Origin: Pseudomonas sp. IAC-BECa141
GTDB lineage: Bacteria > Pseudomonadota > Gammaproteobacteria > Pseudomonadales > Pseudomonadaceae
NCBI RefSeq assembly: GCF_020544405.1
Contig: NZ_CP065410.1
Location: 5,919,501 to 5,983,500, forward strand
DNA length: 64,000 nt
Reading direction: 5' to 3'
The notes under the pieces were generated by a model that saw nothing but the letters and a program-made list of their open reading frames with translations, was not told where the DNA came from and ran no database searches. This document shows, in pieces, positions 1 through 64,000 of the stretch (positions within the stretch are counted from its first letter, which is position 1; the number at the start of each line of letters is the position of its first letter). The translations under genes and the position numbers were made by a program.

Positions 1-1131
1 CGGCGGCAGCAGATCGAGGCCGAGCAGGCCGATGTTGCGTCCCAGTGATACCAGCGGCTGGGTACTGCCGAACAGCCGCGTGACCTGATCGGAGAAGCCG
101 ACGGTGAGGTCCTGATCGAGACGCTGACGCTCGCGATAAGCCTGCAACGTGGCGAAATCCCCCAGCGGTTTGTCGCTGGTCAGCAGCGCGGCGGCCAGCG
201 CATCGGCATCGCGCAGGGACAGGTTGAAACCCTGCCCGGCAATCGGGTGCAGACTGTGGGCGGCGTTGCCGAGAACGGCCAGATGCGAACGCACCTGCTC
301 TTCGGCTTCCACCAGCGCCAGGGGGTACAGATGCCGTGCGCCGACCTGTTTCAGGGTGCCGAGGCGATAACCGAACACGCCTTGCAGTTCGCTGAGGAAA
401 TCCCGCTCGCTCAGGTCCGCCAGACGTTGCGCGTCCATGCCCAGACGGGTCCAGACCAGCGCGCAACGGTTTTCCGGCAGCGGCAGCAGCGCCATCGGGC
501 CTTCGTCGGTGAAGCGTTCGAACGCCATGCCGTTGTGGGCTTCGCTCGGGGTGATGTTGGCGATCAGTGCGCTCTGGTTATAGGGGCGCTTGCGTACGTT
601 GATGCCCAGTTGCTCACGCAGACCGGAACGGCCGCCATCGGCGAGCACCGCCAGATCGCACTCGACCGTGGTCTCATCGTTGAGGGTCAGGCGATAGCCG
701 TCCGGCAACGGTTCCATGCGGGAGACTTCTGCCGGGCAGCGCCAGCTGATCACGTCTTTGTCGAGGTGCTGCCACAGGCACTGACCGAGCCAGGCGTTTT
801 CCACTACATAACCAAGTGCCGGAACGCCCTCTTCCATCGCCGACAGGCGAGCGGTGGAAAAGCGCCCACGGTCGGACACGTGAATCTGTTTGATCGGCTC
901 GGCGCGGCGGGAGATTTCCTGCCACACGCCCAGCCGCTGATAAATCTGTCGCGAGCCGAAGGACAGCGCCGAGGAACGCGCGTCGTAGCTTGGCTGCCAG
1001 GTGTTCCCGGGGGCGAACGGTTCGATCAGCACGATCTTCCAGCCACGGGCCTTGGCCCCGGCCTGCAAGGCCAACGCCAGACTGGCGCCGACCAGACCGC
1101 CACCGATGATTGCCAGATTGACCCGACTCAT
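1..1131 (-). CDS. ubiH: 2-octaprenyl-6-methoxyphenyl hydroxylase UbiH (3' part outside window)
   Basis: FAD-dependent aromatic hydroxylase of ubiquinone biosynthesis. 377 codons are visible from the ATG at 1131; the C-terminus lies beyond base 1. The N-terminus has the FAD dinucleotide fold GGGLVGAS (residues 10-17), a LADGGRS segment near 163 matching the family DG motif, and GNAAHSLHP near 288, the usual GD-type FAD ribose site. Its ATG overlaps the pepP stop as ATGA, so it is translationally coupled behind pepP. UbiH, UbiF and UbiI are related; the ubiH-pepP linkage, also known from E. coli, favours UbiH. Confidence 0.9.
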   Translation of the reverse strand, partial: MSRVNLAIIGGGLVGASLALALQAGAKARGWKIVLIEPFAPGNTWQPSYDARSSALSFGSRQIYQRLGVWQEISRRAEPIKQIHVSDRGRFSTARLSAMEEGVPALGYVVENAWLGQCLWQHLDKDVISWRCPAEVSRMEPLPDGYRLTLNDETTVECDLAVLADGGRSGLREQLGINVRKRPYNQSALIANITPSEAHNGMAFERFTDEGPMALLPLPENRCALVWTRLGMDAQRLADLSERDFLSELQGVFGYRLGTLKQVGARHLYPLALVEAEEQVRSHLAVLGNAAHSLHPIAGQGFNLSLRDADALAAALLTSDKPLGDFATLQAYRERQRLDQDLTVGFSDQVTRLFGSTQPLVSLGRNIGLLGLDLLPP

Positions 1132-2462
1132 GCCGCGCAGGTCCGTGCTTGCGCCATCAGGGCTTCGATCTCGGCGACGGTTTTCGGCACGCCGCCGGTC
1201 AGGATTTCACAACCGCTCTTGGTCACTACCACGTCATCCTCGATGCGCACGCCAATGCCGCGCCATTTTTTCGCTACGTTCTGATTGTCCGGGGCGATGT
1301 AGATGCCCGGCTCCACGGTCAGCGCCATGCCGACTTCCAGCACCCGCCATTCGCCGCCGACCTTGTACTCGCCGACGTCATGCACATCCATCCCGAGCCA
1401 GTGGCCGGCGCGGTGCATGTAAAACGCCTTGTAGGCCTCGGAGGCGATCAATTCGTCGACTTGGCCCTGCAACAGCCCCAGCTTCACCAGCCCGGCGGTA
1501 ATGACCCGGACCGTGGCCTCGTGCGCCTGGTTCCAGTGTTTGTTCGGAGCGATTTCAGCGAACGCTGCTTCCTGCGAGGCCAATACCAATTCGTAGATCG
1601 CTTTCTGCTCGGCGGAAAACTTGCCGTTGACCGGCCAGGTGCGGGTGATGTCGCTGGCGTAGCAGTCGATTTCGCAGCCAGCGTCGATCAGTACCAGATC
1701 GCCGTCCTTGAGCAACGCGTCATTCTGCTGGTAATGCAGGATGCAGCTGTTGCGCCCGGCAGCGACGATCGAACCGTAGGCCGGCATTTTCGCCCCGCCC
1801 TTGCGGAACTCGTAATCGAGCTCGGCTTCGAGGCTGTACTCGTACAGGCCGGCACGGCTGGCCTGCATTGCCCGGATGTGGGCCTGGGCGGAAATCCGCG
1901 CCGCTTCGCGCATCACCTTCACTTCTGCCGCCGATTTATACAGACGCATGTCGTGCAGCAGGTGATCCAGGGCAACGAATTCGTTCGGCGGCTGGGCGCC
2001 GAGATGCGCCTTGGAACGGATCACGTTGATCCAGTCCATCAGGTGGCGGTCGAACTCCGGGTTGCTGCCCATGGCCGAATACACCCGGTCGCGGCCTTCA
2101 ATCAGGCCCGGCAGGATGTCGTCGATGTCGGTGATGGGGAAAGCGTCGTCGGCGCCAAAATCGCGAATCGCGCCTTCCTGGCCGGCGCGCAGACCGTCCC
2201 AGAGTTCGCGTTCGGCATTGCGTTCACGGCAAAACAGCACGTACTCGCCGTGTTCGCGACCGGGCATCAGGACGATGACCGCCTGTGGCTCGGGGAAACC
2301 GCTGAGGTACTGGAAGTCGCTGTCCTGGCGATAGACATGCTCGACGTCGCGGTTGCGGATGGCGACCGCGGCGGCAGGCAGGATCGCGATGCTGTTGGGT
2401 TCCATCTGCGCCATCAGCGCCTTGCGGCGCCGGGCGTATTCCGCTTTCGGGATATGGATCAT
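1128..2462 (-). CDS. pepP: Xaa-Pro aminopeptidase P
   Basis: Cytoplasmic dinuclear manganese peptidase that removes an N-terminal residue preceding proline. 444 aa, full family length. The pita-bread metal ligands are all visible: D260, D271, H354, E384 and E408, in the contexts LVLIDAGCE, ASDITRTW, RAGHWLGMD, LTVEPG and VRIEDD. The N-terminal creatinase-like domain covers about residues 1-170. Middle gene of a minus-strand set ygfB-pepP-ubiH: 27 bases behind ygfB, with a 4-base overlap to ubiH. Confidence 0.96.
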   Translation of the reverse strand: MIHIPKAEYARRRKALMAQMEPNSIAILPAAAVAIRNRDVEHVYRQDSDFQYLSGFPEPQAVIVLMPGREHGEYVLFCRERNAERELWDGLRAGQEGAIRDFGADDAFPITDIDDILPGLIEGRDRVYSAMGSNPEFDRHLMDWINVIRSKAHLGAQPPNEFVALDHLLHDMRLYKSAAEVKVMREAARISAQAHIRAMQASRAGLYEYSLEAELDYEFRKGGAKMPAYGSIVAAGRNSCILHYQQNDALLKDGDLVLIDAGCEIDCYASDITRTWPVNGKFSAEQKAIYELVLASQEAAFAEIAPNKHWNQAHEATVRVITAGLVKLGLLQGQVDELIASEAYKAFYMHRAGHWLGMDVHDVGEYKVGGEWRVLEVGMALTVEPGIYIAPDNQNVAKKWRGIGVRIEDDVVVTKSGCEILTGGVPKTVAEIEALMAQARTCAA

Positions 2463-2489
2463 GGGCAGATGGCTTTCCCTGGCACGCGA

Positions 2490-3050
2490 TCAGTGCAGCG
2501 ACGGCTTGGCCGCTGGCGGCACGTCGGCCTTTTTGGTTTCGGAGAACAGCAGCAGCGGCGCTACACGCAGGTACTCCATGACTTCCATATAGTCGCTTTC
2601 GCCGTCTTCGGACTCTTCCAGTGCGTCTTGCACCTGGGAGATTGCTGCAAGATCCTGCAACACTTCGGTGGCTTCGGTGCTCAGCATGCTGCTGTCGCGG
2701 CAGTTCAGGCCGAAACCGGTGAGGAAGCCCTGGCACCATTCGCCCAGCGCGGCGGCGCGCTCGGTCAGCGGAGCGTCATCGTTCGGCAGCAGCAGAACCA
2801 CGGTGATATCGTCGCCGGTGAGTTCGCTCTTGACCATCTCCTGCAGACCGATCAGCGCGTTGCGGACGTTGTCCTGCGGCTCGCTTTCGAGCAGCTCGGC
2901 AGCATCGATCAGCCATTCTTCGGCATTGAAGCCGGCGCCGGCGCAACTGCGACCCAGCAACAGGCCGTGCAGTTCGGCAGGCGAAACGGAGTGACCGCTG
3001 GAATTGAGCAGGGTGGCAAAGCCTTGGTACGGGGAATTCTGAATGGGCAT
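2490..3050 (-). CDS. ygfB: YgfB/YecA family protein (UPF0149)
   Basis: 186 aa alpha-helical UPF0149 protein opening [19 protein letters not shown], with the family segment [15 protein letters not shown] near residue 24. No membrane segment and no C-terminal metal-binding SEC-C motif, so YgfB rather than the longer YecA type. In P. aeruginosa the orthologue has been reported to counteract AlpA-dependent expression of ampDh3 and so raise beta-lactam resistance; whether that holds here is inference. First gene of the ygfB-pepP-ubiH set, divergent from the zapA module with 125 bases between. Confidence 0.88.
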
Positions 3051-3175
3051 GGGCAGCTAGGCGCCAGACGGCGCTATGTCTAGAATGAAGGCCTTGTATC
3101 CTACATCGACAGACTCGCCAAGACCATTAAAGGCTGTCCGCCAGCCAAACCCATCAGACCGAATCAGTGGACACA

Positions 3176-3385
3176 ATGGAAGACACCGACCTGCAAGCGC
3201 TGATGGCCAGACTCGAACTGCTGATTACCCGAGTCGAGCAACTAAAAAGTCAAAATGCACTCTTACTTGCTCAGGAAAAGACCTGGCGCGAGGAACGCGC
3301 GCACCTCATTGAAAAAAACGAAATCGCCCGGCGTAAGGTCGAATCGATGATTTCGCGCCTCAAGGCCCTGGAGCAAGACTCATGA
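3176..3385 (+). CDS. TIGR02449 family coiled-coil protein, zapA partner
   Basis: 69 aa protein, almost entirely one heptad-patterned coiled coil (LQALMARLELLITRVEQLK and onward), like the short cell-division coiled-coil protein ZapB in size and shape. The ATG at 3176 is preferred; a GTG at 3167 in the same frame would add three residues. The stop overlaps the zapA start as ATGA, so the two are made together. I infer a role with ZapA at the division ring; the direct function of this family is not known to me. Confidence 0.85.
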   Translation: MEDTDLQALMARLELLITRVEQLKSQNALLLAQEKTWREERAHLIEKNEIARRKVESMISRLKALEQDS

Positions 3386-3699
3386 GTTCAAGCAATAGCG
3401 TTACCGTGCAGATCCTCGACAAAGAGTATTCGATCATCTGTCCCCAGGAAGAGCGCAGCAATCTGATCAGCGCCGCCCGCTATCTGGACGGCAAGATGCG
3501 CGAGATCCGCAGCAGCGGCAAAGTCATCGGCGCCGACCGCATCGCCGTGATGGCCGCGCTGAACATCACCCACGATCTCTTGCACAAAGAAGAGCGTCCG
3601 GACATCCAGGCCAGCGGTTCGACCCGTGAACAGGTGCGTGACTTGCTCGATCGTGTCGATCTGGTGCTGGCCGACGATCCGGACATCAGCAAGGGCTGA
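3382..3699 (+). CDS. zapA: Cell division protein ZapA
   Basis: 105 aa FtsZ-ring associated protein. The N-terminal beta domain starts SNSVTVQILDKEYSIICP, and the C-terminal half is a long helix ending VDLVLADDPDISKG. ZapA cross-links FtsZ filaments. Translationally coupled to the preceding coiled-coil gene and directly followed by 6S RNA, the conserved gammaproteobacterial order zapA-ssrS-fau. Confidence 0.95.
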   Translation: MSSSNSVTVQILDKEYSIICPQEERSNLISAARYLDGKMREIRSSGKVIGADRIAVMAALNITHDLLHKEERPDIQASGSTREQVRDLLDRVDLVLADDPDISKG

Positions 3700-3718
3700 T
3701 TCGCCAGGCCGCTTGAGT

Positions 3719-3724
3719 TATACT
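3719..3724 (+). promoter_or_regulatory. -10 element of the 6S RNA promoter
   Basis: TATACT at 3719-3724 lies 8-9 bases before the start of the recognisable 6S RNA sequence. No convincing -35 hexamer is visible at the normal distance inside the end of zapA. Confidence 0.5.
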
Positions 3725-3732
3725 CGCCGCAC

Positions 3733-3911
3733 TCCCTGGGGTGCTTGCCAGTTGACGATGTCCCTGAGCCGATTTGCACTACCCTGGGGGTTGCACGTTG
3801 GGCTGGTGTGCATGTCCGCCAGACGGAAAGCCTTAAAGCCTACTGCATCCTCCACCTTGAACTCTCGGGTTCAAGGGCTAAGTCGACAGCGGCTCATCCG
3901 GGGAGCCTGAT
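3733..3911 (+). ncRNA. ssrS: 6S RNA
   Basis: About 180 nt noncoding RNA that mimics an open promoter and sequesters sigma-70 RNA polymerase in stationary phase. Recognised from the 5' end CCCTGGGGTGCTTGCC, the block CCGCCAGACGGAAAGCCTTAA in the middle (3819 onward), the inner hairpin CTTGAAC/GTTCAAG near 3858-3876, and the 3' end CATCCGGGGAGC that pairs with the 5' end. Position between zapA and the 5-formyl-THF cyclo-ligase is the diagnostic gammaproteobacterial context. Ends are accurate to a few bases. Confidence 0.93.
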
Positions 3912-3915
3912 TCGA

Positions 3916-3950
3916 ATCCGATGCCGGTGCATGCCGGCATCGGATTTTTT
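3916..3950 (+). terminator. Intrinsic terminator after 6S RNA
   Basis: 12-bp perfect stem (3916-3927 with 3934-3945, arm ATCCGATGCCGG), 6-base loop, then a T run to 3950. It sits between 6S RNA and the cyclo-ligase gene, so downstream expression would need read-through or another promoter. Confidence 0.85.
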
Positions 3951-3988
3951 ATGCGTACGTTTTCGTCCCACCCTGCCGAAGCCGAACC

Positions 3989-4594
3989 ATGACCGAACCC
4001 GCGTTGCTGCCCCGCCCCCAACTGCGCCGCCTGCTGCGCAAGGCCCGCCGCTCTCTGACGCCGAGCCAGCAACGCCAGGCCGCCGAAGGCCTGTACAAGC
4101 AACTGGCACAAGACCCGCACTTTCGCCGGGCCAAACACATTTCCCTGTACCTGCCCACCGACGGTGAAATCGACCCGCGCCTGTTGCTGCGCGCAGCCCA
4201 GCGGCGTGGCAAGAAAACCTACCTCCCGGTGCTCAGTGCCTGGCCGAGGACCAAAATGGTCTTTCAACAGATCCGCCCAGGCGAAAAACTCAAGCCCAAC
4301 CGTTTTCGCATCCTTGAGCCGCGCGCCAATCTGGCCCGTCAGCGCAAGGTCTGGGCACTGGATCTGGTGTTGTTGCCACTGGTGGGATTCGACGATGTCG
4401 GCGGGCGCCTGGGCATGGGCGGCGGATTCTACGACCGCAGCCTGGCGTATCTGGCCCGACGCCAGAACTGGCGCAAGCCTACACTGCTGGGTCTGGCCCA
4501 TGAATGTCAGAAAGTCGGACGTCTCGCGCAAGCGAGCTGGGATGTACCGTTGCAGGGAACGGTGACAGACAAGGCATGGTATTTCGCGGGATAG
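3989..4594 (+). CDS. fau: 5-formyltetrahydrofolate cyclo-ligase
   Basis: 201 aa. Converts 5-formyl-THF to 5,10-methenyl-THF with ATP, recycling an inhibitory folate. The family signature LGMGGGFYDR is at residues 141-150, and the basic N-terminus RRLLRKARRSL is typical. Follows 6S RNA as in E. coli, where the pair is linked to stationary phase. Also known as ygfA. Confidence 0.93.
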   Translation: MTEPALLPRPQLRRLLRKARRSLTPSQQRQAAEGLYKQLAQDPHFRRAKHISLYLPTDGEIDPRLLLRAAQRRGKKTYLPVLSAWPRTKMVFQQIRPGEKLKPNRFRILEPRANLARQRKVWALDLVLLPLVGFDDVGGRLGMGGGFYDRSLAYLARRQNWRKPTLLGLAHECQKVGRLAQASWDVPLQGTVTDKAWYFAG

Positions 4595-4629
4595 ACGCCG
4601 CGCGGATCAGCGGCGTCGAAAAGGCAGTT

Positions 4630-4785
4630 TCAGCGTTTGAAGGCTGTCGACTGTTGTACTTGTTGCGCCACTTCAATCGGAGCATCGGCCTTGTTGGCCC
4701 ACAGACTTTGCGCATAACCGGTGGTCACGACGCCCAGACCGAACAAAATAACCAAAGTCCACAGCAAATCCGGTTTGCGTTTCAT
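4630..4785 (-). CDS. Small single-span membrane protein, unknown function
   Basis: 51 aa. Starts MKRKPDLLWTLVILFGLGVV: a basic N-terminus, then a hydrophobic segment at about residues 8-22, then a short polar tail ending STAFKR. A purine-rich GAGGGG lies about 8 bases before the ATG. Convergent with the cyclo-ligase gene and divergent from the EVE-domain gene. Could be a membrane peptide or a secreted peptide with an uncleaved signal. I do not recognise a family. Confidence 0.65.
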   Translation of the reverse strand: MKRKPDLLWTLVILFGLGVVTTGYAQSLWANKADAPIEVAQQVQQSTAFKR

Positions 4786-4914
4786 CGATTGCCCCCCTCA
4801 AGGCACATCATCACGATGACAGCAGCGGTTTCCATTCGTAGGCCGTGCAGCAGCGTCAAGCTTTAAAGGCCGGCATTTTGCGACAACGTGAACCTCTGCG
4901 CAAATGCTGACGTC

Positions 4915-4929
4915 AACCGACCGTCGGTT
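4915..4929. promoter_or_regulatory. Short inverted repeat upstream of the EVE-domain gene
   Basis: AACCGA (4915-4920) and TCGGTT (4924-4929) form a 6-bp dyad around CCG. It lies 54 bases before the EVE gene start and could be an operator or part of its promoter. No regulator is identified. Confidence 0.25.
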
Positions 4930-4982
4930 TGTCATAAAATTGCCCGACAACCTGCCCAACGACCGCTTGAGGAGCACACACC

Positions 4983-5432
4983 ATGGCCTACTGGCTGATG
5001 AAATCCGAGCCCGACGAGCTCTCGATCAAGGGTTTGGAAAAGCTCGGTAAAGCGCGCTGGGACGGGGTTCGCAACTATCAGGCACGCAATTTCCTGCGGG
5101 CCATGGCAGTAGGGGACGAATTCTTTTTCTACCACTCCAGCTGCCCGGAGCCGGGAATTGCCGGGATCGGCAAAATCATTCAGGCCGCGTACCCGGATCC
5201 CACCGCAATGGATCCGCAAAGCCATTATTTCGACCCGAAAGCCACGCCAGAGAAAAACGCCTGGAGCGCGATTGACGTCGCCCATGTGGAGACGTTCAGC
5301 CGGGTCTTGAAGCTGGATTATCTGAAACAGCAGACCGCACTGGCCGAAATGCCGCTGGTACAAAAGGGCTCGCGACTGTCGGTGATGCCAGTGACGGCCG
5401 AGCAGTGGGCGGCAGTACTCGGTTTGCGCTGA
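4983..5432 (+). CDS. EVE domain-containing protein
   Basis: 149 aa, single EVE domain (PUA/YTH-like fold) beginning MAYWLMKSEPDELSIKGLEK, with the family segments WDGVRNYQARNFLR (about 30-43) and FFYHSSCPEPGIAGIGKI (about 53-70). EVE domains bind modified bases in DNA or RNA; the ligand here is not known. A good ribosome site (GAGGAG) precedes the ATG. Single gene; there is no adjacent restriction gene, so it looks like the widespread housekeeping form. Confidence 0.9.
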   Translation: MAYWLMKSEPDELSIKGLEKLGKARWDGVRNYQARNFLRAMAVGDEFFFYHSSCPEPGIAGIGKIIQAAYPDPTAMDPQSHYFDPKATPEKNAWSAIDVAHVETFSRVLKLDYLKQQTALAEMPLVQKGSRLSVMPVTAEQWAAVLGLR

Positions 5433-5553
5433 GAGACCTCGGCCCTTGCGGCTGACATGACTCAGCACTGCTGCTTCGCCGACATTTGACCGACATCAAG
5501 CGATGCCATCGCTTAACCCGTCAGACTGAACGCCCAAGACGCAGGATGCCCTC

Positions 5554-6519
5554 ATGTCAACGCATCGACGCTCCTCTCTGATATACGCCGGCGCCCTCAT
5601 TCTGTTGTTGATGGCGGCCGGAGGCTTCGGCTACTGGAAGTCCATGAGCAACCGCCTTCCCGAGGGGCTCCACAGCGCAAACGGGCGACTTGAGGCAACG
5701 CAAGTGCAGATCGCCAGCAAGACCCCGGGACGTCTCGCCGAGGTCTTGGTCGACGAAGGCGACAAGGTCAGCAAAGGGCAACTGCTTGCGCGAATGGACA
5801 CCCGAACCCTCGAGGCCCAGCGTAATCAGGCCGAAGCCGAGGTTATCCGCGCCCGCGAGAACCTCGCCGCCGCCCAGGCCAACGTGCAGTTACGCCTGAG
5901 CGAGCAACTGCTGGCCCAGCAAGAACTTGGCCGCTCGCAGTCGTTGTTCAAGCACGGTTTTGTCAGCGCGCAGGTCATCGATCAATTGCAATCAAGGATC
6001 GGCACCGCTAACGCTGCTGTGACTGCTGCCCGGGCGCAGGTCGCTGCAGTCAGCGCGGCCATCGGTGCAGCCCAGGCCCAGGTTGCGCAACTGGCCAGCG
6101 AGATCGATGACAGCCGTCTGCGCGCGCCGATCGACGGGCTGATCCAGTTGCGCATGGCCGAACCCGGCGAAGTGCTGGGTGCCGGCGGCCGAGTCCTGCT
6201 GCTGATCGATCCCGGCGACCAATACATGAATCTTTACTTGCCGGCTTCCGTCGCCGGGCGTCTGGCGGTCGGCGATGAAGCGCGGATCCTGCTCGACGCC
6301 CTGCCCGATCAGGCCTTGCCGGCGAAAGTCAGTTTCGTGGCGGCCAAATCACAATTCACACCCAAAGAGGTCGAAACCCGCGACGAGCGACAAAAACTGG
6401 TCTTTCGCGTCAAGCTGCGCCTGACCCGACCTGGCGACGTCCCCCAGGCCAAGCCCGGCATGCCCGGCGCAGGCTATGTGCGCACCGCGCCGATCGACTG
6501 GCCGGCCAATCTGCAATGA
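5554..6519 (+). CDS. HlyD-family periplasmic adaptor of an ABC exporter
   Basis: 321 aa. One N-terminal membrane anchor (residues 8-26), a lipoyl/barrel-sandwich half (QIASKTPGRLAEVLVDEGDKV), a long helical hairpin at about 85-175 rich in QA and AAQA repeats, the second lipoyl half (DSRLRAPIDGLIQLRMAEPGE) and a beta-barrel domain. It bridges the inner-membrane transporter to an outer-membrane channel. First of three overlapping genes; homologous in layout to E. coli yhiI-rbbA-yhhJ. No TolC-like gene is in the window. Confidence 0.9.
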   Translation: MSTHRRSSLIYAGALILLLMAAGGFGYWKSMSNRLPEGLHSANGRLEATQVQIASKTPGRLAEVLVDEGDKVSKGQLLARMDTRTLEAQRNQAEAEVIRARENLAAAQANVQLRLSEQLLAQQELGRSQSLFKHGFVSAQVIDQLQSRIGTANAAVTAARAQVAAVSAAIGAAQAQVAQLASEIDDSRLRAPIDGLIQLRMAEPGEVLGAGGRVLLLIDPGDQYMNLYLPASVAGRLAVGDEARILLDALPDQALPAKVSFVAAKSQFTPKEVETRDERQKLVFRVKLRLTRPGDVPQAKPGMPGAGYVRTAPIDWPANLQ

Positions 6520-9236
6520 ACAGCGTCGCGGTTCACGCGAACGCCATCACTCACCGCTATGGCGAGCGGCAAGCCCTGAATGGCATTGCGTTCGACCTGC
6601 CGACCGGTACCCGCTGCGGCTTGATCGGCCCTGACGGCGCAGGCAAATCCAGTCTGTTGGGGCTGATTGCGGGCGTGAAAACCCTTCAGCAAGGGCAACT
6701 GGAAGTGCTTGGCGGTCCGATCCAGGATCGCAGCCACCGCAACACGCTGTACGCGCGCATCGCTTTCATGCCGCAAGGATTGGGCGGCAACCTGTACCCG
6801 GAACTGTCGATCCGCGAGAACGTGCATTTTTTCGCCACCTTGTTCGGCCTCTCTGCAGACGAAAGCGCCCAGCGCCTGCACAACCTGTTGCTCGCGACCG
6901 ATCTGCTGAGGTTCGCCGATCGACCAGCCGGCAAACTTTCCGGCGGCATGAAACAGAAACTCGGACTGTGTTGCGCACTGATCCACGAACCGGATCTGCT
7001 GATCCTCGACGAGCCGACCACCGGCGTCGATCCGCTTTCACGCCGCAAGTTCTGGGAGTTGATCGACGATGTTCGACGCCAACGACCGCAGCTGACCCTG
7101 CTGGTCGCCACGGCCTACATGGAGGAAGCAGAGCAGTTCGAGCATTGCCTGATGCTCGACGGCGGGCGGATGATCGCCACCGGTTTGAGCCGCGAACTGG
7201 CCGCTGTAACGCCCAGCGGCAAGCTGGATGACGCCTTTACTCATTTCCAGGGTGACAGCCGTCACACCACTCAACCACTGCAGATCCCGCCTCGCACCGG
7301 CAACGCCGATATTGCCATCGAAGCTCATGACCTGACGTTGCGTTTCGGCGACTTTACGGCCGTGGATCACGTCAGCTTCGCCATCGGGCGAGGCGAGATT
7401 TTCGGTTTCCTTGGCTCCAATGGCTGCGGCAAGACCACCACAATGAAAGTCCTGACCGGACTGATGCCTGCCAGCGAAGGTAGCGCAACGCTGCTGGGCA
7501 ATCCGGTGGATGCGAAGGATCTGGCCACGCGCAAACGGGTCGGATTCATGTCTCAGAGCTTTTCGCTGTATGGCGAACTCAGCGTCCGGCAGAACCTTGA
7601 ACTGCACGCACGCCTGTTCGACTTGCCGAAAACCGAGAGCGCCCAGCGCATCGACGCGCTGATTCAACGCTTCGATCTGCACGGTGTCGCCAATCAATCG
7701 TCCGGGGCCTTGCCGCTGGGAATACGCCAGCGCCTGTCACTGGCGGTGGCGGTCTTGCACGGCCCGGAAGTGCTGATTCTGGATGAGCCGACCTCCGGAG
7801 TTGATCCCGCGGCGCGAGACGATTTCTGGCGCCTGTTGATCGAGCTGTCCCGTGATCAAGGCGTGACCATTTTCCTCTCCACCCATTTCATGAACGAAGC
7901 TCAGCGTTGCGACCGCATTTCGCTGATGCACGCGGGCAAAGTGCTGGCCTGTGACACGCCGACGGCACTGCAACAACAGTTTGGCGGCAAGTCCCTGGAG
8001 GCAGCGTTCGTGAGCTGCCTTGAACAGGCTCAGGGCGACGCCGAAACCGCCCCGCCCCCCGAGCCGTCACCGGCCCCGAAAGCGCCGGCCGGTTCCGTCA
8101 AGGAACGGGTTTTCAGTTTCGGTCGTCTGACGGCAGTGGCTCGCCGCGAAGGCAAAGAGCTGGTCCGCGACAAAGTGCGCATGGCGTTTGCACTGCTGGG
8201 TGCGATTTTCATGATGGTGATTTTTGGCTTCGGGATTTCCCTGGATGTGGAGAACCTGGCCTTTGCCGTGTATGACCAGGATCAAACGCCACAAAGCCGC
8301 GCCTATCTGGAGGCCTTTCGCGGCTCCCGCTATTTCGCCGAACAGCCGCCCATCGAAGATCCACAGGCTCTGCACCGTCGGCTGCAACGTTCGGAAATCA
8401 AACTGGCGCTGGAGATCCCGCCCGGCTTCGGCCGCGACCTGTACGCCGGGCATCGGCCGGAGGTCGCGGCGTGGCTGGATGGCGGCATGCCCTTTCGCGC
8501 CGAGACCAGTCGCAACTACGTCGAGGCCGTTCATCTGGTCAATCTTGAGCAACTTGCCGAACAAAGCAGCCCGGCCTTGACCCTGTCAGCCCCGGCCACG
8601 CTGCAGACCCGCTTTCGCTATAACCAGGATGTGGTCAGCGTCAATGCCATCGGTCCCGGCGTGATGGCGCTGATTCTGGCCTTCATTCCGGCGATGCTGA
8701 CGGCGCTCGGCATCGTGCGCGAGAAAGAGCTGGGCTCAATCACCAACTTCTACGCCACGCCCCTGACCCGCCTCGAATTCCTCCTGGGCAAACAAATGCC
8801 TTATCTGCTGGTCAGCCTGGTCAACCTCGCCGTGCTCACGGCCATGAATCGCTGGTTGTTCGGCGTGCCCTTCAAGGGCAGCCTGCCGACCCTTGCGTTC
8901 GGCGGGCTTTTGTATGTACTGGCCACCACCAGCATGGGCCTGCTGATTTCAGCGTTCACCCGAACACAGATTGCGGCGATCCTCGGCACCATGATCATCA
9001 CCAGCCTGCCGACCATTCAGTTCTCGGGTCTGATCGTGCCGCGTTCTTCGCTGGAAGGGGCCGCCGCCGTGATGGGCGTGCTGTTTCCGGCCGGTCACTT
9101 CCTCGACATCGCCGTAGGAACGTTCACCAAAGCTCTGGACCTGCGCCAGCTCTGGCCACAATGCCTGGCGCTGGGCGGCTTTTTTATCGGGTTCACCGGT
9201 TTGAGCCTGATCATGCTGAAAAAGCAGGAGGCCTGA
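6516..9236 (+). CDS. RbbA-like ABC transporter: two ATPase domains fused to an ABC-2 permease
   Basis: 906 aa. First ATPase: Walker A GPDGAGKS at 38-45, signature LSGGMKQKL, Walker B LLILDEPTTGVDP. Second ATPase: Walker A GSNGCGKTTT, Walker B VLILDEPTSGVDP, but LPLGIRQRL where LSGGQ is expected. A proline-rich linker (EPSPAPKAPAG) leads to an ABC-2 permease half with one early and about five late membrane segments. E. coli RbbA has the same order and size and has been linked to ribosomes, but the operon with HlyD and permease genes points to export. ATGA overlap with the gene before. Confidence 0.9.
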   Translation: MNSVAVHANAITHRYGERQALNGIAFDLPTGTRCGLIGPDGAGKSSLLGLIAGVKTLQQGQLEVLGGPIQDRSHRNTLYARIAFMPQGLGGNLYPELSIRENVHFFATLFGLSADESAQRLHNLLLATDLLRFADRPAGKLSGGMKQKLGLCCALIHEPDLLILDEPTTGVDPLSRRKFWELIDDVRRQRPQLTLLVATAYMEEAEQFEHCLMLDGGRMIATGLSRELAAVTPSGKLDDAFTHFQGDSRHTTQPLQIPPRTGNADIAIEAHDLTLRFGDFTAVDHVSFAIGRGEIFGFLGSNGCGKTTTMKVLTGLMPASEGSATLLGNPVDAKDLATRKRVGFMSQSFSLYGELSVRQNLELHARLFDLPKTESAQRIDALIQRFDLHGVANQSSGALPLGIRQRLSLAVAVLHGPEVLILDEPTSGVDPAARDDFWRLLIELSRDQGVTIFLSTHFMNEAQRCDRISLMHAGKVLACDTPTALQQQFGGKSLEAAFVSCLEQAQGDAETAPPPEPSPAPKAPAGSVKERVFSFGRLTAVARREGKELVRDKVRMAFALLGAIFMMVIFGFGISLDVENLAFAVYDQDQTPQSRAYLEAFRGSRYFAEQPPIEDPQALHRRLQRSEIKLALEIPPGFGRDLYAGHRPEVAAWLDGGMPFRAETSRNYVEAVHLVNLEQLAEQSSPALTLSAPATLQTRFRYNQDVVSVNAIGPGVMALILAFIPAMLTALGIVREKELGSITNFYATPLTRLEFLLGKQMPYLLVSLVNLAVLTAMNRWLFGVPFKGSLPTLAFGGLLYVLATTSMGLLISAFTRTQIAAILGTMIITSLPTIQFSGLIVPRSSLEGAAAVMGVLFPAGHFLDIAVGTFTKALDLRQLWPQCLALGGFFIGFTGLSLIMLKKQEA

Positions 9237-10354
9237 TGCACAAGCTCGCACATATCCTGCGATTGGGCCTCAAGGAGCTGACGAGCCTGCGCCATGACAG
9301 CGTACTACTGCTGTTCCTGTTCTATGCCTTCACCGTGGCCATCTATATGCCAGCCGCCGGTTCGGTGATCGGCGTGCATAACGCCAGCGTGGCGATTGTC
9401 GACGAGGATCACGGCGCCCTTTCGCGCCAATTGGCCGAGGCGCTGCAACCTCCGGAATTCCAGACGCCGGTACCGCTGCCCTACGAGCAACTGGATGAAG
9501 TCATGGATAGCGGCCGATACACATTCGTCATCAACATCCCCGCCAGTTTTCAGACAGACCTGCTCGCGGGTCGCCAGCCAGCCCTGCAGGTCAACGTCGA
9601 CGCCACCGCCATGAGTCAGGCGTTCATGGGCGCCGGCTACATCAGCCGGATATTTCAACGTGAGTTATTGGCTTACTCAGGCCAGGGTGATGTGCAGACC
9701 GGGTCTGCGGTGCAACTGACGACTCGAGCCCTGTTCAATACCAATCTTGAGGGCGGTTGGTTTCTGGCCGTGATTCAGATCGTCAACAACATCACTATTC
9801 TGGCGATTGTTCTGACCGGCACCGCGCTCCTGCGCGAGCGCGAACACGGCACACTGGATCATTTGCTGGTGCTGCCGCTGACCGCACTGGAAATCATGCT
9901 GGCGAAAGTCTGGAGCAATCTGCTGGTGGTGGTGCTATGCACCTGGCTGTCCCTGGAAGTGATTGTCAAAGGTGCGTTGGGCGTACCTTTATCCGGCTCA
10001 TTGAGCCTGTTCTTGCTGGTTACGGCCGTTTATCTGTTCGCCAGCACCGCGCTGGGCATATTTCTGGCAACGCTGGCGCGTTCGACACCGCAGTTCGGCC
10101 TGCTGGCCATCCCGGTGATTATCCCGATGTTGCTGTTGTCCGGCGGCAGTACACCACTGGACAGCATGCCGCAGTGGTTGCAATGGGTCATGCAAGGGTC
10201 ACCGTCCACCCACTTCGTCAGCCTCGGCACCGCGATCCTGTTCCGCGACGCCGGGCTGAGCGTGGTGTGGCCTGACTTGCTGGCGCTGGTCGTCATCGGT
10301 TTGCTGTTCTTTTTCATCGCCCTGGCACGGTTTCGCAAGAGCCTGGCGTCCTGA
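9236..10354 (+). CDS. ABC-2 type permease (YhhJ-like)
   Basis: 372 aa from the ATG at 9236, which shares one base with the preceding stop (TGATG). One N-terminal membrane segment (about 20-38), a large periplasmic domain, then five to six membrane segments from about 180, as in ABC-2/YhgE-type permeases. Pairs with the permease half of the 906-aa protein to complete the exporter. Substrate not deducible. Confidence 0.9.
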   Translation: MHKLAHILRLGLKELTSLRHDSVLLLFLFYAFTVAIYMPAAGSVIGVHNASVAIVDEDHGALSRQLAEALQPPEFQTPVPLPYEQLDEVMDSGRYTFVINIPASFQTDLLAGRQPALQVNVDATAMSQAFMGAGYISRIFQRELLAYSGQGDVQTGSAVQLTTRALFNTNLEGGWFLAVIQIVNNITILAIVLTGTALLREREHGTLDHLLVLPLTALEIMLAKVWSNLLVVVLCTWLSLEVIVKGALGVPLSGSLSLFLLVTAVYLFASTALGIFLATLARSTPQFGLLAIPVIIPMLLLSGGSTPLDSMPQWLQWVMQGSPSTHFVSLGTAILFRDAGLSVVWPDLLALVVIGLLFFFIALARFRKSLAS

Positions 10355-10370
10355 ACAACCGCGACAACGT

Positions 10371-10778
10371 TTACTGAATGATCAGGTTGTTGAACAACAG
10401 ATCCTCGACCACCGGCTTGCCGGTCTCGTCATTCATCACTTGCTGGGTCTGCTTCAAGGCTTCCTGACGCAGTTTTTCCTTGCCTTCGATGCTGCCCATC
10501 GCTTCGGTGGTTTGCTGAGTGAACAGCGCCACCAGTTGATTGCGAATCAGCGGCTCGTTGGCCTTGACCAGTTTGGTCGCCTCTTCGCCGGTCACCCGCA
10601 GTGCCACGTCGGCCTTGTAGACCTTCAGCTTCGGCGTGCCATCCAGCCCGTAGTTGCCCACGAACGGCGGGCTCAGGGTGATGTAGTTGACCTTCGGCGC
10701 CTCGCCCTCTTTGGCTTCTTCGGCCAGCGCTGCCACAGGCAGAGACAGGGCCAGCAACAACATGATCCACGCTTTCAC
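10371..10778 (-). CDS. FliL-like periplasmic protein
   Basis: 135 aa from a GTG at 10778 with a strong AAGGAG ribosome site 7 bases upstream; a longer upstream frame lacks such a site. Cleavable signal peptide (KAWIMLLLALSLPVAALA, cut near residue 20), then a FliL-type domain: NYITLSPPFVGNYG, VALRVTGEEATKLVKANEPLIRNQLV, and a C-terminus VVEDLLFNNLIIQ. True FliL is anchored in the inner membrane by a transmembrane helix; this one appears soluble or loosely held, and no flagellar genes are nearby. Confidence 0.8.
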   Translation of the reverse strand: MKAWIMLLLALSLPVAALAEEAKEGEAPKVNYITLSPPFVGNYGLDGTPKLKVYKADVALRVTGEEATKLVKANEPLIRNQLVALFTQQTTEAMGSIEGKEKLRQEALKQTQQVMNDETGKPVVEDLLFNNLIIQ

Positions 10779-10928
10779 AATTCGCTCCTTATCCGGTTTG
10801 CGGCCTAGCATAACGACCCGCCGCGCAAGCACAAGCTTATGGCGGACTATCAGGGCCGGGCATGCTCGTTGACCCGTTGACTGCCACACCTACACTTATC
10901 GGCCATCACTCCCAAAGGAATAGCCCTG

Positions 10929-11906
10929 ATGAAAGCCGTGCTGTGCAAAGCCTTCGGCCCTGCCGAATCGCTGGTGCTGGAAGACGTCGCCAGTCCTGTC
11001 GCCAAGAAGAACGAAATCCTGCTGGACGTGCACGCCGCCGGGGTCAACTTCCCGGACACGCTGATCATCGAGGGCAAGTACCAGTTCAAGCCGCCCTTCC
11101 CGTTCTCCCCGGGTGGGGAAGCCTCCGGCGTGGTCAGCCAAGTGGGTGAAAAGGTCAGTCACCTGAAGGTCGGCGACCGGGTCATGGCCCTGACGGGCTG
11201 GGGCAGCTTTGCCGAGCAGGTCGCAGTGCCGGGCTACAACGTGCTGCCGATCCCGCCGTCGATGGATTTCAACACTGCCGCCGCGTTCAGCATGACCTAC
11301 GGCACGTCGATGCACGCCCTCAAACAGCGCGGCAACCTGCAACCGGGTGAAACCCTGCTGGTACTCGGTGCCTCCGGCGGCGTTGGCCTCGCCGCCGTGG
11401 AAATCGGCAAAGCCATGGGCGCCCGGGTGATTGCCGCCGCCAGCAGCGCGGAAAAACTCGCCGTCGCCAAGGCTGCCGGTGCCGACGAACTGATCAACTA
11501 CAGCGAAACCAGCCTCAAGGACGAGATCAAACGCCTGACCGACGGCCAGGGCGCCGACGTGATCTACGACCCGGTCGGCGGCGACCTGTTCGACCAGGCT
11601 ATCCGCGCCATCGCCTGGAACGGCCGCCTGCTGGTCGTCGGCTTCGCCAGCGGACGCATTCCCGAACTGCCGGTCAACCTCGCCCTGCTCAAGGGCGCGG
11701 CGGTACTCGGCGTGTTCTGGGGTTCCTTCGCCCAGCGCCAGCCGCAGGACAACGCCGCAAACTTCCAGCAACTGTTCGGCTGGTTTGCCGAGGGCAAGCT
11801 CAAGCCGCTGGTGTCGCAGGTCTACCCGCTGGGCAATGCCGCGCAGGCGATCAATGATCTCGGGCAGCGCAAGGCTGTGGGCAAGGTTGTCGTCAGCGTG
11901 CGCTAA
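10929..11906 (+). CDS. NADPH:quinone oxidoreductase, zinc-free MDR family
   Basis: 325 aa quinone reductase of the medium-chain dehydrogenase superfamily. GroES-like N-domain (NFPDTLIIEGKYQFKPPFPF), then the nucleotide-binding motif LGASGGVGLAAVEIGKAMGA near 145. Catalytic zinc ligands are not seen, consistent with quinone reductase/crotonase-type members. Single gene. Physiological substrate unknown. Confidence 0.88.
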   Translation: MKAVLCKAFGPAESLVLEDVASPVAKKNEILLDVHAAGVNFPDTLIIEGKYQFKPPFPFSPGGEASGVVSQVGEKVSHLKVGDRVMALTGWGSFAEQVAVPGYNVLPIPPSMDFNTAAAFSMTYGTSMHALKQRGNLQPGETLLVLGASGGVGLAAVEIGKAMGARVIAAASSAEKLAVAKAAGADELINYSETSLKDEIKRLTDGQGADVIYDPVGGDLFDQAIRAIAWNGRLLVVGFASGRIPELPVNLALLKGAAVLGVFWGSFAQRQPQDNAANFQQLFGWFAEGKLKPLVSQVYPLGNAAQAINDLGQRKAVGKVVVSVR

Positions 11907-11910
11907 ACGG

Positions 11911-11943
11911 AAAAAGCTGTCTGGTCATGTACCTGACCAGACA
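11911..11943 (-). terminator. Terminator for the TonB-domain gene
   Basis: 10-bp perfect stem TGTCTGGTCA (11918-11927) with 11934-11943 and a 6-base loop. Read on the minus strand it is followed by a T run (11915-11911). It lies just past the stop of the minus-strand gene; on the plus strand the T run is missing, so it should terminate mainly that gene. Confidence 0.7.
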
Positions 11944-11957
11944 GGCATGCACTGTTC

Positions 11958-12566
11958 TCATAAAACCTTACGAATGTCTTCCGGCAGAAGGGTGACGTAT
12001 TTAAGGCCTGGACTCTTTTGGCAGCGCGTCACAATGCTGGGAACACGCTTGTTCATTTTGGCGACCATGGCCAGGCGTTGCTCCATCGGGATCTGTCCCT
12101 GGAAAAACGTATTTGCCAGATAACCGCGCACATAATGAAACGGTGCAGCATCCACCCAGGCATGTCTTGGATAGTGCGCCAGCAAACTGTTGAACTCGCG
12201 GCATTTGAGATCCTTCAGCCACAGATTGACACCGTCGGGAGAGTCGAATCCGAACGTCATCGGGGCGATTATTTCCTGCTCTGGCGGGCGTTCTCCTTCA
12301 ACAGTCCACGGTTTAAAGCGCCATTGCGCCAGCGCTTTTTTGACCGCATCGGACAGTTCGGCATGATCGCTTTTCAAAATGCCGACCTTACTCACCGCTC
12401 CGTCTGCACTGACGGTAAAGCTTACTTTGACGCCTCCGGTAAACCCGGCCCGTTGCAGCCCCGGAGGGTAGATTGGTTTCGGATGATGTTCCGGAATCAA
12501 AAATACCTCGGCCGCCCAGGTACTGCCCGCCACCAACAGCAAAACCAACAACGTACACCAGCGCAT
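11958..12566 (-). CDS. Secreted TonB C-terminal-domain protein
   Basis: 202 aa. Signal peptide RWCTLLVLLLVAGSTWA cut before AEVF, then a TonB C-terminal domain at about 25-110 (YPPGLQRAGFTGGVKVSFTV, AVKKALAQWRFKPW). A further 90 residues with two cysteines (DLKCREF and TRCQKS) have no match I know. Lacks the N-terminal membrane anchor and proline-rich spacer needed for energy transduction, and no exbB/exbD is nearby, so it is probably a periplasmic protein using the fold for binding. Confidence 0.75.
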   Translation of the reverse strand: MRWCTLLVLLLVAGSTWAAEVFLIPEHHPKPIYPPGLQRAGFTGGVKVSFTVSADGAVSKVGILKSDHAELSDAVKKALAQWRFKPWTVEGERPPEQEIIAPMTFGFDSPDGVNLWLKDLKCREFNSLLAHYPRHAWVDAAPFHYVRGYLANTFFQGQIPMEQRLAMVAKMNKRVPSIVTRCQKSPGLKYVTLLPEDIRKVL

Positions 12567-12892
12567 GATTCCTCCCCTCGCGACCCGAATGCCCGATCAG
12601 GCATCTGCGAAAAGGTTAAGGCGCGCCCCTCCAAAATAGAACGTCGCGGCTTCTGCGTTGCAAGCAGGAGATTTCCTCAAAACTTGCCCTACGTCTCGCT
12701 GAAACCCTGCAGGAAGCCGCCGAAGTAACCTTTCCCACAGCGCCCCTCACTTATATCTGAGCGACATGTTCATAAAGGAACGTGCGACTTCCAACATTTC
12801 CACTGTTTTGTCGATGGGAAGCGGTGCTATTTTCGGTAACGAAACTGTAACATTCGCATCCGCAGTCAAAACAAGAAATCTGGAGCTCTTGA
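12567..12892. other. 326-base intergenic region between the TonB-domain gene and glpT
   Basis: No supportable gene. The half nearest glpT is less G+C-rich and holds a dyad at 12831-12844 and the glpT ribosome site (CTGGAG, about 10 bases before the start). The other half should hold the promoter of the minus-strand gene; I see no clear hexamers there. Confidence 0.6.
12831..12844. promoter_or_regulatory. Candidate GlpR-type operator upstream of glpT
   Basis: TTTCG and CGAAA (12831-12835, 12840-12844) form a perfect inverted repeat around GTAA, 49 bases before the glpT start. DeoR-family GlpR repressors bind AACGA/TTCG-type half sites, so this fits glycerol 3-phosphate control. Assignment is inference; the dyad is short. 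Confidence 0.4.
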
Positions 12893-14242
12893 ATGTTTGC
12901 TTTCTTTCGTCCTGCCGCACATCAGGCTCCATTGCCTGAAGAAAAAATCGACAGCACCTACCGACGCCTGCGTTGGCAGATCTTCGCCGGCATCTTCTTT
13001 GGCTACGCGGGTTACTACCTGCTGCGCAAGAACTTCTCGCTGGCCATGCCGTACCTGATCGACGAAGGCTACAGCCGTGGCGATCTGGGCCTGGCGATGT
13101 CGGCGATCGCCATTGCGTATGGCTTGTCCAAGTTCCTCATGGGCCTGGTCTCCGACCGCTCCAACCCGCGTTACTTCCTGCCCTTCGGCCTGCTGGTATC
13201 GGCCGGGGTCATGTTCATTTTCGGTTTCGCGCCTTGGGCAACGTCCAGCGTGACCATGATGTTCATCCTGCTGTTCATCAACGGTTGGGCCCAGGGCATG
13301 GGCTGGCCGCCGAGCGGACGCACGATGGTGCACTGGTGGTCGCAGAAGGAACGAGGCGGCGTGGTGTCGGTGTGGAACGTGGCGCATAACGTCGGGGGCG
13401 GCCTGATCGGCCCGCTGTTCCTGGTCGGCATGGGCCTGTTCAACGACTGGCACGCAGCGTTCTACGTTCCGGCCGCTGTTGCTCTGGCGGTAGCGGTGTT
13501 CGCGTTCGTGACCATGCGCGACACCCCGCAATCGGTTGGCCTGCCGCCGATCGAGAAGTACAAGAACGACTATCCGGAAGGCTACGACGCCAGCCACGAA
13601 GACGAATTCAGCGCCAAGGAAATCTTCGTCAAATACGTGCTGCGCAACAAAATGCTCTGGTACATCGCCATGGCCAACGTCTTCGTTTACCTGCTGCGCT
13701 ACGGTGTACTGGACTGGGCGCCGACCTACCTGAAGGAAGCCAAGGGTTTCACTGTAGATAAAACCTCGTGGGCCTATTTCTTCTACGAATGGGCGGGGAT
13801 TCCAGGCACGCTGCTGTGCGGCTGGATGTCAGACAAGATCTTCCGTGGCAACCGTGGCCTGACCGGCATGGTGTTCATGGCGCTGGTGACCGTGGCGACC
13901 CTGGTTTACTGGCTGAACCCGGCCGGCAACCCGACCATCGACATGATCGCGCTGTTCTCCATCGGCTTCCTGATCTATGGCCCGGTGATGCTGATCGGCC
14001 TGCAAGCGCTGGAGCTGGCACCAAAGAAAGCCGCCGGTACTGCTGCGGGCTTCACCGGTCTGTTCGGGTACTTGGGTGGTTCGGTCGCGGCCAGTGCAGC
14101 GATGGGCTACACCGTGGACCATTTCGGCTGGGATGGCGGTTTCGTGTTGCTGGTGGGCGCTTGCCTGCTGTCGATGGCCTTCCTGGCCCCGACCCTTTGG
14201 CACAAGCAAGTCGCCAGTCAGACCCGCGAAGCAGTCGCCTGA
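12893..14242 (+). CDS. glpT: Glycerol-3-phosphate:phosphate antiporter GlpT
   Basis: 449 aa major-facilitator protein with about 12 membrane segments. Family features: [30 protein letters not shown] near 24-53 and the signature [16 protein letters not shown] near 138-153. Imports glycerol 3-phosphate (and fosfomycin) in exchange for phosphate. Its 3' end overlaps the convergent chaC gene by 25 bases. Confidence 0.94.
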
Positions 14243-14886
14243 TCGGCCTTTGACCTGCAGCGCTTGAGCCGCGCCTCCAGATTCCGGTCTGGCATGGCGT
14301 GGCTGCGCAGGGCGTGAGCGGTCTGCTCGACATAATCGCGAGTCGTGCCGTAACGCCCGCAAGCGCTTTCGAACACCTGGCTCAGCACATGATCCGGCAA
14401 GTTGCCGGCATAGCTGGGCAGGTGTCGCTCCAATACGAATCCCAAGGCCTGAACCTGGCTGCCATCTTCGAGTCGGCAGTTGAGCCAGTGTGGGCGATAG
14501 GACGGGAACGGCATCTCGCGCTTCCACAACGCATAGAGCGCGCTGTCCAGGTTGTCTTCCGGCAACCGGTAGGCAAAGCCGCTGCATGAACCGCCCCGGT
14601 CCAGACCAAAGACCAGACCCGGCATTTCCGGCGTGCCGCGATGCTCGTGGGACCACAGGTACAAGCCACGATGGTAGCCATGCACTCGACCGCGCACACG
14701 CTCGACGGCGGTGCATTCCGGCCGCCAGATCAGCGATCCGTAGGCGAACAGCCACACCGGCCCGCCCTTGTGGCGCGCCATGGTCGATTGCATGGAAGCG
14801 AGAAGTTGTTCGTGCGTCAGCTGCGGCCCGAGATCGAGCCGCGGAGGGTAAGCCAGGTTCAGAAAAGCGTTTTCAATGGCGCTCAT
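14218..14886 (-). CDS. chaC: ChaC-like gamma-glutamylcyclotransferase
   Basis: 222 aa. Glutathione-specific cyclotransferase fold: substrate loop [14 protein letters not shown] (about 44-57) and the conserved FAYRLPEDN segment near 103. Family members release 5-oxoproline from glutathione. Convergent with glpT, sharing its last 25 bases. Confidence 0.88.
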
Positions 14887-15083
14887 GGCGAATAGCGTTC
14901 AGCTCCCCGCGGGTGAAGAATTACTTAATAGAACGCACCGCTGTAACAATAAGGCACATATGTTTTAAAGCAATTGGAGTGCCATGGCACAGTTCTTAAT
15001 TTATTGCCTGATTGATATATAACCTACCGGCATTTATGCAATTACATAAATACCGATCGGCTATATAGAGCGTTATAAAGAAT
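14887..15083. other. AT-rich intergenic gap with an inverted repeat
   Basis: 197 bases, much richer in A+T than its surroundings. ATTTATG (15032-15038) and CATAAAT (15045-15051) form a 7-bp inverted repeat around CAATTA. It lies downstream of the minus-strand reductase gene and upstream of chaC. Likely holds the chaC promoter and perhaps a weak terminator; no gene seen. Confidence 0.45.
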
Positions 15084-16052
15084 TCAGGAACGGGGCGCGT
15101 AAGCGAACACATCCGCACGCATCTGATGGGCATCCATCCCCGCTTCCACCAGCGCATCCAGCGTGCCGTAGACCATGGCCGGCGAGCCGCTGGCGTAGAC
15201 GTGCAGCGGTTTCAGATCGGGAAAATCCTCACACACCGCCTCATGCAACATGCCGCAGCGCCCTTCCCAACCGCATTGATCACTGACGACCTTGTGCAGG
15301 AACAGGTTGGGCAACTTCAGCCATTCGTCCCAATGTTCGATTTCGTAGAAGTCTTCCGGGCGACGCACGCCCCAGTACAAGTGCACCGGCTGTTTGAAGC
15401 CGTTGGCCCGGCAATGTTCGATCAGGCTGTGGATCTGCCCCATGCCGGTGCCGGCGGCGATCAGCACCAGCGGCCCGTCCGGCAATTCCGCCAGATGGGT
15501 GTCGCCGAACGGCAGTTCGACCCGCACCATCGGGTTGCGCGTGAGCTGATCGATCAGGTTCAGCGCACTGGATTCGCGCGCCAGCACATGGATTTCCAGA
15601 TCGCGCCCGCCGTGGGGCGCCGAGGCCATGGAGAACGCCGACTTCTCGCCGTTCTCGCGCTCGATCATCAGGTACTGACCGGCGTGATAGCGCGGCGGCT
15701 TGCCGGCCGGTGCCCGCAGGCGCACACGAAAGGTATCGCCACCGACGTCCCGGCATTCGATGACCTGACACGACACACTGCGCACGGGCAGTTCTCCCAG
15801 CGCGAGCACGCCATCCCACAGCACGATGCAGTCTTCCAGCGGCTCCGCTATGCAAGTGTAGAACTCACCGTGGTCGTGCACCTTGCCGGCCTGTTCGACC
15901 CGGCCTTCCACCAGCAGCGCCGCACACACATGGCAATTGCCGTTGCGGCAGCTCTGCGGGCATTCATAGCCCAGGCGCCGCGCACCATCGAGAATCCGCT
16001 CTCCGGGCCGTATCTCGAGCACCGCTCCGGAGGGCTGCAGGGTTACACGCAT
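15084..16052 (-). CDS. Ferredoxin-type 2Fe-2S flavin reductase (Fre/AscD-like), ubiD partner
   Basis: 322 aa. N-terminal plant-type ferredoxin domain with cluster ligands C35, C40, C43 and C67 (CRNGNCHVC, FYTC), then an FAD-binding domain (RYHAGQYLMIERENGEKSAFSMAS) and an NAD(P)H domain (LIAAGTGMGQIHSLIEHC). Such proteins are often labelled CDP-6-deoxy-delta-3,4-glucoseen reductase, but no deoxysugar genes are here. The ATG at 16052 shares one base with the ubiD stop. E. coli has flavin reductase fre right after ubiD, so a role in supplying reduced flavin or electrons to the UbiD/prenyl-FMN pathway is a reasonable inference. Confidence 0.85.
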   Translation of the reverse strand: MRVTLQPSGAVLEIRPGERILDGARRLGYECPQSCRNGNCHVCAALLVEGRVEQAGKVHDHGEFYTCIAEPLEDCIVLWDGVLALGELPVRSVSCQVIECRDVGGDTFRVRLRAPAGKPPRYHAGQYLMIERENGEKSAFSMASAPHGGRDLEIHVLARESSALNLIDQLTRNPMVRVELPFGDTHLAELPDGPLVLIAAGTGMGQIHSLIEHCRANGFKQPVHLYWGVRRPEDFYEIEHWDEWLKLPNLFLHKVVSDQCGWEGRCGMLHEAVCEDFPDLKPLHVYASGSPAMVYGTLDALVEAGMDAHQMRADVFAYAPRS

Positions 16053-17518
16053 CAATCTATTCCTAACTGATTCCAGATGGCATCGATCCGTTGGGTGACG
16101 GCATCATCCTTGACGATGACGCGGCCCCACTCGCGAGTGGTTTCGCCCGGCCACTTGTGGGTGGCATCCAGGCCCATCTTCGAGCCGAGCCCCGACACTG
16201 GCGAGGCAAAGTCGAGGTAGTCGATCGGCGTGTTGTCGATCATCACCGTGTCGCGCTTGGGGTCCATGCGCGTGGTGATGGCCCAGATCACGTCGTTCCA
16301 GTCACGCGCGTTGATGTCGTCGTCGGTGACGATAACGAACTTGGTGTACATGAACTGTCGCAAAAACGACCAGACACCCAGCATCACGCGCTTGGCATGG
16401 CCCGGATACGCCTTCTTCATCGTCACCACGGCCATGCGGTACGAGCAGCCTTCCGGCGGCAGGTAGAAGTCGGTGATCTCCGGGAACTGCTTCTGCAGGA
16501 TCGGCACGAACACTTCGTTCAACGCCACGCCGAGAATCGCCGGCTCATCCGGCGGACGGCCGGTGTAGGTGCTGTGGTAGATCGGTTTGATCCGGTGGGT
16601 GATGCGCTCGACGGTGAACACCGGGAAGCTGTCGACTTCGTTGTAGTAACCGGTGTGGTCGCCGTACGGGCCTTCATCGGCCATTTCGCCCGGATGGATC
16701 ACGCCTTCGAGGATGATTTCAGCGGTGGCCGGCACTTGCAGGTCGTTGCCACGGCACTTCACCAGTTCTGTGCGGCTGTCGCGCAGCAGACCGGCGAAGG
16801 CGTATTCGGAGAGGCTGTCCGGCACCGGGGTGACCGCGCCGAGAATGGTCGCAGGATCCGCACCGAGGGCCACGGACACCGGGAACGGCTGACCCGGATG
16901 CTTCTCGCACCACTCGCGGAAATCCAGCGCGCCACCCCGGTGGCTGAGCCAGCGCATGATGACCTTGTTGCGGTCAATCACTTGCTGACGGTAGATGCCG
17001 AGGTTCTGCCGATCCTTGTTCGGGCCCTTGGTGACGGTCAGGCCCCAGGTAATCAGCGGTGCCACGTCGCCCGGCCAGCAGGTCTGCACCGGCAACATCG
17101 CCAGATCGACGTCGTCGCCTTCGATGACCACTTCCTGGCACGGCGCGTCTTTGACGACTTTCGGCGCCATCGCAATGATCTTGCGGAAGATCGGCAGCTT
17201 CGACCACGCATCCTTCAAGCCCTTCGGCGGCTCCGGCTCCTTGAGGAACGCCAGTAGCTTGCCGATTTCGCGCAGCTCGCTGACCGACTCGGCGCCCATG
17301 CCCATCGCGACCCGCTCGGGAGTGCCGAACAGGTTGCCGAGCACCGGAATGTCATGGCCGGTCGGTTTCTCGAACAGCAGCGCCGGGCCCTTGGCCCGCA
17401 GCGTGCGGTCGCACACCTCGGTCATCTCCAGCACCGGCGAGACGGGAATCTGGATGCGTTTCAACTCTCCGCGCTGCTCAAGCTGCTGCACGAAATCCCG
17501 AAGATCCTTGAATTTCAT
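16052..17518 (-). CDS. ubiD: 3-octaprenyl-4-hydroxybenzoate decarboxylase UbiD
   Basis: 488 aa from ATG 17518 ([20 protein letters not shown]), the usual family start and length; an in-frame upstream ATG would add six residues. Prenyl-FMN-dependent decarboxylase of ubiquinone synthesis. Conserved segments include [20 protein letters not shown] (about 173-192) and the acidic catalytic stretch [20 protein letters not shown] (about 270-289) carrying the E/D residues. The partner UbiX gene is not in the window. Confidence 0.95.
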
Positions 17519-17598
17519 TGACGATGGCACCCTCAAAATAGGCGTACATCCTACCTGCTCTGACGGGCAAACAGCAGCCCGTCAGCATCAGGCCTCGC

Positions 17599-19554
17599 TC
17601 AATTGTGGCTCGTACCCAGCAGCAGAGGCGCAAACAGCGGGCTCAGCCGGGAGCTCCCCGCGTCCGAAAGATGATCCTCATCCTTGTACTGCGAATGACC
17701 GTTGACCTCGATGCTGCAGACGCCGTTGGCGCACATCAGCGGCGTTGGATCGATCACGTGCACACCCGGATCAGCGGCGCTCATTGAGTCGAACAGGCTG
17801 CTGAGGAAATGCTGGCGCGCCAGATGTTCCTCAAGCGGACGACCCAGCCCTTCGGCTGACCTTCCGATCCGCGCCAGGCTGGTCAAGCGGTTGACGATGC
17901 CTTTGCGTTGCAGCGGCACCTCCTTGAACAGCCAGACTTGCGCCCCCGTCGCTCTCAATGCGGCAACTCGCGCTTTCAGCGCTGCGGCCATGCGTTGCTC
18001 GGCCTGGACGGTATCGTCTTGCGAATTGAGCAGCACCTTCTTGTCGCCGTCTTCGCGGCCATACACGTAAAGGCTCCAGTTGGACGCCAGCACCACATCC
18101 TTGATGCCGAGACTGCGCACGCGTTCCATGGTCCGTTCGTTGAAATCCTTGCAGCGCTGACGCGGGTCGTCGCTGAGAATCGGCGGGCACGCGCTCATGC
18201 TGTACAGCCAAACCGGACGCCCCTCGCGACGGGCATTATTCTCGATAGCCGGCAGCAAGGCGGCGGCGTGGCTATCGCCCCAGAACAATTGAGTGGCCGG
18301 AACATCCCCACTGCCACCCACCAGACAGGCCTTGTCCAGCTCTTTATCCTGAGTCACCAGCATGCATTTCATCTGCCCCGCATGCCACTCACGGGACTGT
18401 GCATACTCCAGCGCTTTACCGGTCAGACGTTGAGGGACGCCACCGGCGGAACGGATCGCCGACCCCGTCGCCACAAGTGCAACGATGGCCGCCAGACTGC
18501 CTGCCAGCACTGCATTACGCGAGGCGAGCAAGCGTTTTTCGCGAAACGGCAGCTCGATATAGCGCAGACTCAGCCAGGCCAGACCCAGCGCCAAGGCTAT
18601 CCAGCCGATTGCTTCAACAGGCTGAATGCCATCGATGGAAATCGCGTTGGCATAGACAAACACAGGCCAATGCCAAAGATAGAGCGAATACGAAAGCAAG
18701 CCGACCCAGACCAACGGCCGCAGACTCAAGAGCCGCCCGGTGAGGCTCGCACCTTGCGCGCCCGACCAGATCAACGCCGTCGTCCCCAGTACCGGCAACA
18801 AGGCTGCCCAGCCCGGGAACACGGTGGACTTGTCAAAAGTGAACACCGCAACCAGTACTGCCACCAGACCGGCCAGCCCCACAGCCTGATACAACCAGGG
18901 ACGCACCGCCTGTTTCGGCGCCGGCATGACCGCGAGCATCGCGCCGCAGAGCAACTCCCAGGCCCGGGTAGGCAGCGAGAAGAAGGTGAATTCCGGCTTG
19001 TGGTCGATGTTGGCGATGTTCAAGCCGAACGATACCAGCAACACGGCGAACAGCATCCAGCGCCAATGGCGGAAATAGCGGATCAGCACCGCCATCAACA
19101 GCGGAAAGAAGATGTAGTACTGTTCTTCTACCGCCAGCGACCAGGTGTGCAGCAGCGGCTTCAGATCCGAGGCTGGCTGAAAGTAGCCGTCCTCTCGCAT
19201 GAACAGAATGTTGGAGATGAAAAGCGACTGATAGCGCACTGTTCGCCCGAGTTCGGCGAAGTCCTTGGCCGTCAGCAGCAACCAGCCCAATGCCAGCGTC
19301 ACCAGCATGACCACACTCAGGGCAGGAATGATGCGGCGGGCACGGCGTGCCCAGAAATCAATGAAGCTGAAGCGCTGAGAGCTGATTTCGCGGAACAGGA
19401 TCGTTGTGATCAGGAAGCCGGAAATGACGAAAAAAACGTCAACCCCGACAAAGCCGCCACTGAATGTACTGAATCCGAAATGAAACAGTACGACCGGAAT
19501 AACCGCCAGAGCTCGTAATCCGTCGATATCACGGCGATTGCCAAACGTGTGCAT
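17599..19554 (-). CDS. OafA/YrhL-type acyltransferase with C-terminal SGNH domain
   Basis: 651 aa from ATG 19554. N-terminal acyltransferase-3 domain starting NRRDIDGLRALAVIPVVLFH (catalytic H-type motif) with about ten membrane segments to residue 360, one further helix near 370, then a periplasmic SGNH hydrolase-like domain with LFWGDSHAAALLPAIE and the DEDHLSDAGS catalytic Asp-His block near the end. Such fusions O-acetylate surface polysaccharide or O-antigen. Lies between ubiD and rho, the position of a putative O-antigen acetylase I recall in P. aeruginosa. A longer in-frame start at 19620 is unlikely because it would precede the membrane domain with a polar stretch. Confidence 0.87.
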   Translation of the reverse strand: MHTFGNRRDIDGLRALAVIPVVLFHFGFSTFSGGFVGVDVFFVISGFLITTILFREISSQRFSFIDFWARRARRIIPALSVVMLVTLALGWLLLTAKDFAELGRTVRYQSLFISNILFMREDGYFQPASDLKPLLHTWSLAVEEQYYIFFPLLMAVLIRYFRHWRWMLFAVLLVSFGLNIANIDHKPEFTFFSLPTRAWELLCGAMLAVMPAPKQAVRPWLYQAVGLAGLVAVLVAVFTFDKSTVFPGWAALLPVLGTTALIWSGAQGASLTGRLLSLRPLVWVGLLSYSLYLWHWPVFVYANAISIDGIQPVEAIGWIALALGLAWLSLRYIELPFREKRLLASRNAVLAGSLAAIVALVATGSAIRSAGGVPQRLTGKALEYAQSREWHAGQMKCMLVTQDKELDKACLVGGSGDVPATQLFWGDSHAAALLPAIENNARREGRPVWLYSMSACPPILSDDPRQRCKDFNERTMERVRSLGIKDVVLASNWSLYVYGREDGDKKVLLNSQDDTVQAEQRMAAALKARVAALRATGAQVWLFKEVPLQRKGIVNRLTSLARIGRSAEGLGRPLEEHLARQHFLSSLFDSMSAADPGVHVIDPTPLMCANGVCSIEVNGHSQYKDEDHLSDAGSSRLSPLFAPLLLGTSHN

Positions 19555-19640
19555 GATCTTTCTCGTTCTGGATACAGAGTCCTTGGAAAGCGCGAAAGTT
19601 ATCAGCCACGTACATTTCAATCCAGATACAAATAATCCGT

Positions 19641-19670
19641 TGCAAAAAAAGCGCCCTTATAGGGCGCTTT
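19641..19670 (-). terminator. Terminator of rho
   Basis: 10-bp stem AAAGCGCCCT (19648-19657) with 19661-19670, loop of 3, and on the minus strand a T run complementing 19644-19650. It lies 18 bases after the rho stop. Confidence 0.85.
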
Positions 19671-19687
19671 ATTCAAACAACAGCGAA

Positions 19688-20947
<1,260 letters not shown>

Positions 20948-21145
20948 ATAGGAATGACGTAATCATTTATGGAGGGGGGAAATTAAGCTTTTGGCTTAAT
21001 GAGGCCGCGCCGCGGAGAAGGCGACAGGATCGCGTACTTATTCGAAAAGGAGTGCGTCGGCGACGGCTAGCAGGGGGCAGTGGAGAAACCAGTGCGGGGC
21101 CGAATGTATCACCTGAGTTTCGGAGCGTCTAGCCCTGAATACGCA
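20948..21145. other. rho leader / promoter region
   Basis: About 200 bases between the trxA terminator and rho, without a supportable gene. It holds AGCTTTTGGCTTAATGAGGC near 20987 and a G+C-rich stretch further upstream. Autoregulated leaders are usual for rho; nothing more specific is visible. Confidence 0.4.
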
Positions 21146-21172
21146 AAAAGCCCCGCAAATTGCGGGGCTTTT
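21146..21172 (-). terminator. Terminator of trxA
   Basis: 12-bp stem AAAAGCCCCGCA (21146-21157) with 21161-21172 and a 3-base loop, A/T-flanked on both sides. It lies 24 bases after the trxA stop and separates trxA from rho. Confidence 0.88.
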
Positions 21173-21196
21173 CAAGGACAGTCTTTACCGCAACGC

Positions 21197-21529
21197 TTAG
21201 ATGTTGGCGTCGAGGAAAGCTTTCAGCTGAGACTTCGACAGCGCGCCGACCTTGGTCGCTTCCACGTTGCCGTTCTTGAACAGCATCAGGGTTGGAATAC
21301 CACGCACGCCGTGCTTGGCAGGGGTTCCCTGGTTTTCGTCGATGTTCAGTTTGGCAATGGTCAGCTTGCCTTCGTATTCCTCTGCAATCTCGTCCAGAAC
21401 CGGAGCGATCATTTTGCAAGGGCCGCACCATTCAGCCCAGTAGTCGACCAGGACAGCGCCTTCGGCCTTGAGTACGTCGGCTTCGAAGCTAGCGTCGCTA
21501 ACGTGTTTGATCAGATCGCTGCTGCTCAT
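21197..21529 (-). CDS. trxA: Thioredoxin 1
   Basis: 110 aa cytoplasmic disulfide reductant. Active site WAEWCGPCK near residues 31-39, cis-proline loop GIPTLMLF near 77, normal length and no signal peptide. Monocistronic between its own terminator and a 120-base upstream region. The trxA-rho order is conserved in gammaproteobacteria. Confidence 0.98.
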
Positions 21530-21649
21530 GGAATTCTCCAGGTTGTAAGCAAAAAAACGTGGCCCATCATAGCCGCCCTTCCCTTGTTCAGGAAGCCGCA
21601 GATGATTGAGTCTTGCTATGGCACCCGATGAGTTTGGGTATAGCTCAAG

Positions 21650-22357
21650 TCACGCGCTGGCGGGGGCAATGAAGGAAATTCCGGTGCGCAGGGCCGCGTT
21701 GCGCACGTGTTCCTGCATGGCTTTCTGCGCGGCGGCAGAGGCCCGGCGAGCCAGGGCGCGAAGGATCTTGCGGTGTTCCTGCCAGGTTTCCATGGCCCGC
21801 TCGGCGCGGATGAACGGTAGTTTCTGGCTCTCCAGAAAGATGTCGGCACTGGCGGTAAGGATGCTCAGCATCGCCTGATTGCCGCTGGCCAGCAGGATCC
21901 GCCGGTGAAATTCGAAATCCAGTTTCGCCGCCGCCTCGAAGTCGCCGGCGCGCAGCTGCTCGCGCATGGCCGCGACGTTGTCTTCCAGTTCGTCCAGATC
22001 AAACGTGCTCAGCGTCACCGCCGCCAGACCGGCCGCAAACCCTTCCAGCGCATAGCGCAATTGAAAGATTTCCAGCGGCGAAGCCTGGGCTGCAAACGGC
22101 CACGCCGGCGCGCCCTCGCCGCGCGGCAATTCCACCGGCGCCTGCACGAACACGCCTTTGCCCGGCTGGATGCTGACCACGCCCAGCGCACTCAAGGACG
22201 ACAACGCCTCACGCAGCGACGCGCGACTGACACCCAACTGAACCGCCAGATCCCGTTGCGAGGGCAGCGCATCGCCGGGGCCGAAGCCCTGCTCGGTGAT
22301 TAGTTTGCGGATCGCTTGCAGCGCCACTTCGGGTACGGCGCGGGAGATCGAGTTCAT
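21650..22357 (-). CDS. FadR-family GntR transcriptional regulator
   Basis: 235 aa from ATG 22357. Winged-helix domain at about 5-70 with LPSQRDLAVQLGVSRASLREALSSL, then the all-helical FCD/FadR C-terminal ligand domain (QLRYALEGFAAGLAAVTL, LDFEFHRRILLASGN with conserved metal-site residues). Divergent from an amino acid ABC importer 257 bases away, which it most likely controls. Effector unknown. Confidence 0.88.
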   Translation of the reverse strand: MNSISRAVPEVALQAIRKLITEQGFGPGDALPSQRDLAVQLGVSRASLREALSSLSALGVVSIQPGKGVFVQAPVELPRGEGAPAWPFAAQASPLEIFQLRYALEGFAAGLAAVTLSTFDLDELEDNVAAMREQLRAGDFEAAAKLDFEFHRRILLASGNQAMLSILTASADIFLESQKLPFIRAERAMETWQEHRKILRALARRASAAAQKAMQEHVRNAALRTGISFIAPASA

Positions 22358-22486
22358 GGTTTTCCAGACGAACCAGGCCAAGGTGCGGCCAGTTGTAAAG
22401 CTATTCGAGGCATCAGGCAAGTCGTGCCCCAGCGGGGTTCGACAGGGCGCGTCGATGCGCTATCGCAGTGCGAAACCCGATCCGAC

Positions 22487-22497
22487 TGTTCAGACCA
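22487..22497. promoter_or_regulatory. Candidate FadR-family operator
   Basis: TGTTCAGACCA at 22487-22497 matches the FadR-family palindrome TGGTCNGACCA with one mismatch, and is embedded in a wider TGTTC/GAACA dyad ending at 22510. It lies in the divergent region between regulator and importer genes. Assignment is inference from family sites. Confidence 0.4.
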
Positions 22498-22613
22498 GTA
22501 AGACCGAACAAACCCGCTAAACCCGTGGCTTTGCGGGGCCGAACCTCTGTCTTGGCACGGCCCATGCTCTGTCCGATCGCACATTTCACTTCCCGCCGAT
22601 CCGGAGATTGTCC

Positions 22614-23399
22614 ATGACGAAGCGTTACAGCGCCCTCCTCGCCGCCCTGTTTGCCGGTCTGATGCTGAGCCAGGCCCCCGCCCATGCCGACGGTCTGGAT
22701 GACGTGGTCAAGCGCGGCACCTTGAAAGTCGCCGTGCCTCAGGACTTCCCGCCGTTCGGTTCGGTCGGCCCGGACATGAAGCCGCGCGGCCTCGATATCG
22801 ACACTGCGAAACTGCTGGCCGAGCAGCTCAAGGTCAAACTCGAACTGACCCCGGTCAACAGCACTAACCGCATTCCATTCCTGACCACCGGCAAGGTTGA
22901 CCTGGTGATTTCCAGCCTCGGCAAAAACCCCGAGCGCGAGAAGGTCATCGATTTTTCCCGCGCCTATGCGCCGTTCTACCTCGCCGTGTTCGGTCCGCCG
23001 GACGCAGCCGTCAACACTCTCGACGACCTGAAGGGCAAGACCATCAGCGTCACCCGTGGCGCCATCGAAGACATCGAGCTGACCAAGGTCGCTCCCGAAG
23101 GCGTGACCATCAAACGCTTCGAAGACAACAACTCGACCATCGCCGCCTACCTCGCAGGGCAAGTCGACCTGATCGCCAGCGGCAACGTGGTGATGGTCGC
23201 GATCAGCGAAAAGAACCCGAAACGCGTTCCCGCGCTGAAAGTGAAACTCAAGGATTCGCCGGTCTACGTCGGCGTGAACAAGAACGAGCCGGCGCTGCTG
23301 GGCAAGGTCAACGAGATCCTGGCCACTGCCAAGGCTGACGGCGCGCTGGAAAAGAATGCGCAGACCTGGCTCAAAGAGCCGCTGCCGGCCGACCTCTGA
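22614..23399 (+). CDS. Polar amino acid ABC importer, substrate-binding protein
   Basis: 261 aa. Cleavable signal peptide ending QAPAHA before DGLDDVVKRG (cut near residue 25), then a solute-binding family 3 domain: TLKVAVPQDFPPFGSVGPDM, GLDIDTAKLLAEQL, and the typical INDS-like IDFSRAYAPFYLAVFG. ATG 22614 with a CCGGAG ribosome site is chosen over a TTG six bases earlier. First gene of a four-gene importer. The bound ligand cannot be read from sequence. Confidence 0.9.
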   Translation: MTKRYSALLAALFAGLMLSQAPAHADGLDDVVKRGTLKVAVPQDFPPFGSVGPDMKPRGLDIDTAKLLAEQLKVKLELTPVNSTNRIPFLTTGKVDLVISSLGKNPEREKVIDFSRAYAPFYLAVFGPPDAAVNTLDDLKGKTISVTRGAIEDIELTKVAPEGVTIKRFEDNNSTIAAYLAGQVDLIASGNVVMVAISEKNPKRVPALKVKLKDSPVYVGVNKNEPALLGKVNEILATAKADGALEKNAQTWLKEPLPADL

Positions 23400-23420
23400 C
23401 CGGCGCCGCGGGAGACTTTA

Positions 23421-24101
23421 ATGGCCTATCAGTTCGATTTCTTGCCGGTGGTGGAAAACACCGACCTGCTCCTGCGCGGGGCGTTGTTTACCCTTGAGCT
23501 GACGGCCATCGGCGCGCTGCTCGGGGTTGGCGTGGGCATCGTCGGAGCGCTGGTGCGGGCGTGGAAGATCCGTCCGTTCTCGGCGATCTTCGGCGTGTAC
23601 GTGGAGCTGATCCGTAACACGCCGTTTCTGGTGCAGCTGTTCTTCATTTTTTTTGGCCTGCCGTCCCTCGGCGTGCAGATTTCCGAGTGGCAGGCGGCGG
23701 TGCTGGCGATGGTGATCAACCTCGGTGCCTATTCGACCGAGATCATCCGCGCCGGCATCCAGGCAATTCCGCGCGGGCAGCTGGAAGCCGCGGCGGCATT
23801 GGCGATGAGCCGCTTCGAAGCGTTCCGTCACGTGGTGCTGCTGCCGGCGCTGGGCAAGGTCTGGCCGGCGCTGAGCAGCCAGATCATCATCGTCATGCTC
23901 GGTTCGGCGGTGTGTTCGCAGATTGCCACCGAGGAGTTGAGCTTCGCCGCCAACTTCATTCAGTCGCGCAACTTCCGCGCCTTTGAAACCTACGCCCTCA
24001 CCACCCTCATTTATCTGTGCATGGCGCTGTTGATCCGTCAGTTGCTGAACTGGCTCGGCCGGCGCTACCTGTCCAAAAGCAGCGCAAGGAGCAGCCAATG
24101 A
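23421..24101 (+). CDS. Polar amino acid ABC importer, permease 1
   Basis: 226 aa HisM/GlnP-type permease with five membrane segments. N-terminal family motif LLRGALFTLELTAIGALLGV, and the ATPase-contacting EAA loop AGIQAIPRGQLEAAAALAMS near 113-132. Overlaps the second permease gene by 4 bases (ATGA). Confidence 0.92.
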   Translation: MAYQFDFLPVVENTDLLLRGALFTLELTAIGALLGVGVGIVGALVRAWKIRPFSAIFGVYVELIRNTPFLVQLFFIFFGLPSLGVQISEWQAAVLAMVINLGAYSTEIIRAGIQAIPRGQLEAAAALAMSRFEAFRHVVLLPALGKVWPALSSQIIIVMLGSAVCSQIATEELSFAANFIQSRNFRAFETYALTTLIYLCMALLIRQLLNWLGRRYLSKSSARSSQ

Positions 24102-24748
24102 GCGACTTCACGTTCTGGGACATCCTGCGCAACCTGCTCACCGGCCTGCAATGGACGCTGGCGTTGTCGCTGGTGGCGTTCATCGGCGGCGGGGTCGTCG
24201 GGTTGCTGATCCTGATCATGCGCATCTCGAAAAACCCGCTGCCCAGCAGCATCGCCCGCACCTGGATCGAACTGTTCCAGGGCACGCCGCTGTTGATGCA
24301 GCTGTTTCTGGTGTTCTTCGGCGTGGCACTGGCCGGCGTCGAGATTTCGCCGTGGATGGCGGCGGCGATTGCCCTGACGCTGTTCACCAGCGCCTATCTG
24401 GCGGAGATCTGGCGCGGCTGCGTCGAGGCGATTCCCAACGGTCAGTGGGAAGCGTCGTCGAGCCTGGCGCTCAATCCGCTGGAGCAACTGCGCTACGTGA
24501 TCCTGCCGCAGGCGCTGCGCATCGCCGTGGCGCCGACCGTGGGCTTCTCGGTGCAAGTGGTCAAGGGCACCGCCGTGACCTCAATCATCGGCTTCACCGA
24601 ACTGACCAAGACCGGCGGCATGCTCGCCAACGCCACCTTCGAACCGTTCATGGTCTACGGCCTCGTCGCCCTGGGCTACTTCCTGCTCTGCTACCCCTTG
24701 TCCCTCAGTGCGCGCTACCTGGAAAGGAGACTGCATGCCTCTGCTTAG
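24098..24748 (+). CDS. Polar amino acid ABC importer, permease 2
   Basis: 216 aa, paralogue of the preceding permease: LLTGLQWTLALSLVAFIGGG, FQGTPLLMQLFLVFFG, and the EAA loop GCVEAIPNGQWEASSSLALN. The ATG at 24098 overlaps the previous stop; the 3' end overlaps the ATPase gene by 14 bases. Forms the membrane heterodimer. Confidence 0.92.
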   Translation: MSDFTFWDILRNLLTGLQWTLALSLVAFIGGGVVGLLILIMRISKNPLPSSIARTWIELFQGTPLLMQLFLVFFGVALAGVEISPWMAAAIALTLFTSAYLAEIWRGCVEAIPNGQWEASSSLALNPLEQLRYVILPQALRIAVAPTVGFSVQVVKGTAVTSIIGFTELTKTGGMLANATFEPFMVYGLVALGYFLLCYPLSLSARYLERRLHASA

Positions 24749-25472
24749 AATTTCCGCTCTGCATAAATACTACGGCGATCACCACGTGCTCAAAGGCATC
24801 GACCTGACCGTCGAGGAAGGCCAGGTGGTGGCGATCATCGGTCGCAGCGGCTCGGGCAAATCCACCCTGCTGCGCACCCTCAATGGCCTGGAATCGATCA
24901 ACGACGGCGTGATCGAAGTCGACGGCGAATACCTCGACGCTGCCCGCGCCGACCTGCGCAGTCTGCGGCAGAAAGTCGGCATGGTGTTTCAGCAGTTCAA
25001 CCTGTTCCCGCACCTGACGGTGGGCGAGAACGTGATGCTCGCGCCGCAAGTGGTGCAGAAAGTGCCCAAGGCCAAGGCGCAAGAACTCGCGCGGCGGATG
25101 CTGGAACGTGTGGGTCTGGGCGAGAAGTTCGATGCCTTCCCGGAGCGTCTCTCCGGCGGCCAGCAACAGCGCGTGGCGATTGCCCGGGCACTGGCGATGT
25201 CGCCGAAGGTGCTGCTGTGCGACGAGATCACCTCGGCGCTGGACCCGGAGCTGGTCAACGAGGTGCTCAGCGTGGTCCGCCAGCTCGCCAAGGAAGGCAT
25301 GACGCTGATCATGGTCACCCACGAAATGCGCTTCGCCCGGGAGGTCGGGGACAAACTGGTGTTCATGCATCAGGGCAAGGTGCACGAGGTGGGCGATCCG
25401 AAGGTGCTGTTTGCCGATCCGCAGACGCCGGAACTGGCGAATTTCATTGGCACTGTGGAAGCAACTGCCTGA
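24735..25472 (+). CDS. Polar amino acid ABC importer, ATP-binding protein
   Basis: 245 aa. Walker A GRSGSGKST at 36-44, signature LSGGQQQRVAIARALA, Walker B VLLCDEITSALDPE, H-loop TLIMVTHEMRFA. Start at ATG 24735, preceded by a GGAAAGGAG ribosome site inside the permease gene. Last gene of the importer; followed by a REP-type repeat. Confidence 0.94.
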   Translation: MPLLRISALHKYYGDHHVLKGIDLTVEEGQVVAIIGRSGSGKSTLLRTLNGLESINDGVIEVDGEYLDAARADLRSLRQKVGMVFQQFNLFPHLTVGENVMLAPQVVQKVPKAKAQELARRMLERVGLGEKFDAFPERLSGGQQQRVAIARALAMSPKVLLCDEITSALDPELVNEVLSVVRQLAKEGMTLIMVTHEMRFAREVGDKLVFMHQGKVHEVGDPKVLFADPQTPELANFIGTVEATA

Positions 25473-25487
25473 AACGGCCTGCTACCC

Positions 25488-25594
25488 GATCATTCCCACG
25501 CTTTGCGTGGGAATGCAGCCCGGGACGCTCCGCGTCCCAAAAGCGGACGCAGAGCGTCCATTGAGGCATTCCCACGCAGAGCGTGGGAACGATC
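25488..25594. repeat. Composite palindromic repeat, copy 1
   Basis: Ends are inverted repeats: GATCATTCCCACGC at the left and GCGTGGGAACGATC at the right, each followed inward by a smaller hairpin (CCACGCTTTGCGTGG and CCACGCAGAGCGTGG). Between them lie GGACGCTCCGCGTCC and related arms. It closely matches the element at 33423-33545. REPIN-like or small non-autonomous element; no transposase nearby. Confidence 0.75.
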
Positions 25595-25718
25595 AGCGTC
25601 ATTGACCGCGCAGCGGTCACTGACTTTATGCGCTGAATCAAGGGTTTGAACCCTGCGCGTTGGCGGCAGCGTTTGATCGTGGCACGATGGCGGGGTTATC
25701 GACCGAGACCCCCTGACC

Positions 25719-27221
25719 ATGCCCCAATCCCAAGCCAAGAATCTGTCCCTGATCGCCGCGATCGACCTGGGCTCCAACAGCTTCCATATGGTCGTGGCCA
25801 AGGCCCAGAACGGTGAAATCCGCATTCTCGAGCGGCTCGGAGAAAAGGTTCAACTGGCCGCCGGCATCAACGATGAGCGTCAGCTCAACGAAGAGTCCAT
25901 GCAGCGCGGGCTCGACTGCCTCAAGCGCTTTGCCCAACTGATCAACGGCATGCCACTGGGCGCCGTGCGGATCGTTGGCACCAACGCCCTGCGTGAGGCG
26001 CGCAACCGTGGCGAATTCATCCGCCGCGCCGAAGAAATCCTCGGCCATCCGGTGGAAGTCATCTCCGGTCGTGAAGAGGCGCGCCTGATCTACCTGGGCG
26101 TGTCCCACACCCTCGCCGACACACCGGGCAAGCGTCTGGTCGCCGACATCGGCGGCGGCAGCACCGAATTCATCATTGGCCAGCGTTTCGAACCGCTACT
26201 GCGCGAAAGCCTGCAAATGGGCTGCGTGAGCTTCACCCAGCGCTATTTCAAGGACGGCAAGATCACCCCGGCCCGCTACGCCCAGGCTTACACGGCGGCG
26301 CGCCTGGAAATCATGAGCATCGAACACGCCCTGCACCGCCTGACCTGGGATGAGGCCATCGGCTCCTCGGGCACCATCCGCGCCATCGGCCTCGCGCTAA
26401 AGGCCGGCGGCCATGGCACCGGCGAAGTGAACGCCGAAGGCCTGGCGTGGCTCAAGCGTCGCCTGTTCAAGCTTGGCGATGTCGACAAGATCGATTTCGA
26501 AGGCATCAAGCCTGACCGCCGCGCGATCTTCCCGGCGGGCCTGGCGATTCTCGAGGCGATCTTCGATGCTCTTGAACTGCAACGCATGGATCACTGCGAA
26601 GGCGCACTGCGTGAAGGCGTGCTGTACGACCTGCTGGGCCGCCATCACCACGAAGACGTGCGCGAACGCACCCTGACCTCGCTGATGGAGCGCTACCACG
26701 TCGATCTGGAACAGGCTGCGCGGGTCGAGCGCAAAGCCCTGCACGCCTTCGATCAAGTGGCCGTGGATTGGGAGCTGGACGACGGCATCTGGCGCGAACT
26801 GCTGGGCTGGGCGGCGAAAGTGCACGAAGTCGGGCTCGACATCGCTCACTATCACTACCACAAGCACGGTGCCTACCTGATCGAGCACTCGGACCTCGCC
26901 GGCTTCTCCCGCGAAGACCAGCAAATGCTCGCCCTGCTGGTGCGCGGCCACCGCCGCAACATCCCCAAGGACAAGTTTGCCGAGTTCGGCGACGACGGCG
27001 ACAAGCTGATCCGTCTGTGCGTTCTACTGCGTTTCGCCATCCTGTTCCACCACATTCGTGGCACCCAGGCGATGCCGCAAGTAGCGCTGCATGCCAACGG
27101 CAACCACCTCGACGTGGAATTCCCGGAAAACTGGCTGGATGAAAACCAGCTGACCCAGGCCGATTTCGGGCTTGAAGCCGAATGGCTGACGCGGGTGGGG
27201 ATTGTTCTGACCGTTCACTGA
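25719..27221 (+). CDS. ppx: Exopolyphosphatase
   Basis: 500 aa Ppx/GppA family. ASKHA-type first domain with [16 protein letters not shown] (13-28) and the phosphate-binding DIGGGSTEF (near 140), then an HD-like helical domain ([25 protein letters not shown]). Releases phosphate from polyphosphate ends. Convergent with ppk, sharing a terminator, so synthesis and degradation are neighbours but separately transcribed. Confidence 0.95.
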
Positions 27222-27237
27222 GTGACAAGTCAGGCGC

Positions 27238-27269
27238 AAAAAAGGCGATCCGGATGGATCGCCTTTTTT
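27238..27269. terminator. Bidirectional terminator between ppx and ppk
   Basis: 14-bp stem AAAAAAGGCGATCC (27238-27251) with 27256-27269, loop of 4. The A/T ends give a T run on both strands, serving both convergent genes. Confidence 0.92.
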
Positions 27270-27288
27270 ATTTCTTTGAAACCTGCGG

Positions 27289-29514
27289 TCAGCTGCTCAC
27301 CGGCAGAATCGGGCTGCCCAAACGCTCCAGCAACGTCGCCTGCGCACTGCGCGGGTTCTGGTTGCCGGTCGGCGTGTTGCGGATGTAGCGGCCGTCCGAT
27401 TGCAGGCTCCAGCTGTGGGTGTTGTCGGTCAGGTACAGCTCCAGCTCTTTCTTGACCCGGGTCAGCAGCTTCTTGCCCTCAACCGGGAAGCAAGTCTCGA
27501 CGCGCTTGTCGAGGTTGCGCTCCATCCAGTCGGCGCTGGAGAGGAACATCTGCTCCTCGCCACCGTTGAGGAAGTAGAACACCCGGGTGTGCTCGAGGAA
27601 GCGGCCGATGATCGAGCGCACGTGAATGTTGTGCGAAACCCCGGCGATGCCCGGACGCAGGCAGCACATGCCGCGCACCACCAGATCGATGCGCACGCCG
27701 GACTGGCTGGCCTTGTACAGCGCGCGAATGATCTTCGGATCGGTCAGCGAGTTGAACTTGGCGATGATGTGCGCCGGTTTGCCGTCGAGCGCAAATTGCG
27801 TCTCGCGGGTAATCATGTCGAGCATGCCCTTCTTCAGGGTGAACGGCGCATGCAGCAGCTTCTTCATGCGCAGCGTCTTGCCCATGCCGATCAACTGGCT
27901 GAACAGCTTGCCGACGTCTTCGCACAAGGCATCGTCCGAGGTCAGCAGGCTGTAGTCGGTGTACAGACGGGCGTTGCCGGCGTGATAGTTACCGGTGCCG
28001 AGGTGCGCGTAACGCACGATCTCGCCGGCCTCGCGACGCAGGATCAGCATCATCTTGGCGTGGGTCTTGAAGCCGACCACGCCGTAGATCACCACCGCAC
28101 CGGCCGCTTGCAGACGGCTGGCCAGTTGCAGGTTGGATTCTTCGTCGAAACGCGCCCGCAGCTCGATGACCGCCGTCACTTCCTTGCCGTTACGCGCGGC
28201 GTCCACCAGCGCATCGACGATTTCCGAGTTGGCGCCGGAACGGTACAGGGTCTGGCGCACCGCCAGAACATGCGGATCCTTGGCAGCCTGGCGCAGCAGG
28301 TCGACCACCGGGGTGAACGACTCGAACGGGTGCAGCAGCAGGATGTCCTGCTTGCTGATCACGCTGAAAATGTTCTCGCTGTTTTGCAGCAGTTTCGGGA
28401 TCTGCGGCGTGAACGGCGTGTATTGCAGTTCCGGATGGCTGTCCAGCCCGGTGATGCTGAACAGACGCGTCAGGTTCACCGGACCGTTGACCTGGTACAG
28501 CTCGGTCTCGCTCAGGTTGAACTGCTTGAGCAGGTAGTCCGACAGGTGTTTCGGGCAAGTGTCGGCGACCTCCAGGCGCACGGCGTCACCGTAACGACGG
28601 GAGAACAACTCGCCACGCAGGGCGCGGGCCAGGTCTTCGACGTCTTCGGAATCGAGCGCAAGGTCGGCGTTTCGGGTCAGACGGAACTGGTAGCAGCCTT
28701 TTACCTTCATGCCCTGGAACAGGTCATCGGCGTGAGCGTGGATCATCGACGACAGGAACACATAGTTGTCACCAGGGCCGCCGACTTCTTCCGGCACCTT
28801 GATGATCCGCGGCAGCAGGCGCGGCGCCGGGATGATCGCCAGACCGGAATCGCGCCCGAAGGCGTCGATACCTTCGAGCTCGACGATGAAGTTCAGGCTC
28901 TTGTTCACCAGCAACGGGAACGGGTGCGTCGGGTCGAGACCGATCGGGGTGATGATCGGCGCGATCTCGTCGCGGAAATAACGGCGGACCCAGGTCTTGA
29001 GCTTGGTCGTCCAGTTGCGCCGACGGATGAAGCGCACCTGATGCTTTTCCAGCTCCGGCAACAGAATGTCGTTGAGAATCGCGTACTGGCGGTCCACGTG
29101 ACCGTGCACCAGCTCGCTGATGCGGGCCAGGGCCTGATGCGGTTGCAGGCCGTCAGCGCCGGCCTGTTCACGGGCGAAGGTAATCTGTTTCTTGAGGCCG
29201 GCGACGCGGATCTCGAAGAATTCGTCGAGGTTGCTGGAGAAGATCAGCAGGAACTTCAGCCGCTCCAGCAACGGGTAGGACTCGTCCAGCGCCTGTTCCA
29301 GCACGCGGATGTTGAACTGCAGTTGCGACAATTCACGGTGGATGTACAGGCTGCTGTCATCCAGGCCGGGAATCGCGATCACCGGTGCCGCCGCGGCAGG
29401 CTCGGTTGCCGGCGCGGGTGGCGCAGGCTCCAGTTCCGGCGGGGTTTCGGTAATCTGCTCGACCACGGGTTGAGCTTCTTTTACGGCAACTTCAGTGAGT
29501 CCTTCGGTATTCAT
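27289..29514 (-). CDS. ppk: Polyphosphate kinase 1
   Basis: 741 aa. Makes polyphosphate from ATP. Family order: N-terminal domain ([21 protein letters not shown] near 56), head domain, and two PLD-like catalytic domains. The phospho-histidine is in [11 protein letters not shown], the second conserved histidine in [20 protein letters not shown]. About 50 extra N-terminal residues rich in P, A and E precede the conserved start, so a later start is possible, but none with a good ribosome site is obvious. 18 bases from hemB. Confidence 0.95.
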
Positions 29515-29532
29515 CGAATGTTCCTGGGAGGG

Positions 29533-30732
<1,200 letters not shown>

Positions 30733-30754
30733 TCATTTCGCCAGCACCCAGACA

Positions 30755-31411
30755 ATGCTCCAACAATTTCTGCATGACTTCGGCTACTTTGCCCTGTTTC
30801 TCGGGACGTTTTTCGAAGGCGAAACCATCCTGGTGCTCGCGGGCTTCCTCGCGTTCCGTGAATACATGGACATCAAACTGGTGGTGGTCGTGGCGTTCTT
30901 CGGCAGCTATGCCGGGGATCAGCTGTGGTACTTCCTGGGCCGCAAACACGGACGCAAATTGCTGGCGCGCAAACCGCGCTGGCAGATGATGGGCGACCGC
31001 GCGCTGGAACACATCCGCAAGCACCCGGACATCTGGGTCCTGAGCTTTCGCTTCGTATACGGCCTGCGCACGGTGATGCCAGTAGCGATCGGCCTGTCGG
31101 GCTATCCGCCGGGACGTTATCTGCTGCTCAACGGTATCGGCGCCGCGATCTGGGCCACCGCCCTGGCCGCTGCCGCCTATCACTTCGGCGCTGTGCTCGA
31201 AGGCATGCTCGGCAGCATCAAGAAGTATGAGTTGTGGGTGCTGGGCGCACTGCTGGTGCTCGGCCTGGGCCTGTGGCTGCGCCGCCGGTTCAAGAATGCC
31301 CGGCTGGCGAAAAAGGTCTACGAGGAAGAACAGGCCGAGCAACTGGCCAAGGCCGAACAGCACAAAGCCGACATGGCCAAGGCTGCCGACCCTAAGACGC
31401 CAGCCGAGTAA
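30755..31411 (+). CDS. DedA family membrane protein
   Basis: 218 aa. DedA/SNARE-associated domain: FGYFALFLGTFFEGETILVLAGFLA (9-33) with the conserved acidic residue, GDQLWYFLGRKHGRK, and the arginine motif FRFVYGLRTVMPVAIGLSGY. Four to five membrane segments and a charged KAEQHKADMAKAA tail. DedA proteins are undecaprenyl phosphate or phospholipid transporters/flippases. Last 20 bases overlap the convergent desaturase-like gene. Confidence 0.9.
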   Translation: MLQQFLHDFGYFALFLGTFFEGETILVLAGFLAFREYMDIKLVVVVAFFGSYAGDQLWYFLGRKHGRKLLARKPRWQMMGDRALEHIRKHPDIWVLSFRFVYGLRTVMPVAIGLSGYPPGRYLLLNGIGAAIWATALAAAAYHFGAVLEGMLGSIKKYELWVLGALLVLGLGLWLRRRFKNARLAKKVYEEEQAEQLAKAEQHKADMAKAADPKTPAE

Positions 31412-32627
31412 GTCGCTGGCGGCAGCAATACAGCCCGATGCCGCTGAGCAGGCTGTAACTGAGCAGGCCGACCCATATCCCCGGGCTGGCCGGCCACAGC
31501 CCGACCAGCGGCGCCAGCCACACCAGCGGCAGGTTCGATGCCAGCCGCAGCGCTTCCAGCCTTCCCGCCCACGGGCGATTCTCCAGGGCCACGCCCAACA
31601 CGAACAGACCGAACGCCACCGCGCTCCAGCCAAGCAGCAATGCAGCGGTGGACAGACTGTGTTCCAGATTCATCAGGTAACTGCCCAGCGCCACGTACAC
31701 GCCGAACTGCAACCCCACGTACCACTGCCGACGGCTGTCCAGCGCCACCTCGAATTTGCGGAACTGACGCAGGTCCGGCTTGCTCATCGGGTACTTCGCC
31801 GCGACGTCCGCTGGACGCCATCCGGTGCGCATGAACCAGATCCTAATTTTGTCCCACGTGCGCTCGGCCCGACGCGCGTCCTCCCACAGCTGCGCGTAGA
31901 ACTGCAGGTTGGCCCACAACGGATTCCAGCTCGCCAACGGCGTGGTCACGCCAAAAATCACCGGTTCATTGTCGTCCTCTTCCTGGAACGAGCCGAACAG
32001 ACGGTCCCAAATAATGAACACCCCGCCGTAGTTGCGATCCATGTAGAGAGCGTTCTGTGCATGGTGGGCCCGATGATTGGACGGCGTGACGAAGCACCAC
32101 TCGAACCAGCCGAGCTTGGGAATATGCCGGGTGTGGACCCAGAACTGATACAGCAGATTCAGCGCCGCAACACTGACGAACACCAGCAGCGGCACACCGA
32201 GTACCGCCATCGGCAGGTAGAAAATCCAGCTCAGCAGAAACCCGGTGCTGGTCTGGCGCAAGGCGGTGGAAAGGTTGTAGTCCTCGCTCTGGTGATGCAC
32301 CGAATGCGCGGCCCAGAGGATGTTGCGTTCATGGCCCATGCGATGCAGCCAGTAATAGCAGAAGTCATAGAGAACAAAGGCCAACACCCACACCCAGACG
32401 CTGTCCGCAGGCAACCTGACCAGCGCCAGATGCTCAAGGGCAAACGCATAGGTCACCAGGCCAACACCCTTGGTCAGCAGGCCGGTGGTGGTCGACAACA
32501 CGCCGGTGCTGATGCTGTTCACCGCATCGGCCAGGCGATAGTTGCTCACCCCGCGCCAGCGGTCGGCGATGAGCTCGGCCGCCATCAATACGAAGAAAAA
32601 CGGCACCGCATACAGAATGAAGTTCAT
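31392..32627 (-). CDS. Sterol desaturase/fatty acid hydroxylase family membrane protein
   Basis: 411 aa. The di-iron histidine clusters are present: HRMGH and HSVHH (near 115-135) and NHRAHH (near 185), with a fourth candidate in HTRH. About eight membrane segments; the C-terminal third is an extra membrane domain (QFGVYVALGSYLMNLEHSL onward) like alkylglycerol monooxygenase-type proteins. Substrate unknown. Convergent with dedA. Confidence 0.85.
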   Translation of the reverse strand: MNFILYAVPFFFVLMAAELIADRWRGVSNYRLADAVNSISTGVLSTTTGLLTKGVGLVTYAFALEHLALVRLPADSVWVWVLAFVLYDFCYYWLHRMGHERNILWAAHSVHHQSEDYNLSTALRQTSTGFLLSWIFYLPMAVLGVPLLVFVSVAALNLLYQFWVHTRHIPKLGWFEWCFVTPSNHRAHHAQNALYMDRNYGGVFIIWDRLFGSFQEEDDNEPVIFGVTTPLASWNPLWANLQFYAQLWEDARRAERTWDKIRIWFMRTGWRPADVAAKYPMSKPDLRQFRKFEVALDSRRQWYVGLQFGVYVALGSYLMNLEHSLSTAALLLGWSAVAFGLFVLGVALENRPWAGRLEALRLASNLPLVWLAPLVGLWPASPGIWVGLLSYSLLSGIGLYCCRQRLTRLAS

Positions 32628-32742
32628 GACGTGCCCTGGTCGAAATCTGTAGCACAGATCCTAGGTGTAGCCGCGGCTGCACCCTATGGCAACGAGCGAC
32701 AAATTAGTGGACATTTAACGCCATGAATCTGGAGAGAAACCC

Positions 32743-33411
32743 ATGAGCAAAAAAGTTGCAGTGATCTTGTCCGGTTGCGGCGTGTACGACGGCGCCGAGA
32801 TCCAAGAGAGCGTCATCACCCTGGTGCGCCTCGACCAGCGCGGCGCTCAGGTGCAGTGCTTCGCCCCGAACATCGCGCAATTGCATGTGATCAACCACCT
32901 GACCGGTGAAGAAATGCCCGAGTCGCGCAACGTGCTGGTGGAATCGGCACGCATCGCCCGGGGCAACGTCAAGGACCTGCGCGAGGCCGATGTCGAGGAC
33001 TTCGATGCACTGATCGTGCCCGGCGGTTTCGGTGCAGCGAAGAACCTGTCGAACTTCGCCAGCGAAGGCGCCGGCTGCACCGTACAGCCGGAAGTGCTGG
33101 CGCTGGCCGAAGCCTTTGCCGAAGCGGGCAAGCCTGTCGGCCTGATCTGCATCTCGCCCGCGCTGGCCGCGAAAATCTATGGCCCGGGCGTGACCTGCAC
33201 CATCGGCAACGATGCCGACACGGCCGCCGCCATGAACAAGATGGGCGCCACCCACGAAGACTGCGCGGTGACCGACATCATCGAAGACAAGGCGCGCAAA
33301 CTGGTGACGACCCCGGCGTACATGCTGGCGCAGACGATCAGCGAGGCGGCTTCGGGGATTAACAAGCTGGTGGATCGGGTGCTTGAGCTGACCCACGAAA
33401 ACGACGCCTGA
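32743..33411 (+). CDS. elbB: ElbB family glyoxalase (DJ-1/PfpI superfamily)
   Basis: 222 aa. Starts KKVAVILSGCGVYDGAEIQES, the ElbB N-terminal signature. The nucleophile region reads PVGLICISPALAAK, with Cys in the nucleophile elbow. E. coli ElbB (YhbL) has weak glyoxalase activity and was linked to isoprenoid synthesis. GAGAG ribosome site upstream. Followed by a composite palindromic repeat. Confidence 0.9.
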   Translation: MSKKVAVILSGCGVYDGAEIQESVITLVRLDQRGAQVQCFAPNIAQLHVINHLTGEEMPESRNVLVESARIARGNVKDLREADVEDFDALIVPGGFGAAKNLSNFASEGAGCTVQPEVLALAEAFAEAGKPVGLICISPALAAKIYGPGVTCTIGNDADTAAAMNKMGATHEDCAVTDIIEDKARKLVTTPAYMLAQTISEAASGINKLVDRVLELTHENDA

Positions 33412-33422
33412 CCGGCGATAGC

Positions 33423-33545
33423 GATCGTTCCCACGCTCCGCGTGGGAATGCAGCCTTGGACGCTCCGCGTCTGCCTTGCAACGGCGGTGAGGCTGGGACG
33501 CGGAGCGTCCCGAGAGGCATTCCCACGCAGAGCGTGGGAACGATC
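33423..33545. repeat. Composite palindromic repeat, copy 2
   Basis: Same architecture as the element at 25488-25594: outer arms GATCGTTCCCACGC and GCGTGGGAACGATC, inner arms GGACGCTCCGCGTC and GACGCGGAGCGTCC. The centre differs in length and sequence, as expected for a family of mobile or amplified palindromes. Lies between the ends of elbB and the YaiI gene. Confidence 0.78.
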
Positions 33546-33550
33546 AACGT

Positions 33551-34006
33551 TCAGGTTTTGCGGGTGAGCCTGGTGAGGATCCGATCCAGCGCGTTGGCAA
33601 ACGCCTGCTTCTCCCGGTCACCGAACGGCGCCGGCCCGCCGCTGACCTGGCCCTGCTCACGCAGATCGGTGAACAGGTTGCGCGTCGCCAGCCGCTCAGC
33701 CATGTTCTGCGCGTCGAACTCCTTGCCTCGCGGGTCCAGCACCGCCACACCCTTCTTCACCAGCCGGTCGGCCAGCGGGATGTCGCTGCAGATCACCAGT
33801 TCGCCCGGCACCGCGTGTTCCACCAGATAATCATCCGCCGCATCCGGGCCACTCGGCACCACGATCAGCTTGACGATCGCCAGCGCCGGTTTGCTCTGCG
33901 GCTGCCCCGCCACCAGCACCACCTCGAAGCGGCGCTTGAGGGCAAACTTCACCACCAGCTCTTTAGCCATCTTCGGGCAGGCGTCGGCATCGATCCATAC
34001 GCGCAT
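33551..34006 (-). CDS. YaiI/YqxD family protein (UPF0178, NYN/PIN-like)
   Basis: 151 aa from ATG 34006 (an adjacent ATG at 34009 would add one Met). Starts MRVWIDADACPKMAKELVVK with the conserved acidic DADACP motif; later DIPLADRLVKKGVAVLDPRG and SGGPAPFGDREKQAFANALD are family blocks. Likely a nuclease-fold protein of unknown role. Begins 4 bases after the stop of the FTR1 gene, so probably co-transcribed. Confidence 0.88.
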   Translation of the reverse strand: MRVWIDADACPKMAKELVVKFALKRRFEVVLVAGQPQSKPALAIVKLIVVPSGPDAADDYLVEHAVPGELVICSDIPLADRLVKKGVAVLDPRGKEFDAQNMAERLATRNLFTDLREQGQVSGGPAPFGDREKQAFANALDRILTRLTRKT

Positions 34007-34010
34007 CATC

Positions 34011-35906
34011 TCAGGCCGCCACCCGGCGCTTTTCCGCCACCCGGCTGCGACCGTAGAGCACGATGATCGCCGCAATCGCCACGGCCTGCGCCGTCAGCGA
34101 ATAGGCATCGGCGTGAATCCCCAGCCAGTCGAAATCGAAGAACGCCACCGGCCGGGTGCCGAAGATCCCGGCTTCCTGCAACGCCTTCACGCCGTGGCCG
34201 GCGAATACCACCGACAACGCGCAGAGCAGCGCTGCGTTGATGCTGAAGAACAGCGTCAGTGGCAGTTTTGCCGAACCGCGCAGGATCACCCATGCCAGAC
34301 CGAACAGCAGCACCAGTGCCGTCGCGCCACCGGCGAGTACCGCGTTATGCCCGGCGGGACCGGCCTGCAACCACAGGGTTTCGTAGAACAGGATCACTTC
34401 GAACAGCTCGCGGTACACCGAGAAGAACGCCAGGATCGCGAAGCCGAAACGCCCGCCGCCACCGACCAGGCTCTGTTTGATGTAATCCTGCCAGGCCGCC
34501 GCGTGGCGACGGTCGTGCATCCACACGCCAAGCCACAACACCATGACACTGGCGAACAGCGCCGTGGCGCCTTCGAGCAGTTCACGCTGGGAGCCGCTGA
34601 CATCGATGACATACGCCGCCAGCGCCCAGGTGCCAAGGCCCGCCAGCAGCGCCAGACCCCAGCCGATGTTGACGCTGCGCACCGCCGATTGCTGGCCGGT
34701 GTTGCGCAGGAACGCGAGGATCGCCGCCAGCACCAGAATCGCTTCCAGACCTTCGCGCAGCAGAATCAGCAGGCCGGAAATGTAGCTCAGCGACCAGCTC
34801 AGACCGTCGCTGCCCAGCAGACCGGCAGATTCCTTGAGTTTGGCCTTGGCCGCGTCCAGACGCTGCTCGGCCTGCGCCACCGGCAAACCGTCCTGCAGCG
34901 ATTGCCGATAGGCCATCAGGGATTTTTCGGTGTCTTTACGCACGTTGGCATCGACGTTGTCCAGCGAGCTTTCGACCAGTTCGAAGCCTTCCAGATACGC
35001 CGCCACCGACAGGTCATAGGCTTGATCGTGCTCACCGGCACGGTACGCCGCCAGGCTCTTGTCCAGCGTCGCGGCGGTGTAGTCGAGCAACTGCGCAGGG
35101 CCGCGCTTGACCTGCGGCGGCTGCGCCCGTTGCACGCGGAAGATCGCAGCGGCGTCAGCGCCCTCGGCAGCCTGCACTTCGGCCGGAGTCTGACGGGCAA
35201 GGTCGGCGATGTTGTAGGTCTTGTCGGATTTGGCCGTGGCCGGATCGGCGCTGAACTGTGCGATATAGGTCGCCAGGTCCCAGCGCTGACGATCATCCAG
35301 TTGATCGGCGAAGGCTGGCATGTCAGTGCCTTCGACGCCCTGACCGAGGGTGCTGTAGATCGCGTACAGACTCAGGTGATCCATCCGCGCGGCGTCGCGC
35401 AGATTGGCCGGCGCCGGCGTCATGCCAAGGCCCGCCGGGCCGTCACCGGCACCCGTGTCGCCGTGGCACACCGAGCAGTTTTGCGCGTAGAGCGGCGCGC
35501 CACGGATCGGATCAGGCGTGATGATCGGGGCCTGGCTGACTTCATAAGCCACCGCCAGTTTCGCCCCCAGTTGCCGGGCCTGACGGGCCACGTCCGCGCC
35601 GTCCTGTTTCGCCGTGATGGCGGCGTGCAAGGCAGTGACACCCTGTTCCAGCGCCGCCTTGTCAGGTTTGGCCGGCAGGCCGGCGATCAGCCCTTGCAGC
35701 ACTTGGGTGAATTCCAGCTGCTCGCGGTATTCACCGTCGTCGATGACCTTGCCAGCCTGCACCGTCGGCGGGTAATCGGCGCTGATGTAATCGAGCAGGT
35801 GCAGCGCTTGCGGTGCGCCTTCCACGGTGTCGGCCAGCAGATTGAAGCTGCTCAGCGCGCACAACGGGAACACCAGCCAGGCCAGAAATCGGGACGCGGC
35901 AGTCAT
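34011..35906 (-). CDS. FTR1-family iron permease fused to a cytochrome c domain
   Basis: 631 aa. Signal segment 1-25; periplasmic region containing a class I cytochrome c with CSVCH at 144-148 and probable axial Met196 (GTDMPAF); helical region 260-370; then the seven-span FTR1 permease with iron motifs REGLE 384-388, RELLE 441-445 and RELFE 499-503. Family role is high-affinity ferrous iron import with oxidation, as EfeUO or Fet3-Ftr1. The built-in haem domain may supply electron transfer instead of a separate oxidase. No Fur site is obvious in the 151-base divergent region. Confidence 0.9.
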   Translation of the reverse strand: MTAASRFLAWLVFPLCALSSFNLLADTVEGAPQALHLLDYISADYPPTVQAGKVIDDGEYREQLEFTQVLQGLIAGLPAKPDKAALEQGVTALHAAITAKQDGADVARQARQLGAKLAVAYEVSQAPIITPDPIRGAPLYAQNCSVCHGDTGAGDGPAGLGMTPAPANLRDAARMDHLSLYAIYSTLGQGVEGTDMPAFADQLDDRQRWDLATYIAQFSADPATAKSDKTYNIADLARQTPAEVQAAEGADAAAIFRVQRAQPPQVKRGPAQLLDYTAATLDKSLAAYRAGEHDQAYDLSVAAYLEGFELVESSLDNVDANVRKDTEKSLMAYRQSLQDGLPVAQAEQRLDAAKAKLKESAGLLGSDGLSWSLSYISGLLILLREGLEAILVLAAILAFLRNTGQQSAVRSVNIGWGLALLAGLGTWALAAYVIDVSGSQRELLEGATALFASVMVLWLGVWMHDRRHAAAWQDYIKQSLVGGGGRFGFAILAFFSVYRELFEVILFYETLWLQAGPAGHNAVLAGGATALVLLFGLAWVILRGSAKLPLTLFFSINAALLCALSVVFAGHGVKALQEAGIFGTRPVAFFDFDWLGIHADAYSLTAQAVAIAAIIVLYGRSRVAEKRRVAA

Positions 35907-36009
35907 GAATGAGTCTCAAGTGGAAATGCGAAGTTACATATTGTTCACGTCGAGGGAGCCTGACTCAAGCTTTCTCTCCAATCGCCGGCACTTGGCCATC
36001 GCCCGCCCA

Positions 36010-36015
36010 TATAAT
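36010..36015 (+). promoter_or_regulatory. -10 element before the first COG3014 gene
   Basis: TATAAT at 36010-36015, 43 bases before the start codon. No good -35 hexamer at 16-18 bases, so an activator may be needed or the match may be chance. Confidence 0.4.
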
Positions 36016-36057
36016 CCGACACCTCCCGCCTTACTGTTCAAGGAAGAGCTGCACTCC

Positions 36058-37431
36058 ATGCGCCAATGCCTGCTGTTCCCGATGTTAATCGGCACGCTCC
36101 TGCTACTTAGCGGATGCGCCGCTTACCGCAATTACGACCTGGAAATGCAGCAAACCAACGACCGGCTGATGCTCGGCGACTATCAGGGCGCACTGGATGT
36201 GCTGGAGTGGCACAACCCCTGGGAAGACAAGGACCTGCTCTACTACTTCGAGAAGGGTTCGATTCTCAGCTTCGCCAACGCACGCCCGCAGAGCCAGAAA
36301 GCCTGGCGCAGCGCCGACCGGATGGTGTTCCAGCGCGAAGAAGCCGTGCCTTCCGCACCCATGAAGCTGCTCAACCGGTTTGCCTATGAAATGGGCACCA
36401 TGCTGGTCAACGACAAGCTCAGTCGCTACGAAGGCTATGACTACGAAAAAGTCATGCTGACCACACAGATGGCCCTCAACCAATTGGGTGAAAGTGATTT
36501 CGACGGCGCCCGGGCAGACATCAAGAAGACCCACGAACGTGAAGCACTGATCGCCCGCCAGCGGGAGCGCCAGTATGAAGAGCTCGAGGAACAGGCCAAA
36601 GCTCAAGGCATCGTCGTGCAATACAAGGATCTGCAGGGCTATCCCGTCACTACCCTGGATGCGCCGGCGGTGATTGAACTGAAAAACGGTTACCAGAGTG
36701 CTTTCAGCCATTACCTGGCCGGGTTCACCTATGAAGCGCTGGGTGAACGGGATCTGGCCGCACCGGGTTATCGCCAGGCGATCGAGTTGCGCCCAAACAC
36801 GCCCTTCCTCGAACAGGCGTTGCGCAATCTCGACAAACCGCCGGCCAAGGATGATGAAAGCGATGTTCTGATCGTCGTCCAGAGCGGTCTGGCGCCGGCC
36901 CGCAGCTCGGTAACGGTGCCGATACCGGTGCGGCTCAATGAAAATCTGGTCATTACCGCGCCGATCTCGTTTCCCATTCTGGTGCCGGACACCGTCACAC
37001 CGGCGTTCGACCACATCCTGGTGGATGGCCGCAAGCGGCGGCTGACCATGATCAACAGCGTTACCGACATGGCATTCCGTACGTTGCGCGACGACATGCC
37101 GGCGATCATTTCCCGGGCGATGTTCCGCGCCAACATGGCCGCCATTTCCCAGGCGCAGGAAAACGAGCGCAATCCGGCCAAGGCCTCGCTGGTCGTCACC
37201 GAGCACGATCCCTTTGAGGAGGCCGATACCCGAACGTGGCGCACGCTCCCCGACAAGACACTGGTGGCACGCATTCGACTGAAGAAAGGCGATCATCGAT
37301 TCAATGCGCCCAATGCGCCCGGAGCGTCATCGGTCATCCTGCGCATCGACCGCGATCACCAGTTGGTCAACCTGCGAGTTCTGAGAGATGTCGCCAACGT
37401 AATCGGCAATGCCAGATTGCCGGATAAGTAA
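36058..37431 (+). CDS. COG3014 family lipoprotein A
   Basis: 457 aa. Lipoprotein signal MRQCLLFPMLIGTLLLLSGC with lipidated Cys20, followed by AAYRNYD; +2 is Ala, so outer-membrane sorting is expected. Helical TPR-like N-terminal half with the family block YEGYDYEKVMLTTQMALNQ and the repeat YQSAFSHYLAGFTYEALGER, then a beta-rich C-terminal half (VLIVVQSGLAPARSSV). ATG 36058 has GGAAGAG 11 bases upstream. Paralogue of the next gene. Function unknown; neighbours are envelope lipoproteins. Confidence 0.85.
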   Translation: MRQCLLFPMLIGTLLLLSGCAAYRNYDLEMQQTNDRLMLGDYQGALDVLEWHNPWEDKDLLYYFEKGSILSFANARPQSQKAWRSADRMVFQREEAVPSAPMKLLNRFAYEMGTMLVNDKLSRYEGYDYEKVMLTTQMALNQLGESDFDGARADIKKTHEREALIARQRERQYEELEEQAKAQGIVVQYKDLQGYPVTTLDAPAVIELKNGYQSAFSHYLAGFTYEALGERDLAAPGYRQAIELRPNTPFLEQALRNLDKPPAKDDESDVLIVVQSGLAPARSSVTVPIPVRLNENLVITAPISFPILVPDTVTPAFDHILVDGRKRRLTMINSVTDMAFRTLRDDMPAIISRAMFRANMAAISQAQENERNPAKASLVVTEHDPFEEADTRTWRTLPDKTLVARIRLKKGDHRFNAPNAPGASSVILRIDRDHQLVNLRVLRDVANVIGNARLPDK

Positions 37432-37465
37432 TGGCACCTAACTAACCGGTGCAATTAAAAAGCTA

Positions 37466-37494
37466 TTACATAGCCAGCATCGCCCGCTTATAAT
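37466..37494 (+). promoter_or_regulatory. Sigma-70-like promoter before COG3014 gene B
   Basis: TTACAT (37466-37471), 17-base spacer, TATAAT (37489-37494). Consensus-like and well spaced, about 140 bases before the gene. A 9-bp inverted repeat (37491-37499 with 37517-37525) begins inside the -10, suggesting an operator or a 5'-end hairpin. Confidence 0.65.
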
Positions 37495-37633
37495 GCCGCG
37501 CCCCCGCTATCGCGATGCGGCATTAAAGCTCCTCTTTTTATGAGGAATTGGCAGGAGGCCAATGCCACTGTCGATCGGTCCCAGCAGCCCGACCCGCACC
37601 CGAGGCTGTCGCTACTCATGGAAGAAGTACCCC

Positions 37634-39028
37634 ATGGCATTCCGCGCTCCCACTCTGATCGCGCTCAGCGCCGTCACCCTGCTGTCCGGCTGTTCGGCGT
37701 TTCGCAACTACGATTCCGAACTGGCCCAGACCAACCAGCAACTGGCTACCGGCAACGTCGACGCCGCCCTGACCCTGCTGGAAAAGAACAACACCGGCCC
37801 GGACAAGGACCTGCTCTATTACTTCGAAAAGGGTGAACTGCTGCGCGCCAAGGGCGATCTGTCCGGCAGCCAGAATGCCTGGACCAGCGCCGACCAGGTG
37901 GTGGGCAAGTGGGAAGACTCGGTCAAGCTCGACACCGACAAGTACCTGGCCCAGTTCGGCAGTTTCCTGGTCAACGACAAGGTGCGCCGCTACGAAGGCT
38001 ACGACTACGAAAAAGTCATGCTGACCACGCAGATGGCCCTGAACCTGCTGGCGGTCAATGATTTCGACGGCGCCCGTACCGCAATCAAGAAGACGCACGA
38101 ACGTGAAGCGGTGATCGCCGACCTGCGCGACAAGGAATACCTCAAGAGCGAAGAGGAAGCCGAAAAAGAAGGCATCAAGACCGAGTACAAGGACTTGCAG
38201 GGCTATCCGGTCGCCAGCCTCGACGCGCCGGAAGTGGTCGGCCTGAAAAACAGCTACCAGAGTGCGTTCAGCCACTACCTGGCCGGTTTCGTCTATGAAG
38301 CCCTGGGCGAGAAAGACCTGGCTGCGCCGGGCTATCGCAAGGCTGCCGAGCTGCGCCCGAACACCCCGCTGCTGGAGCAGGCGCTGGTCAACCTCGACAA
38401 GCCGGTCAAGAGCGACGACAGCGACATCCTGATCGTGGTGCAAAGCGGTCTGGCGCCGGCCCGCGATTCGATCCGCGTGCCGTTGCCGCTGCCAATCTCC
38501 AACAACGTAGTGATCACCCCGCTGTCGTTCCCGATCATCAAACCTGACACCTCCACCGCGACCTTCGCGCAGATCGGCGTCGATGGCCAGCAGGTCGACC
38601 TGACCGCACTGAACAGCACCACCGCCATGTCCCGCCGCGCGCTGCGCGATGACATGCCGGGGATCATCCTGCGCACCACCGTGCGCGCGATCACCAAAGG
38701 TGTGGCGCAAAAGAAGATCAACGAAACCAACCCGCTGGCCGGTCTGGCGGTCGGTATTTCTTCAGCTGTGCTCGAAGGTGCCGATACCCGTACGTGGCGC
38801 ACCCTGCCGGACACCACACAAGTGGTCCGTCTGCGCCTGAAAAAGGGTGAGCACCAGGTTACTCTGCCGAGCGCCGTCGGGGGCTCTCAGGTCAAGGTGA
38901 CCGTCGATCAGCGTTACCAGGTGATCACCCTGCGCGCCGTCGGCAATCAGGTGTTCGCCGCCGGCCTCGCCGCCCACGTCACCCCGAGCGCTGGCGCCAC
39001 CGCCGTGGCCAGCCTCAAACAACCTTAA
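37634..39028 (+). CDS. COG3014 family lipoprotein B
   Basis: 464 aa from ATG 37634 (MAFRAPTLIALSAVTLLSGC, lipidated Cys20, then SAFRNYD). Same architecture as lipoprotein A: YEGYDYEKVMLTTQMALNL, IKKTHEREAVIADLRDKEYL, the TPR-like YQSAFSHYLAGFVYEALGEK, and ILIVVQSGLAPARDSIRVPL. An upstream in-frame ATG at 37562 has a stronger AGGAGG site but would put 24 polar residues before the signal peptide; the shorter start is preferred. Clearly a tandem duplicate. 15 bases to the next gene. Confidence 0.85.
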   Translation: MAFRAPTLIALSAVTLLSGCSAFRNYDSELAQTNQQLATGNVDAALTLLEKNNTGPDKDLLYYFEKGELLRAKGDLSGSQNAWTSADQVVGKWEDSVKLDTDKYLAQFGSFLVNDKVRRYEGYDYEKVMLTTQMALNLLAVNDFDGARTAIKKTHEREAVIADLRDKEYLKSEEEAEKEGIKTEYKDLQGYPVASLDAPEVVGLKNSYQSAFSHYLAGFVYEALGEKDLAAPGYRKAAELRPNTPLLEQALVNLDKPVKSDDSDILIVVQSGLAPARDSIRVPLPLPISNNVVITPLSFPIIKPDTSTATFAQIGVDGQQVDLTALNSTTAMSRRALRDDMPGIILRTTVRAITKGVAQKKINETNPLAGLAVGISSAVLEGADTRTWRTLPDTTQVVRLRLKKGEHQVTLPSAVGGSQVKVTVDQRYQVITLRAVGNQVFAAGLAAHVTPSAGATAVASLKQP

Positions 39029-39043
39029 GAACGGAGTCTTTGC

Positions 39044-39418
39044 ATGCGCCTCAAACTCATCGCCGTCGCCGCCTTCGCCCTTCTGGCGAGCGGCTGCGCC
39101 ACCCCGCCACCGCCGGAGCCGGGCAGCGCCGCGAGCAAGGTCGTGGCCATGGGCCCGCAGAAACACATCGTGATCGGCGCGATGCGCGTGGCCCGCGAAA
39201 ACGGTTTCATGACCGTCAACGTGCAGTTGAGCAACACCCTCAACAGCAACAAGACGTTCTACTACCGCTTCGCCTGGCTCGGGCCGGAAGGGTTCCCGAT
39301 CGCCGAAGAAGAAGTCTGGAAGAGCCAGATGATGTACGGCGCCCAGACCAGCTTCATCCAGGGCATTGCCCCGACGCCGAAAGCCGTGGACTTCCGTCTG
39401 GAACTCAAGACACCTTAA
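39044..39418 (+). CDS. YcfL-like lipoprotein (DUF1425)
   Basis: 124 aa. Lipobox LLASGC with Cys18 and a proline-rich start ATPPPPEPG, then a small beta domain with VNVQLSNTLNSNKTFYYRFA and WLGPEGFPI. E. coli ycfL lies immediately upstream of lpoB, and the same order is kept here. Function unknown. Third gene of the set. Confidence 0.87.
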   Translation: MRLKLIAVAAFALLASGCATPPPPEPGSAASKVVAMGPQKHIVIGAMRVARENGFMTVNVQLSNTLNSNKTFYYRFAWLGPEGFPIAEEEVWKSQMMYGAQTSFIQGIAPTPKAVDFRLELKTP

Positions 39419-39454
39419 GCCCGACACCCTATTTCCGATTCAGAGACCATTCCC

Positions 39455-40042
39455 ATGTTTGCACGCTTTTCCTTCATCGCCGTCCTCGCCCTGCTGGCCT
39501 CCGGTTGCGCCAACACTTCGCCGACCCTGGGCAGCAAGAACATCAGCTACGGCGACACCAAGGCCGTTGAAACCGTGACCAACGAGTTCGGCTCCACCGA
39601 CCTGCAGATGATCGCCGAATCGATGACCCGTTCGCTGGCCCAGTCCGGCATCCTGCAGGGTCGCCCTGTGGTGCAGGTCTACGACGTGAAGAACAAGACC
39701 AGCGAATACATCGACACCCGCGAAATCACCACCAGCATCAAGACCCAGCTGATGAAGTCCGGCACCGCCCGCTTCGCCAGCGACAACACTGCGATGCAGA
39801 GCCAGGTCGACCAACTCAAGCTGCAAAATCAGAGCGGCCTGTACAAGAAGAGCACCGTGGCCAAGACTGGCAACATGATCGCCGCCAAATACCGTCTTGA
39901 AGGTTCGATCAGCTCGATCGTCAAGCGCAGCAGCGACTACAAGGACGTCTTCTACAAATTCAGCCTGCAACTGATCGACGTTGAAAGCGGTCTGGCGGAG
40001 TGGATGGACGAAAAAGAGATCCGCAAAACCACGGAGCGTTAA
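39455..40042 (+). CDS. LpoB-like outer-membrane lipoprotein (penicillin-binding protein activator family)
   Basis: 195 aa. Lipobox LLASGC (Cys18), a short linker, and an LpoB/CsgG-N-like domain: LQMIAESMTRSLAQSGILQG, GRPVVQVYDVKNKTSEYIDT, AKYRLEGSISSIVKRSSDYK, YKFSLQLIDVESGLAEWMDE. E. coli LpoB activates PBP1b. P. aeruginosa is reported to use the different protein LpoP for that, so the partner of this one is uncertain. The long disordered linker of E. coli LpoB is shorter here. Confidence 0.85.
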   Translation: MFARFSFIAVLALLASGCANTSPTLGSKNISYGDTKAVETVTNEFGSTDLQMIAESMTRSLAQSGILQGRPVVQVYDVKNKTSEYIDTREITTSIKTQLMKSGTARFASDNTAMQSQVDQLKLQNQSGLYKKSTVAKTGNMIAAKYRLEGSISSIVKRSSDYKDVFYKFSLQLIDVESGLAEWMDEKEIRKTTER

Positions 40043-40045
40043 TCG

Positions 40046-40789
40046 ATGCGCGCATGGATTGGCATGATGGCCCTGGCTTGCGCGTTCAGCGTGCAGGCGG
40101 CCCCGAAAGTCGCGGTGACGGATCTGGCGTACCAGGAACGTGTGGAGCAATACATCCACATCGTTTCGGCACAGAACAATTACCGCGAAGGTTATTACAG
40201 CGCCAGTGGGTCTTCGAGCTACAACGAGCTCGAAGCCACCACCAGCTACATCGAACAGACCGAACTGCGTAAATTCACCGGTGACATCAAGGGTGAAATC
40301 CTGCGTACCGGCATGTTCCAGCTGGTGCAGGGCACGCCGTACACCGCGTCCTCCAAGGGTGACGTCTACGACGTGATCAAGCGGATCAAGGCCGGCAACT
40401 TCAAGGGTGCCGATTACGTGCTGTTCGGCACTGTATCGGACATCGACTTCACCCAGGACGTGAACGAGCTGGCGAACACCGACAGCTACTCCGCCGTGCT
40501 GGGCCTGACGCTGGTGGCTGACTTCAGCCTGATCAACACCAAGACCTACGAAATCACCTCGGCGTTCACGGCGATGGGTGAAGCGCAGGACACCAAACTG
40601 GTGAACCACCGCGACATCAAGATCTCGCTCAACCGCCCGCGGGTGGTGCGTGACGTGTCGAAGGCGCTGGGCGAAGACGTGGCCGGGCAACTGAGCATGC
40701 AGCTCGGCGGTGGCGGTTACGAGCAGCCGCGTGAGCCGCAGCAACGTAACAATCTGCCGCGTGATACGGCGCCAGTGATTCTGCGCTGA
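40046..40789 (+). CDS. CsgG/LpoB-like periplasmic protein
   Basis: 247 aa, 3 bases behind the LpoB-like gene. Signal peptide RAWIGMMALACAFSVQA cut before APKVAVTDL; it has a Cys at 11 but no proper lipobox. CsgG/TolB-N-type pattern: APKVAVTDLAYQ at the start, FTGDIKGEILRTGMFQLVQG, FKGADYVLFGTVSDIDFTQD, LTLVADFSLINTKTYEITSA. A serine/tyrosine-rich insert (YYSASGSSSYNELEATTSY) lies near 50. The Gln/Arg/Pro tail is probably unstructured. Function unknown. Confidence 0.78.
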   Translation: MRAWIGMMALACAFSVQAAPKVAVTDLAYQERVEQYIHIVSAQNNYREGYYSASGSSSYNELEATTSYIEQTELRKFTGDIKGEILRTGMFQLVQGTPYTASSKGDVYDVIKRIKAGNFKGADYVLFGTVSDIDFTQDVNELANTDSYSAVLGLTLVADFSLINTKTYEITSAFTAMGEAQDTKLVNHRDIKISLNRPRVVRDVSKALGEDVAGQLSMQLGGGGYEQPREPQQRNNLPRDTAPVILR

Positions 40790-40805
40790 TTAACAGTCGG
40801 AAACG

Positions 40806-40836
40806 AAAAAGGCGACCTGCAAAGGTCGCCTTTTTT
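40806..40836. terminator. Bidirectional terminator after the lipoprotein operon
   Basis: 13-bp stem AAAAAGGCGACCT (40806-40818) with 40823-40835, 4-base loop, T run. Serves the plus-strand operon and the convergent LysE gene. Confidence 0.9.
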
Positions 40837-40849
40837 GTGCCTGTACGCT

Positions 40850-41482
40850 TTACGCAGCAGCTTTGCGCAACGTCGCCATGAACGCCGCGGCGCCAATGAA
40901 CAGCCCGGCAAACGTGCGGTTCATGCGTCTCTGCTGAGTCGGTGTGCGCAACAGGCGCAGCACCTTCGAAGCCAGACCGGTGTAGCCGGCCATGACGATC
41001 AGGTCGACCGCAATCATGGTCACGCCGATCACCACGTACTGGATCAACAGCGGCGCATGCGGATTGATGAACTGCGGCAGCACCGCCAGCATGAACACCA
41101 GGGCCTTGGGGTTGCTGATGTTCACCAGAAAGCCACGGAACACCAGGGCCAGCGGTTTGCCGATCGGCCGGACCGCCGCGTCGTCACTCATGTCCATCGG
41201 CAGTGCGCGCCACTGCTTGATCGCGAGATAAACCAGGTAGGCGACACCGAACCATTTGATCGCGTGGAACGCGGTGGCCGAAGCGGTGAGAATCGCGCCG
41301 ACACCGGCGCCGACGATGGCGATCTGCACAGCCAGGCCGATCTGCAGGCCCAGGGCATTCCAGTAGCCGCGCCAGAAACCGTATTGCAGGCCGCTGGACA
41401 TCGACGCAATGGCGCCGGCGCCCGGAGAAAGGCTGATCACCCAGCAGGCGGCAAAAAACGCCAGCCATGTTTGAAGCTCCAT
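40850..41482 (-). CDS. LysE family amino acid exporter
   Basis: 210 aa with about six membrane segments. Starts MELQTWLAFFAACWVISLSP, with the LysE/RhtB motif SPGAGAIASMSSGLQYGFWRG. Exports an amino acid or homoserine-like compound; substrate unknown. Start at ATG 41482. Confidence 0.9.
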   Translation of the reverse strand: MELQTWLAFFAACWVISLSPGAGAIASMSSGLQYGFWRGYWNALGLQIGLAVQIAIVGAGVGAILTASATAFHAIKWFGVAYLVYLAIKQWRALPMDMSDDAAVRPIGKPLALVFRGFLVNISNPKALVFMLAVLPQFINPHAPLLIQYVVIGVTMIAVDLIVMAGYTGLASKVLRLLRTPTQQRRMNRTFAGLFIGAAAFMATLRKAAA

Positions 41483-41597
41483 CGCACACCTCGACTTCGG
41501 ACTCGTGACAATCCTCAAAGCTAATGCGGATTTGGCTGGATGACTACCGATTTTTTGCAGGATGTTGCGGCCGCCGACCAACGTGGCCGGCGCGCGA

Positions 41598-42179
41598 TCA
41601 CTTTTCGAAACCGCTGGACGGGAACACATCCGTGCCGCGCCAGCGTCGCACCGAACGCTGGAAGAACAGGCTGTTGGGCACTTGCACCATGGCGCTGCCG
41701 GTGCCGAGTTCTTCGGCTTCGATCAAGGTGGTGTAGAGCAGATTGATCGCTACCACCCGACCTTTGACGCCGGGCTTGTCGGTGGTGTCCACCAGTTCGA
41801 CCACGTCGCCGAGACGAAACGGACCGACGGTGAAGATCAGAATTGCGCAGAGCAGGTTCGACAGCACGCTCCACATCGCGAAAAAGGCCACCGCGGCCAC
41901 CGCGACGAAGCCCGACAACGCAGTCCAGAGCACCGTGGCCGAGACTCCAAGGCGTTCCAGCACGAAGATCAGCGCACTGCCCATGATCAGCCAGCGCAGA
42001 CCGCCGCGCAGCGGCATCAGCAGCTGCGGCGGGAACGGATACTTCTCGCCCAGGCGGGTCAGGAATCGGGCGACGACACGCTGGGCGAAGTAGCCGGCCA
42101 GCAGGATCAGCAGAATCTGCACGCCGAGCCAGATCGGCTCGACCCACATGGCCGGCAATGGAAGTTTGAAGGCTTCCAT
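41598..42179 (-). CDS. Small MscS-family mechanosensitive channel
   Basis: 193 aa. Three membrane segments (about 17-35, 60-75, 80-115); the pore-lining helix VAVAAVAFFAMWSVLSNLLCAILIF matches MscS TM3, followed by the beta domain FRLGDVVELVDTTDKPGVKGRVVAI. Lacks the large C-terminal alpha/beta cage of E. coli MscS. ATG 42179 shares one base with the stop of the ABC-F gene upstream. Confidence 0.87.
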   Translation of the reverse strand: MEAFKLPLPAMWVEPIWLGVQILLILLAGYFAQRVVARFLTRLGEKYPFPPQLLMPLRGGLRWLIMGSALIFVLERLGVSATVLWTALSGFVAVAAVAFFAMWSVLSNLLCAILIFTVGPFRLGDVVELVDTTDKPGVKGRVVAINLLYTTLIEAEELGTGSAMVQVPNSLFFQRSVRRWRGTDVFPSSGFEK

Positions 42180-44089
42180 CAGGACAACGCCTCCAGCTCC
42201 GCCTGCATGCTTTCCAGCGTTTCCAGGGCTTGCATCCACGCTTCTTCAAGTTCGCCTTCGCGGACTTTCAGCTTGGCCTGCTCGGCCAGCAGGTCACGCA
42301 ATTCGCTCTTGCGCGCCGGCTCGTAGATGTCGCTGTCGCCAAGGCTGGCATCGACCTTCGCCAGCTTCTCGTGCAGCTTGCCGAGCTCGGCTTCGAGCTT
42401 GTCAGCCTCGCGCTTGTGCGGCGCCAGTTGCTGACGCAACGCAGCGGCGGCCTGACGCTGGGCCTTCTTGTCAGTCTTGTCCGGATTGACCGGCGTGTTG
42501 CTGACCGGGGCGTTGCGCTGGCGGTATTCGACCAGCCAACGAGCGTAATCCTCGAGATCGCCGTCGAACTCTTCGACCTTGCCGTCCGCGACCAGGAAGA
42601 AGTTGTCGGTGGTGCTCTTGAGCAGATGCCGATCGTGGGAAACCACCAGCACCGCACCACTGAATTCCTGCAACGCCATGGTCAGCGCCAGGCGCATTTC
42701 CAGATCCAGGTGGTTGGTCGGTTCGTCGAGCAGCAACAGGTTCGGCCGTTCCCAGGCGATCAGCGCCAGGGCCAAACGGGCCTTTTCGCCACCGGAGAAA
42801 TTCAGCACCGGCTCGTCGATCCGCGCACCGCGGAAGTCGAAACCACCGAGGAAGTCGCGCAGGGTCTGCTCGCGCTCGGTCGGCGCCAGACGCTGCAAGT
42901 GCAGCAACGGGCTGGCCTTGGCATCCAGAGAGTCGAGCTGATGCTGGGCGAAGTAGCCGACCACAGTGTTCTCACCGCGAGTCAGGCGCCCGGCCAGTGG
43001 TTCGAGTTCACCGGCGAGGTTTTTGATCAGCGTGGACTTGCCTGCACCGTTGGGGCCGAGCAAGCCGATTCGCGCGCCGGGGGTCAGTTGCAGCTTGACC
43101 TTCTCCAGCACGGTTTTCTCGCCATAACCCAGGCGCGCATCAGACAGGTCGATCAGCGGGCTGGAGATCTTGGTCGACTCGCGAAACACGAAGTCGAACG
43201 GCGAATCGACGTGGGCCGCCGACAGTTCCTCCATCCGCTCCAGCGCCTTGATCCGGCTCTGGGCCTGACGGGCCTTGGTGGCCTGGGCCTTGAAGCGGGC
43301 GATGTAGCTTTCCATGTGCGCACGCTGCGCCTGCTGCTTCTCGTAGGCCTGTTGTTGCTGGGCCAGACGCTCGGCACGGGCGCGCTCGAACGCGGTGTAG
43401 CCGCCACGGTAGAGCGTCAGCTTGCGCTGATCGACGTGGGCCACATGATCGACCACTTCATCGAGGAAATCCCGGTCGTGGGAAATCAGCAGCAAGGTGC
43501 CGGGGTAACTTTTCAGCCACTCTTCGAGCCAGATGATGGCGTCGAGATCCAAGTGGTTGGTCGGTTCGTCGAGCAGCAGCAAGTCTGATGGGCACATCAA
43601 AGCCTGCGCAAGGTTCAGACGCATCCGCCAGCCACCGGAGAAATCTCCTACCTGACGATCCATCTGCTCGTTGGTGAAACCGAGCCCGGCGAGCAACTTG
43701 CGCGCTCGCGCATCGGCGGTGTAACCATTGGCGCTGTCGAGTTCGGCGTGCAGGCGCGCCAGCGCGGTGCCGTCGTGGGCCTCTTCGGCTGCCGCGAGCT
43801 CGCGCTGCACTTGGCGCAGACGCAGGTCACCGTCGAGCACATAGTCGACCGCCAGGCGTTCGAGCGTATCGACCTCCTGGCGCATGTGGGCGATACGCCA
43901 GTCGGCCGGCAGCAGACAGTCGCCCGAGTCCGGGTGCAACTCACCGCGGAGCAAGGCGAACAGGCTGGATTTGCCGGCGCCGTTGGCACCGATGAGGCCG
44001 GCTTTCTGGCCGGCGTGCAGGGTCAGCTCGGCGTCTTCTAGCAGACGTTGCGGGCCACGCTGTAAAGTCAGGTTCTGAAGTCGGATCAT
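42179..44089 (-). CDS. yheS: ABC-F family ATPase YheS
   Basis: 636 aa, E. coli YheS length. Two ABC domains with no membrane segments: Walker A GANGAGKSS (34-42) and GPNGAGKSTLIKNLAG; signatures FSGGWRMRLNLAQAL and FSGGEKARLALAL; Walker B LLLLDEPTNHLD twice. The linker with LYRGGYTAFERARAERLAQQ is the ABC-F P-site tRNA-interaction region, and the C-terminus is a coiled coil. Ribosome-associated translation factor. Divergent from the TIGR02444 gene by 50 bases. Confidence 0.93.
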   Translation of the reverse strand: MIRLQNLTLQRGPQRLLEDAELTLHAGQKAGLIGANGAGKSSLFALLRGELHPDSGDCLLPADWRIAHMRQEVDTLERLAVDYVLDGDLRLRQVQRELAAAEEAHDGTALARLHAELDSANGYTADARARKLLAGLGFTNEQMDRQVGDFSGGWRMRLNLAQALMCPSDLLLLDEPTNHLDLDAIIWLEEWLKSYPGTLLLISHDRDFLDEVVDHVAHVDQRKLTLYRGGYTAFERARAERLAQQQQAYEKQQAQRAHMESYIARFKAQATKARQAQSRIKALERMEELSAAHVDSPFDFVFRESTKISSPLIDLSDARLGYGEKTVLEKVKLQLTPGARIGLLGPNGAGKSTLIKNLAGELEPLAGRLTRGENTVVGYFAQHQLDSLDAKASPLLHLQRLAPTEREQTLRDFLGGFDFRGARIDEPVLNFSGGEKARLALALIAWERPNLLLLDEPTNHLDLEMRLALTMALQEFSGAVLVVSHDRHLLKSTTDNFFLVADGKVEEFDGDLEDYARWLVEYRQRNAPVSNTPVNPDKTDKKAQRQAAAALRQQLAPHKREADKLEAELGKLHEKLAKVDASLGDSDIYEPARKSELRDLLAEQAKLKVREGELEEAWMQALETLESMQAELEALS

Positions 44090-44139
44090 AATGGCGGCGG
44101 AGTCTACCAGCTTCCCCCGCAACTGGCGCGAGTAGCACG

Positions 44140-44601
44140 ATGTCCTCTGACCTGTGGAGCTTTGCCCTTGCCGTCTACGCCCGTCCTGGCGTGGAGGATG
44201 CCTGCCTGCGCCTGCAATCGGCGGGAGCCAACGTGTGCCTGATGCTATGCGGCTTATGGCTGGAACAACGCGATGTGACCTGTGACGAGGTGCGCGCCCG
44301 GCAGCTTGTGGAACTGACAGAGCCCTGGGACCGGGAAGTGGTCCAGCCGTTACGCGCATTGCGCACGCAGTGGAAAACCCTGGCCGACACCGATCCGGTG
44401 CTCAAGGGCATGCGCGAGCAGATCAAGGGACTGGAGCTGGAGGCGGAGCGTGCACTGCTGTCGCGACTTGAAGGCGCCGCGCAAGGCTGGAAGCGTGACT
44501 CCAAGGAATCGAGAGACTGGCTGAACGTGCTGGCCGGCCCGGCGGCCAACCTGAACCGCGACGCGCTGCAAGTGCTGCGCGTCGCGGCGACCGGCGCTTA
44601 G
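44140..44601 (+). CDS. TIGR02444 family protein
   Basis: 153 aa helical protein opening SSDLWSFALAVYARPGVEDA, with CLMLCGLWLEQRDVTCD and WDREVVQPLRALRTQWK. A conserved gammaproteobacterial family without known function. The TAG stop overlaps the convergent algP TAA stop (bases 44598-44601). Confidence 0.87.
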   Translation: MSSDLWSFALAVYARPGVEDACLRLQSAGANVCLMLCGLWLEQRDVTCDEVRARQLVELTEPWDREVVQPLRALRTQWKTLADTDPVLKGMREQIKGLELEAERALLSRLEGAAQGWKRDSKESRDWLNVLAGPAANLNRDALQVLRVAATGA

Positions 44602-45794
44602 GAAGCGCTGGACGGATTGCTGGTGACGCTCGACACCGGCGCCGGGGATGGCGTGGTTGCGGTGGTCGAGGTAGTGGCGGCCGGTGCCGGTGCTGCAGTC
44701 GGAGCCGGGGTTGCCGGTGCGGCAGGTTTGGCAGCAGGCGCAGTGGCAGGTTTTGCTGCAGCTGGTTTTGCTGCTGGCTTGGCGGCAGCTGGCTTGGCAG
44801 CGGCAGGTTTTTTCACCGCAGGTTTTGCAGCAGGTTTCGCTGCTGGCTTGGCGGCCGGTTTGGCAGCGGTCGCTGGCTTGGCTGCGGTGGTTGCAGGCTT
44901 CGCGGCGGCAGCCGGTTTGGCGGCTGGTTTGGCAGCAGCTTTTGCCGCAGGTTTCGCCGCCGCTTTGGCAGCAGGTTTCGCCGCAGGTTTGGCAGCGGTT
45001 TTCGCCGCAGGCTTGGCAGCAGCAGTTTTGGCGGCTGGTTTGGCAGCGGCTTTAGCGGCTGGTTTTGCTGCCGGCTTTGCAGCCACTTTGGTGGCTGGCT
45101 TGGCAGCAGGTTTCGCAGCTGCAGTGCTTGCCGGAGCGGCCTTCGCAGCAGCGGTTTTCGCCGCAGGTTTGGCAGCTGGTTTTGCAGCAGCCGGCTTGGC
45201 AGCAGCTGGTTTGGAAGTCGCTGGTTTGGCTGCTGTGGTTTTGGCCGCAGGTTTAGCAGCGCTGGCGGCTGCAGGTTTCTTCGCGGCTGGTTTTGCAGCG
45301 GCTTTCACTGGCGCTTTTGCAGGGGCTTTGACCGGTGCTTTTGCAGCAGGTTTGGCAGCCGCTTTTTTCGCAGGCGCCGCTGCCGGTTTGGCCGAACGCA
45401 GGGACAACGCCTTGCCGACGGCCTCTTGAACACGACCGACACCCTGGGCCAGTTTCAGGCTTTCCTGGGCATCGCGCTTGAGTTGCAGAATGTAGCTGCG
45501 GGTATCGGACTGACGCTCCTTCAGGGCATCAAGCAGATCTTCAAGTTCCTTCACGGCAGCCTTGGCCTTGGTCTGCGCCTTGGCTTTACCGGCCGCTGCT
45601 GCGTCCTGCAATTTGGTGCGGGATTTGTGCAGCTTTTCTTGTGCCTTGCCGCGCTGCTTTTCCAGTTTGGCGAGCAGTTTTTCAGCATCAGCCAAGGCTT
45701 GGGAGCAAGCGTTTTCCAGATGCTCGAGCAAGCTGCCCGAGAGTTGTTGGAGTAAATGCAACGGAGTGTTTACAGGCTTCTTGGTGGCCGACAT
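44598..45794 (-). CDS. algP: AlgP (AlgR3), histone H1-like repeat protein
   Basis: 398 aa. Residues 1-134 form a coiled-coil, phasin-like head (LEHLENACSQALADAEKLLA, KAKAAVKELEDLLDALKERQ). Residues 135 to about 365 are lysine/alanine/proline repeats of the KPAAK type, like eukaryotic histone H1 tails, and the end is a P/A/T/S-rich segment. In P. aeruginosa AlgP affects alginate gene transcription and DNA organisation. The repeat coding region is prone to length change. Confidence 0.92.
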   Translation of the reverse strand: MSATKKPVNTPLHLLQQLSGSLLEHLENACSQALADAEKLLAKLEKQRGKAQEKLHKSRTKLQDAAAAGKAKAQTKAKAAVKELEDLLDALKERQSDTRSYILQLKRDAQESLKLAQGVGRVQEAVGKALSLRSAKPAAAPAKKAAAKPAAKAPVKAPAKAPVKAAAKPAAKKPAAASAAKPAAKTTAAKPATSKPAAAKPAAAKPAAKPAAKTAAAKAAPASTAAAKPAAKPATKVAAKPAAKPAAKAAAKPAAKTAAAKPAAKTAAKPAAKPAAKAAAKPAAKAAAKPAAKPAAAAKPATTAAKPATAAKPAAKPAAKPAAKPAVKKPAAAKPAAAKPAAKPAAAKPATAPAAKPAAPATPAPTAAPAPAATTSTTATTPSPAPVSSVTSNPSSAS

Positions 45795-45986
45795 GGTTTA
45801 CCTCCTGGCTGACGTGAGTGCGGCTCATACTAGACCTCTGCTGCTACCGCCGCTAGGGCATGTTGACAGTATCGAAAGCACTCGGTTGCAGGCTTGCGAA
45901 AAACTTCTGCGCATTGGCAAAAGCAGTTCACCGTTGCAGACGTTCGCGCTGGCATAATCCACCGCAATTCAGGACGGAGAGTGCCC

Positions 45987-46652
45987 ATGTCGCGCTACCT
46001 TTTTTTATCCCTCTGCATGATTTTTTCCTTGGCGCAGGCCGACGAAAAAAACACTGCAAACGATGCCCACGATCTGGCTTACAGCCTGGGTGCCAGCCTC
46101 GGTGAACGGCTGCGCCAGGAAGTGCCGCAGCTACAGATCCAGGCGTTGATCGAAGGTCTGCAACAGGCCTATCAAGGCAAACCGCTGGCACTGAGCGAGG
46201 CACGCATCGAGCAGATCCTCGCCGATCACGAATCGCAGACAGCCGAGCAGGCAGCGATGCCTTCGACTGAAGCCGCGATGGAAAACGAGCGACGTTTTCT
46301 CACCGCCGAAAAAGCCAAACCGGGTGTGAAGGAGCTGGCCGACGGCATCCTGCTGACCGAGCTTTCGCCGGGGAACGGCACGAAGGCCGGCCCGGATGGA
46401 AAAGTGCAGGTGCTGTATGTCGGCCGACTGCCGGATGGCACCGTGTTCGATCAAAACACACAACCACAGTGGTTCAATCTCGACAGCGTGATCGCCGGCT
46501 GGCGCACGGCGCTACAGAACATGCCCGTGGGCGCGAAGTGGCGTCTGGTGATTCCGTCGGATCAGGCTTATGGCGCTGACGGTGCCGGCGACCTGATCGC
46601 GCCGTTTACACCGTTGGTGTTCGAAGTGGAATTGCGCGGCGCGACCAGTTGA
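45987..46652 (+). CDS. FKBP-type peptidyl-prolyl isomerase, exported
   Basis: 221 aa from ATG 45987 (GGACGGAG upstream). Signal peptide SRYLFLSLCMIFSLAQA, a helical dimerisation domain (NDAHDLAYSLGASLGERLRQ), then FKBP: VQVLYVGRLPDGTVFDQNTQ and VIAGWRTALQNMPVGAKWRL. FkpA/Mip-like arrangement. The usual GIPPN active-site loop is replaced by GDLIAPFTPL, so catalysis may be weakened. Conserved next to algP and algQ. Confidence 0.9.
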   Translation: MSRYLFLSLCMIFSLAQADEKNTANDAHDLAYSLGASLGERLRQEVPQLQIQALIEGLQQAYQGKPLALSEARIEQILADHESQTAEQAAMPSTEAAMENERRFLTAEKAKPGVKELADGILLTELSPGNGTKAGPDGKVQVLYVGRLPDGTVFDQNTQPQWFNLDSVIAGWRTALQNMPVGAKWRLVIPSDQAYGADGAGDLIAPFTPLVFEVELRGATS

Positions 46653-46664
46653 TCGCCCAATAAA

Positions 46665-46691
46665 AAACGGTGCGCCTGGGGCGCACCGTTT
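46665..46691. terminator. Terminator between the FKBP gene and algQ
   Basis: 12-bp stem AAACGGTGCGCC (46665-46676) with 46680-46691 and a 3-base loop. On the minus strand it is followed by a T run (46667-46662), on the plus strand by a weaker one. Confidence 0.82.
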
Positions 46692-46712
46692 CTGGTTCTT
46701 GCAAGGCCGGAT

Positions 46713-47171
46713 TCAGGCCTGAACCGAATCCTCTTCCTTATGTGCGGTATGCAGCACTTCGATCAGGCAGTCTTCCAGTTCGAAGCGCTCGTGGAGCAGG
46801 CCGCCCAGCTCCTTGAATTTCTCAGCAACGCATTTGCCTTCATCGCAAAGGTCGTTGAATGCGAGCAGCTTTTCGGTGATGACATCGATCCGTGGGTAGA
46901 TCGTCTCGGCCAGTTCCAGGCCGCGCTTGTCGTTGAAGGCCTTGGCCTCGCCCGTCAGCTGTTCGTAGATCTCGAAGTGGCCGGCCGAGACGTAATCGAC
47001 CAGCACGCCGCAGAACTCCTGCAAGGGCTTTCGATCCTCGGACAGCGCCTGAGGCTTGGCGCCCAGCTTGTCATAGGCAGCGATCAACTCCTCACGCTCC
47101 TGCAGCCAGCGGTCGATCAGCAGATGAACTCCACCCCAACGTTCCTGAGCATTCTGACAACTTTCGAGCAT
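46713..47171 (-). CDS. algQ: Anti-sigma-70 regulator AlgQ/Rsd
   Basis: 152 aa from ATG 47171 ([20 protein letters not shown]); an in-frame start nine codons earlier is less likely. Rsd/AlgQ domain with the sigma-70-binding features [19 protein letters not shown] and [18 protein letters not shown]. AlgQ binds region 4 of RpoD and supports alginate and siderophore gene expression in Pseudomonas. Confidence 0.93.
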
Positions 47172-47286
47172 GGCGATCTCTCTTCCCTTGTGGGTCATGC
47201 TGCTCTACACCCGCGCCCCTTCTTGTGGCTAATGCTTTGAGAGGCGGCCAGGCAGAGCGTCATCGAGCAACACAATTCCAATGACA

Positions 47287-47312
47287 CGTGCGGGCCAGAT
47301 TATGCCCGCACG
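47287..47312. promoter_or_regulatory. Inverted repeat between algQ and dsbH
   Basis: CGTGCGGGC (47287-47295) and GCCCGCACG (47304-47312), 9-bp perfect arms with an 8-base spacer. There is no T run on either side, so a typical terminator is unlikely; an operator of algQ or an RNA hairpin after dsbH is possible. Confidence 0.35.
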
Positions 47313-47356
47313 ACTATGGCTTCAAGGTACGCAGGAGAGAAAGTTCATACAAGTGT

Positions 47357-47908
47357 TTAATCCCTGACCAGCGCCGGGTGCGACGGTTGGCCGCGCAGCG
47401 GTCGCTGCAAAGCCATCCAGACCTGTCGCAGCAACTGATAAAAAGCCAGGATCGACATCCCCACAAAAAACAGCAGACTCCACTCCGGAATGCTCAGATC
47501 GAACAGCGTCCAGGACAATTCCGCGCAATCGGCGGTGTCGTTGAACATGCGCATCAGTGCGCACAACCACGGCAGGCTGCTGAACATCTCTTCCGGCCCG
47601 GGCCCGCAATGCGCCAGTCTTTGCAGGGAATCACTTTGCAACAGCACTTGCCGCCAGGCCGCCGTCATGCCGCCAAGACTGGTCAACAATGCCATCACCC
47701 AATACAGCGACAGACCGACACGTTGCGGCCCATGGATCGCAGCCATACCACAACAAAGGGTGAGGACACTCATGAACAGACGCTGGACCAGACACAGGCT
47801 GCAAGGCACCAGACCGACCGCGTATTCGAGGTAATAGGAAGCTCCCAGGGCCAGAATCCCCGCAGTGAAAGCCATAAAGAACAGGGAGCGTGAGCAGGCC
47901 AAAGACAT
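47357..47908 (-). CDS. dsbH: DsbB-family disulfide bond formation protein (DsbH)
   Basis: 183 aa, four membrane segments. First quinone-linked pair in LVPCSLCLVQR (Cys36, Cys39); second periplasmic loop with AHCGPG and NDTADCAE, matching DsbB Cys104/Cys130. Re-oxidises DsbA with quinone. Pseudomonas species usually have a second DsbB elsewhere; this copy beside hemY/algQ is the one called DsbH. Confidence 0.88.
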   Translation of the reverse strand: MSLACSRSLFFMAFTAGILALGASYYLEYAVGLVPCSLCLVQRLFMSVLTLCCGMAAIHGPQRVGLSLYWVMALLTSLGGMTAAWRQVLLQSDSLQRLAHCGPGPEEMFSSLPWLCALMRMFNDTADCAELSWTLFDLSIPEWSLLFFVGMSILAFYQLLRQVWMALQRPLRGQPSHPALVRD

Positions 47909-48097
47909 GGCTTATCCGTAAAAATAAAGACAGGCAGTTACGGTAGAGGAAAGCGCCTCGAGCTTTCAAGGCAGGTCACTGGCGACACTTCATCAGAAGT
48001 GTAGGGAAATCCCGACAAGCACAGAAGGATTCGGTGCAGTCCACTGTAGGACTTTGCTCAGGAAGGGATTTACGGGTAACTATTCAGTCACCGGAAG

Positions 48098-48124
48098 AAA
48101 AAGGAGGAGCATCGCTCCTCCTTT
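48098..48124 (-). terminator. Terminator of the hemC-hemD-hemX-hemY operon
   Basis: 11-bp stem AAAGGAGGAGC (48100-48110) with 48114-48124 and a 3-base loop, followed on the minus strand by a short T run. It lies 4 bases after the hemY stop. Confidence 0.85.
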
Positions 48125-48128
48125 CTGA

Positions 48129-49367
48129 TCACGCTCGAACAGCTACGGGTAATGGCGCAGCCAGCAGGCGTTCATCCAGCATCCCGAGCCCTTCCTGGAA
48201 CAGCAGATTGCTGCGCTCGGTGTCACCCAACCGGGCCAGCAGGCGAGCCAACTCGGCGCAGGCCTCCGGATTACGCTGCACTCGCAGGCTGCTTTCCAGA
48301 TAATCCCGCGCCTTGCCCCACAGACTGGCTTGCAGGCACAAACGCCCCAACGTCAGCAGCAGGCTGGCGTCGCCCGGATGATCCTTGAGCCAGCCTTCAG
48401 CCGCCTGCAACTGACGCGCCGGATCACTGCCGCGCACCAGACCGTAAAGGCGCGCCAGATGGCTGTCGTACTTACGCTTGAGCGCCGTGCGCAGCACTTC
48501 TTCCGCTTCGACCTGGGCGCCCAGTTGGCGCAACTGCTCGGCGTAGGCCAGTACCAGCGCCGGTTCCTGGCGCTGGGCAGAAGTCAGCTGCTGCCAGGCT
48601 CGGTTGAGCGACTGCAAACCGACTGCGCCATCCTCTTCACGCTGGGCCGCCAGGGACAGATTTTCTCCCCAGGCGCGACGCTCGAGCTCGGTCAGCTCAG
48701 CCGGTGGCAGGACTTTGTCCTTGCGCAGCTCCGGCAACAGCCGGATCACGGACGACCAGTCACCGCGCTGCTGATGCAGGCGCTGCAACTGACGCAAAGT
48801 CTGCACATTGTGCGGATGGCGCTCGTGCATCGCCTGCAAAGTGACCAGCGCGCCATCGGTATCGCCACGATCGGTCTGCAACTGCGCATGGCTGAGGGCG
48901 ATCGCCAGCTCGGCCTGCGGCTGACGCTCGAGGGCGCGCTCCAGCAGGCGATCGCTTTCCTCGTAGTGGCCTTGTTCGTTGGCGGCGCGAGCGGCGCCCA
49001 GGTAATACAGCAACGGTTGACGCTCGGCTTCGGCGGCCCGGTAAAGGTGGCGCTGGGCACTGGCCCAGCGACCTTCGGCCAGGTCGAGCTGACCATGCTC
49101 GATCGCCACCTGCACACGGCGACTGCGGTTGCGTCGCGACCATGGATTGACCACGCCGCCGGAGGTCAGCACCAACTCGACCAGCGCCTTGATGCCCCAG
49201 ACCAGCAGCCACAGCACCGCGACCACCGCCAGGGTTGCCCACAGGCTCGACTCATAACGAAAGCTTTTGTAGGCGACCAGCACGTAACCGGAATGCTCGG
49301 CAATCGCCAGGCCCAGCGCCGCCGTTGCCGCGATCACCAGAAACACGATCACATACAGGCGCTTCAT
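48129..49367 (-). CDS. hemY: HemY-like TPR membrane protein
   Basis: 412 aa. Two N-terminal membrane segments (KRLYVIVFLVIAATAALGLA and SLWATLAVVAVLWLLVWGIK), then TPR-like helical repeats to the end (PLLYYLGAARAANEQGHYEE and others). Family protein of late haem synthesis operons; not the protoporphyrinogen oxidase also named HemY in Gram-positives. Overlaps hemX by 4 bases. Confidence 0.92.
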   Translation of the reverse strand: MKRLYVIVFLVIAATAALGLAIAEHSGYVLVAYKSFRYESSLWATLAVVAVLWLLVWGIKALVELVLTSGGVVNPWSRRNRSRRVQVAIEHGQLDLAEGRWASAQRHLYRAAEAERQPLLYYLGAARAANEQGHYEESDRLLERALERQPQAELAIALSHAQLQTDRGDTDGALVTLQAMHERHPHNVQTLRQLQRLHQQRGDWSSVIRLLPELRKDKVLPPAELTELERRAWGENLSLAAQREEDGAVGLQSLNRAWQQLTSAQRQEPALVLAYAEQLRQLGAQVEAEEVLRTALKRKYDSHLARLYGLVRGSDPARQLQAAEGWLKDHPGDASLLLTLGRLCLQASLWGKARDYLESSLRVQRNPEACAELARLLARLGDTERSNLLFQEGLGMLDERLLAAPLPVAVRA

Positions 49368-50506
49368 GGTGTCGCCTCCTGAGCGGTGCTCGCGGCCGGT
49401 TTGGCGAAGGGTTTCACTGATTCCTCGGCGTTGACGTTACGGCGCTCCAGATACGCCTGCACCGCGCTCAACGTTCCGGCGAGATCCGGCGTATTGACGG
49501 TAACCGGTTGCTTGCTCAGTTCCGCGACCTGCTCGAGCATGATTTTGCTCTGCGGGTTGTCCGGATTGAAGTTGCCGGTGAGAACGTCACGCGCTTCGGC
49601 CAGGGCCTGGGTGTACACCGGCGCCTGGCCGTTGAGCGCAGCCCATTGCGCCTGCTCGAGCGAAAGGCTCAGGGCCAGACGCACCTGACTCAGACTCTGG
49701 CCAGCAAGCAGCGGCCGGACGTTTTTGTCAGCGTTGAAATCGATGCGGATGTAGCGCGAGATCTGATCCCACCACTGCGCCCAGCGACTGGCGCCATCGC
49801 CGTCGGAAGTCAGGCCCAGCAGCGAATCGCCGCGATCCTTGTATTCCGGCGCCAGCTCGGTGAGACCGACGACCTGATCGCGCAAGGCGCCCAGGCGCAG
49901 AAACAGCCCGGTGCGATCCGGCTGTTCGGTACTGCGCAGCGCCACAAGGGTTTTCGCCACTTGCTCGCGGGCGGCGAACGAACCGGGATCATTCTGCTCA
50001 CGCAGGATTTCGTCGGCACCCTGCACCAGTGCCTGAGCGCTGCTGATGTCCTGCAGGGCGGAAAGACGCAGACTGGCCAGACGCAGCAAGTGTTCGGCCT
50101 CGGCCAGACGCCAGTCCTTGCGGCTGGCGCCGAGGACGGTTTCCAGACGCTGATTGAGGCGCTGCTGATCGCCCTGAAGCTGGGTCACCAGACGCTGGCG
50201 ATCGGCAAGTTCATCGGCGCCGGGCAATTGCCCGAGACGCTCGGTCAGTCGTTGCTCGTTGAGCTTCAGGGTCTGTGCCTGATCGTTCAACGCTTGAACC
50301 TGACTCAATTGATTTTGAGTGTTGGCCTGCAGGTGTCGCACCTGCCAGACACCCCAGCCACCCACCGCAACACCGGCGGCGCCGAGCAGCAGCGCGAGAA
50401 TGGCCAATCCGTTGCCTCGGCGCGGTTCGGCGGCCGGTGGCGGTGCATCAACCGGTGCATCGATCACAGGTTGAACGTCATCTTTAGGCAAGGTTGTTTC
50501 GCTCAC
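49364..50506 (-). CDS. hemX: HemX-like membrane protein
   Basis: 380 aa. One membrane segment at about 32-53 (NGLAILALLLGAAGVAVGGW), then a long coiled coil (NDQAQTLKLNEQRLTERLGQ) and a helical periplasmic domain. Often annotated as uroporphyrin-III C-methyltransferase, but no SAM-methyltransferase motifs are visible, so a structural or scaffolding role with HemY is more likely. 16 bases after hemD. Confidence 0.9.
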   Translation of the reverse strand: MSETTLPKDDVQPVIDAPVDAPPPAAEPRRGNGLAILALLLGAAGVAVGGWGVWQVRHLQANTQNQLSQVQALNDQAQTLKLNEQRLTERLGQLPGADELADRQRLVTQLQGDQQRLNQRLETVLGASRKDWRLAEAEHLLRLASLRLSALQDISSAQALVQGADEILREQNDPGSFAAREQVAKTLVALRSTEQPDRTGLFLRLGALRDQVVGLTELAPEYKDRGDSLLGLTSDGDGASRWAQWWDQISRYIRIDFNADKNVRPLLAGQSLSQVRLALSLSLEQAQWAALNGQAPVYTQALAEARDVLTGNFNPDNPQSKIMLEQVAELSKQPVTVNTPDLAGTLSAVQAYLERRNVNAEESVKPFAKPAASTAQEATP

Positions 50507-50522
50507 GTATCCATCCTTTGCA

Positions 50523-51290
50523 TTAGAGAACGGGCACGGGATGCTCCCGTAACGCCGTCAGCAAAGCCGCGGCACTCGCGCCGCGACAATCCACAACTGT
50601 TCGGGCCCCGGCGGCACTGGCCTGCTCGGCAACCCTTGGGCTTGGAACAAACAACGGCAACTGCGCAAGCACAGGCCAGGTATCGCCGGCCAGTTGGCGC
50701 AGGTGCTCGAAACCCTGTCCACTGCTGACCACCAGCCCGTTCAGGCGTTCCGCTGCAATCCTGCGAGGCAGCTCCTGCGGCGCATAGTCCGGCAGGTCGC
50801 GACGGTACAACTCCAGATATTCGACACTAGCACCAAGCGCGCGCAGGCGCTCGGCCAGCAATTCGCGTCCGCCCTCCCCGCGCAGGATCAACACCTGCGA
50901 ACCGGGCACGGCCACCGCCGCCAGAAGACGCGGCAATTGCAGCAAGGCTTCGCTGTCGTCGCCCGCGTCCGGGAAGCTCACATCCAGCCCCCGATCCCGA
51001 AGGATCGCGGCGGTCGCCGCACCCACGCTGAACCATGGCATCGTCGGAGTCGACAGGCCCAGAGAATCGAGCAGATCCATCGCGATCCGCGCCGCCGGCT
51101 TGCTGACCACGATAACGGCGCTATAACGCGGCAGTTGCGTGATCGTGTGGCGCATTGTGTCAGAGACCGGCAGTGGCGCAATTTCCAAAAGCGGCAGACA
51201 ACTGCTGAAAAACCCTTGTTCGGCCAGCACGGCGGCGAGCGCCGAACAGTCCTCCGCCGGGCGCGTCAGCAGCAGGCGCCAGGCGGTCAC
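50523..51290 (-). CDS. hemD: Uroporphyrinogen-III synthase
   Basis: 255 aa from GTG 51290, overlapping the hemC stop as GTGA. Bi-lobed fold: [20 protein letters not shown] at the start, [18 protein letters not shown] and [18 protein letters not shown], weakly conserved like all HemD. Cyclises hydroxymethylbilane with inversion of ring D. Confidence 0.93.
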
Positions 51291-52228
51291 TCGTGACCTG
51301 CCTCGCCGTAGACTGCCTTGAGAATATCGTCGGCGCCCTGGCTGAGCAGGTCTTCGGCCACCTGCACGCCCAGCGTCTGGGCTGCGGCACGCGGCGCACG
51401 GGCCTGTGCGCTGAGCAGCTTGCCGCCGCTCGGTTCGCCCACCAGACCGCGCAGCCACAATTGATCGCCTTCGAGCACGGCGTAGCAGGCGATCGGCACC
51501 TGGCAGCCGCCATTCAGATGTTTGTTGAGGGCACGCTCGGCCGTGACACGGTCAGCGGTGTCGGCGTGATGCAGGGGTGCGAGCAGGGCATGGATTTCCG
51601 TGTCGGCACTGCGGCACTCGATACCGACGGCGCCCTGGCCACCGGCCGGCAGGCTGTCGTCGACGCTGATGGCCGAGGTGATGCGGTCTTCGAAACCAAG
51701 ACGGATCAGACCAGCTGCCGCGAGGATGATCGCGTCGTACTCGCCGGCGTCAAGCTTGGCCAGACGGGTGTTGACGTTGCCGCGCAGGAAACGGATCTCC
51801 AGATCCGGACGGCGGGTCAGCAACTGCGCCTGACGACGCAGGCTGGAGGTACCGACGATGCTGCCGGCAGGCAATACATCGAGGCTGGAATATGCATTGG
51901 AGACAAACGCGTCACGCGGATCTTCGCGCTCGCAGATGCAGAACAGACCGAGGCCTTCGGGGAAATCCATCGGCACGTCTTTCATCGAGTGCACGGCGAT
52001 GTCGGCTTCGTTTTCCAGCAGCGCGGTTTCCAGTTCTTTAACGAAAAGGCCCTTGCCGCCGATTTTCGACAGGGGCGAATCAAGCAGCTTGTCGCCACGA
52101 CTGACCATGGGCACCAGCGTCACCAGCAGGCCCGGGTGGGCTGCTTCCAGACGGGCTTTGACGTATTCGGCCTGCCAGAGGGCCAGAGCACTTTTGCGGG
52201 TGGCGATGCGGATTTCGCGAGAGGACAT
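51287..52228 (-). CDS. hemC: Hydroxymethylbilane synthase (porphobilinogen deaminase)
   Basis: 313 aa. Starts [20 protein letters not shown]; active-site Asp in [11 protein letters not shown], and the dipyrromethane cofactor cysteine in [14 protein letters not shown] (near 240). Polymerises four porphobilinogen units. First gene of hemC-hemD-hemX-hemY. Confidence 0.97.
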
Positions 52229-52366
52229 GGATCAATCCGTACTGAATAGATACGGCGGATAATAACAGCTCAGCCAAATCCACTTTGACCTGAATCAGAA
52301 ACGGCGTGGCCTCCCTGGCCTGCAATGCCTGGTGAAAAGAACGAAGAACCGCCCGGAGCCTGCGGC

Positions 52367-53113
52367 CTAAAGCCCCTGCATCATTTTGCGCACGCCCGCC
52401 ACATGCCGGCGGCTGACGATCAGCGCGTCACCGTTCAGACCCTTGAGGAACAACTGGAAGTGGCCCAGCGGTGTGCGTTGCAGTCGCTCGATGCGGTCGC
52501 GGGCGACCAGCGCGTTGCGGTGGATCCGCACGAAGCGCTCGCCGAATTCGTCTTCCAGTGCCTTGAGCGGCTCATCCAGAAGAACTTCGCCGGCTTCGTG
52601 GCGCAAGGTCACGTATTTGTGGTCGGCAATGAAATACACCACCTGATCCAGCGGGATCAGTTCGATGCCTTTACGGGTGCGGGCGCTGATGTGGCTGCGC
52701 GGGCCGTTACCGCTTTCGGCGGCAGGACGGGTCAGGGCCGAGAGCTGGGCCCGGTTGGGACGTTCAGCCCGTTTCAGGGCGTCATGCAGATGTTCGGTTC
52801 GCACGGGTTTCACCACATAGCCCACGGCGCTGGCCTGAAGGGCTTCCACGGCAAATTCATCGGGACCTGCGCAAAACACCACGGCTGGCGGGGTCTCGCG
52901 TTCGCACAGACGGGCAGCCACCTGCAGGCCATCGAGGCCCGGCATGCGAATATCGAGCAGCACGATATCCGGCTTGTGGCTGTCGATCAGCGCCAACGCC
53001 TCTTCGCCATTGGTGGCGCTAGGCTCCAGGACTGTGTAGCCCTCGAGCTCGCTCACCATTCGGGCGAGGCGCTCGCGGGCCAGTGGTTCGTCATCAACGA
53101 TCAGGACATTCAT
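52367..53113 (-). CDS. algR: LytTR-type response regulator AlgR
   Basis: 248 aa from ATG 53113, the standard AlgR length. Receiver domain with acidic D8/D9 and phospho-acceptor Asp in DIVLLDIRMPGLDG (near 54), conserved K in VVKPVR; C-terminal LytTR DNA-binding domain (ISARTRKGIELIPLDQVVYF, FVRIHRNALVARDRIERLQR). In P. aeruginosa it controls alginate, twitching and c-di-GMP genes and is partnered by the AlgZ/FimS sensor encoded next door; no such gene is beside it here. Confidence 0.95.
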   Translation of the reverse strand: MNVLIVDDEPLARERLARMVSELEGYTVLEPSATNGEEALALIDSHKPDIVLLDIRMPGLDGLQVAARLCERETPPAVVFCAGPDEFAVEALQASAVGYVVKPVRTEHLHDALKRAERPNRAQLSALTRPAAESGNGPRSHISARTRKGIELIPLDQVVYFIADHKYVTLRHEAGEVLLDEPLKALEDEFGERFVRIHRNALVARDRIERLQRTPLGHFQLFLKGLNGDALIVSRRHVAGVRKMMQGL

Positions 53114-53480
53114 ATTGCGCTGGATTCCTGCGTGAGTCTCGCACAAGGATAGCGTAGACAAGTGGAGTGACGTCCGTCACCGCGATCCACGCTAAGACTA
53201 GCGCGAGCGTCAAAAAGTGCCGTACGTCGGCCGGCAATATTTGCCGACACGTGCAACGTACCGACTGACGCCCGTCGCCGACTGCGTTTTACGCAGGGTA
53301 TGCCAATGGCCAATACACCCACCCCTCTCTCTTCTTATAGTCGGTGGCCGGACCTTTGCGCGATCCGCCGCCACGTCGACCCCTATGTCCTACTGTAGAC
53401 GCTCGTCAGGCCGATATTGCTCAATCGAAAAATATCCTTGCGCAAATCCCCCGCAGACACCGGCGACTATGGAGGAGGAC
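53114..53480. other. algR-argH divergent regulatory region
   Basis: 367 bases with no supportable gene. It must hold promoters for algR and for the argH leader. No histidine-kinase coding sequence (algZ/fimS) is present. A G+C-rich, dyad-rich part lies near algR (GTGACGTCCGTCAC at 53166-53179), and the part nearest argH is more A+T-rich (GAAAAATATCC near 53427). Confidence 0.6.
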
Positions 53481-53591
53481 ATGAGAAAAAAACGTATCGA
53501 CCAGTGTCAGCGACAGGATTGGCAACCCTGTTATTATCCGCGCCAGCGTTTCACGCCTTCTTTCTTCAAGCCGATACGAGCGAATTCATGA
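53481..53591 (+). CDS. 36-codon basic small ORF translationally coupled to argH
   Basis: Begins ATG 53481 directly behind a near-perfect ribosome site GGAGGAGG (53471-53478) and reads [17 protein letters not shown] and onward to RANS. Its TGA overlaps the argH ATG as ATGA. It contains six arginines. argH itself has only a weak ribosome site, so translation is probably coupled through this ORF. It may be a leader peptide sensing arginine or simply a coupling device; expression is not proven. Confidence 0.55.
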
Positions 53592-54982
53592 GCACTGACA
53601 AGACCAATCAGTCCTGGGGCGGCCGCTTCAGTGAACCCGTCGACGCCTTCGTCGCCCGCTTCACCGCCTCCGTCACTTTCGACCAGCGCCTGTATCGCCA
53701 CGACATCATGGGCTCGATCGCCCACGCCACCATGCTGGCCAAGGTCGGCGTGCTGACGGATGCCGAGCGCGACAGCATCATCGATGGCCTGAAGACCATC
53801 CAGGGCGAAATCGAGGCCGGCCAGTTCGACTGGCGCGTCGACCTCGAAGACGTGCACATGAACATCGAAGCACGCCTGACCGACCGCATCGGCATCACCG
53901 GCAAGAAGCTGCACACCGGCCGCAGCCGCAATGACCAGGTCGCCACCGACATCCGCCTGTGGCTGCGTGACGAGATCGACCTGATCCTGAGCGAAATCAC
54001 CCGCCTGCAAAAAGGCCTGCTGGAGCAGGCCGAGCGCGAAGCCGCGAGCATCATGCCGGGTTTCACCCACCTGCAGACCGCTCAGCCTGTGACCTTCGGG
54101 CACCACATGCTGGCCTGGTTCGAAATGCTCAGCCGCGACTACGAGCGTCTGGTCGACTGCCGCAAGCGCACCAACCGCATGCCGCTGGGCAGCGCGGCGC
54201 TGGCCGGTACCACCTACCCGATCGACCGCGAATACACCGCGCAACTGTTGGGCTTCGACGCCGTCGGCGGCAACTCGCTGGACAACGTGTCCGACCGGGA
54301 CTTCGCCATTGAATTCTGCTCCGCCGCAAGCATCGCGATGATGCACCTGTCGCGCTTCTCCGAAGAGCTGGTGCTGTGGACCAGCGCGCAGTTCCAGTTC
54401 ATCGATCTGCCGGACCGCTTCTGCACCGGCAGCTCGATCATGCCGCAAAAGAAAAACCCCGACGTGCCGGAACTGGTACGCGGCAAGACCGGCCGTGTGT
54501 TCGGCGCCCTGATGGGCCTGCTGACCCTGATGAAAGGCCAGCCACTGGCCTACAACAAGGACAACCAGGAAGACAAGGAACCGCTGTTCGACGCCGCCGA
54601 CACCCTGCGCGACTCGCTGCGTGCCTTCGCCGACATGATCCCGGCGATCAAACCGAAACACGCCATCATGCGTGAAGCGGCGCTGCGCGGTTTCTCCACT
54701 GCCACTGACCTGGCCGACTACCTGGTGCGCCGTGGCCTGCCGTTCCGTGATTGCCACGAGATCGTCGGTCACGCGGTGAAGTACGGCGTCGACACCGGCA
54801 AGGATCTGGCCGAGATGAGCCTGGAAGAACTGCGTCAGTTCAGCGATCAGATCGAACAGGACGTGTTCGCCGTGCTGACCCTGGAAGGCTCGGTGAATGC
54901 CCGTAACCACATCGGCGGCACAGCGCCGGCGCAGGTCAAGGCTGCCGTGATTCGCGGCCAGGCGTTGATCGCCAGCCGCTAA
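53588..54982 (+). CDS. argH: Argininosuccinate lyase
   Basis: 464 aa, last step of arginine synthesis (argininosuccinate to arginine plus fumarate). N-terminal [20 protein letters not shown], active-site [16 protein letters not shown] and the fumarase-family signature [12 protein letters not shown] near 280 carrying the catalytic serine. Start overlaps a small upstream ORF by 4 bases. Confidence 0.97.
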
Positions 54983-54993
54983 AAGCTGAAAGC

Positions 54994-55086
54994 TTCGCGA
55001 GCAGGCCCGCTCCCACAATTGATCTCGATTGGACATCTGCCCGGTGTTCGCAGCAGATCGAATGCGAGAGCGGGCCTGCTCGCGAA
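54994..55086. repeat. REP doublet (REPIN-like)
   Basis: TTCGCGAGCAGGCCCGCTC (54994-55012) and its exact reverse complement at 55068-55086 flank a 55-base spacer. GCGAGCAGGCCCGCTC is a typical P. fluorescens REP core; two in inverted orientation form a REPIN. Lies between argH and the convergent GST gene. Confidence 0.85.
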
Positions 55087-55111
55087 AGCCATCTCGAAAG
55101 CACCAGCAAAC

Positions 55112-55771
55112 TTACTTTTTGGCCGCGATCATCGCCAAAAACGCCGGCATCGCTGCATCCTTGTCCGCCTCGATCTTCTGCACGTGCGGATTCTGCTCAA
55201 GCCGCTCCAGCAGCGCCCTGGCCTTCGGCATTTCCGCCAGCAAATCCAGACCGAACAGTTTGTGCCCCACCGCAGCCGCCAGCGGCACGCTGTAGAGGAA
55301 GTACAAATCCGCAATGCTCAGGCTGTCGCCCGCCACATACGGGTCGAACTTGCCGTGACGTCCCAGCGCCGCAAAACCCAGCAGCAATTCAGCCTTGGTT
55401 TTCTCTTTGATCGCCTCCGGCAGCGCCGTACCGAAAAACGCTTCGCCATAACAGGCACGGGCCGGCAGCTCGATATACAGCTCGATTTCCTTGGCCACTG
55501 CCAGCACCTGGGCACGGGCGAACGGTTCGGTCGGTAACAGCGGGACACCCTGCTGACTGCTTTCGAGGTATTCGAGCATCACCATCGTTTCGTTGATGTA
55601 ACCGCCTTCGGCCCCCAGCACCGGCACCTTGCCGCGCGGGCTGATGGCCAGAGATTCAGGCGTCGGCGTCGGGTAGAACGTGACCTCTTCGAACGGCAGG
55701 CCTTTTTCCAGCAGCGCCAGTTTGACCATGTTGTAGTAGTTGCTGACGGAGAATCCATAGAGCTTGAACAT
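55112..55771 (-). CDS. Glutathione S-transferase
   Basis: 219 aa from ATG 55771 with GGAGG 7 bases upstream; a GTG one codon earlier is too close to that site. Thioredoxin-like N-domain (MFKLYGFSVSNYYNMVKLAL, GKVPVLGAEGGYINET with cis-Pro and the glutathione-binding ET), helical C-domain with the GDSLSIADLYFLY N-capping box. Substrate unknown. Confidence 0.92.
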   Translation of the reverse strand: MFKLYGFSVSNYYNMVKLALLEKGLPFEEVTFYPTPTPESLAISPRGKVPVLGAEGGYINETMVMLEYLESSQQGVPLLPTEPFARAQVLAVAKEIELYIELPARACYGEAFFGTALPEAIKEKTKAELLLGFAALGRHGKFDPYVAGDSLSIADLYFLYSVPLAAAVGHKLFGLDLLAEMPKARALLERLEQNPHVQKIEADKDAAMPAFLAMIAAKK

Positions 55772-55894
55772 CACATAGCCTCCAGGCCGTGCGGGGTGGG
55801 CAGTGCCTGTTTATAGATCGCCCGGGGGATTCTCGCCAGCAGCATCACGCCGCTGAATGCGGGTAAACTGGCGCCTTTCCTTGAGGAGCCTGCC

Positions 55895-56179
55895 ATGAGC
55901 GAGCCGACTGACATCGACAATGATGAAGAAGAGTTCACCGAATCGACGCTGATCGAAGCGATCGAGAACCAGATCGAAAGCGACAACCCGCCAGCGGCCA
56001 AGGCAACCTTCAACAAGCTGACGCTGGTCGGCTACGAGCGCGAAGACATCCTGAACCTGATGGCCCATGTGCTGGCCTACGAAATCGATTCGATGCTCGA
56101 CGATGACCGCGCGTTCGATACCGAATGGTACGAAACCGCGCTGCGCGCATTGCCGGAACTGCCACCGGAAAAGCAGTAA
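55895..56179 (+). CDS. Small acidic conserved hypothetical protein
   Basis: 94 aa, very acidic N-terminus (SEPTDIDNDEEEFTESTLIE), predicted helical throughout, no cysteines and no signal peptide. GAGGAG ribosome site upstream. Similar short acidic proteins occur in pseudomonads, but I do not know a function. Confidence 0.75.
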   Translation: MSEPTDIDNDEEEFTESTLIEAIENQIESDNPPAAKATFNKLTLVGYEREDILNLMAHVLAYEIDSMLDDDRAFDTEWYETALRALPELPPEKQ

Positions 56180-56191
56180 CCGGTCTCGCCC

Positions 56192-56215
56192 TGTGGGAGC
56201 AGGCCTGCTCCCACA
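56192..56215. repeat. Single REP-like perfect palindrome
   Basis: 24-bp perfect palindrome with arm TGTGGGAGCAGG and no spacer, 12 bases after the stop of the preceding gene. GTGGGAGCAGGCCTGCTCCCAC is a known P. fluorescens REP variant. It could also act as a transcript-end stabilising hairpin. Confidence 0.75.
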
Positions 56216-56370
56216 CAATTTGTCATCCATCTCCACGGCCTTCTGCTGACCCCTGACTACACTGGAATCCACCCCGGGACGAAAACCCTGACACGCGCAC
56301 TGGACAGGCCGCGCCGGCAGGTTCACCTTAGGGGCGCTGTCGTCCAATTCCTAGAAAGTCTGGAGTCCTT

Positions 56371-56616
56371 ATGTCGCTTACCCCTGAGTTGGTTGCCGAA
56401 CTGGAAGTCCTCGCACTCTTCAACCTGGACAGTTCCCAGGAAGGTCTGAAAATTCATCAGACCGCTGCCCCGAAGCACATTGCCGCCGCACAACGCCTGT
56501 TTGAAAAAGAACTGACAGACCAGCCTGATGGCGGTTACCTGACCAGCCTCGGTCGCGATGCCGCACAAAACGTGCAAACCGTACTGACGATTCTCAAAGA
56601 GCAGCAAAACGCCTGA
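56371..56616 (+). CDS. TIGR02647 family protein
   Basis: 81 aa. Starts SLTPELVAELEVLALFNLDS, then the conserved GLKIHQTAAPKHIAAAQRLF and GGYLTSLGRDAAQNVQ. Winged-helix-like size and pattern suggest nucleic acid binding, but no role is established to my knowledge. TGGAG ribosome site upstream. Confidence 0.85.
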   Translation: MSLTPELVAELEVLALFNLDSSQEGLKIHQTAAPKHIAAAQRLFEKELTDQPDGGYLTSLGRDAAQNVQTVLTILKEQQNA

Positions 56617-56810
56617 TCCTCCCGACTTTGCCCACGGAAACCCCTGCCACGGGATTTCCGCGGGCCAGCCATGAACGTTGCCCATCGCCCAACGTTGGAA
56701 ATCTGACGTCAAAAAACAAATTCAGCTTAAAACTCCTGCTGCTCAGGCGCTAAACTCCCGGACACCCGAGACCCCTTGCCTCCGAGCCCTGCGCGCCGGT
56801 TTGAGCCGAC

Positions 56811-59654
56811 ATGACCCGCACCCATGAAATCCGCCCCGACCTGGACGAAGGCATCGACCGCAAGGTACTCAGCCAGCTACGTGCACGTTTTCTGAAACTC
56901 AATGAAGGTCGCCTGAACCGGGCACTGGAAGGCCTGTCGACGCGCCAGCAAAGTGTGCTGACGCTGCTGCCGCTGTTTTTTCACGTCAATCATCCGCTGT
57001 TGCCCGGTTATGTCTCGGGCGGTACGCCGGCCGGGCTGTCGAATTACGAACCGGACGCCGACGCGCTGGCCGAAGCCCAGCGCCTGACCCGCTCGTTCTC
57101 CTACAAACCGCGACACGGCAGCAACCCGCCTCGACCGATTCATGGGCTGTTCCTGATGGGCAGCCTCGGCACGCTGGCCCAGGCCGATCAGAGCGACATG
57201 GACGTTTGGGTCTGCCATGCCCCCGACCTGAGCGACAGTGAACTGGCCGAGCTGCGCAAGAAATGCCAGTTGCTCGAAACCTGGGCTGCCAGCCAAGGGG
57301 CAGAAGCGCATTTCTTCCTGATCGACCCGGTGCGCTTCGTCAAAGGCGACCGCGACACCCAGCTCAGCTCTGAAGATTGCGGCACCACCCAGCACTATCT
57401 GCTGCTGGACGAGTTCTATCGCACCGCGATCTGGCTCGCCGGGCGCACGCCGATCTGGTGGCTGGTGCCGGTCTACGAAGAACGCGCCTATGACGCGTAC
57501 ACCCACACCCTGATTTCCAAGCGGTTTATCCGCAACGATGAAACCCTCGACCTGGGGCCGATGGCGCACATTCCGCCGGGCGAGTTTGTCGGCGCCGGGC
57601 TGTGGCAACTGTTCAAGGGCATCGAATCGCCTTACAAATCGGTGCTCAAGCTGCTGCTGACCGAGGTCTACGCCAGCGAGCATCCACAGGTGCAATGCCT
57701 GAGCCTGCGCTTCAAGCAGGCCGTATTCGCCAACCGGCTGGACCTCGACGAGCTGGACCCGTACATGGTGGTTTACCGGCGGATCGAGGAATACCTCACG
57801 GCGCGCAACGAACCGGAGCGTCTGGAACTGGTGCGCCGGGCGCTGTACCTCAAGGTCAACCGCAAGCTCACCGGCAACACCCGCACCCAGAGCTGGCAGC
57901 GTTCACTGCTGGAACGACTGGCCAGCGAATGGCATTGGGACCAGCGGCAACTGGCACTGCTCGACAGCCGCAGCCAGTGGAAAGTCCGCCAGGTCAGCGC
58001 CGAGCGCCGGGCCCTGGTCAACGAGCTGAATTACAGCTACCGCTTTCTGACCCAGTTCGCCCGCACCGAACAGACCGTCAGCCTGATCAACAAGCGCGAC
58101 CTCAACGTTCTCGGCCGGCGCCTGTACGCCGCGTTCGAGCGCAAGGCGGACAAGGTCGAGTTCATCAATCCCGGCATCGCCCCGGATCTGGCCGAAGACA
58201 CCCTGACCCTGGTGCAATCGCCGAACAAAAAGGAACCGGGCCAAACCCAGTGGGGCCTGTACAACGGCAGCCTGACGGCGCTGGAGTGGGAACATTTCGC
58301 GCCGATCAAGCGCAGCCGCGAGTTGCTGGAACTGCTGACCTGGTGCCACCGCAACGGCGTGATCGACAGCAGCACCCGACTGGCCCTGCACCCCGGCACC
58401 AGCGACCTGAGCGAGTTCGAGCTGTTCAACCTGCTCGGCAGCCTGCAGCAATGCATCGCCCTGCCCTTGTCGACCGTTGCCGAAGAACCGCTGCTGCGCG
58501 CCGCCGTGCCGAGCGAAGTGCTGATGCTGGTGAATGTCGGGGTCGACCCGCTCAAGCATCACCGCGACCTGAACATCCTGATGACCACCGAGCGTACCGA
58601 TTCGCTGAGCTACGCCGGTGTGCGCGAGAACCTGGTGCTGACCCTGGATCAGGTCACGCTCAACAGCTGGAACGAGGTACTGGTCAACCGCTTTGACGGT
58701 CCGCATGCCTTGATGGACTGCCTGCGCGATTACCTCAACAACCTGCCGCGCGGACTGCAACAACCATCGCTGCGAGTGCGTTGCTTCTGTCACAACCGCG
58801 CGCAGTTCATCGCCCGCCGGGTGGAAGAAATCGTCGACACCGCGCAGACACTGCTGTTAAGCGATTTGAATCACCGCTACCTGATCCAGGTGCAGCAGCA
58901 CTATCACGTGCTGGAACTGGTGCCGGGCCAGGTCAGCCATGTGGCCCTCGCCACCCTGCCGGCGCTGCTTGATTACCTTGGTGAGGAACAGCCGCGCTAC
59001 AGCCCGCTGCACCTGGATCCGATGGCGCTGGAAGACCACGACCTGGCGCTGATCCTGCCGATGGGCCAGCCCGAATGCATTCAGGTGTTCTACCGGCTCA
59101 CCGAACAAACCGCCGAACTGTACGTACTCGACGAGTTCAACGCGCTGTGGCAGCAGCACTTGCCCTATCACGACGAGCAAAGCCTGTTGGTGCCGTTGCA
59201 GCGATTCCTGCAATCGATCCAGTTCCGCCGCGAAGCACTGCTGCCGATGGACTCGGGCCACGCCGTCAGCCTTGAAATCTTGTATTACCAGTTATTGCCA
59301 TCAGGGCCGGGACGCGCGCGACGGGTCGAAATGCGCCCGGCGCCGCAGACGCCGGTCAACAAACCGTTCTACGACGTGCAGGCGATCGTCGGTAAAGCCG
59401 CACCCGGCGAAGTGCAGGTCACGCTGTATTGCAATCAACGGGAATTCAGCGAGCTGGAACATGGCGACCAGCTGTTCAGCGTGGTCGCCCGGGAGATCGT
59501 CGGGCAGCGCCGGGAAACCGAGCGCTACCGCTGCTACATCACCGACCTCGACCTGTCGGGTGTGATCGGTGACGGGCAGAGTTCAAGCAATCTGTATCTG
59601 CGTTACAAGGCCGACCTGGAACGCTCTCTGAACGAGGCGCTCGAGCAGGTCTGA
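56811..59654 (+). CDS. cyaA: Class I adenylate cyclase
   Basis: 947 aa enterobacterial-type (class I) cytoplasmic adenylate cyclase, slightly longer than E. coli CyaA. Catalytic N-terminal half with LFLMGSLGTLAQADQSDMDVWVCH (near 107), the nucleotidyltransferase-like GS and DxD motif, and TPIWWLVPVYEERAYDAY. C-terminal regulatory half. Makes cAMP for Vfr/Crp control. Monocistronic, convergent with rnk. Confidence 0.95.
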   Translation: MTRTHEIRPDLDEGIDRKVLSQLRARFLKLNEGRLNRALEGLSTRQQSVLTLLPLFFHVNHPLLPGYVSGGTPAGLSNYEPDADALAEAQRLTRSFSYKPRHGSNPPRPIHGLFLMGSLGTLAQADQSDMDVWVCHAPDLSDSELAELRKKCQLLETWAASQGAEAHFFLIDPVRFVKGDRDTQLSSEDCGTTQHYLLLDEFYRTAIWLAGRTPIWWLVPVYEERAYDAYTHTLISKRFIRNDETLDLGPMAHIPPGEFVGAGLWQLFKGIESPYKSVLKLLLTEVYASEHPQVQCLSLRFKQAVFANRLDLDELDPYMVVYRRIEEYLTARNEPERLELVRRALYLKVNRKLTGNTRTQSWQRSLLERLASEWHWDQRQLALLDSRSQWKVRQVSAERRALVNELNYSYRFLTQFARTEQTVSLINKRDLNVLGRRLYAAFERKADKVEFINPGIAPDLAEDTLTLVQSPNKKEPGQTQWGLYNGSLTALEWEHFAPIKRSRELLELLTWCHRNGVIDSSTRLALHPGTSDLSEFELFNLLGSLQQCIALPLSTVAEEPLLRAAVPSEVLMLVNVGVDPLKHHRDLNILMTTERTDSLSYAGVRENLVLTLDQVTLNSWNEVLVNRFDGPHALMDCLRDYLNNLPRGLQQPSLRVRCFCHNRAQFIARRVEEIVDTAQTLLLSDLNHRYLIQVQQHYHVLELVPGQVSHVALATLPALLDYLGEEQPRYSPLHLDPMALEDHDLALILPMGQPECIQVFYRLTEQTAELYVLDEFNALWQQHLPYHDEQSLLVPLQRFLQSIQFRREALLPMDSGHAVSLEILYYQLLPSGPGRARRVEMRPAPQTPVNKPFYDVQAIVGKAAPGEVQVTLYCNQREFSELEHGDQLFSVVAREIVGQRRETERYRCYITDLDLSGVIGDGQSSSNLYLRYKADLERSLNEALEQV

Positions 59655-59660
59655 GGCGGG

Positions 59661-60071
59661 TTATTCCGGGAAGTCGCCGCCGTTGGCCGGCTGCGACTCG
59701 ACTTCCAGCAAGGTCAGTTTCAAGGTCTTGCCACCCGGTGCCGGCCAGTCGATGTGCTGACCGACTTTGAGGCCCAGGAGCGCACTGCCGACCGGGGCCA
59801 GGATCGAGACTTTGCCTTCGTCGGCGTTGGCGTGCTTCGGGTAGACCAGGGTCAGGTGGTAGTCCTTGCCACTGCTTTCTTCACGGCAGTGCACACGGGA
59901 ATTCATCGTCACGACATCGGCAGGCACTTCATCGTGACCGACCAGGGTATCGGCGCGGTCCAGTTCGGTTTGCAGCGCGATCACGCCCGGCAGCGAGTCA
60001 TCCAGGCTGTCGATCAGGCGCTCCAGACGTTGCACGTCCAGACGGGTAAGGGTGATGGAAGGTGCGGTCAT
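59661..60071 (-). CDS. rnk: Nucleoside diphosphate kinase regulator Rnk
   Basis: 136 aa. N-terminal helical arm (DVQRLERLIDSLDDSLPG), C-terminal GreA/GreB-like FKBP fold domain (GKVSILAPVGSALLGLKVGQ, WPAPGGKTLKLTLLEV). Binds RNA polymerase and influences Ndk and alginate in Pseudomonas. Ends 7 bases from the convergent cyaA stop. Confidence 0.93.
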   Translation of the reverse strand: MTAPSITLTRLDVQRLERLIDSLDDSLPGVIALQTELDRADTLVGHDEVPADVVTMNSRVHCREESSGKDYHLTLVYPKHANADEGKVSILAPVGSALLGLKVGQHIDWPAPGGKTLKLTLLEVESQPANGGDFPE

Positions 60072-60108
60072 GATCCGGGCAGACTCCTTTCTTCTGCACA
60101 CAAAAAAA

Positions 60109-60136
60109 GCAAAACCCCGCCAAAAAAGACGGGGTT
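60109..60136 (-). terminator. Terminator upstream of rnk, ending the cyaY-DUF1289 transcript
   Basis: On the minus strand AACCCCGTC and GGCGGGGTT pair (one G-T) around six T, then a T-rich tail. Lies between the DUF1289 stop and the rnk start, isolating rnk. Confidence 0.75.
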
Positions 60137-60199
60137 CTCACCAGGCCTCGATGGGTTGAGGCGTTTCCGGACACTATCACAGCTCAAAAAATATACAAG

Positions 60200-60424
60200 C
60201 TACGCTCCGGCGAGCTGCCGGCGCTGAGCCGCCTGCGCACAAATCACCCGACGGCGCTCGTCATCGGCCGAACGCCACTCGCGGATGTCTTCGACATGGC
60301 GCATGCAGCCGCGGCAGACCTTCTGCTCATCCAGCCGACAGACGCCGGTGCACGGCGAAGGCACGGCCGGGCTGACGTTGCTGTAGAGCGGCTTCGGCGG
60401 ACGGACGGGCGCGGTATCAGTCAC
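60200..60424 (-). CDS. DUF1289 cysteine-rich small protein
   Basis: 74 aa from GTG 60424, which lies 5 bases past the cyaY stop. Four cysteines in CTGVCRLDEQKVCRGCMR (about 25-42), the DUF1289 pattern and a likely metal or Fe-S site. Pairing with cyaY suggests iron or cluster metabolism; this is inference. Confidence 0.85.
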   Translation of the reverse strand: MTDTAPVRPPKPLYSNVSPAVPSPCTGVCRLDEQKVCRGCMRHVEDIREWRSADDERRRVICAQAAQRRQLAGA

Positions 60425-60428
60425 GAAA

Positions 60429-60761
60429 TCACAGGCCTTCGAAATCGAATTCGGTGCCGGCCTGCTGCTTGACGATGCGCTCCAGCATTTCGCCCAGCTG
60501 CTCTTCGCTCTTGTCGCACATCCAGCGTTCGCTTTCTTCGTCGTAGTCGAAGTGGAAACCACCGGACACTGCGGCCAGCCACAGCTGACGCAGCGGTTCC
60601 TGACGACTGAAGATCAGCTGGGTGCCGTTCTCGAACTTGACGGTCAGCACACCGGCCGAGTTCTCCATGTCGATGTCCATGTCGCTGTCGTCGAAGATGT
60701 CTTCCAGTTTTTCCTGGGTTTCATCGACCAGATCGTGGAAACGGGCTTCGGACAAACTCAT
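60429..60761 (-). CDS. cyaY: Frataxin homologue CyaY
   Basis: 110 aa frataxin fold: acidic first helix SLSEARFHDLVDETQEKLED with a DDSDMDIDMENS ridge for iron binding, then IFSRQEPLRQLWLAAVSGGF. Regulates iron-sulfur cluster assembly through IscS. Divergent from lptM by 239 bases. Confidence 0.95.
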   Translation of the reverse strand: MSLSEARFHDLVDETQEKLEDIFDDSDMDIDMENSAGVLTVKFENGTQLIFSRQEPLRQLWLAAVSGGFHFDYDEESERWMCDKSEEQLGEMLERIVKQQAGTEFDFEGL

Positions 60762-60960
60762 TGCGGCAACCTCAAAAAATGTCTGATCAGGCTCAAGCGC
60801 CGCAAGATACGGACGCTGCCGGCCGATTGCAAAGGATAACGACCAAGCGCCCTGCCCGGCGACGAAATATCCACCCGCCACGCGGGAAAAGTTTCCGCGC
60901 CGCAGCCCGAGCCCCGCCGGACGGGAGTTCCGTCGCATAGGCAAGCTGCCGGGTGGCCGG

Positions 60961-60966
60961 TATACT
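60961..60966 (+). promoter_or_regulatory. -10 element for lptM-lysA-dapF
   Basis: TATACT at 60961-60966, 34 bases before the lptM start. The -35 is not recognisable. Confidence 0.4.
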
Positions 60967-61000
60967 CCGGCGCAATTAACGCATATTCAAGGATTTCGCC

Positions 61001-61174
61001 ATGAAGCGCCTGATCTCTTCCATCGCTGCGATCGTCGCGGTTGCCTGCCTCGTTTCGGCTTGCGGTCAGAAAGGCCCGCTGTACCTGCCCGATGAAGATC
61101 AGGACCCGGCCGAGCAAGCCCAGTCTTCGCAAAAGCAGCCTGTCTCCAAGGCACACAAGCACGACGTTTACTAA
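61001..61174 (+). CDS. lptM: LPS translocon lipoprotein LptM (YifL)
   Basis: 57 aa. Lipobox LVSAC with Cys21 followed by the diagnostic GQKGPLYLP motif, then a disordered charged tail ending KHDVY. LptM stabilises LptD oxidation and assembly at the outer membrane. AAGGA ribosome site upstream. Conserved linkage lptM-lysA-dapF. Confidence 0.95.
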   Translation: MKRLISSIAAIVAVACLVSACGQKGPLYLPDEDQDPAEQAQSSQKQPVSKAHKHDVY

Positions 61175-61183
61175 GGGATCGCC

Positions 61184-62431
61184 ATGGACGCTTTTAACTA
61201 CCGTGGCGGGGAACTGTTCGCGGAAGGTGTGGCGCTGTCCGCCATCGCCGATCGCTTCGGCACACCGACCTACGTCTACTCCCGCGCCCACATCGAGGCC
61301 CAGTACCTGGCCTACGCCGATGCGCTGGCCGGCATGCCGCACCTGGTCTGCTTCGCGGTCAAGGCCAACTCCAACCTCGGTGTCCTGAATGTCCTGGCCC
61401 GCATTGGCGCCGGCTTCGACATCGTCTCCCGTGGCGAACTGGAACGCGTACTGGCCGCCGGCGGCAGCCCGGACAAGATCGTGTTCTCCGGCGTCGGCAA
61501 GACCCGTGACGACATGCGCCGCGCGCTGGAAGTCGGCGTGCATTGCTTCAACGTCGAATCCACCGACGAGCTCGAGCGCCTGCAGCTGGTCGCCGCCGAG
61601 CTGGGCGTTCGCGCGCCGATCTCGCTGCGCGTCAACCCGGACGTCGATGCCGGCACCCACCCGTACATTTCCACCGGTCTCAAAGAGAACAAGTTCGGCA
61701 TCGCCATCGCTGACGCCGAAGACGTGTACGTGCGTGCCGCGCACCTGCCGAACCTGGAAGTGGTCGGCGTTGACTGCCACATCGGTTCGCAACTGACCTC
61801 CCTGCCACCGTTCCTCGATGCCCTCGACCGCCTGCTGGATCTGGTCGATCGCCTCGGCGATTGCGGCATCCACCTGCGCCACATCGATCTCGGTGGCGGC
61901 CTGGGTGTGCGTTATCGCGATGAAGAGCCGCCATTGGCCGCCGATTACATCAAGGCCGTGCGCGAGCGTCTGGTCGGTCGCGACCTGGCACTGGTGTTCG
62001 AACCGGGCCGCTTCATCGTCGCCAACGCCGGCGTGCTGCTGACCCAGGTCGAGTACCTCAAGCACACCGAGCACAAAGACTTCGCCATCGTTGACGCGGC
62101 CATGAACGACCTGATCCGCCCGGCGCTGTACCAGGCCTGGATGGACGTGACCCCGGTCAAGCCACGCGAGACCGCTGCGCGTACCTACGACGTCGTCGGC
62201 CCGATCTGCGAAACCGGCGATTTCCTCGCCAAGGAACGCGAACTCGCGCTGGAAGAAGGCGATCTGCTGGCCGTCCACTCGGCCGGTGCCTACGGTTTCG
62301 TGATGAGCTCCAACTACAACACTCGCGGCCGTGCCGCCGAAGTGCTGGTGGATGGCGATCAGGCTTTTGAAGTGCGTCGCCGCGAGACCGTGGCCGAGCT
62401 GTTTGCCGGCGAAAGCCTGCTGCCGGAGTAA
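61184..62431 (+). CDS. lysA: Diaminopimelate decarboxylase
   Basis: 415 aa PLP enzyme, last step of lysine synthesis. PLP lysine in [13 protein letters not shown] (near 51), glycine-rich phosphate loop [22 protein letters not shown], and the active-site cysteine in [11 protein letters not shown] (near 345). Second gene of the lptM-lysA-dapF set. Confidence 0.97.
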
Positions 62432-62435
62432 CCCC

Positions 62436-63266
62436 ATGCTGCTGCGTTTTACCAAGATGCACGGCCTGGGCAACGACTTCATGGTCCTCGACCTGGTCAG
62501 CCAGCACGCGCACATTCAGCCCAAGCACGCAAAAATGTGGGGCGACCGGCACACCGGCATCGGTTTCGACCAGTTGCTGATCGTCGAGGCACCGAGCAAT
62601 CCGGACGTGGATTTCCGCTACCGGATCTTCAATTCCGACGGCTCCGAAGTGGAGCAGTGCGGCAACGGTGCGCGCTGCTTCGCCCGCTTCGTGCTCGACA
62701 AGCGCCTGACCGCCAAACGGAAGATCCGCGTCGAGACCAAGGGCGGCATCATTGAACTGGACGTGCGTAACGACGGCCAGATCGGCGTGAACATGGGCGC
62801 CCCGCGTCTGGTGCCGGCGGACATTCCGTTCCAGGCGCCGGAGCAGGCCCTGAGCTATCAGGTCGATGTCGACGGTACGCCGGTCGATCTGGCGGCGGTG
62901 TCCATGGGCAACCCCCATGCGGTGCTGCGGGTCAGCGATATCAACACTGCACCGGTGCATGAACTGGGGCCGAAAATCGAACACCATCCGCGCTTCCCGG
63001 CACGGGTCAACGTCGGTTTTCTCCAGGTCATCGATCGCCATCGCGCGCAACTGCGCGTGTGGGAACGCGGCGCCGGGGAAACCCAGGCCTGCGGCACCGG
63101 TGCCTGCGCTGCTGCTGTAGCGGCGATCAGTCAGGGGTGGATGGATTCGCCACTGCTGATCGACCTGCCGGGCGGGCGTCTGTCCATTGAATGGGCAGGC
63201 CCCGGCCAACCGGTGTTGATGACCGGCCCGGCAGTGCGCGTATACGAAGGACAAGTGCGTCTTTGA
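62436..63266 (+). CDS. dapF: Diaminopimelate epimerase
   Basis: 276 aa, 4 bases after lysA. Interconverts LL- and meso-diaminopimelate. Both catalytic cysteines are visible: [14 protein letters not shown] (near 73) and [12 protein letters not shown] (near 220). Start [20 protein letters not shown] is canonical. Confidence 0.97.
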
Positions 63267-63279
63267 GTGAGCAGAAGCC

Positions 63280-64000
63280 ATGACCGATAAGCCTCAGGTA
63301 CCCGCCCGACAATCCGGTGAATCAGCGTCCGAGAGCCTGGAGGCGGCAGCGGTTGCCGCGTACCTGGAGGCTCATCCGGACTTCTTCGTCGAGCATGAAG
63401 AACTGCTGCCGTCCCTGCGCATCCCCCATCAACGCGGCGATACCGTCTCGCTGGTGGAGCGTCAGATGGCCATTCTGCGCGACCGCAACATCGAGATGCG
63501 TCATCGCCTCTCGCACCTGATGGACGTCGCCCGGGACAACGATCGCCTGTTCGACAAGACCCGTCGCCTGATTCTCGCCCTGATGGACGCTGCCACTCTG
63601 GAAGACGTGGTGATCAGCGTCGAAGACAGCCTGCGCCAGGATTTCCAGGTGCCCTTTGTCAGCCTGATCCTGCTCGGCGACAACCCGGCCCCGGTCGGTC
63701 GCTGGGTGACCCACGCCGATGCGCAAACCGCCATCGGCGGCCTGCTCACCGAAGGCAAGAGCGTCAGCGGCAGCCTGCGTGAACACGAGCTGGACTTCCT
63801 GTTCGGCGAAGAGCAACGCAAGCAGATCGGCTCCACCGCCGTAGTCGCCGTCAGCCATCAAGGCATCCACGGGATTCTGGCTATCGCCAGCCGTGATCCG
63901 CAGCACTACAAGAGCTCGGTCGGCACGCTGTTCCTCAGCTACATCGCCGAAGTCATGGGTCGCGTGCTGCCACGGGTCAACAGCTCCCTGCGCTCGGTAC
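63280..64000 (+). CDS. DUF484 family protein (3' end outside window)
   Basis: 240 codons visible from ATG 63280. N-terminal DUF484 segment VAAYLEAHPDFFVEHEELLP and LVERQMAILRDRNIEMRHRL coiled coil, then a GAF-like domain. In related genomes this gene sits between dapF and xerC, so xerC should follow. Its role is not established. Confidence 0.92.
   Translation, partial: MTDKPQVPARQSGESASESLEAAAVAAYLEAHPDFFVEHEELLPSLRIPHQRGDTVSLVERQMAILRDRNIEMRHRLSHLMDVARDNDRLFDKTRRLILALMDAATLEDVVISVEDSLRQDFQVPFVSLILLGDNPAPVGRWVTHADAQTAIGGLLTEGKSVSGSLREHELDFLFGEEQRKQIGSTAVVAVSHQGIHGILAIASRDPQHYKSSVGTLFLSYIAEVMGRVLPRVNSSLRSV

Follow-up and report, generated by a model that had tools for sequence, protein, structure and literature searches.

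A conserved envelope lipoprotein gene unit in Pseudomonas and its proposed relation to the cj0089-cj0090-cj0091 operon of Campylobacter jejuni

Do five consecutive genes for exported proteins in a Pseudomonas genome belong to one operon, and what might their products do in the cell envelope? We addressed this question in a window of 64,000 nucleotides (the whole stretch of DNA analysed) from the host genome, which comprises 6.22 Mb in a single contig. Five consecutive plus-strand genes, here called A1, A2, Y, B and G, span positions 36058-40789, where the first-pass annotation had placed five neighbouring genes for exported proteins. A1 (36058-37431) encodes a second COG3014-type lipoprotein of 457 aa, A2 (37634-39028) a COG3014-type TPR lipoprotein of 464 aa, Y (39044-39418) a DUF1425 (YcfL-type) lipoprotein of 124 aa, B (39455-40042) an LpoB-family lipoprotein of 195 aa with a short tether, and G (40046-40789) an exported protein of 247 aa with a sub-threshold LpoB match. 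The lipobox cysteines lie at residues 20, 20, 18 and 18 of A1, A2, Y and B, and the residues that follow them read A, S, A and A, never Asp, in agreement with the earlier description. G has a plain-looking signal peptide, and its Cys at 12 was not counted as a lipobox.

The last four genes are closely packed, with gaps of 15 bases (A2-Y), 36 bases (Y-B) and 3 bases (B-G), the same values as first reported, and 202 bases separate A1 from A2. Folding of positions 40799-40838 (plus strand) gave a single long hairpin of -25.4 kcal/mol with a T run on its 3' side, which bears out the strong terminator proposed after the last gene; a simple terminator scan did not list this hairpin. Both flanking genes lie on the minus strand; judged by sequence features, the one at 34011-35906 presumably encodes a permease of the FTR1 type that includes a cytochrome c part, and the one at 40850-41629 a LysE-type product.

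Family searches identified Y as DUF1425 (PF07233; 68.3 bits, cut-off 28.3), a family with an Ig-like fold, and B as LpoB (PF13036; 146.3 bits, Pfam cut-off 22.3). B also cleared the NCBI LpoB equivalog TIGR02722 (145.6 against a cut-off of 110.55). G reached 20 bits against the Pfam LpoB model, under the cut-off of 22.3, and was below the TIGR02722 cut-off as well. No CsgG (PF03783) match to G was found up to an E value of 1, and a genome-wide search gave none at the locus, so that the label "CsgG-like" once given to the fifth gene was not retained. Named homologues of G, among those listed, are nearly all from Pseudomonas. A1 and A2 are 56% identical in alignment, all of their TPR matches are sub-threshold, and database homologues of A2 carry the name "COG3014 family", those at 99-100% identity having Pseudomonas names. 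In the predicted structure of A2 (mean pLDDT 77, pTM 0.79) the N-terminal part is helical, and the C-terminal part forms a beta domain into which a long helix is inserted; the helical part would fit the TPR-like scaffold suggested earlier. In another Pseudomonas genome (G242:C4:1359802-1361210), three tandem matches to G residues 135-247 follow a full G gene. Two over-cut-off CsgG-family genes of the host lie outside the operon, in C1:2284000-2298000 and C1:3416000-3430000 (L080 and L081).

Separate searches of the same 149 Pseudomonas genomes detected A2 and G in 78 genomes each and B in 79. Comparison of the printed lists showed that the three genes share an identical set of 78 genomes. The 79th B (G277:C1:2920825-2921013) is a fragment of 65 residues that includes a stop, in a genome without A2 or G matches, and is perhaps a trace of operon loss. 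A2 was not detected in 71 of the 149 genomes, and 70 were without any B match. Twenty of the other 77 loci were then fetched, hand-picked to take in odd cases. The order A2-Y-B-G was kept in all 20, always beside an FTR1-type gene, and a LysE-type gene was also present in 18. A second A copy occurred in only 5 of these 20 loci and in 31 of the 78 genomes (rows counted by the author), indicating that A1 is optional.

A promoter-like element, ATTACA-18-TATAAT (37465-37494, plus strand), precedes A2. With one match against 1.1 expected, the general promoter scan by itself does no better than chance, and the element is proposed for its recurrence: a AAAAAGCCATTACAT-like stretch followed by TATAAT was present in 16 of 21 Pseudomonas loci (window included; counted by eye), both with and without A1, at a distance of 84 to 150 bases upstream of A2 that varies with where the gene is taken to begin. 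Four of the remaining loci have no TATAAT there and one has an unlike one. The recurrence of this element between A1 and A2, together with the optional nature of A1, argues that four genes make up the unit and that the duplicate, A1, has a separate upstream region. A2-Y-B-G (37634-40789) is therefore better read as a four-gene unit with a promoter-like element of its own and a strong terminator, and very probably represents one conserved functional unit. The proposal of a conserved envelope-lipoprotein operon thus stood, and that of a single five-gene operon gave way to the optional A1, the wide gap behind it and the recurring element.

We then assessed how these families travel together in a sample of 232 gammaproteobacterial genomes, in which contig breaks may hide neighbours. 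A was found in 45 genomes, a lower bound because the search used one sequence. LpoB at 100 bits or more gave 48 matches in 47 genomes, 41 of them within 5 kb of A, and 40 of the 45 A genomes had such an LpoB within 5 kb; G084, G182, G193, G200 and G206 had none at that score and distance. Among 17 DUF1425 matches, 15 were near A, and LPP20 at 25.7 bits or more gave 54 matches in 30 genomes, with 31 near A in 20 genomes. The rough chance rate of proximity to A is 0.4% per match. The co-occurrence survey called for earlier thus found the genes together far above chance. The third partner at A loci was DUF1425 in 15 genomes, LPP20 (a FlgP-type lipoprotein) in 20, both in none and neither in 10; the lack of overlap has a probability of 9e-6 under independent choice, a value that is too small because it ignores genome relatedness. 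These results do not support the view of a YcfL-LpoB core with COG3014 added, since A and B are the commonest pair and DUF1425 is an exchangeable partner. In E. coli K-12, lpoB does stand next to ycfL, as had been stated. A tree of B-type proteins placed the LPP20-linked kind separately (19 of 19 such rows plus three others, support 98/99). The other group held 13 of 14 DUF1425-linked rows, including window B, together with Campylobacter B and E. coli LpoB, at a support of 88/93, which is not full.

A further relative was reached through a solved structure, 4gio, which matches Y weakly (E 0.0025). A search with a peptide of 4gio led to three Campylobacter loci, two of them from C. jejuni. Window A, Y and B profiles matched a gene trio in all three loci at 212-225, 44-46 and 117-119 bits, and in the C. 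jejuni locus L086 DUF1425 (PF07233) and LpoB (PF13036) scored over the Pfam cut-off. By order and sizes, the trio corresponds to cj0089-cj0090-cj0091 of PMC3100323. Judged from these profile matches, the A-Y-B core is homologous gene for gene to cj0089-cj0090-cj0091, in the same order. After A-Y-B, Campylobacter sp. TTU_617 (L088:5978-8527) carries genes for a DUF6844 protein and then a 400-aa B-profile protein. In locus L053, from a gammaproteobacterium, these two places are taken by a 475-aa gene that matches no Pfam family and by a gene of the CsgG type; at the first of them L086 has only a 98-aa ORF.

No function published for all five genes together was known to the first-pass annotation; their A-Y-B core, however, corresponds to an operon partly characterised in 2011 (PMC3100323), and HP0018 is a published relative. 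According to PMC3100323, cj0089-91 are co-transcribed by RT-PCR and all predicted lipoproteins. Cj0091 is mainly located in the outer membrane, and Cj0089 was mainly in the inner-membrane fraction, which held some outer-membrane protein. The cj0091 mutant showed reduced adherence and slower early colonisation, neither of which is reported for cj0089. Cj0089 is described as the HP0018 homologue in PMC11394524, with an identity of 27.4% as printed in PMC3100323. As reported in PMC11394524, deletion of hp0018 in H. pylori causes hypervesiculation and less helical cells, a co-IP of HP0018 in one replicate gave MltD and AmiA as possible partners, and hp0018 homologues adjoin hp1457 (LpoB) homologues in many enterohepatic Helicobacter. 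The authors of that study suggest a role in peptidoglycan. Within the open-licence literature we found no paper joining the Campylobacter or Helicobacter loci with Pseudomonas, YcfL or LPP20 loci, and no experiments on the Pseudomonas A2-Y-B-G genes.

A2-Y-B-G is best read as the version, in Pseudomonas, of a conserved module of lipoproteins with the core A, Y and B. That it forms an outer-membrane-anchored lipoprotein complex for envelope upkeep is a functional inference to which we give about an even chance. Lacking Asp at +2, the lipoproteins A, Y and B would end up anchored in the inner leaflet of the outer membrane. There the helical arm of A may bring Y together with the LpoB-type proteins B and G in a complex just beneath the membrane, which would most likely keep the outer membrane intact and tied to peptidoglycan, limit blebbing and perhaps steer murein hydrolases. 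Its job would not be PBP1B activation, a task of LpoP in P. aeruginosa. We favour the envelope-upkeep role because loss of the published A relative, HP0018, causes blebbing. Counted against this reading are the 71 of 149 Pseudomonas genomes without A2 and, from PMC3100323, the recovery of Cj0089 mainly in the inner-membrane fraction and the adherence phenotype of cj0091.

Other loci with A carry parts that suggest a different, though unlikely, reading, in which B and G would assemble, like CsgG or PelC, into a ring or channel that exports or builds a surface polymer, with A as its TPR partner. CsgG proteins over the cut-off stand beside A in some loci, one of them with FlgT_C also over its cut-off (L050; 931 aa, CsgG 86.5 bits, FlgT_C 49.5 bits against a cut-off of 27), and 5 of 48 A-family loci have a gene for an OmpA-type barrel next to B. 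The window has no CsgG match, its unit contains no porin-like gene, and no gene for an export substrate, polymerase or secretin lies beside the operon, all of which weighs against a channel here. DUF6844 was present in five of the 232 gammaproteobacterial genomes, at the A locus in three, and all five DUF6844 genes adjoin a weak LpoB match, one of which is under the cut-off (compared by eye). The occurrence of CsgG, FlgT_C and DUF6844 beside A elsewhere indicates that certain relatives have components in common with the envelope rings of flagella and curli; the window version has none of the three. The A-Y-B loci L033, L034, L035, L038 and L042 carry a gene of one family beside B, on the opposite strand in L035, and the member in L033 shows matches to outer-membrane barrels of the OmpA type.

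The presence of LPP20 and FlgT_C next to A in other genomes also raised the possibility of a flagellar H-ring, which was rejected. Neither LPP20 (FlgP) nor FlgT_C was matched in the host genome by searches that matched 32 and 20 other genomes, respectively, and of the 20 genomes with FlgT_C only 3 have it close to A (1 of 9 among over-cut-off matches, by eye). P. fluorescens Pf0-1 is listed without FlgO, FlgP and FlgT candidates in PMC6375700.

Slightly less probable than the channel is that B or G is a true LpoB that reaches and activates a class A PBP, with A and Y as regulators. The score of B over the NCBI equivalog cut-off and the adjacency of ycfL and lpoB in E. coli favour it, but the tether of B has 32 residues with one Pro, against 60 residues with 16 Pro in E. 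coli LpoB. A long disordered proline-rich tether is needed for LpoB reach. The host does encode a UB2H protein, with one match to this PBP1B domain over the cut-off, yet the gene next downstream of the PBP1B gene (L112:3470-4216) encodes a 248-aa lipoprotein with TPR matches. By its sequence and position this protein is likely LpoP, whose gene adjoins ponB. P. aeruginosa LpoP has been found to bind and stimulate PBP1B (PMC7267771). In favour of a true LpoB is also the peptidoglycan role suggested by the HP0018 authors (PMC11394524). Further against it, the 71 and 70 Pseudomonas genomes named above are without A2 and without any B match. Since an LpoP-like gene adjoins PBP1B and the tether of B is short, we lowered the reading of B as a PBP1B activator and regard its "LpoB" label in that sense as doubtful. 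Finally, a module of surface-exposed adhesive lipoproteins, as proposed for Cj0091 and in line with the less adherent cj0091 mutant, is very improbable, given the spread of the module across varied gammaproteobacterial families, a phenotype in only one of the two genes tested in PMC3100323 and no sign of surface exposure for the window proteins.

Through these comparisons a published operon of Campylobacter and a vesiculation phenotype of Helicobacter become linked to a so far unstudied operon of Pseudomonas, whose function is therefore testable in harmless laboratory strains. The automatic name "penicillin-binding protein activator LpoB" also covers short-tethered proteins in bacteria where another activator appears to be used. 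More tentatively, and with the balance somewhat against it, the A-Y-B module may be old, present in at least two phyla, with E. coli LpoB a later recruit that reached PBP1B after A was lost and a proline-rich tether gained. If so, an ancestor lost A and kept Y and B adjacent, and the tether of B then let PBP1B be reached; in many bacteria the name would then be a misnomer, and the LpoB fold would originally have worked in an outer-membrane complex with exchangeable DUF1425 or LPP20 partners. A possible source of the PBP1B-LpoB regulation of E. coli is thereby suggested.

Among known systems, the flagellar H-ring FlgO-FlgP-FlgT touches the module through the LPP20 and FlgT_C families, which adjoin A in some other genomes. 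The gammaproteobacterial COG3014, LpoB and LPP20 clusters resemble the window in their adjacent A- and B-type genes, but LPP20 replaces DUF1425 and their B proteins form the separate group (98/99). E. coli ycfL-lpoB, found at 26.5 bits with the window Y profile and at 43.2 bits with the B profile, places its DUF1425 gene directly before its LpoB gene, as in window Y-B; unlike the window, it has no A or G alongside, and PBP1B is the proven partner of its LpoB. HP0018 and HP1457 are described in PMC11394524 as homologues of Cj0089 and of Cj0091/LpoB, and are tied to window A via Cj0089 only; their genes lie apart in H. pylori. The Campylobacter A is about 20% identical to window A, the three Campylobacter loci have no G profile match and no second A, unlike the window, and cj0089-91 are under CmeR regulation with different neighbour genes. 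The three genes cj0089, cj0090 and cj0091 encode 453, 122 and 207 aa, against 464, 124 and 195 aa for window A2, Y and B, all of them lipoproteins, and a stem-loop follows the third gene, cj0091 (PMC3100323).
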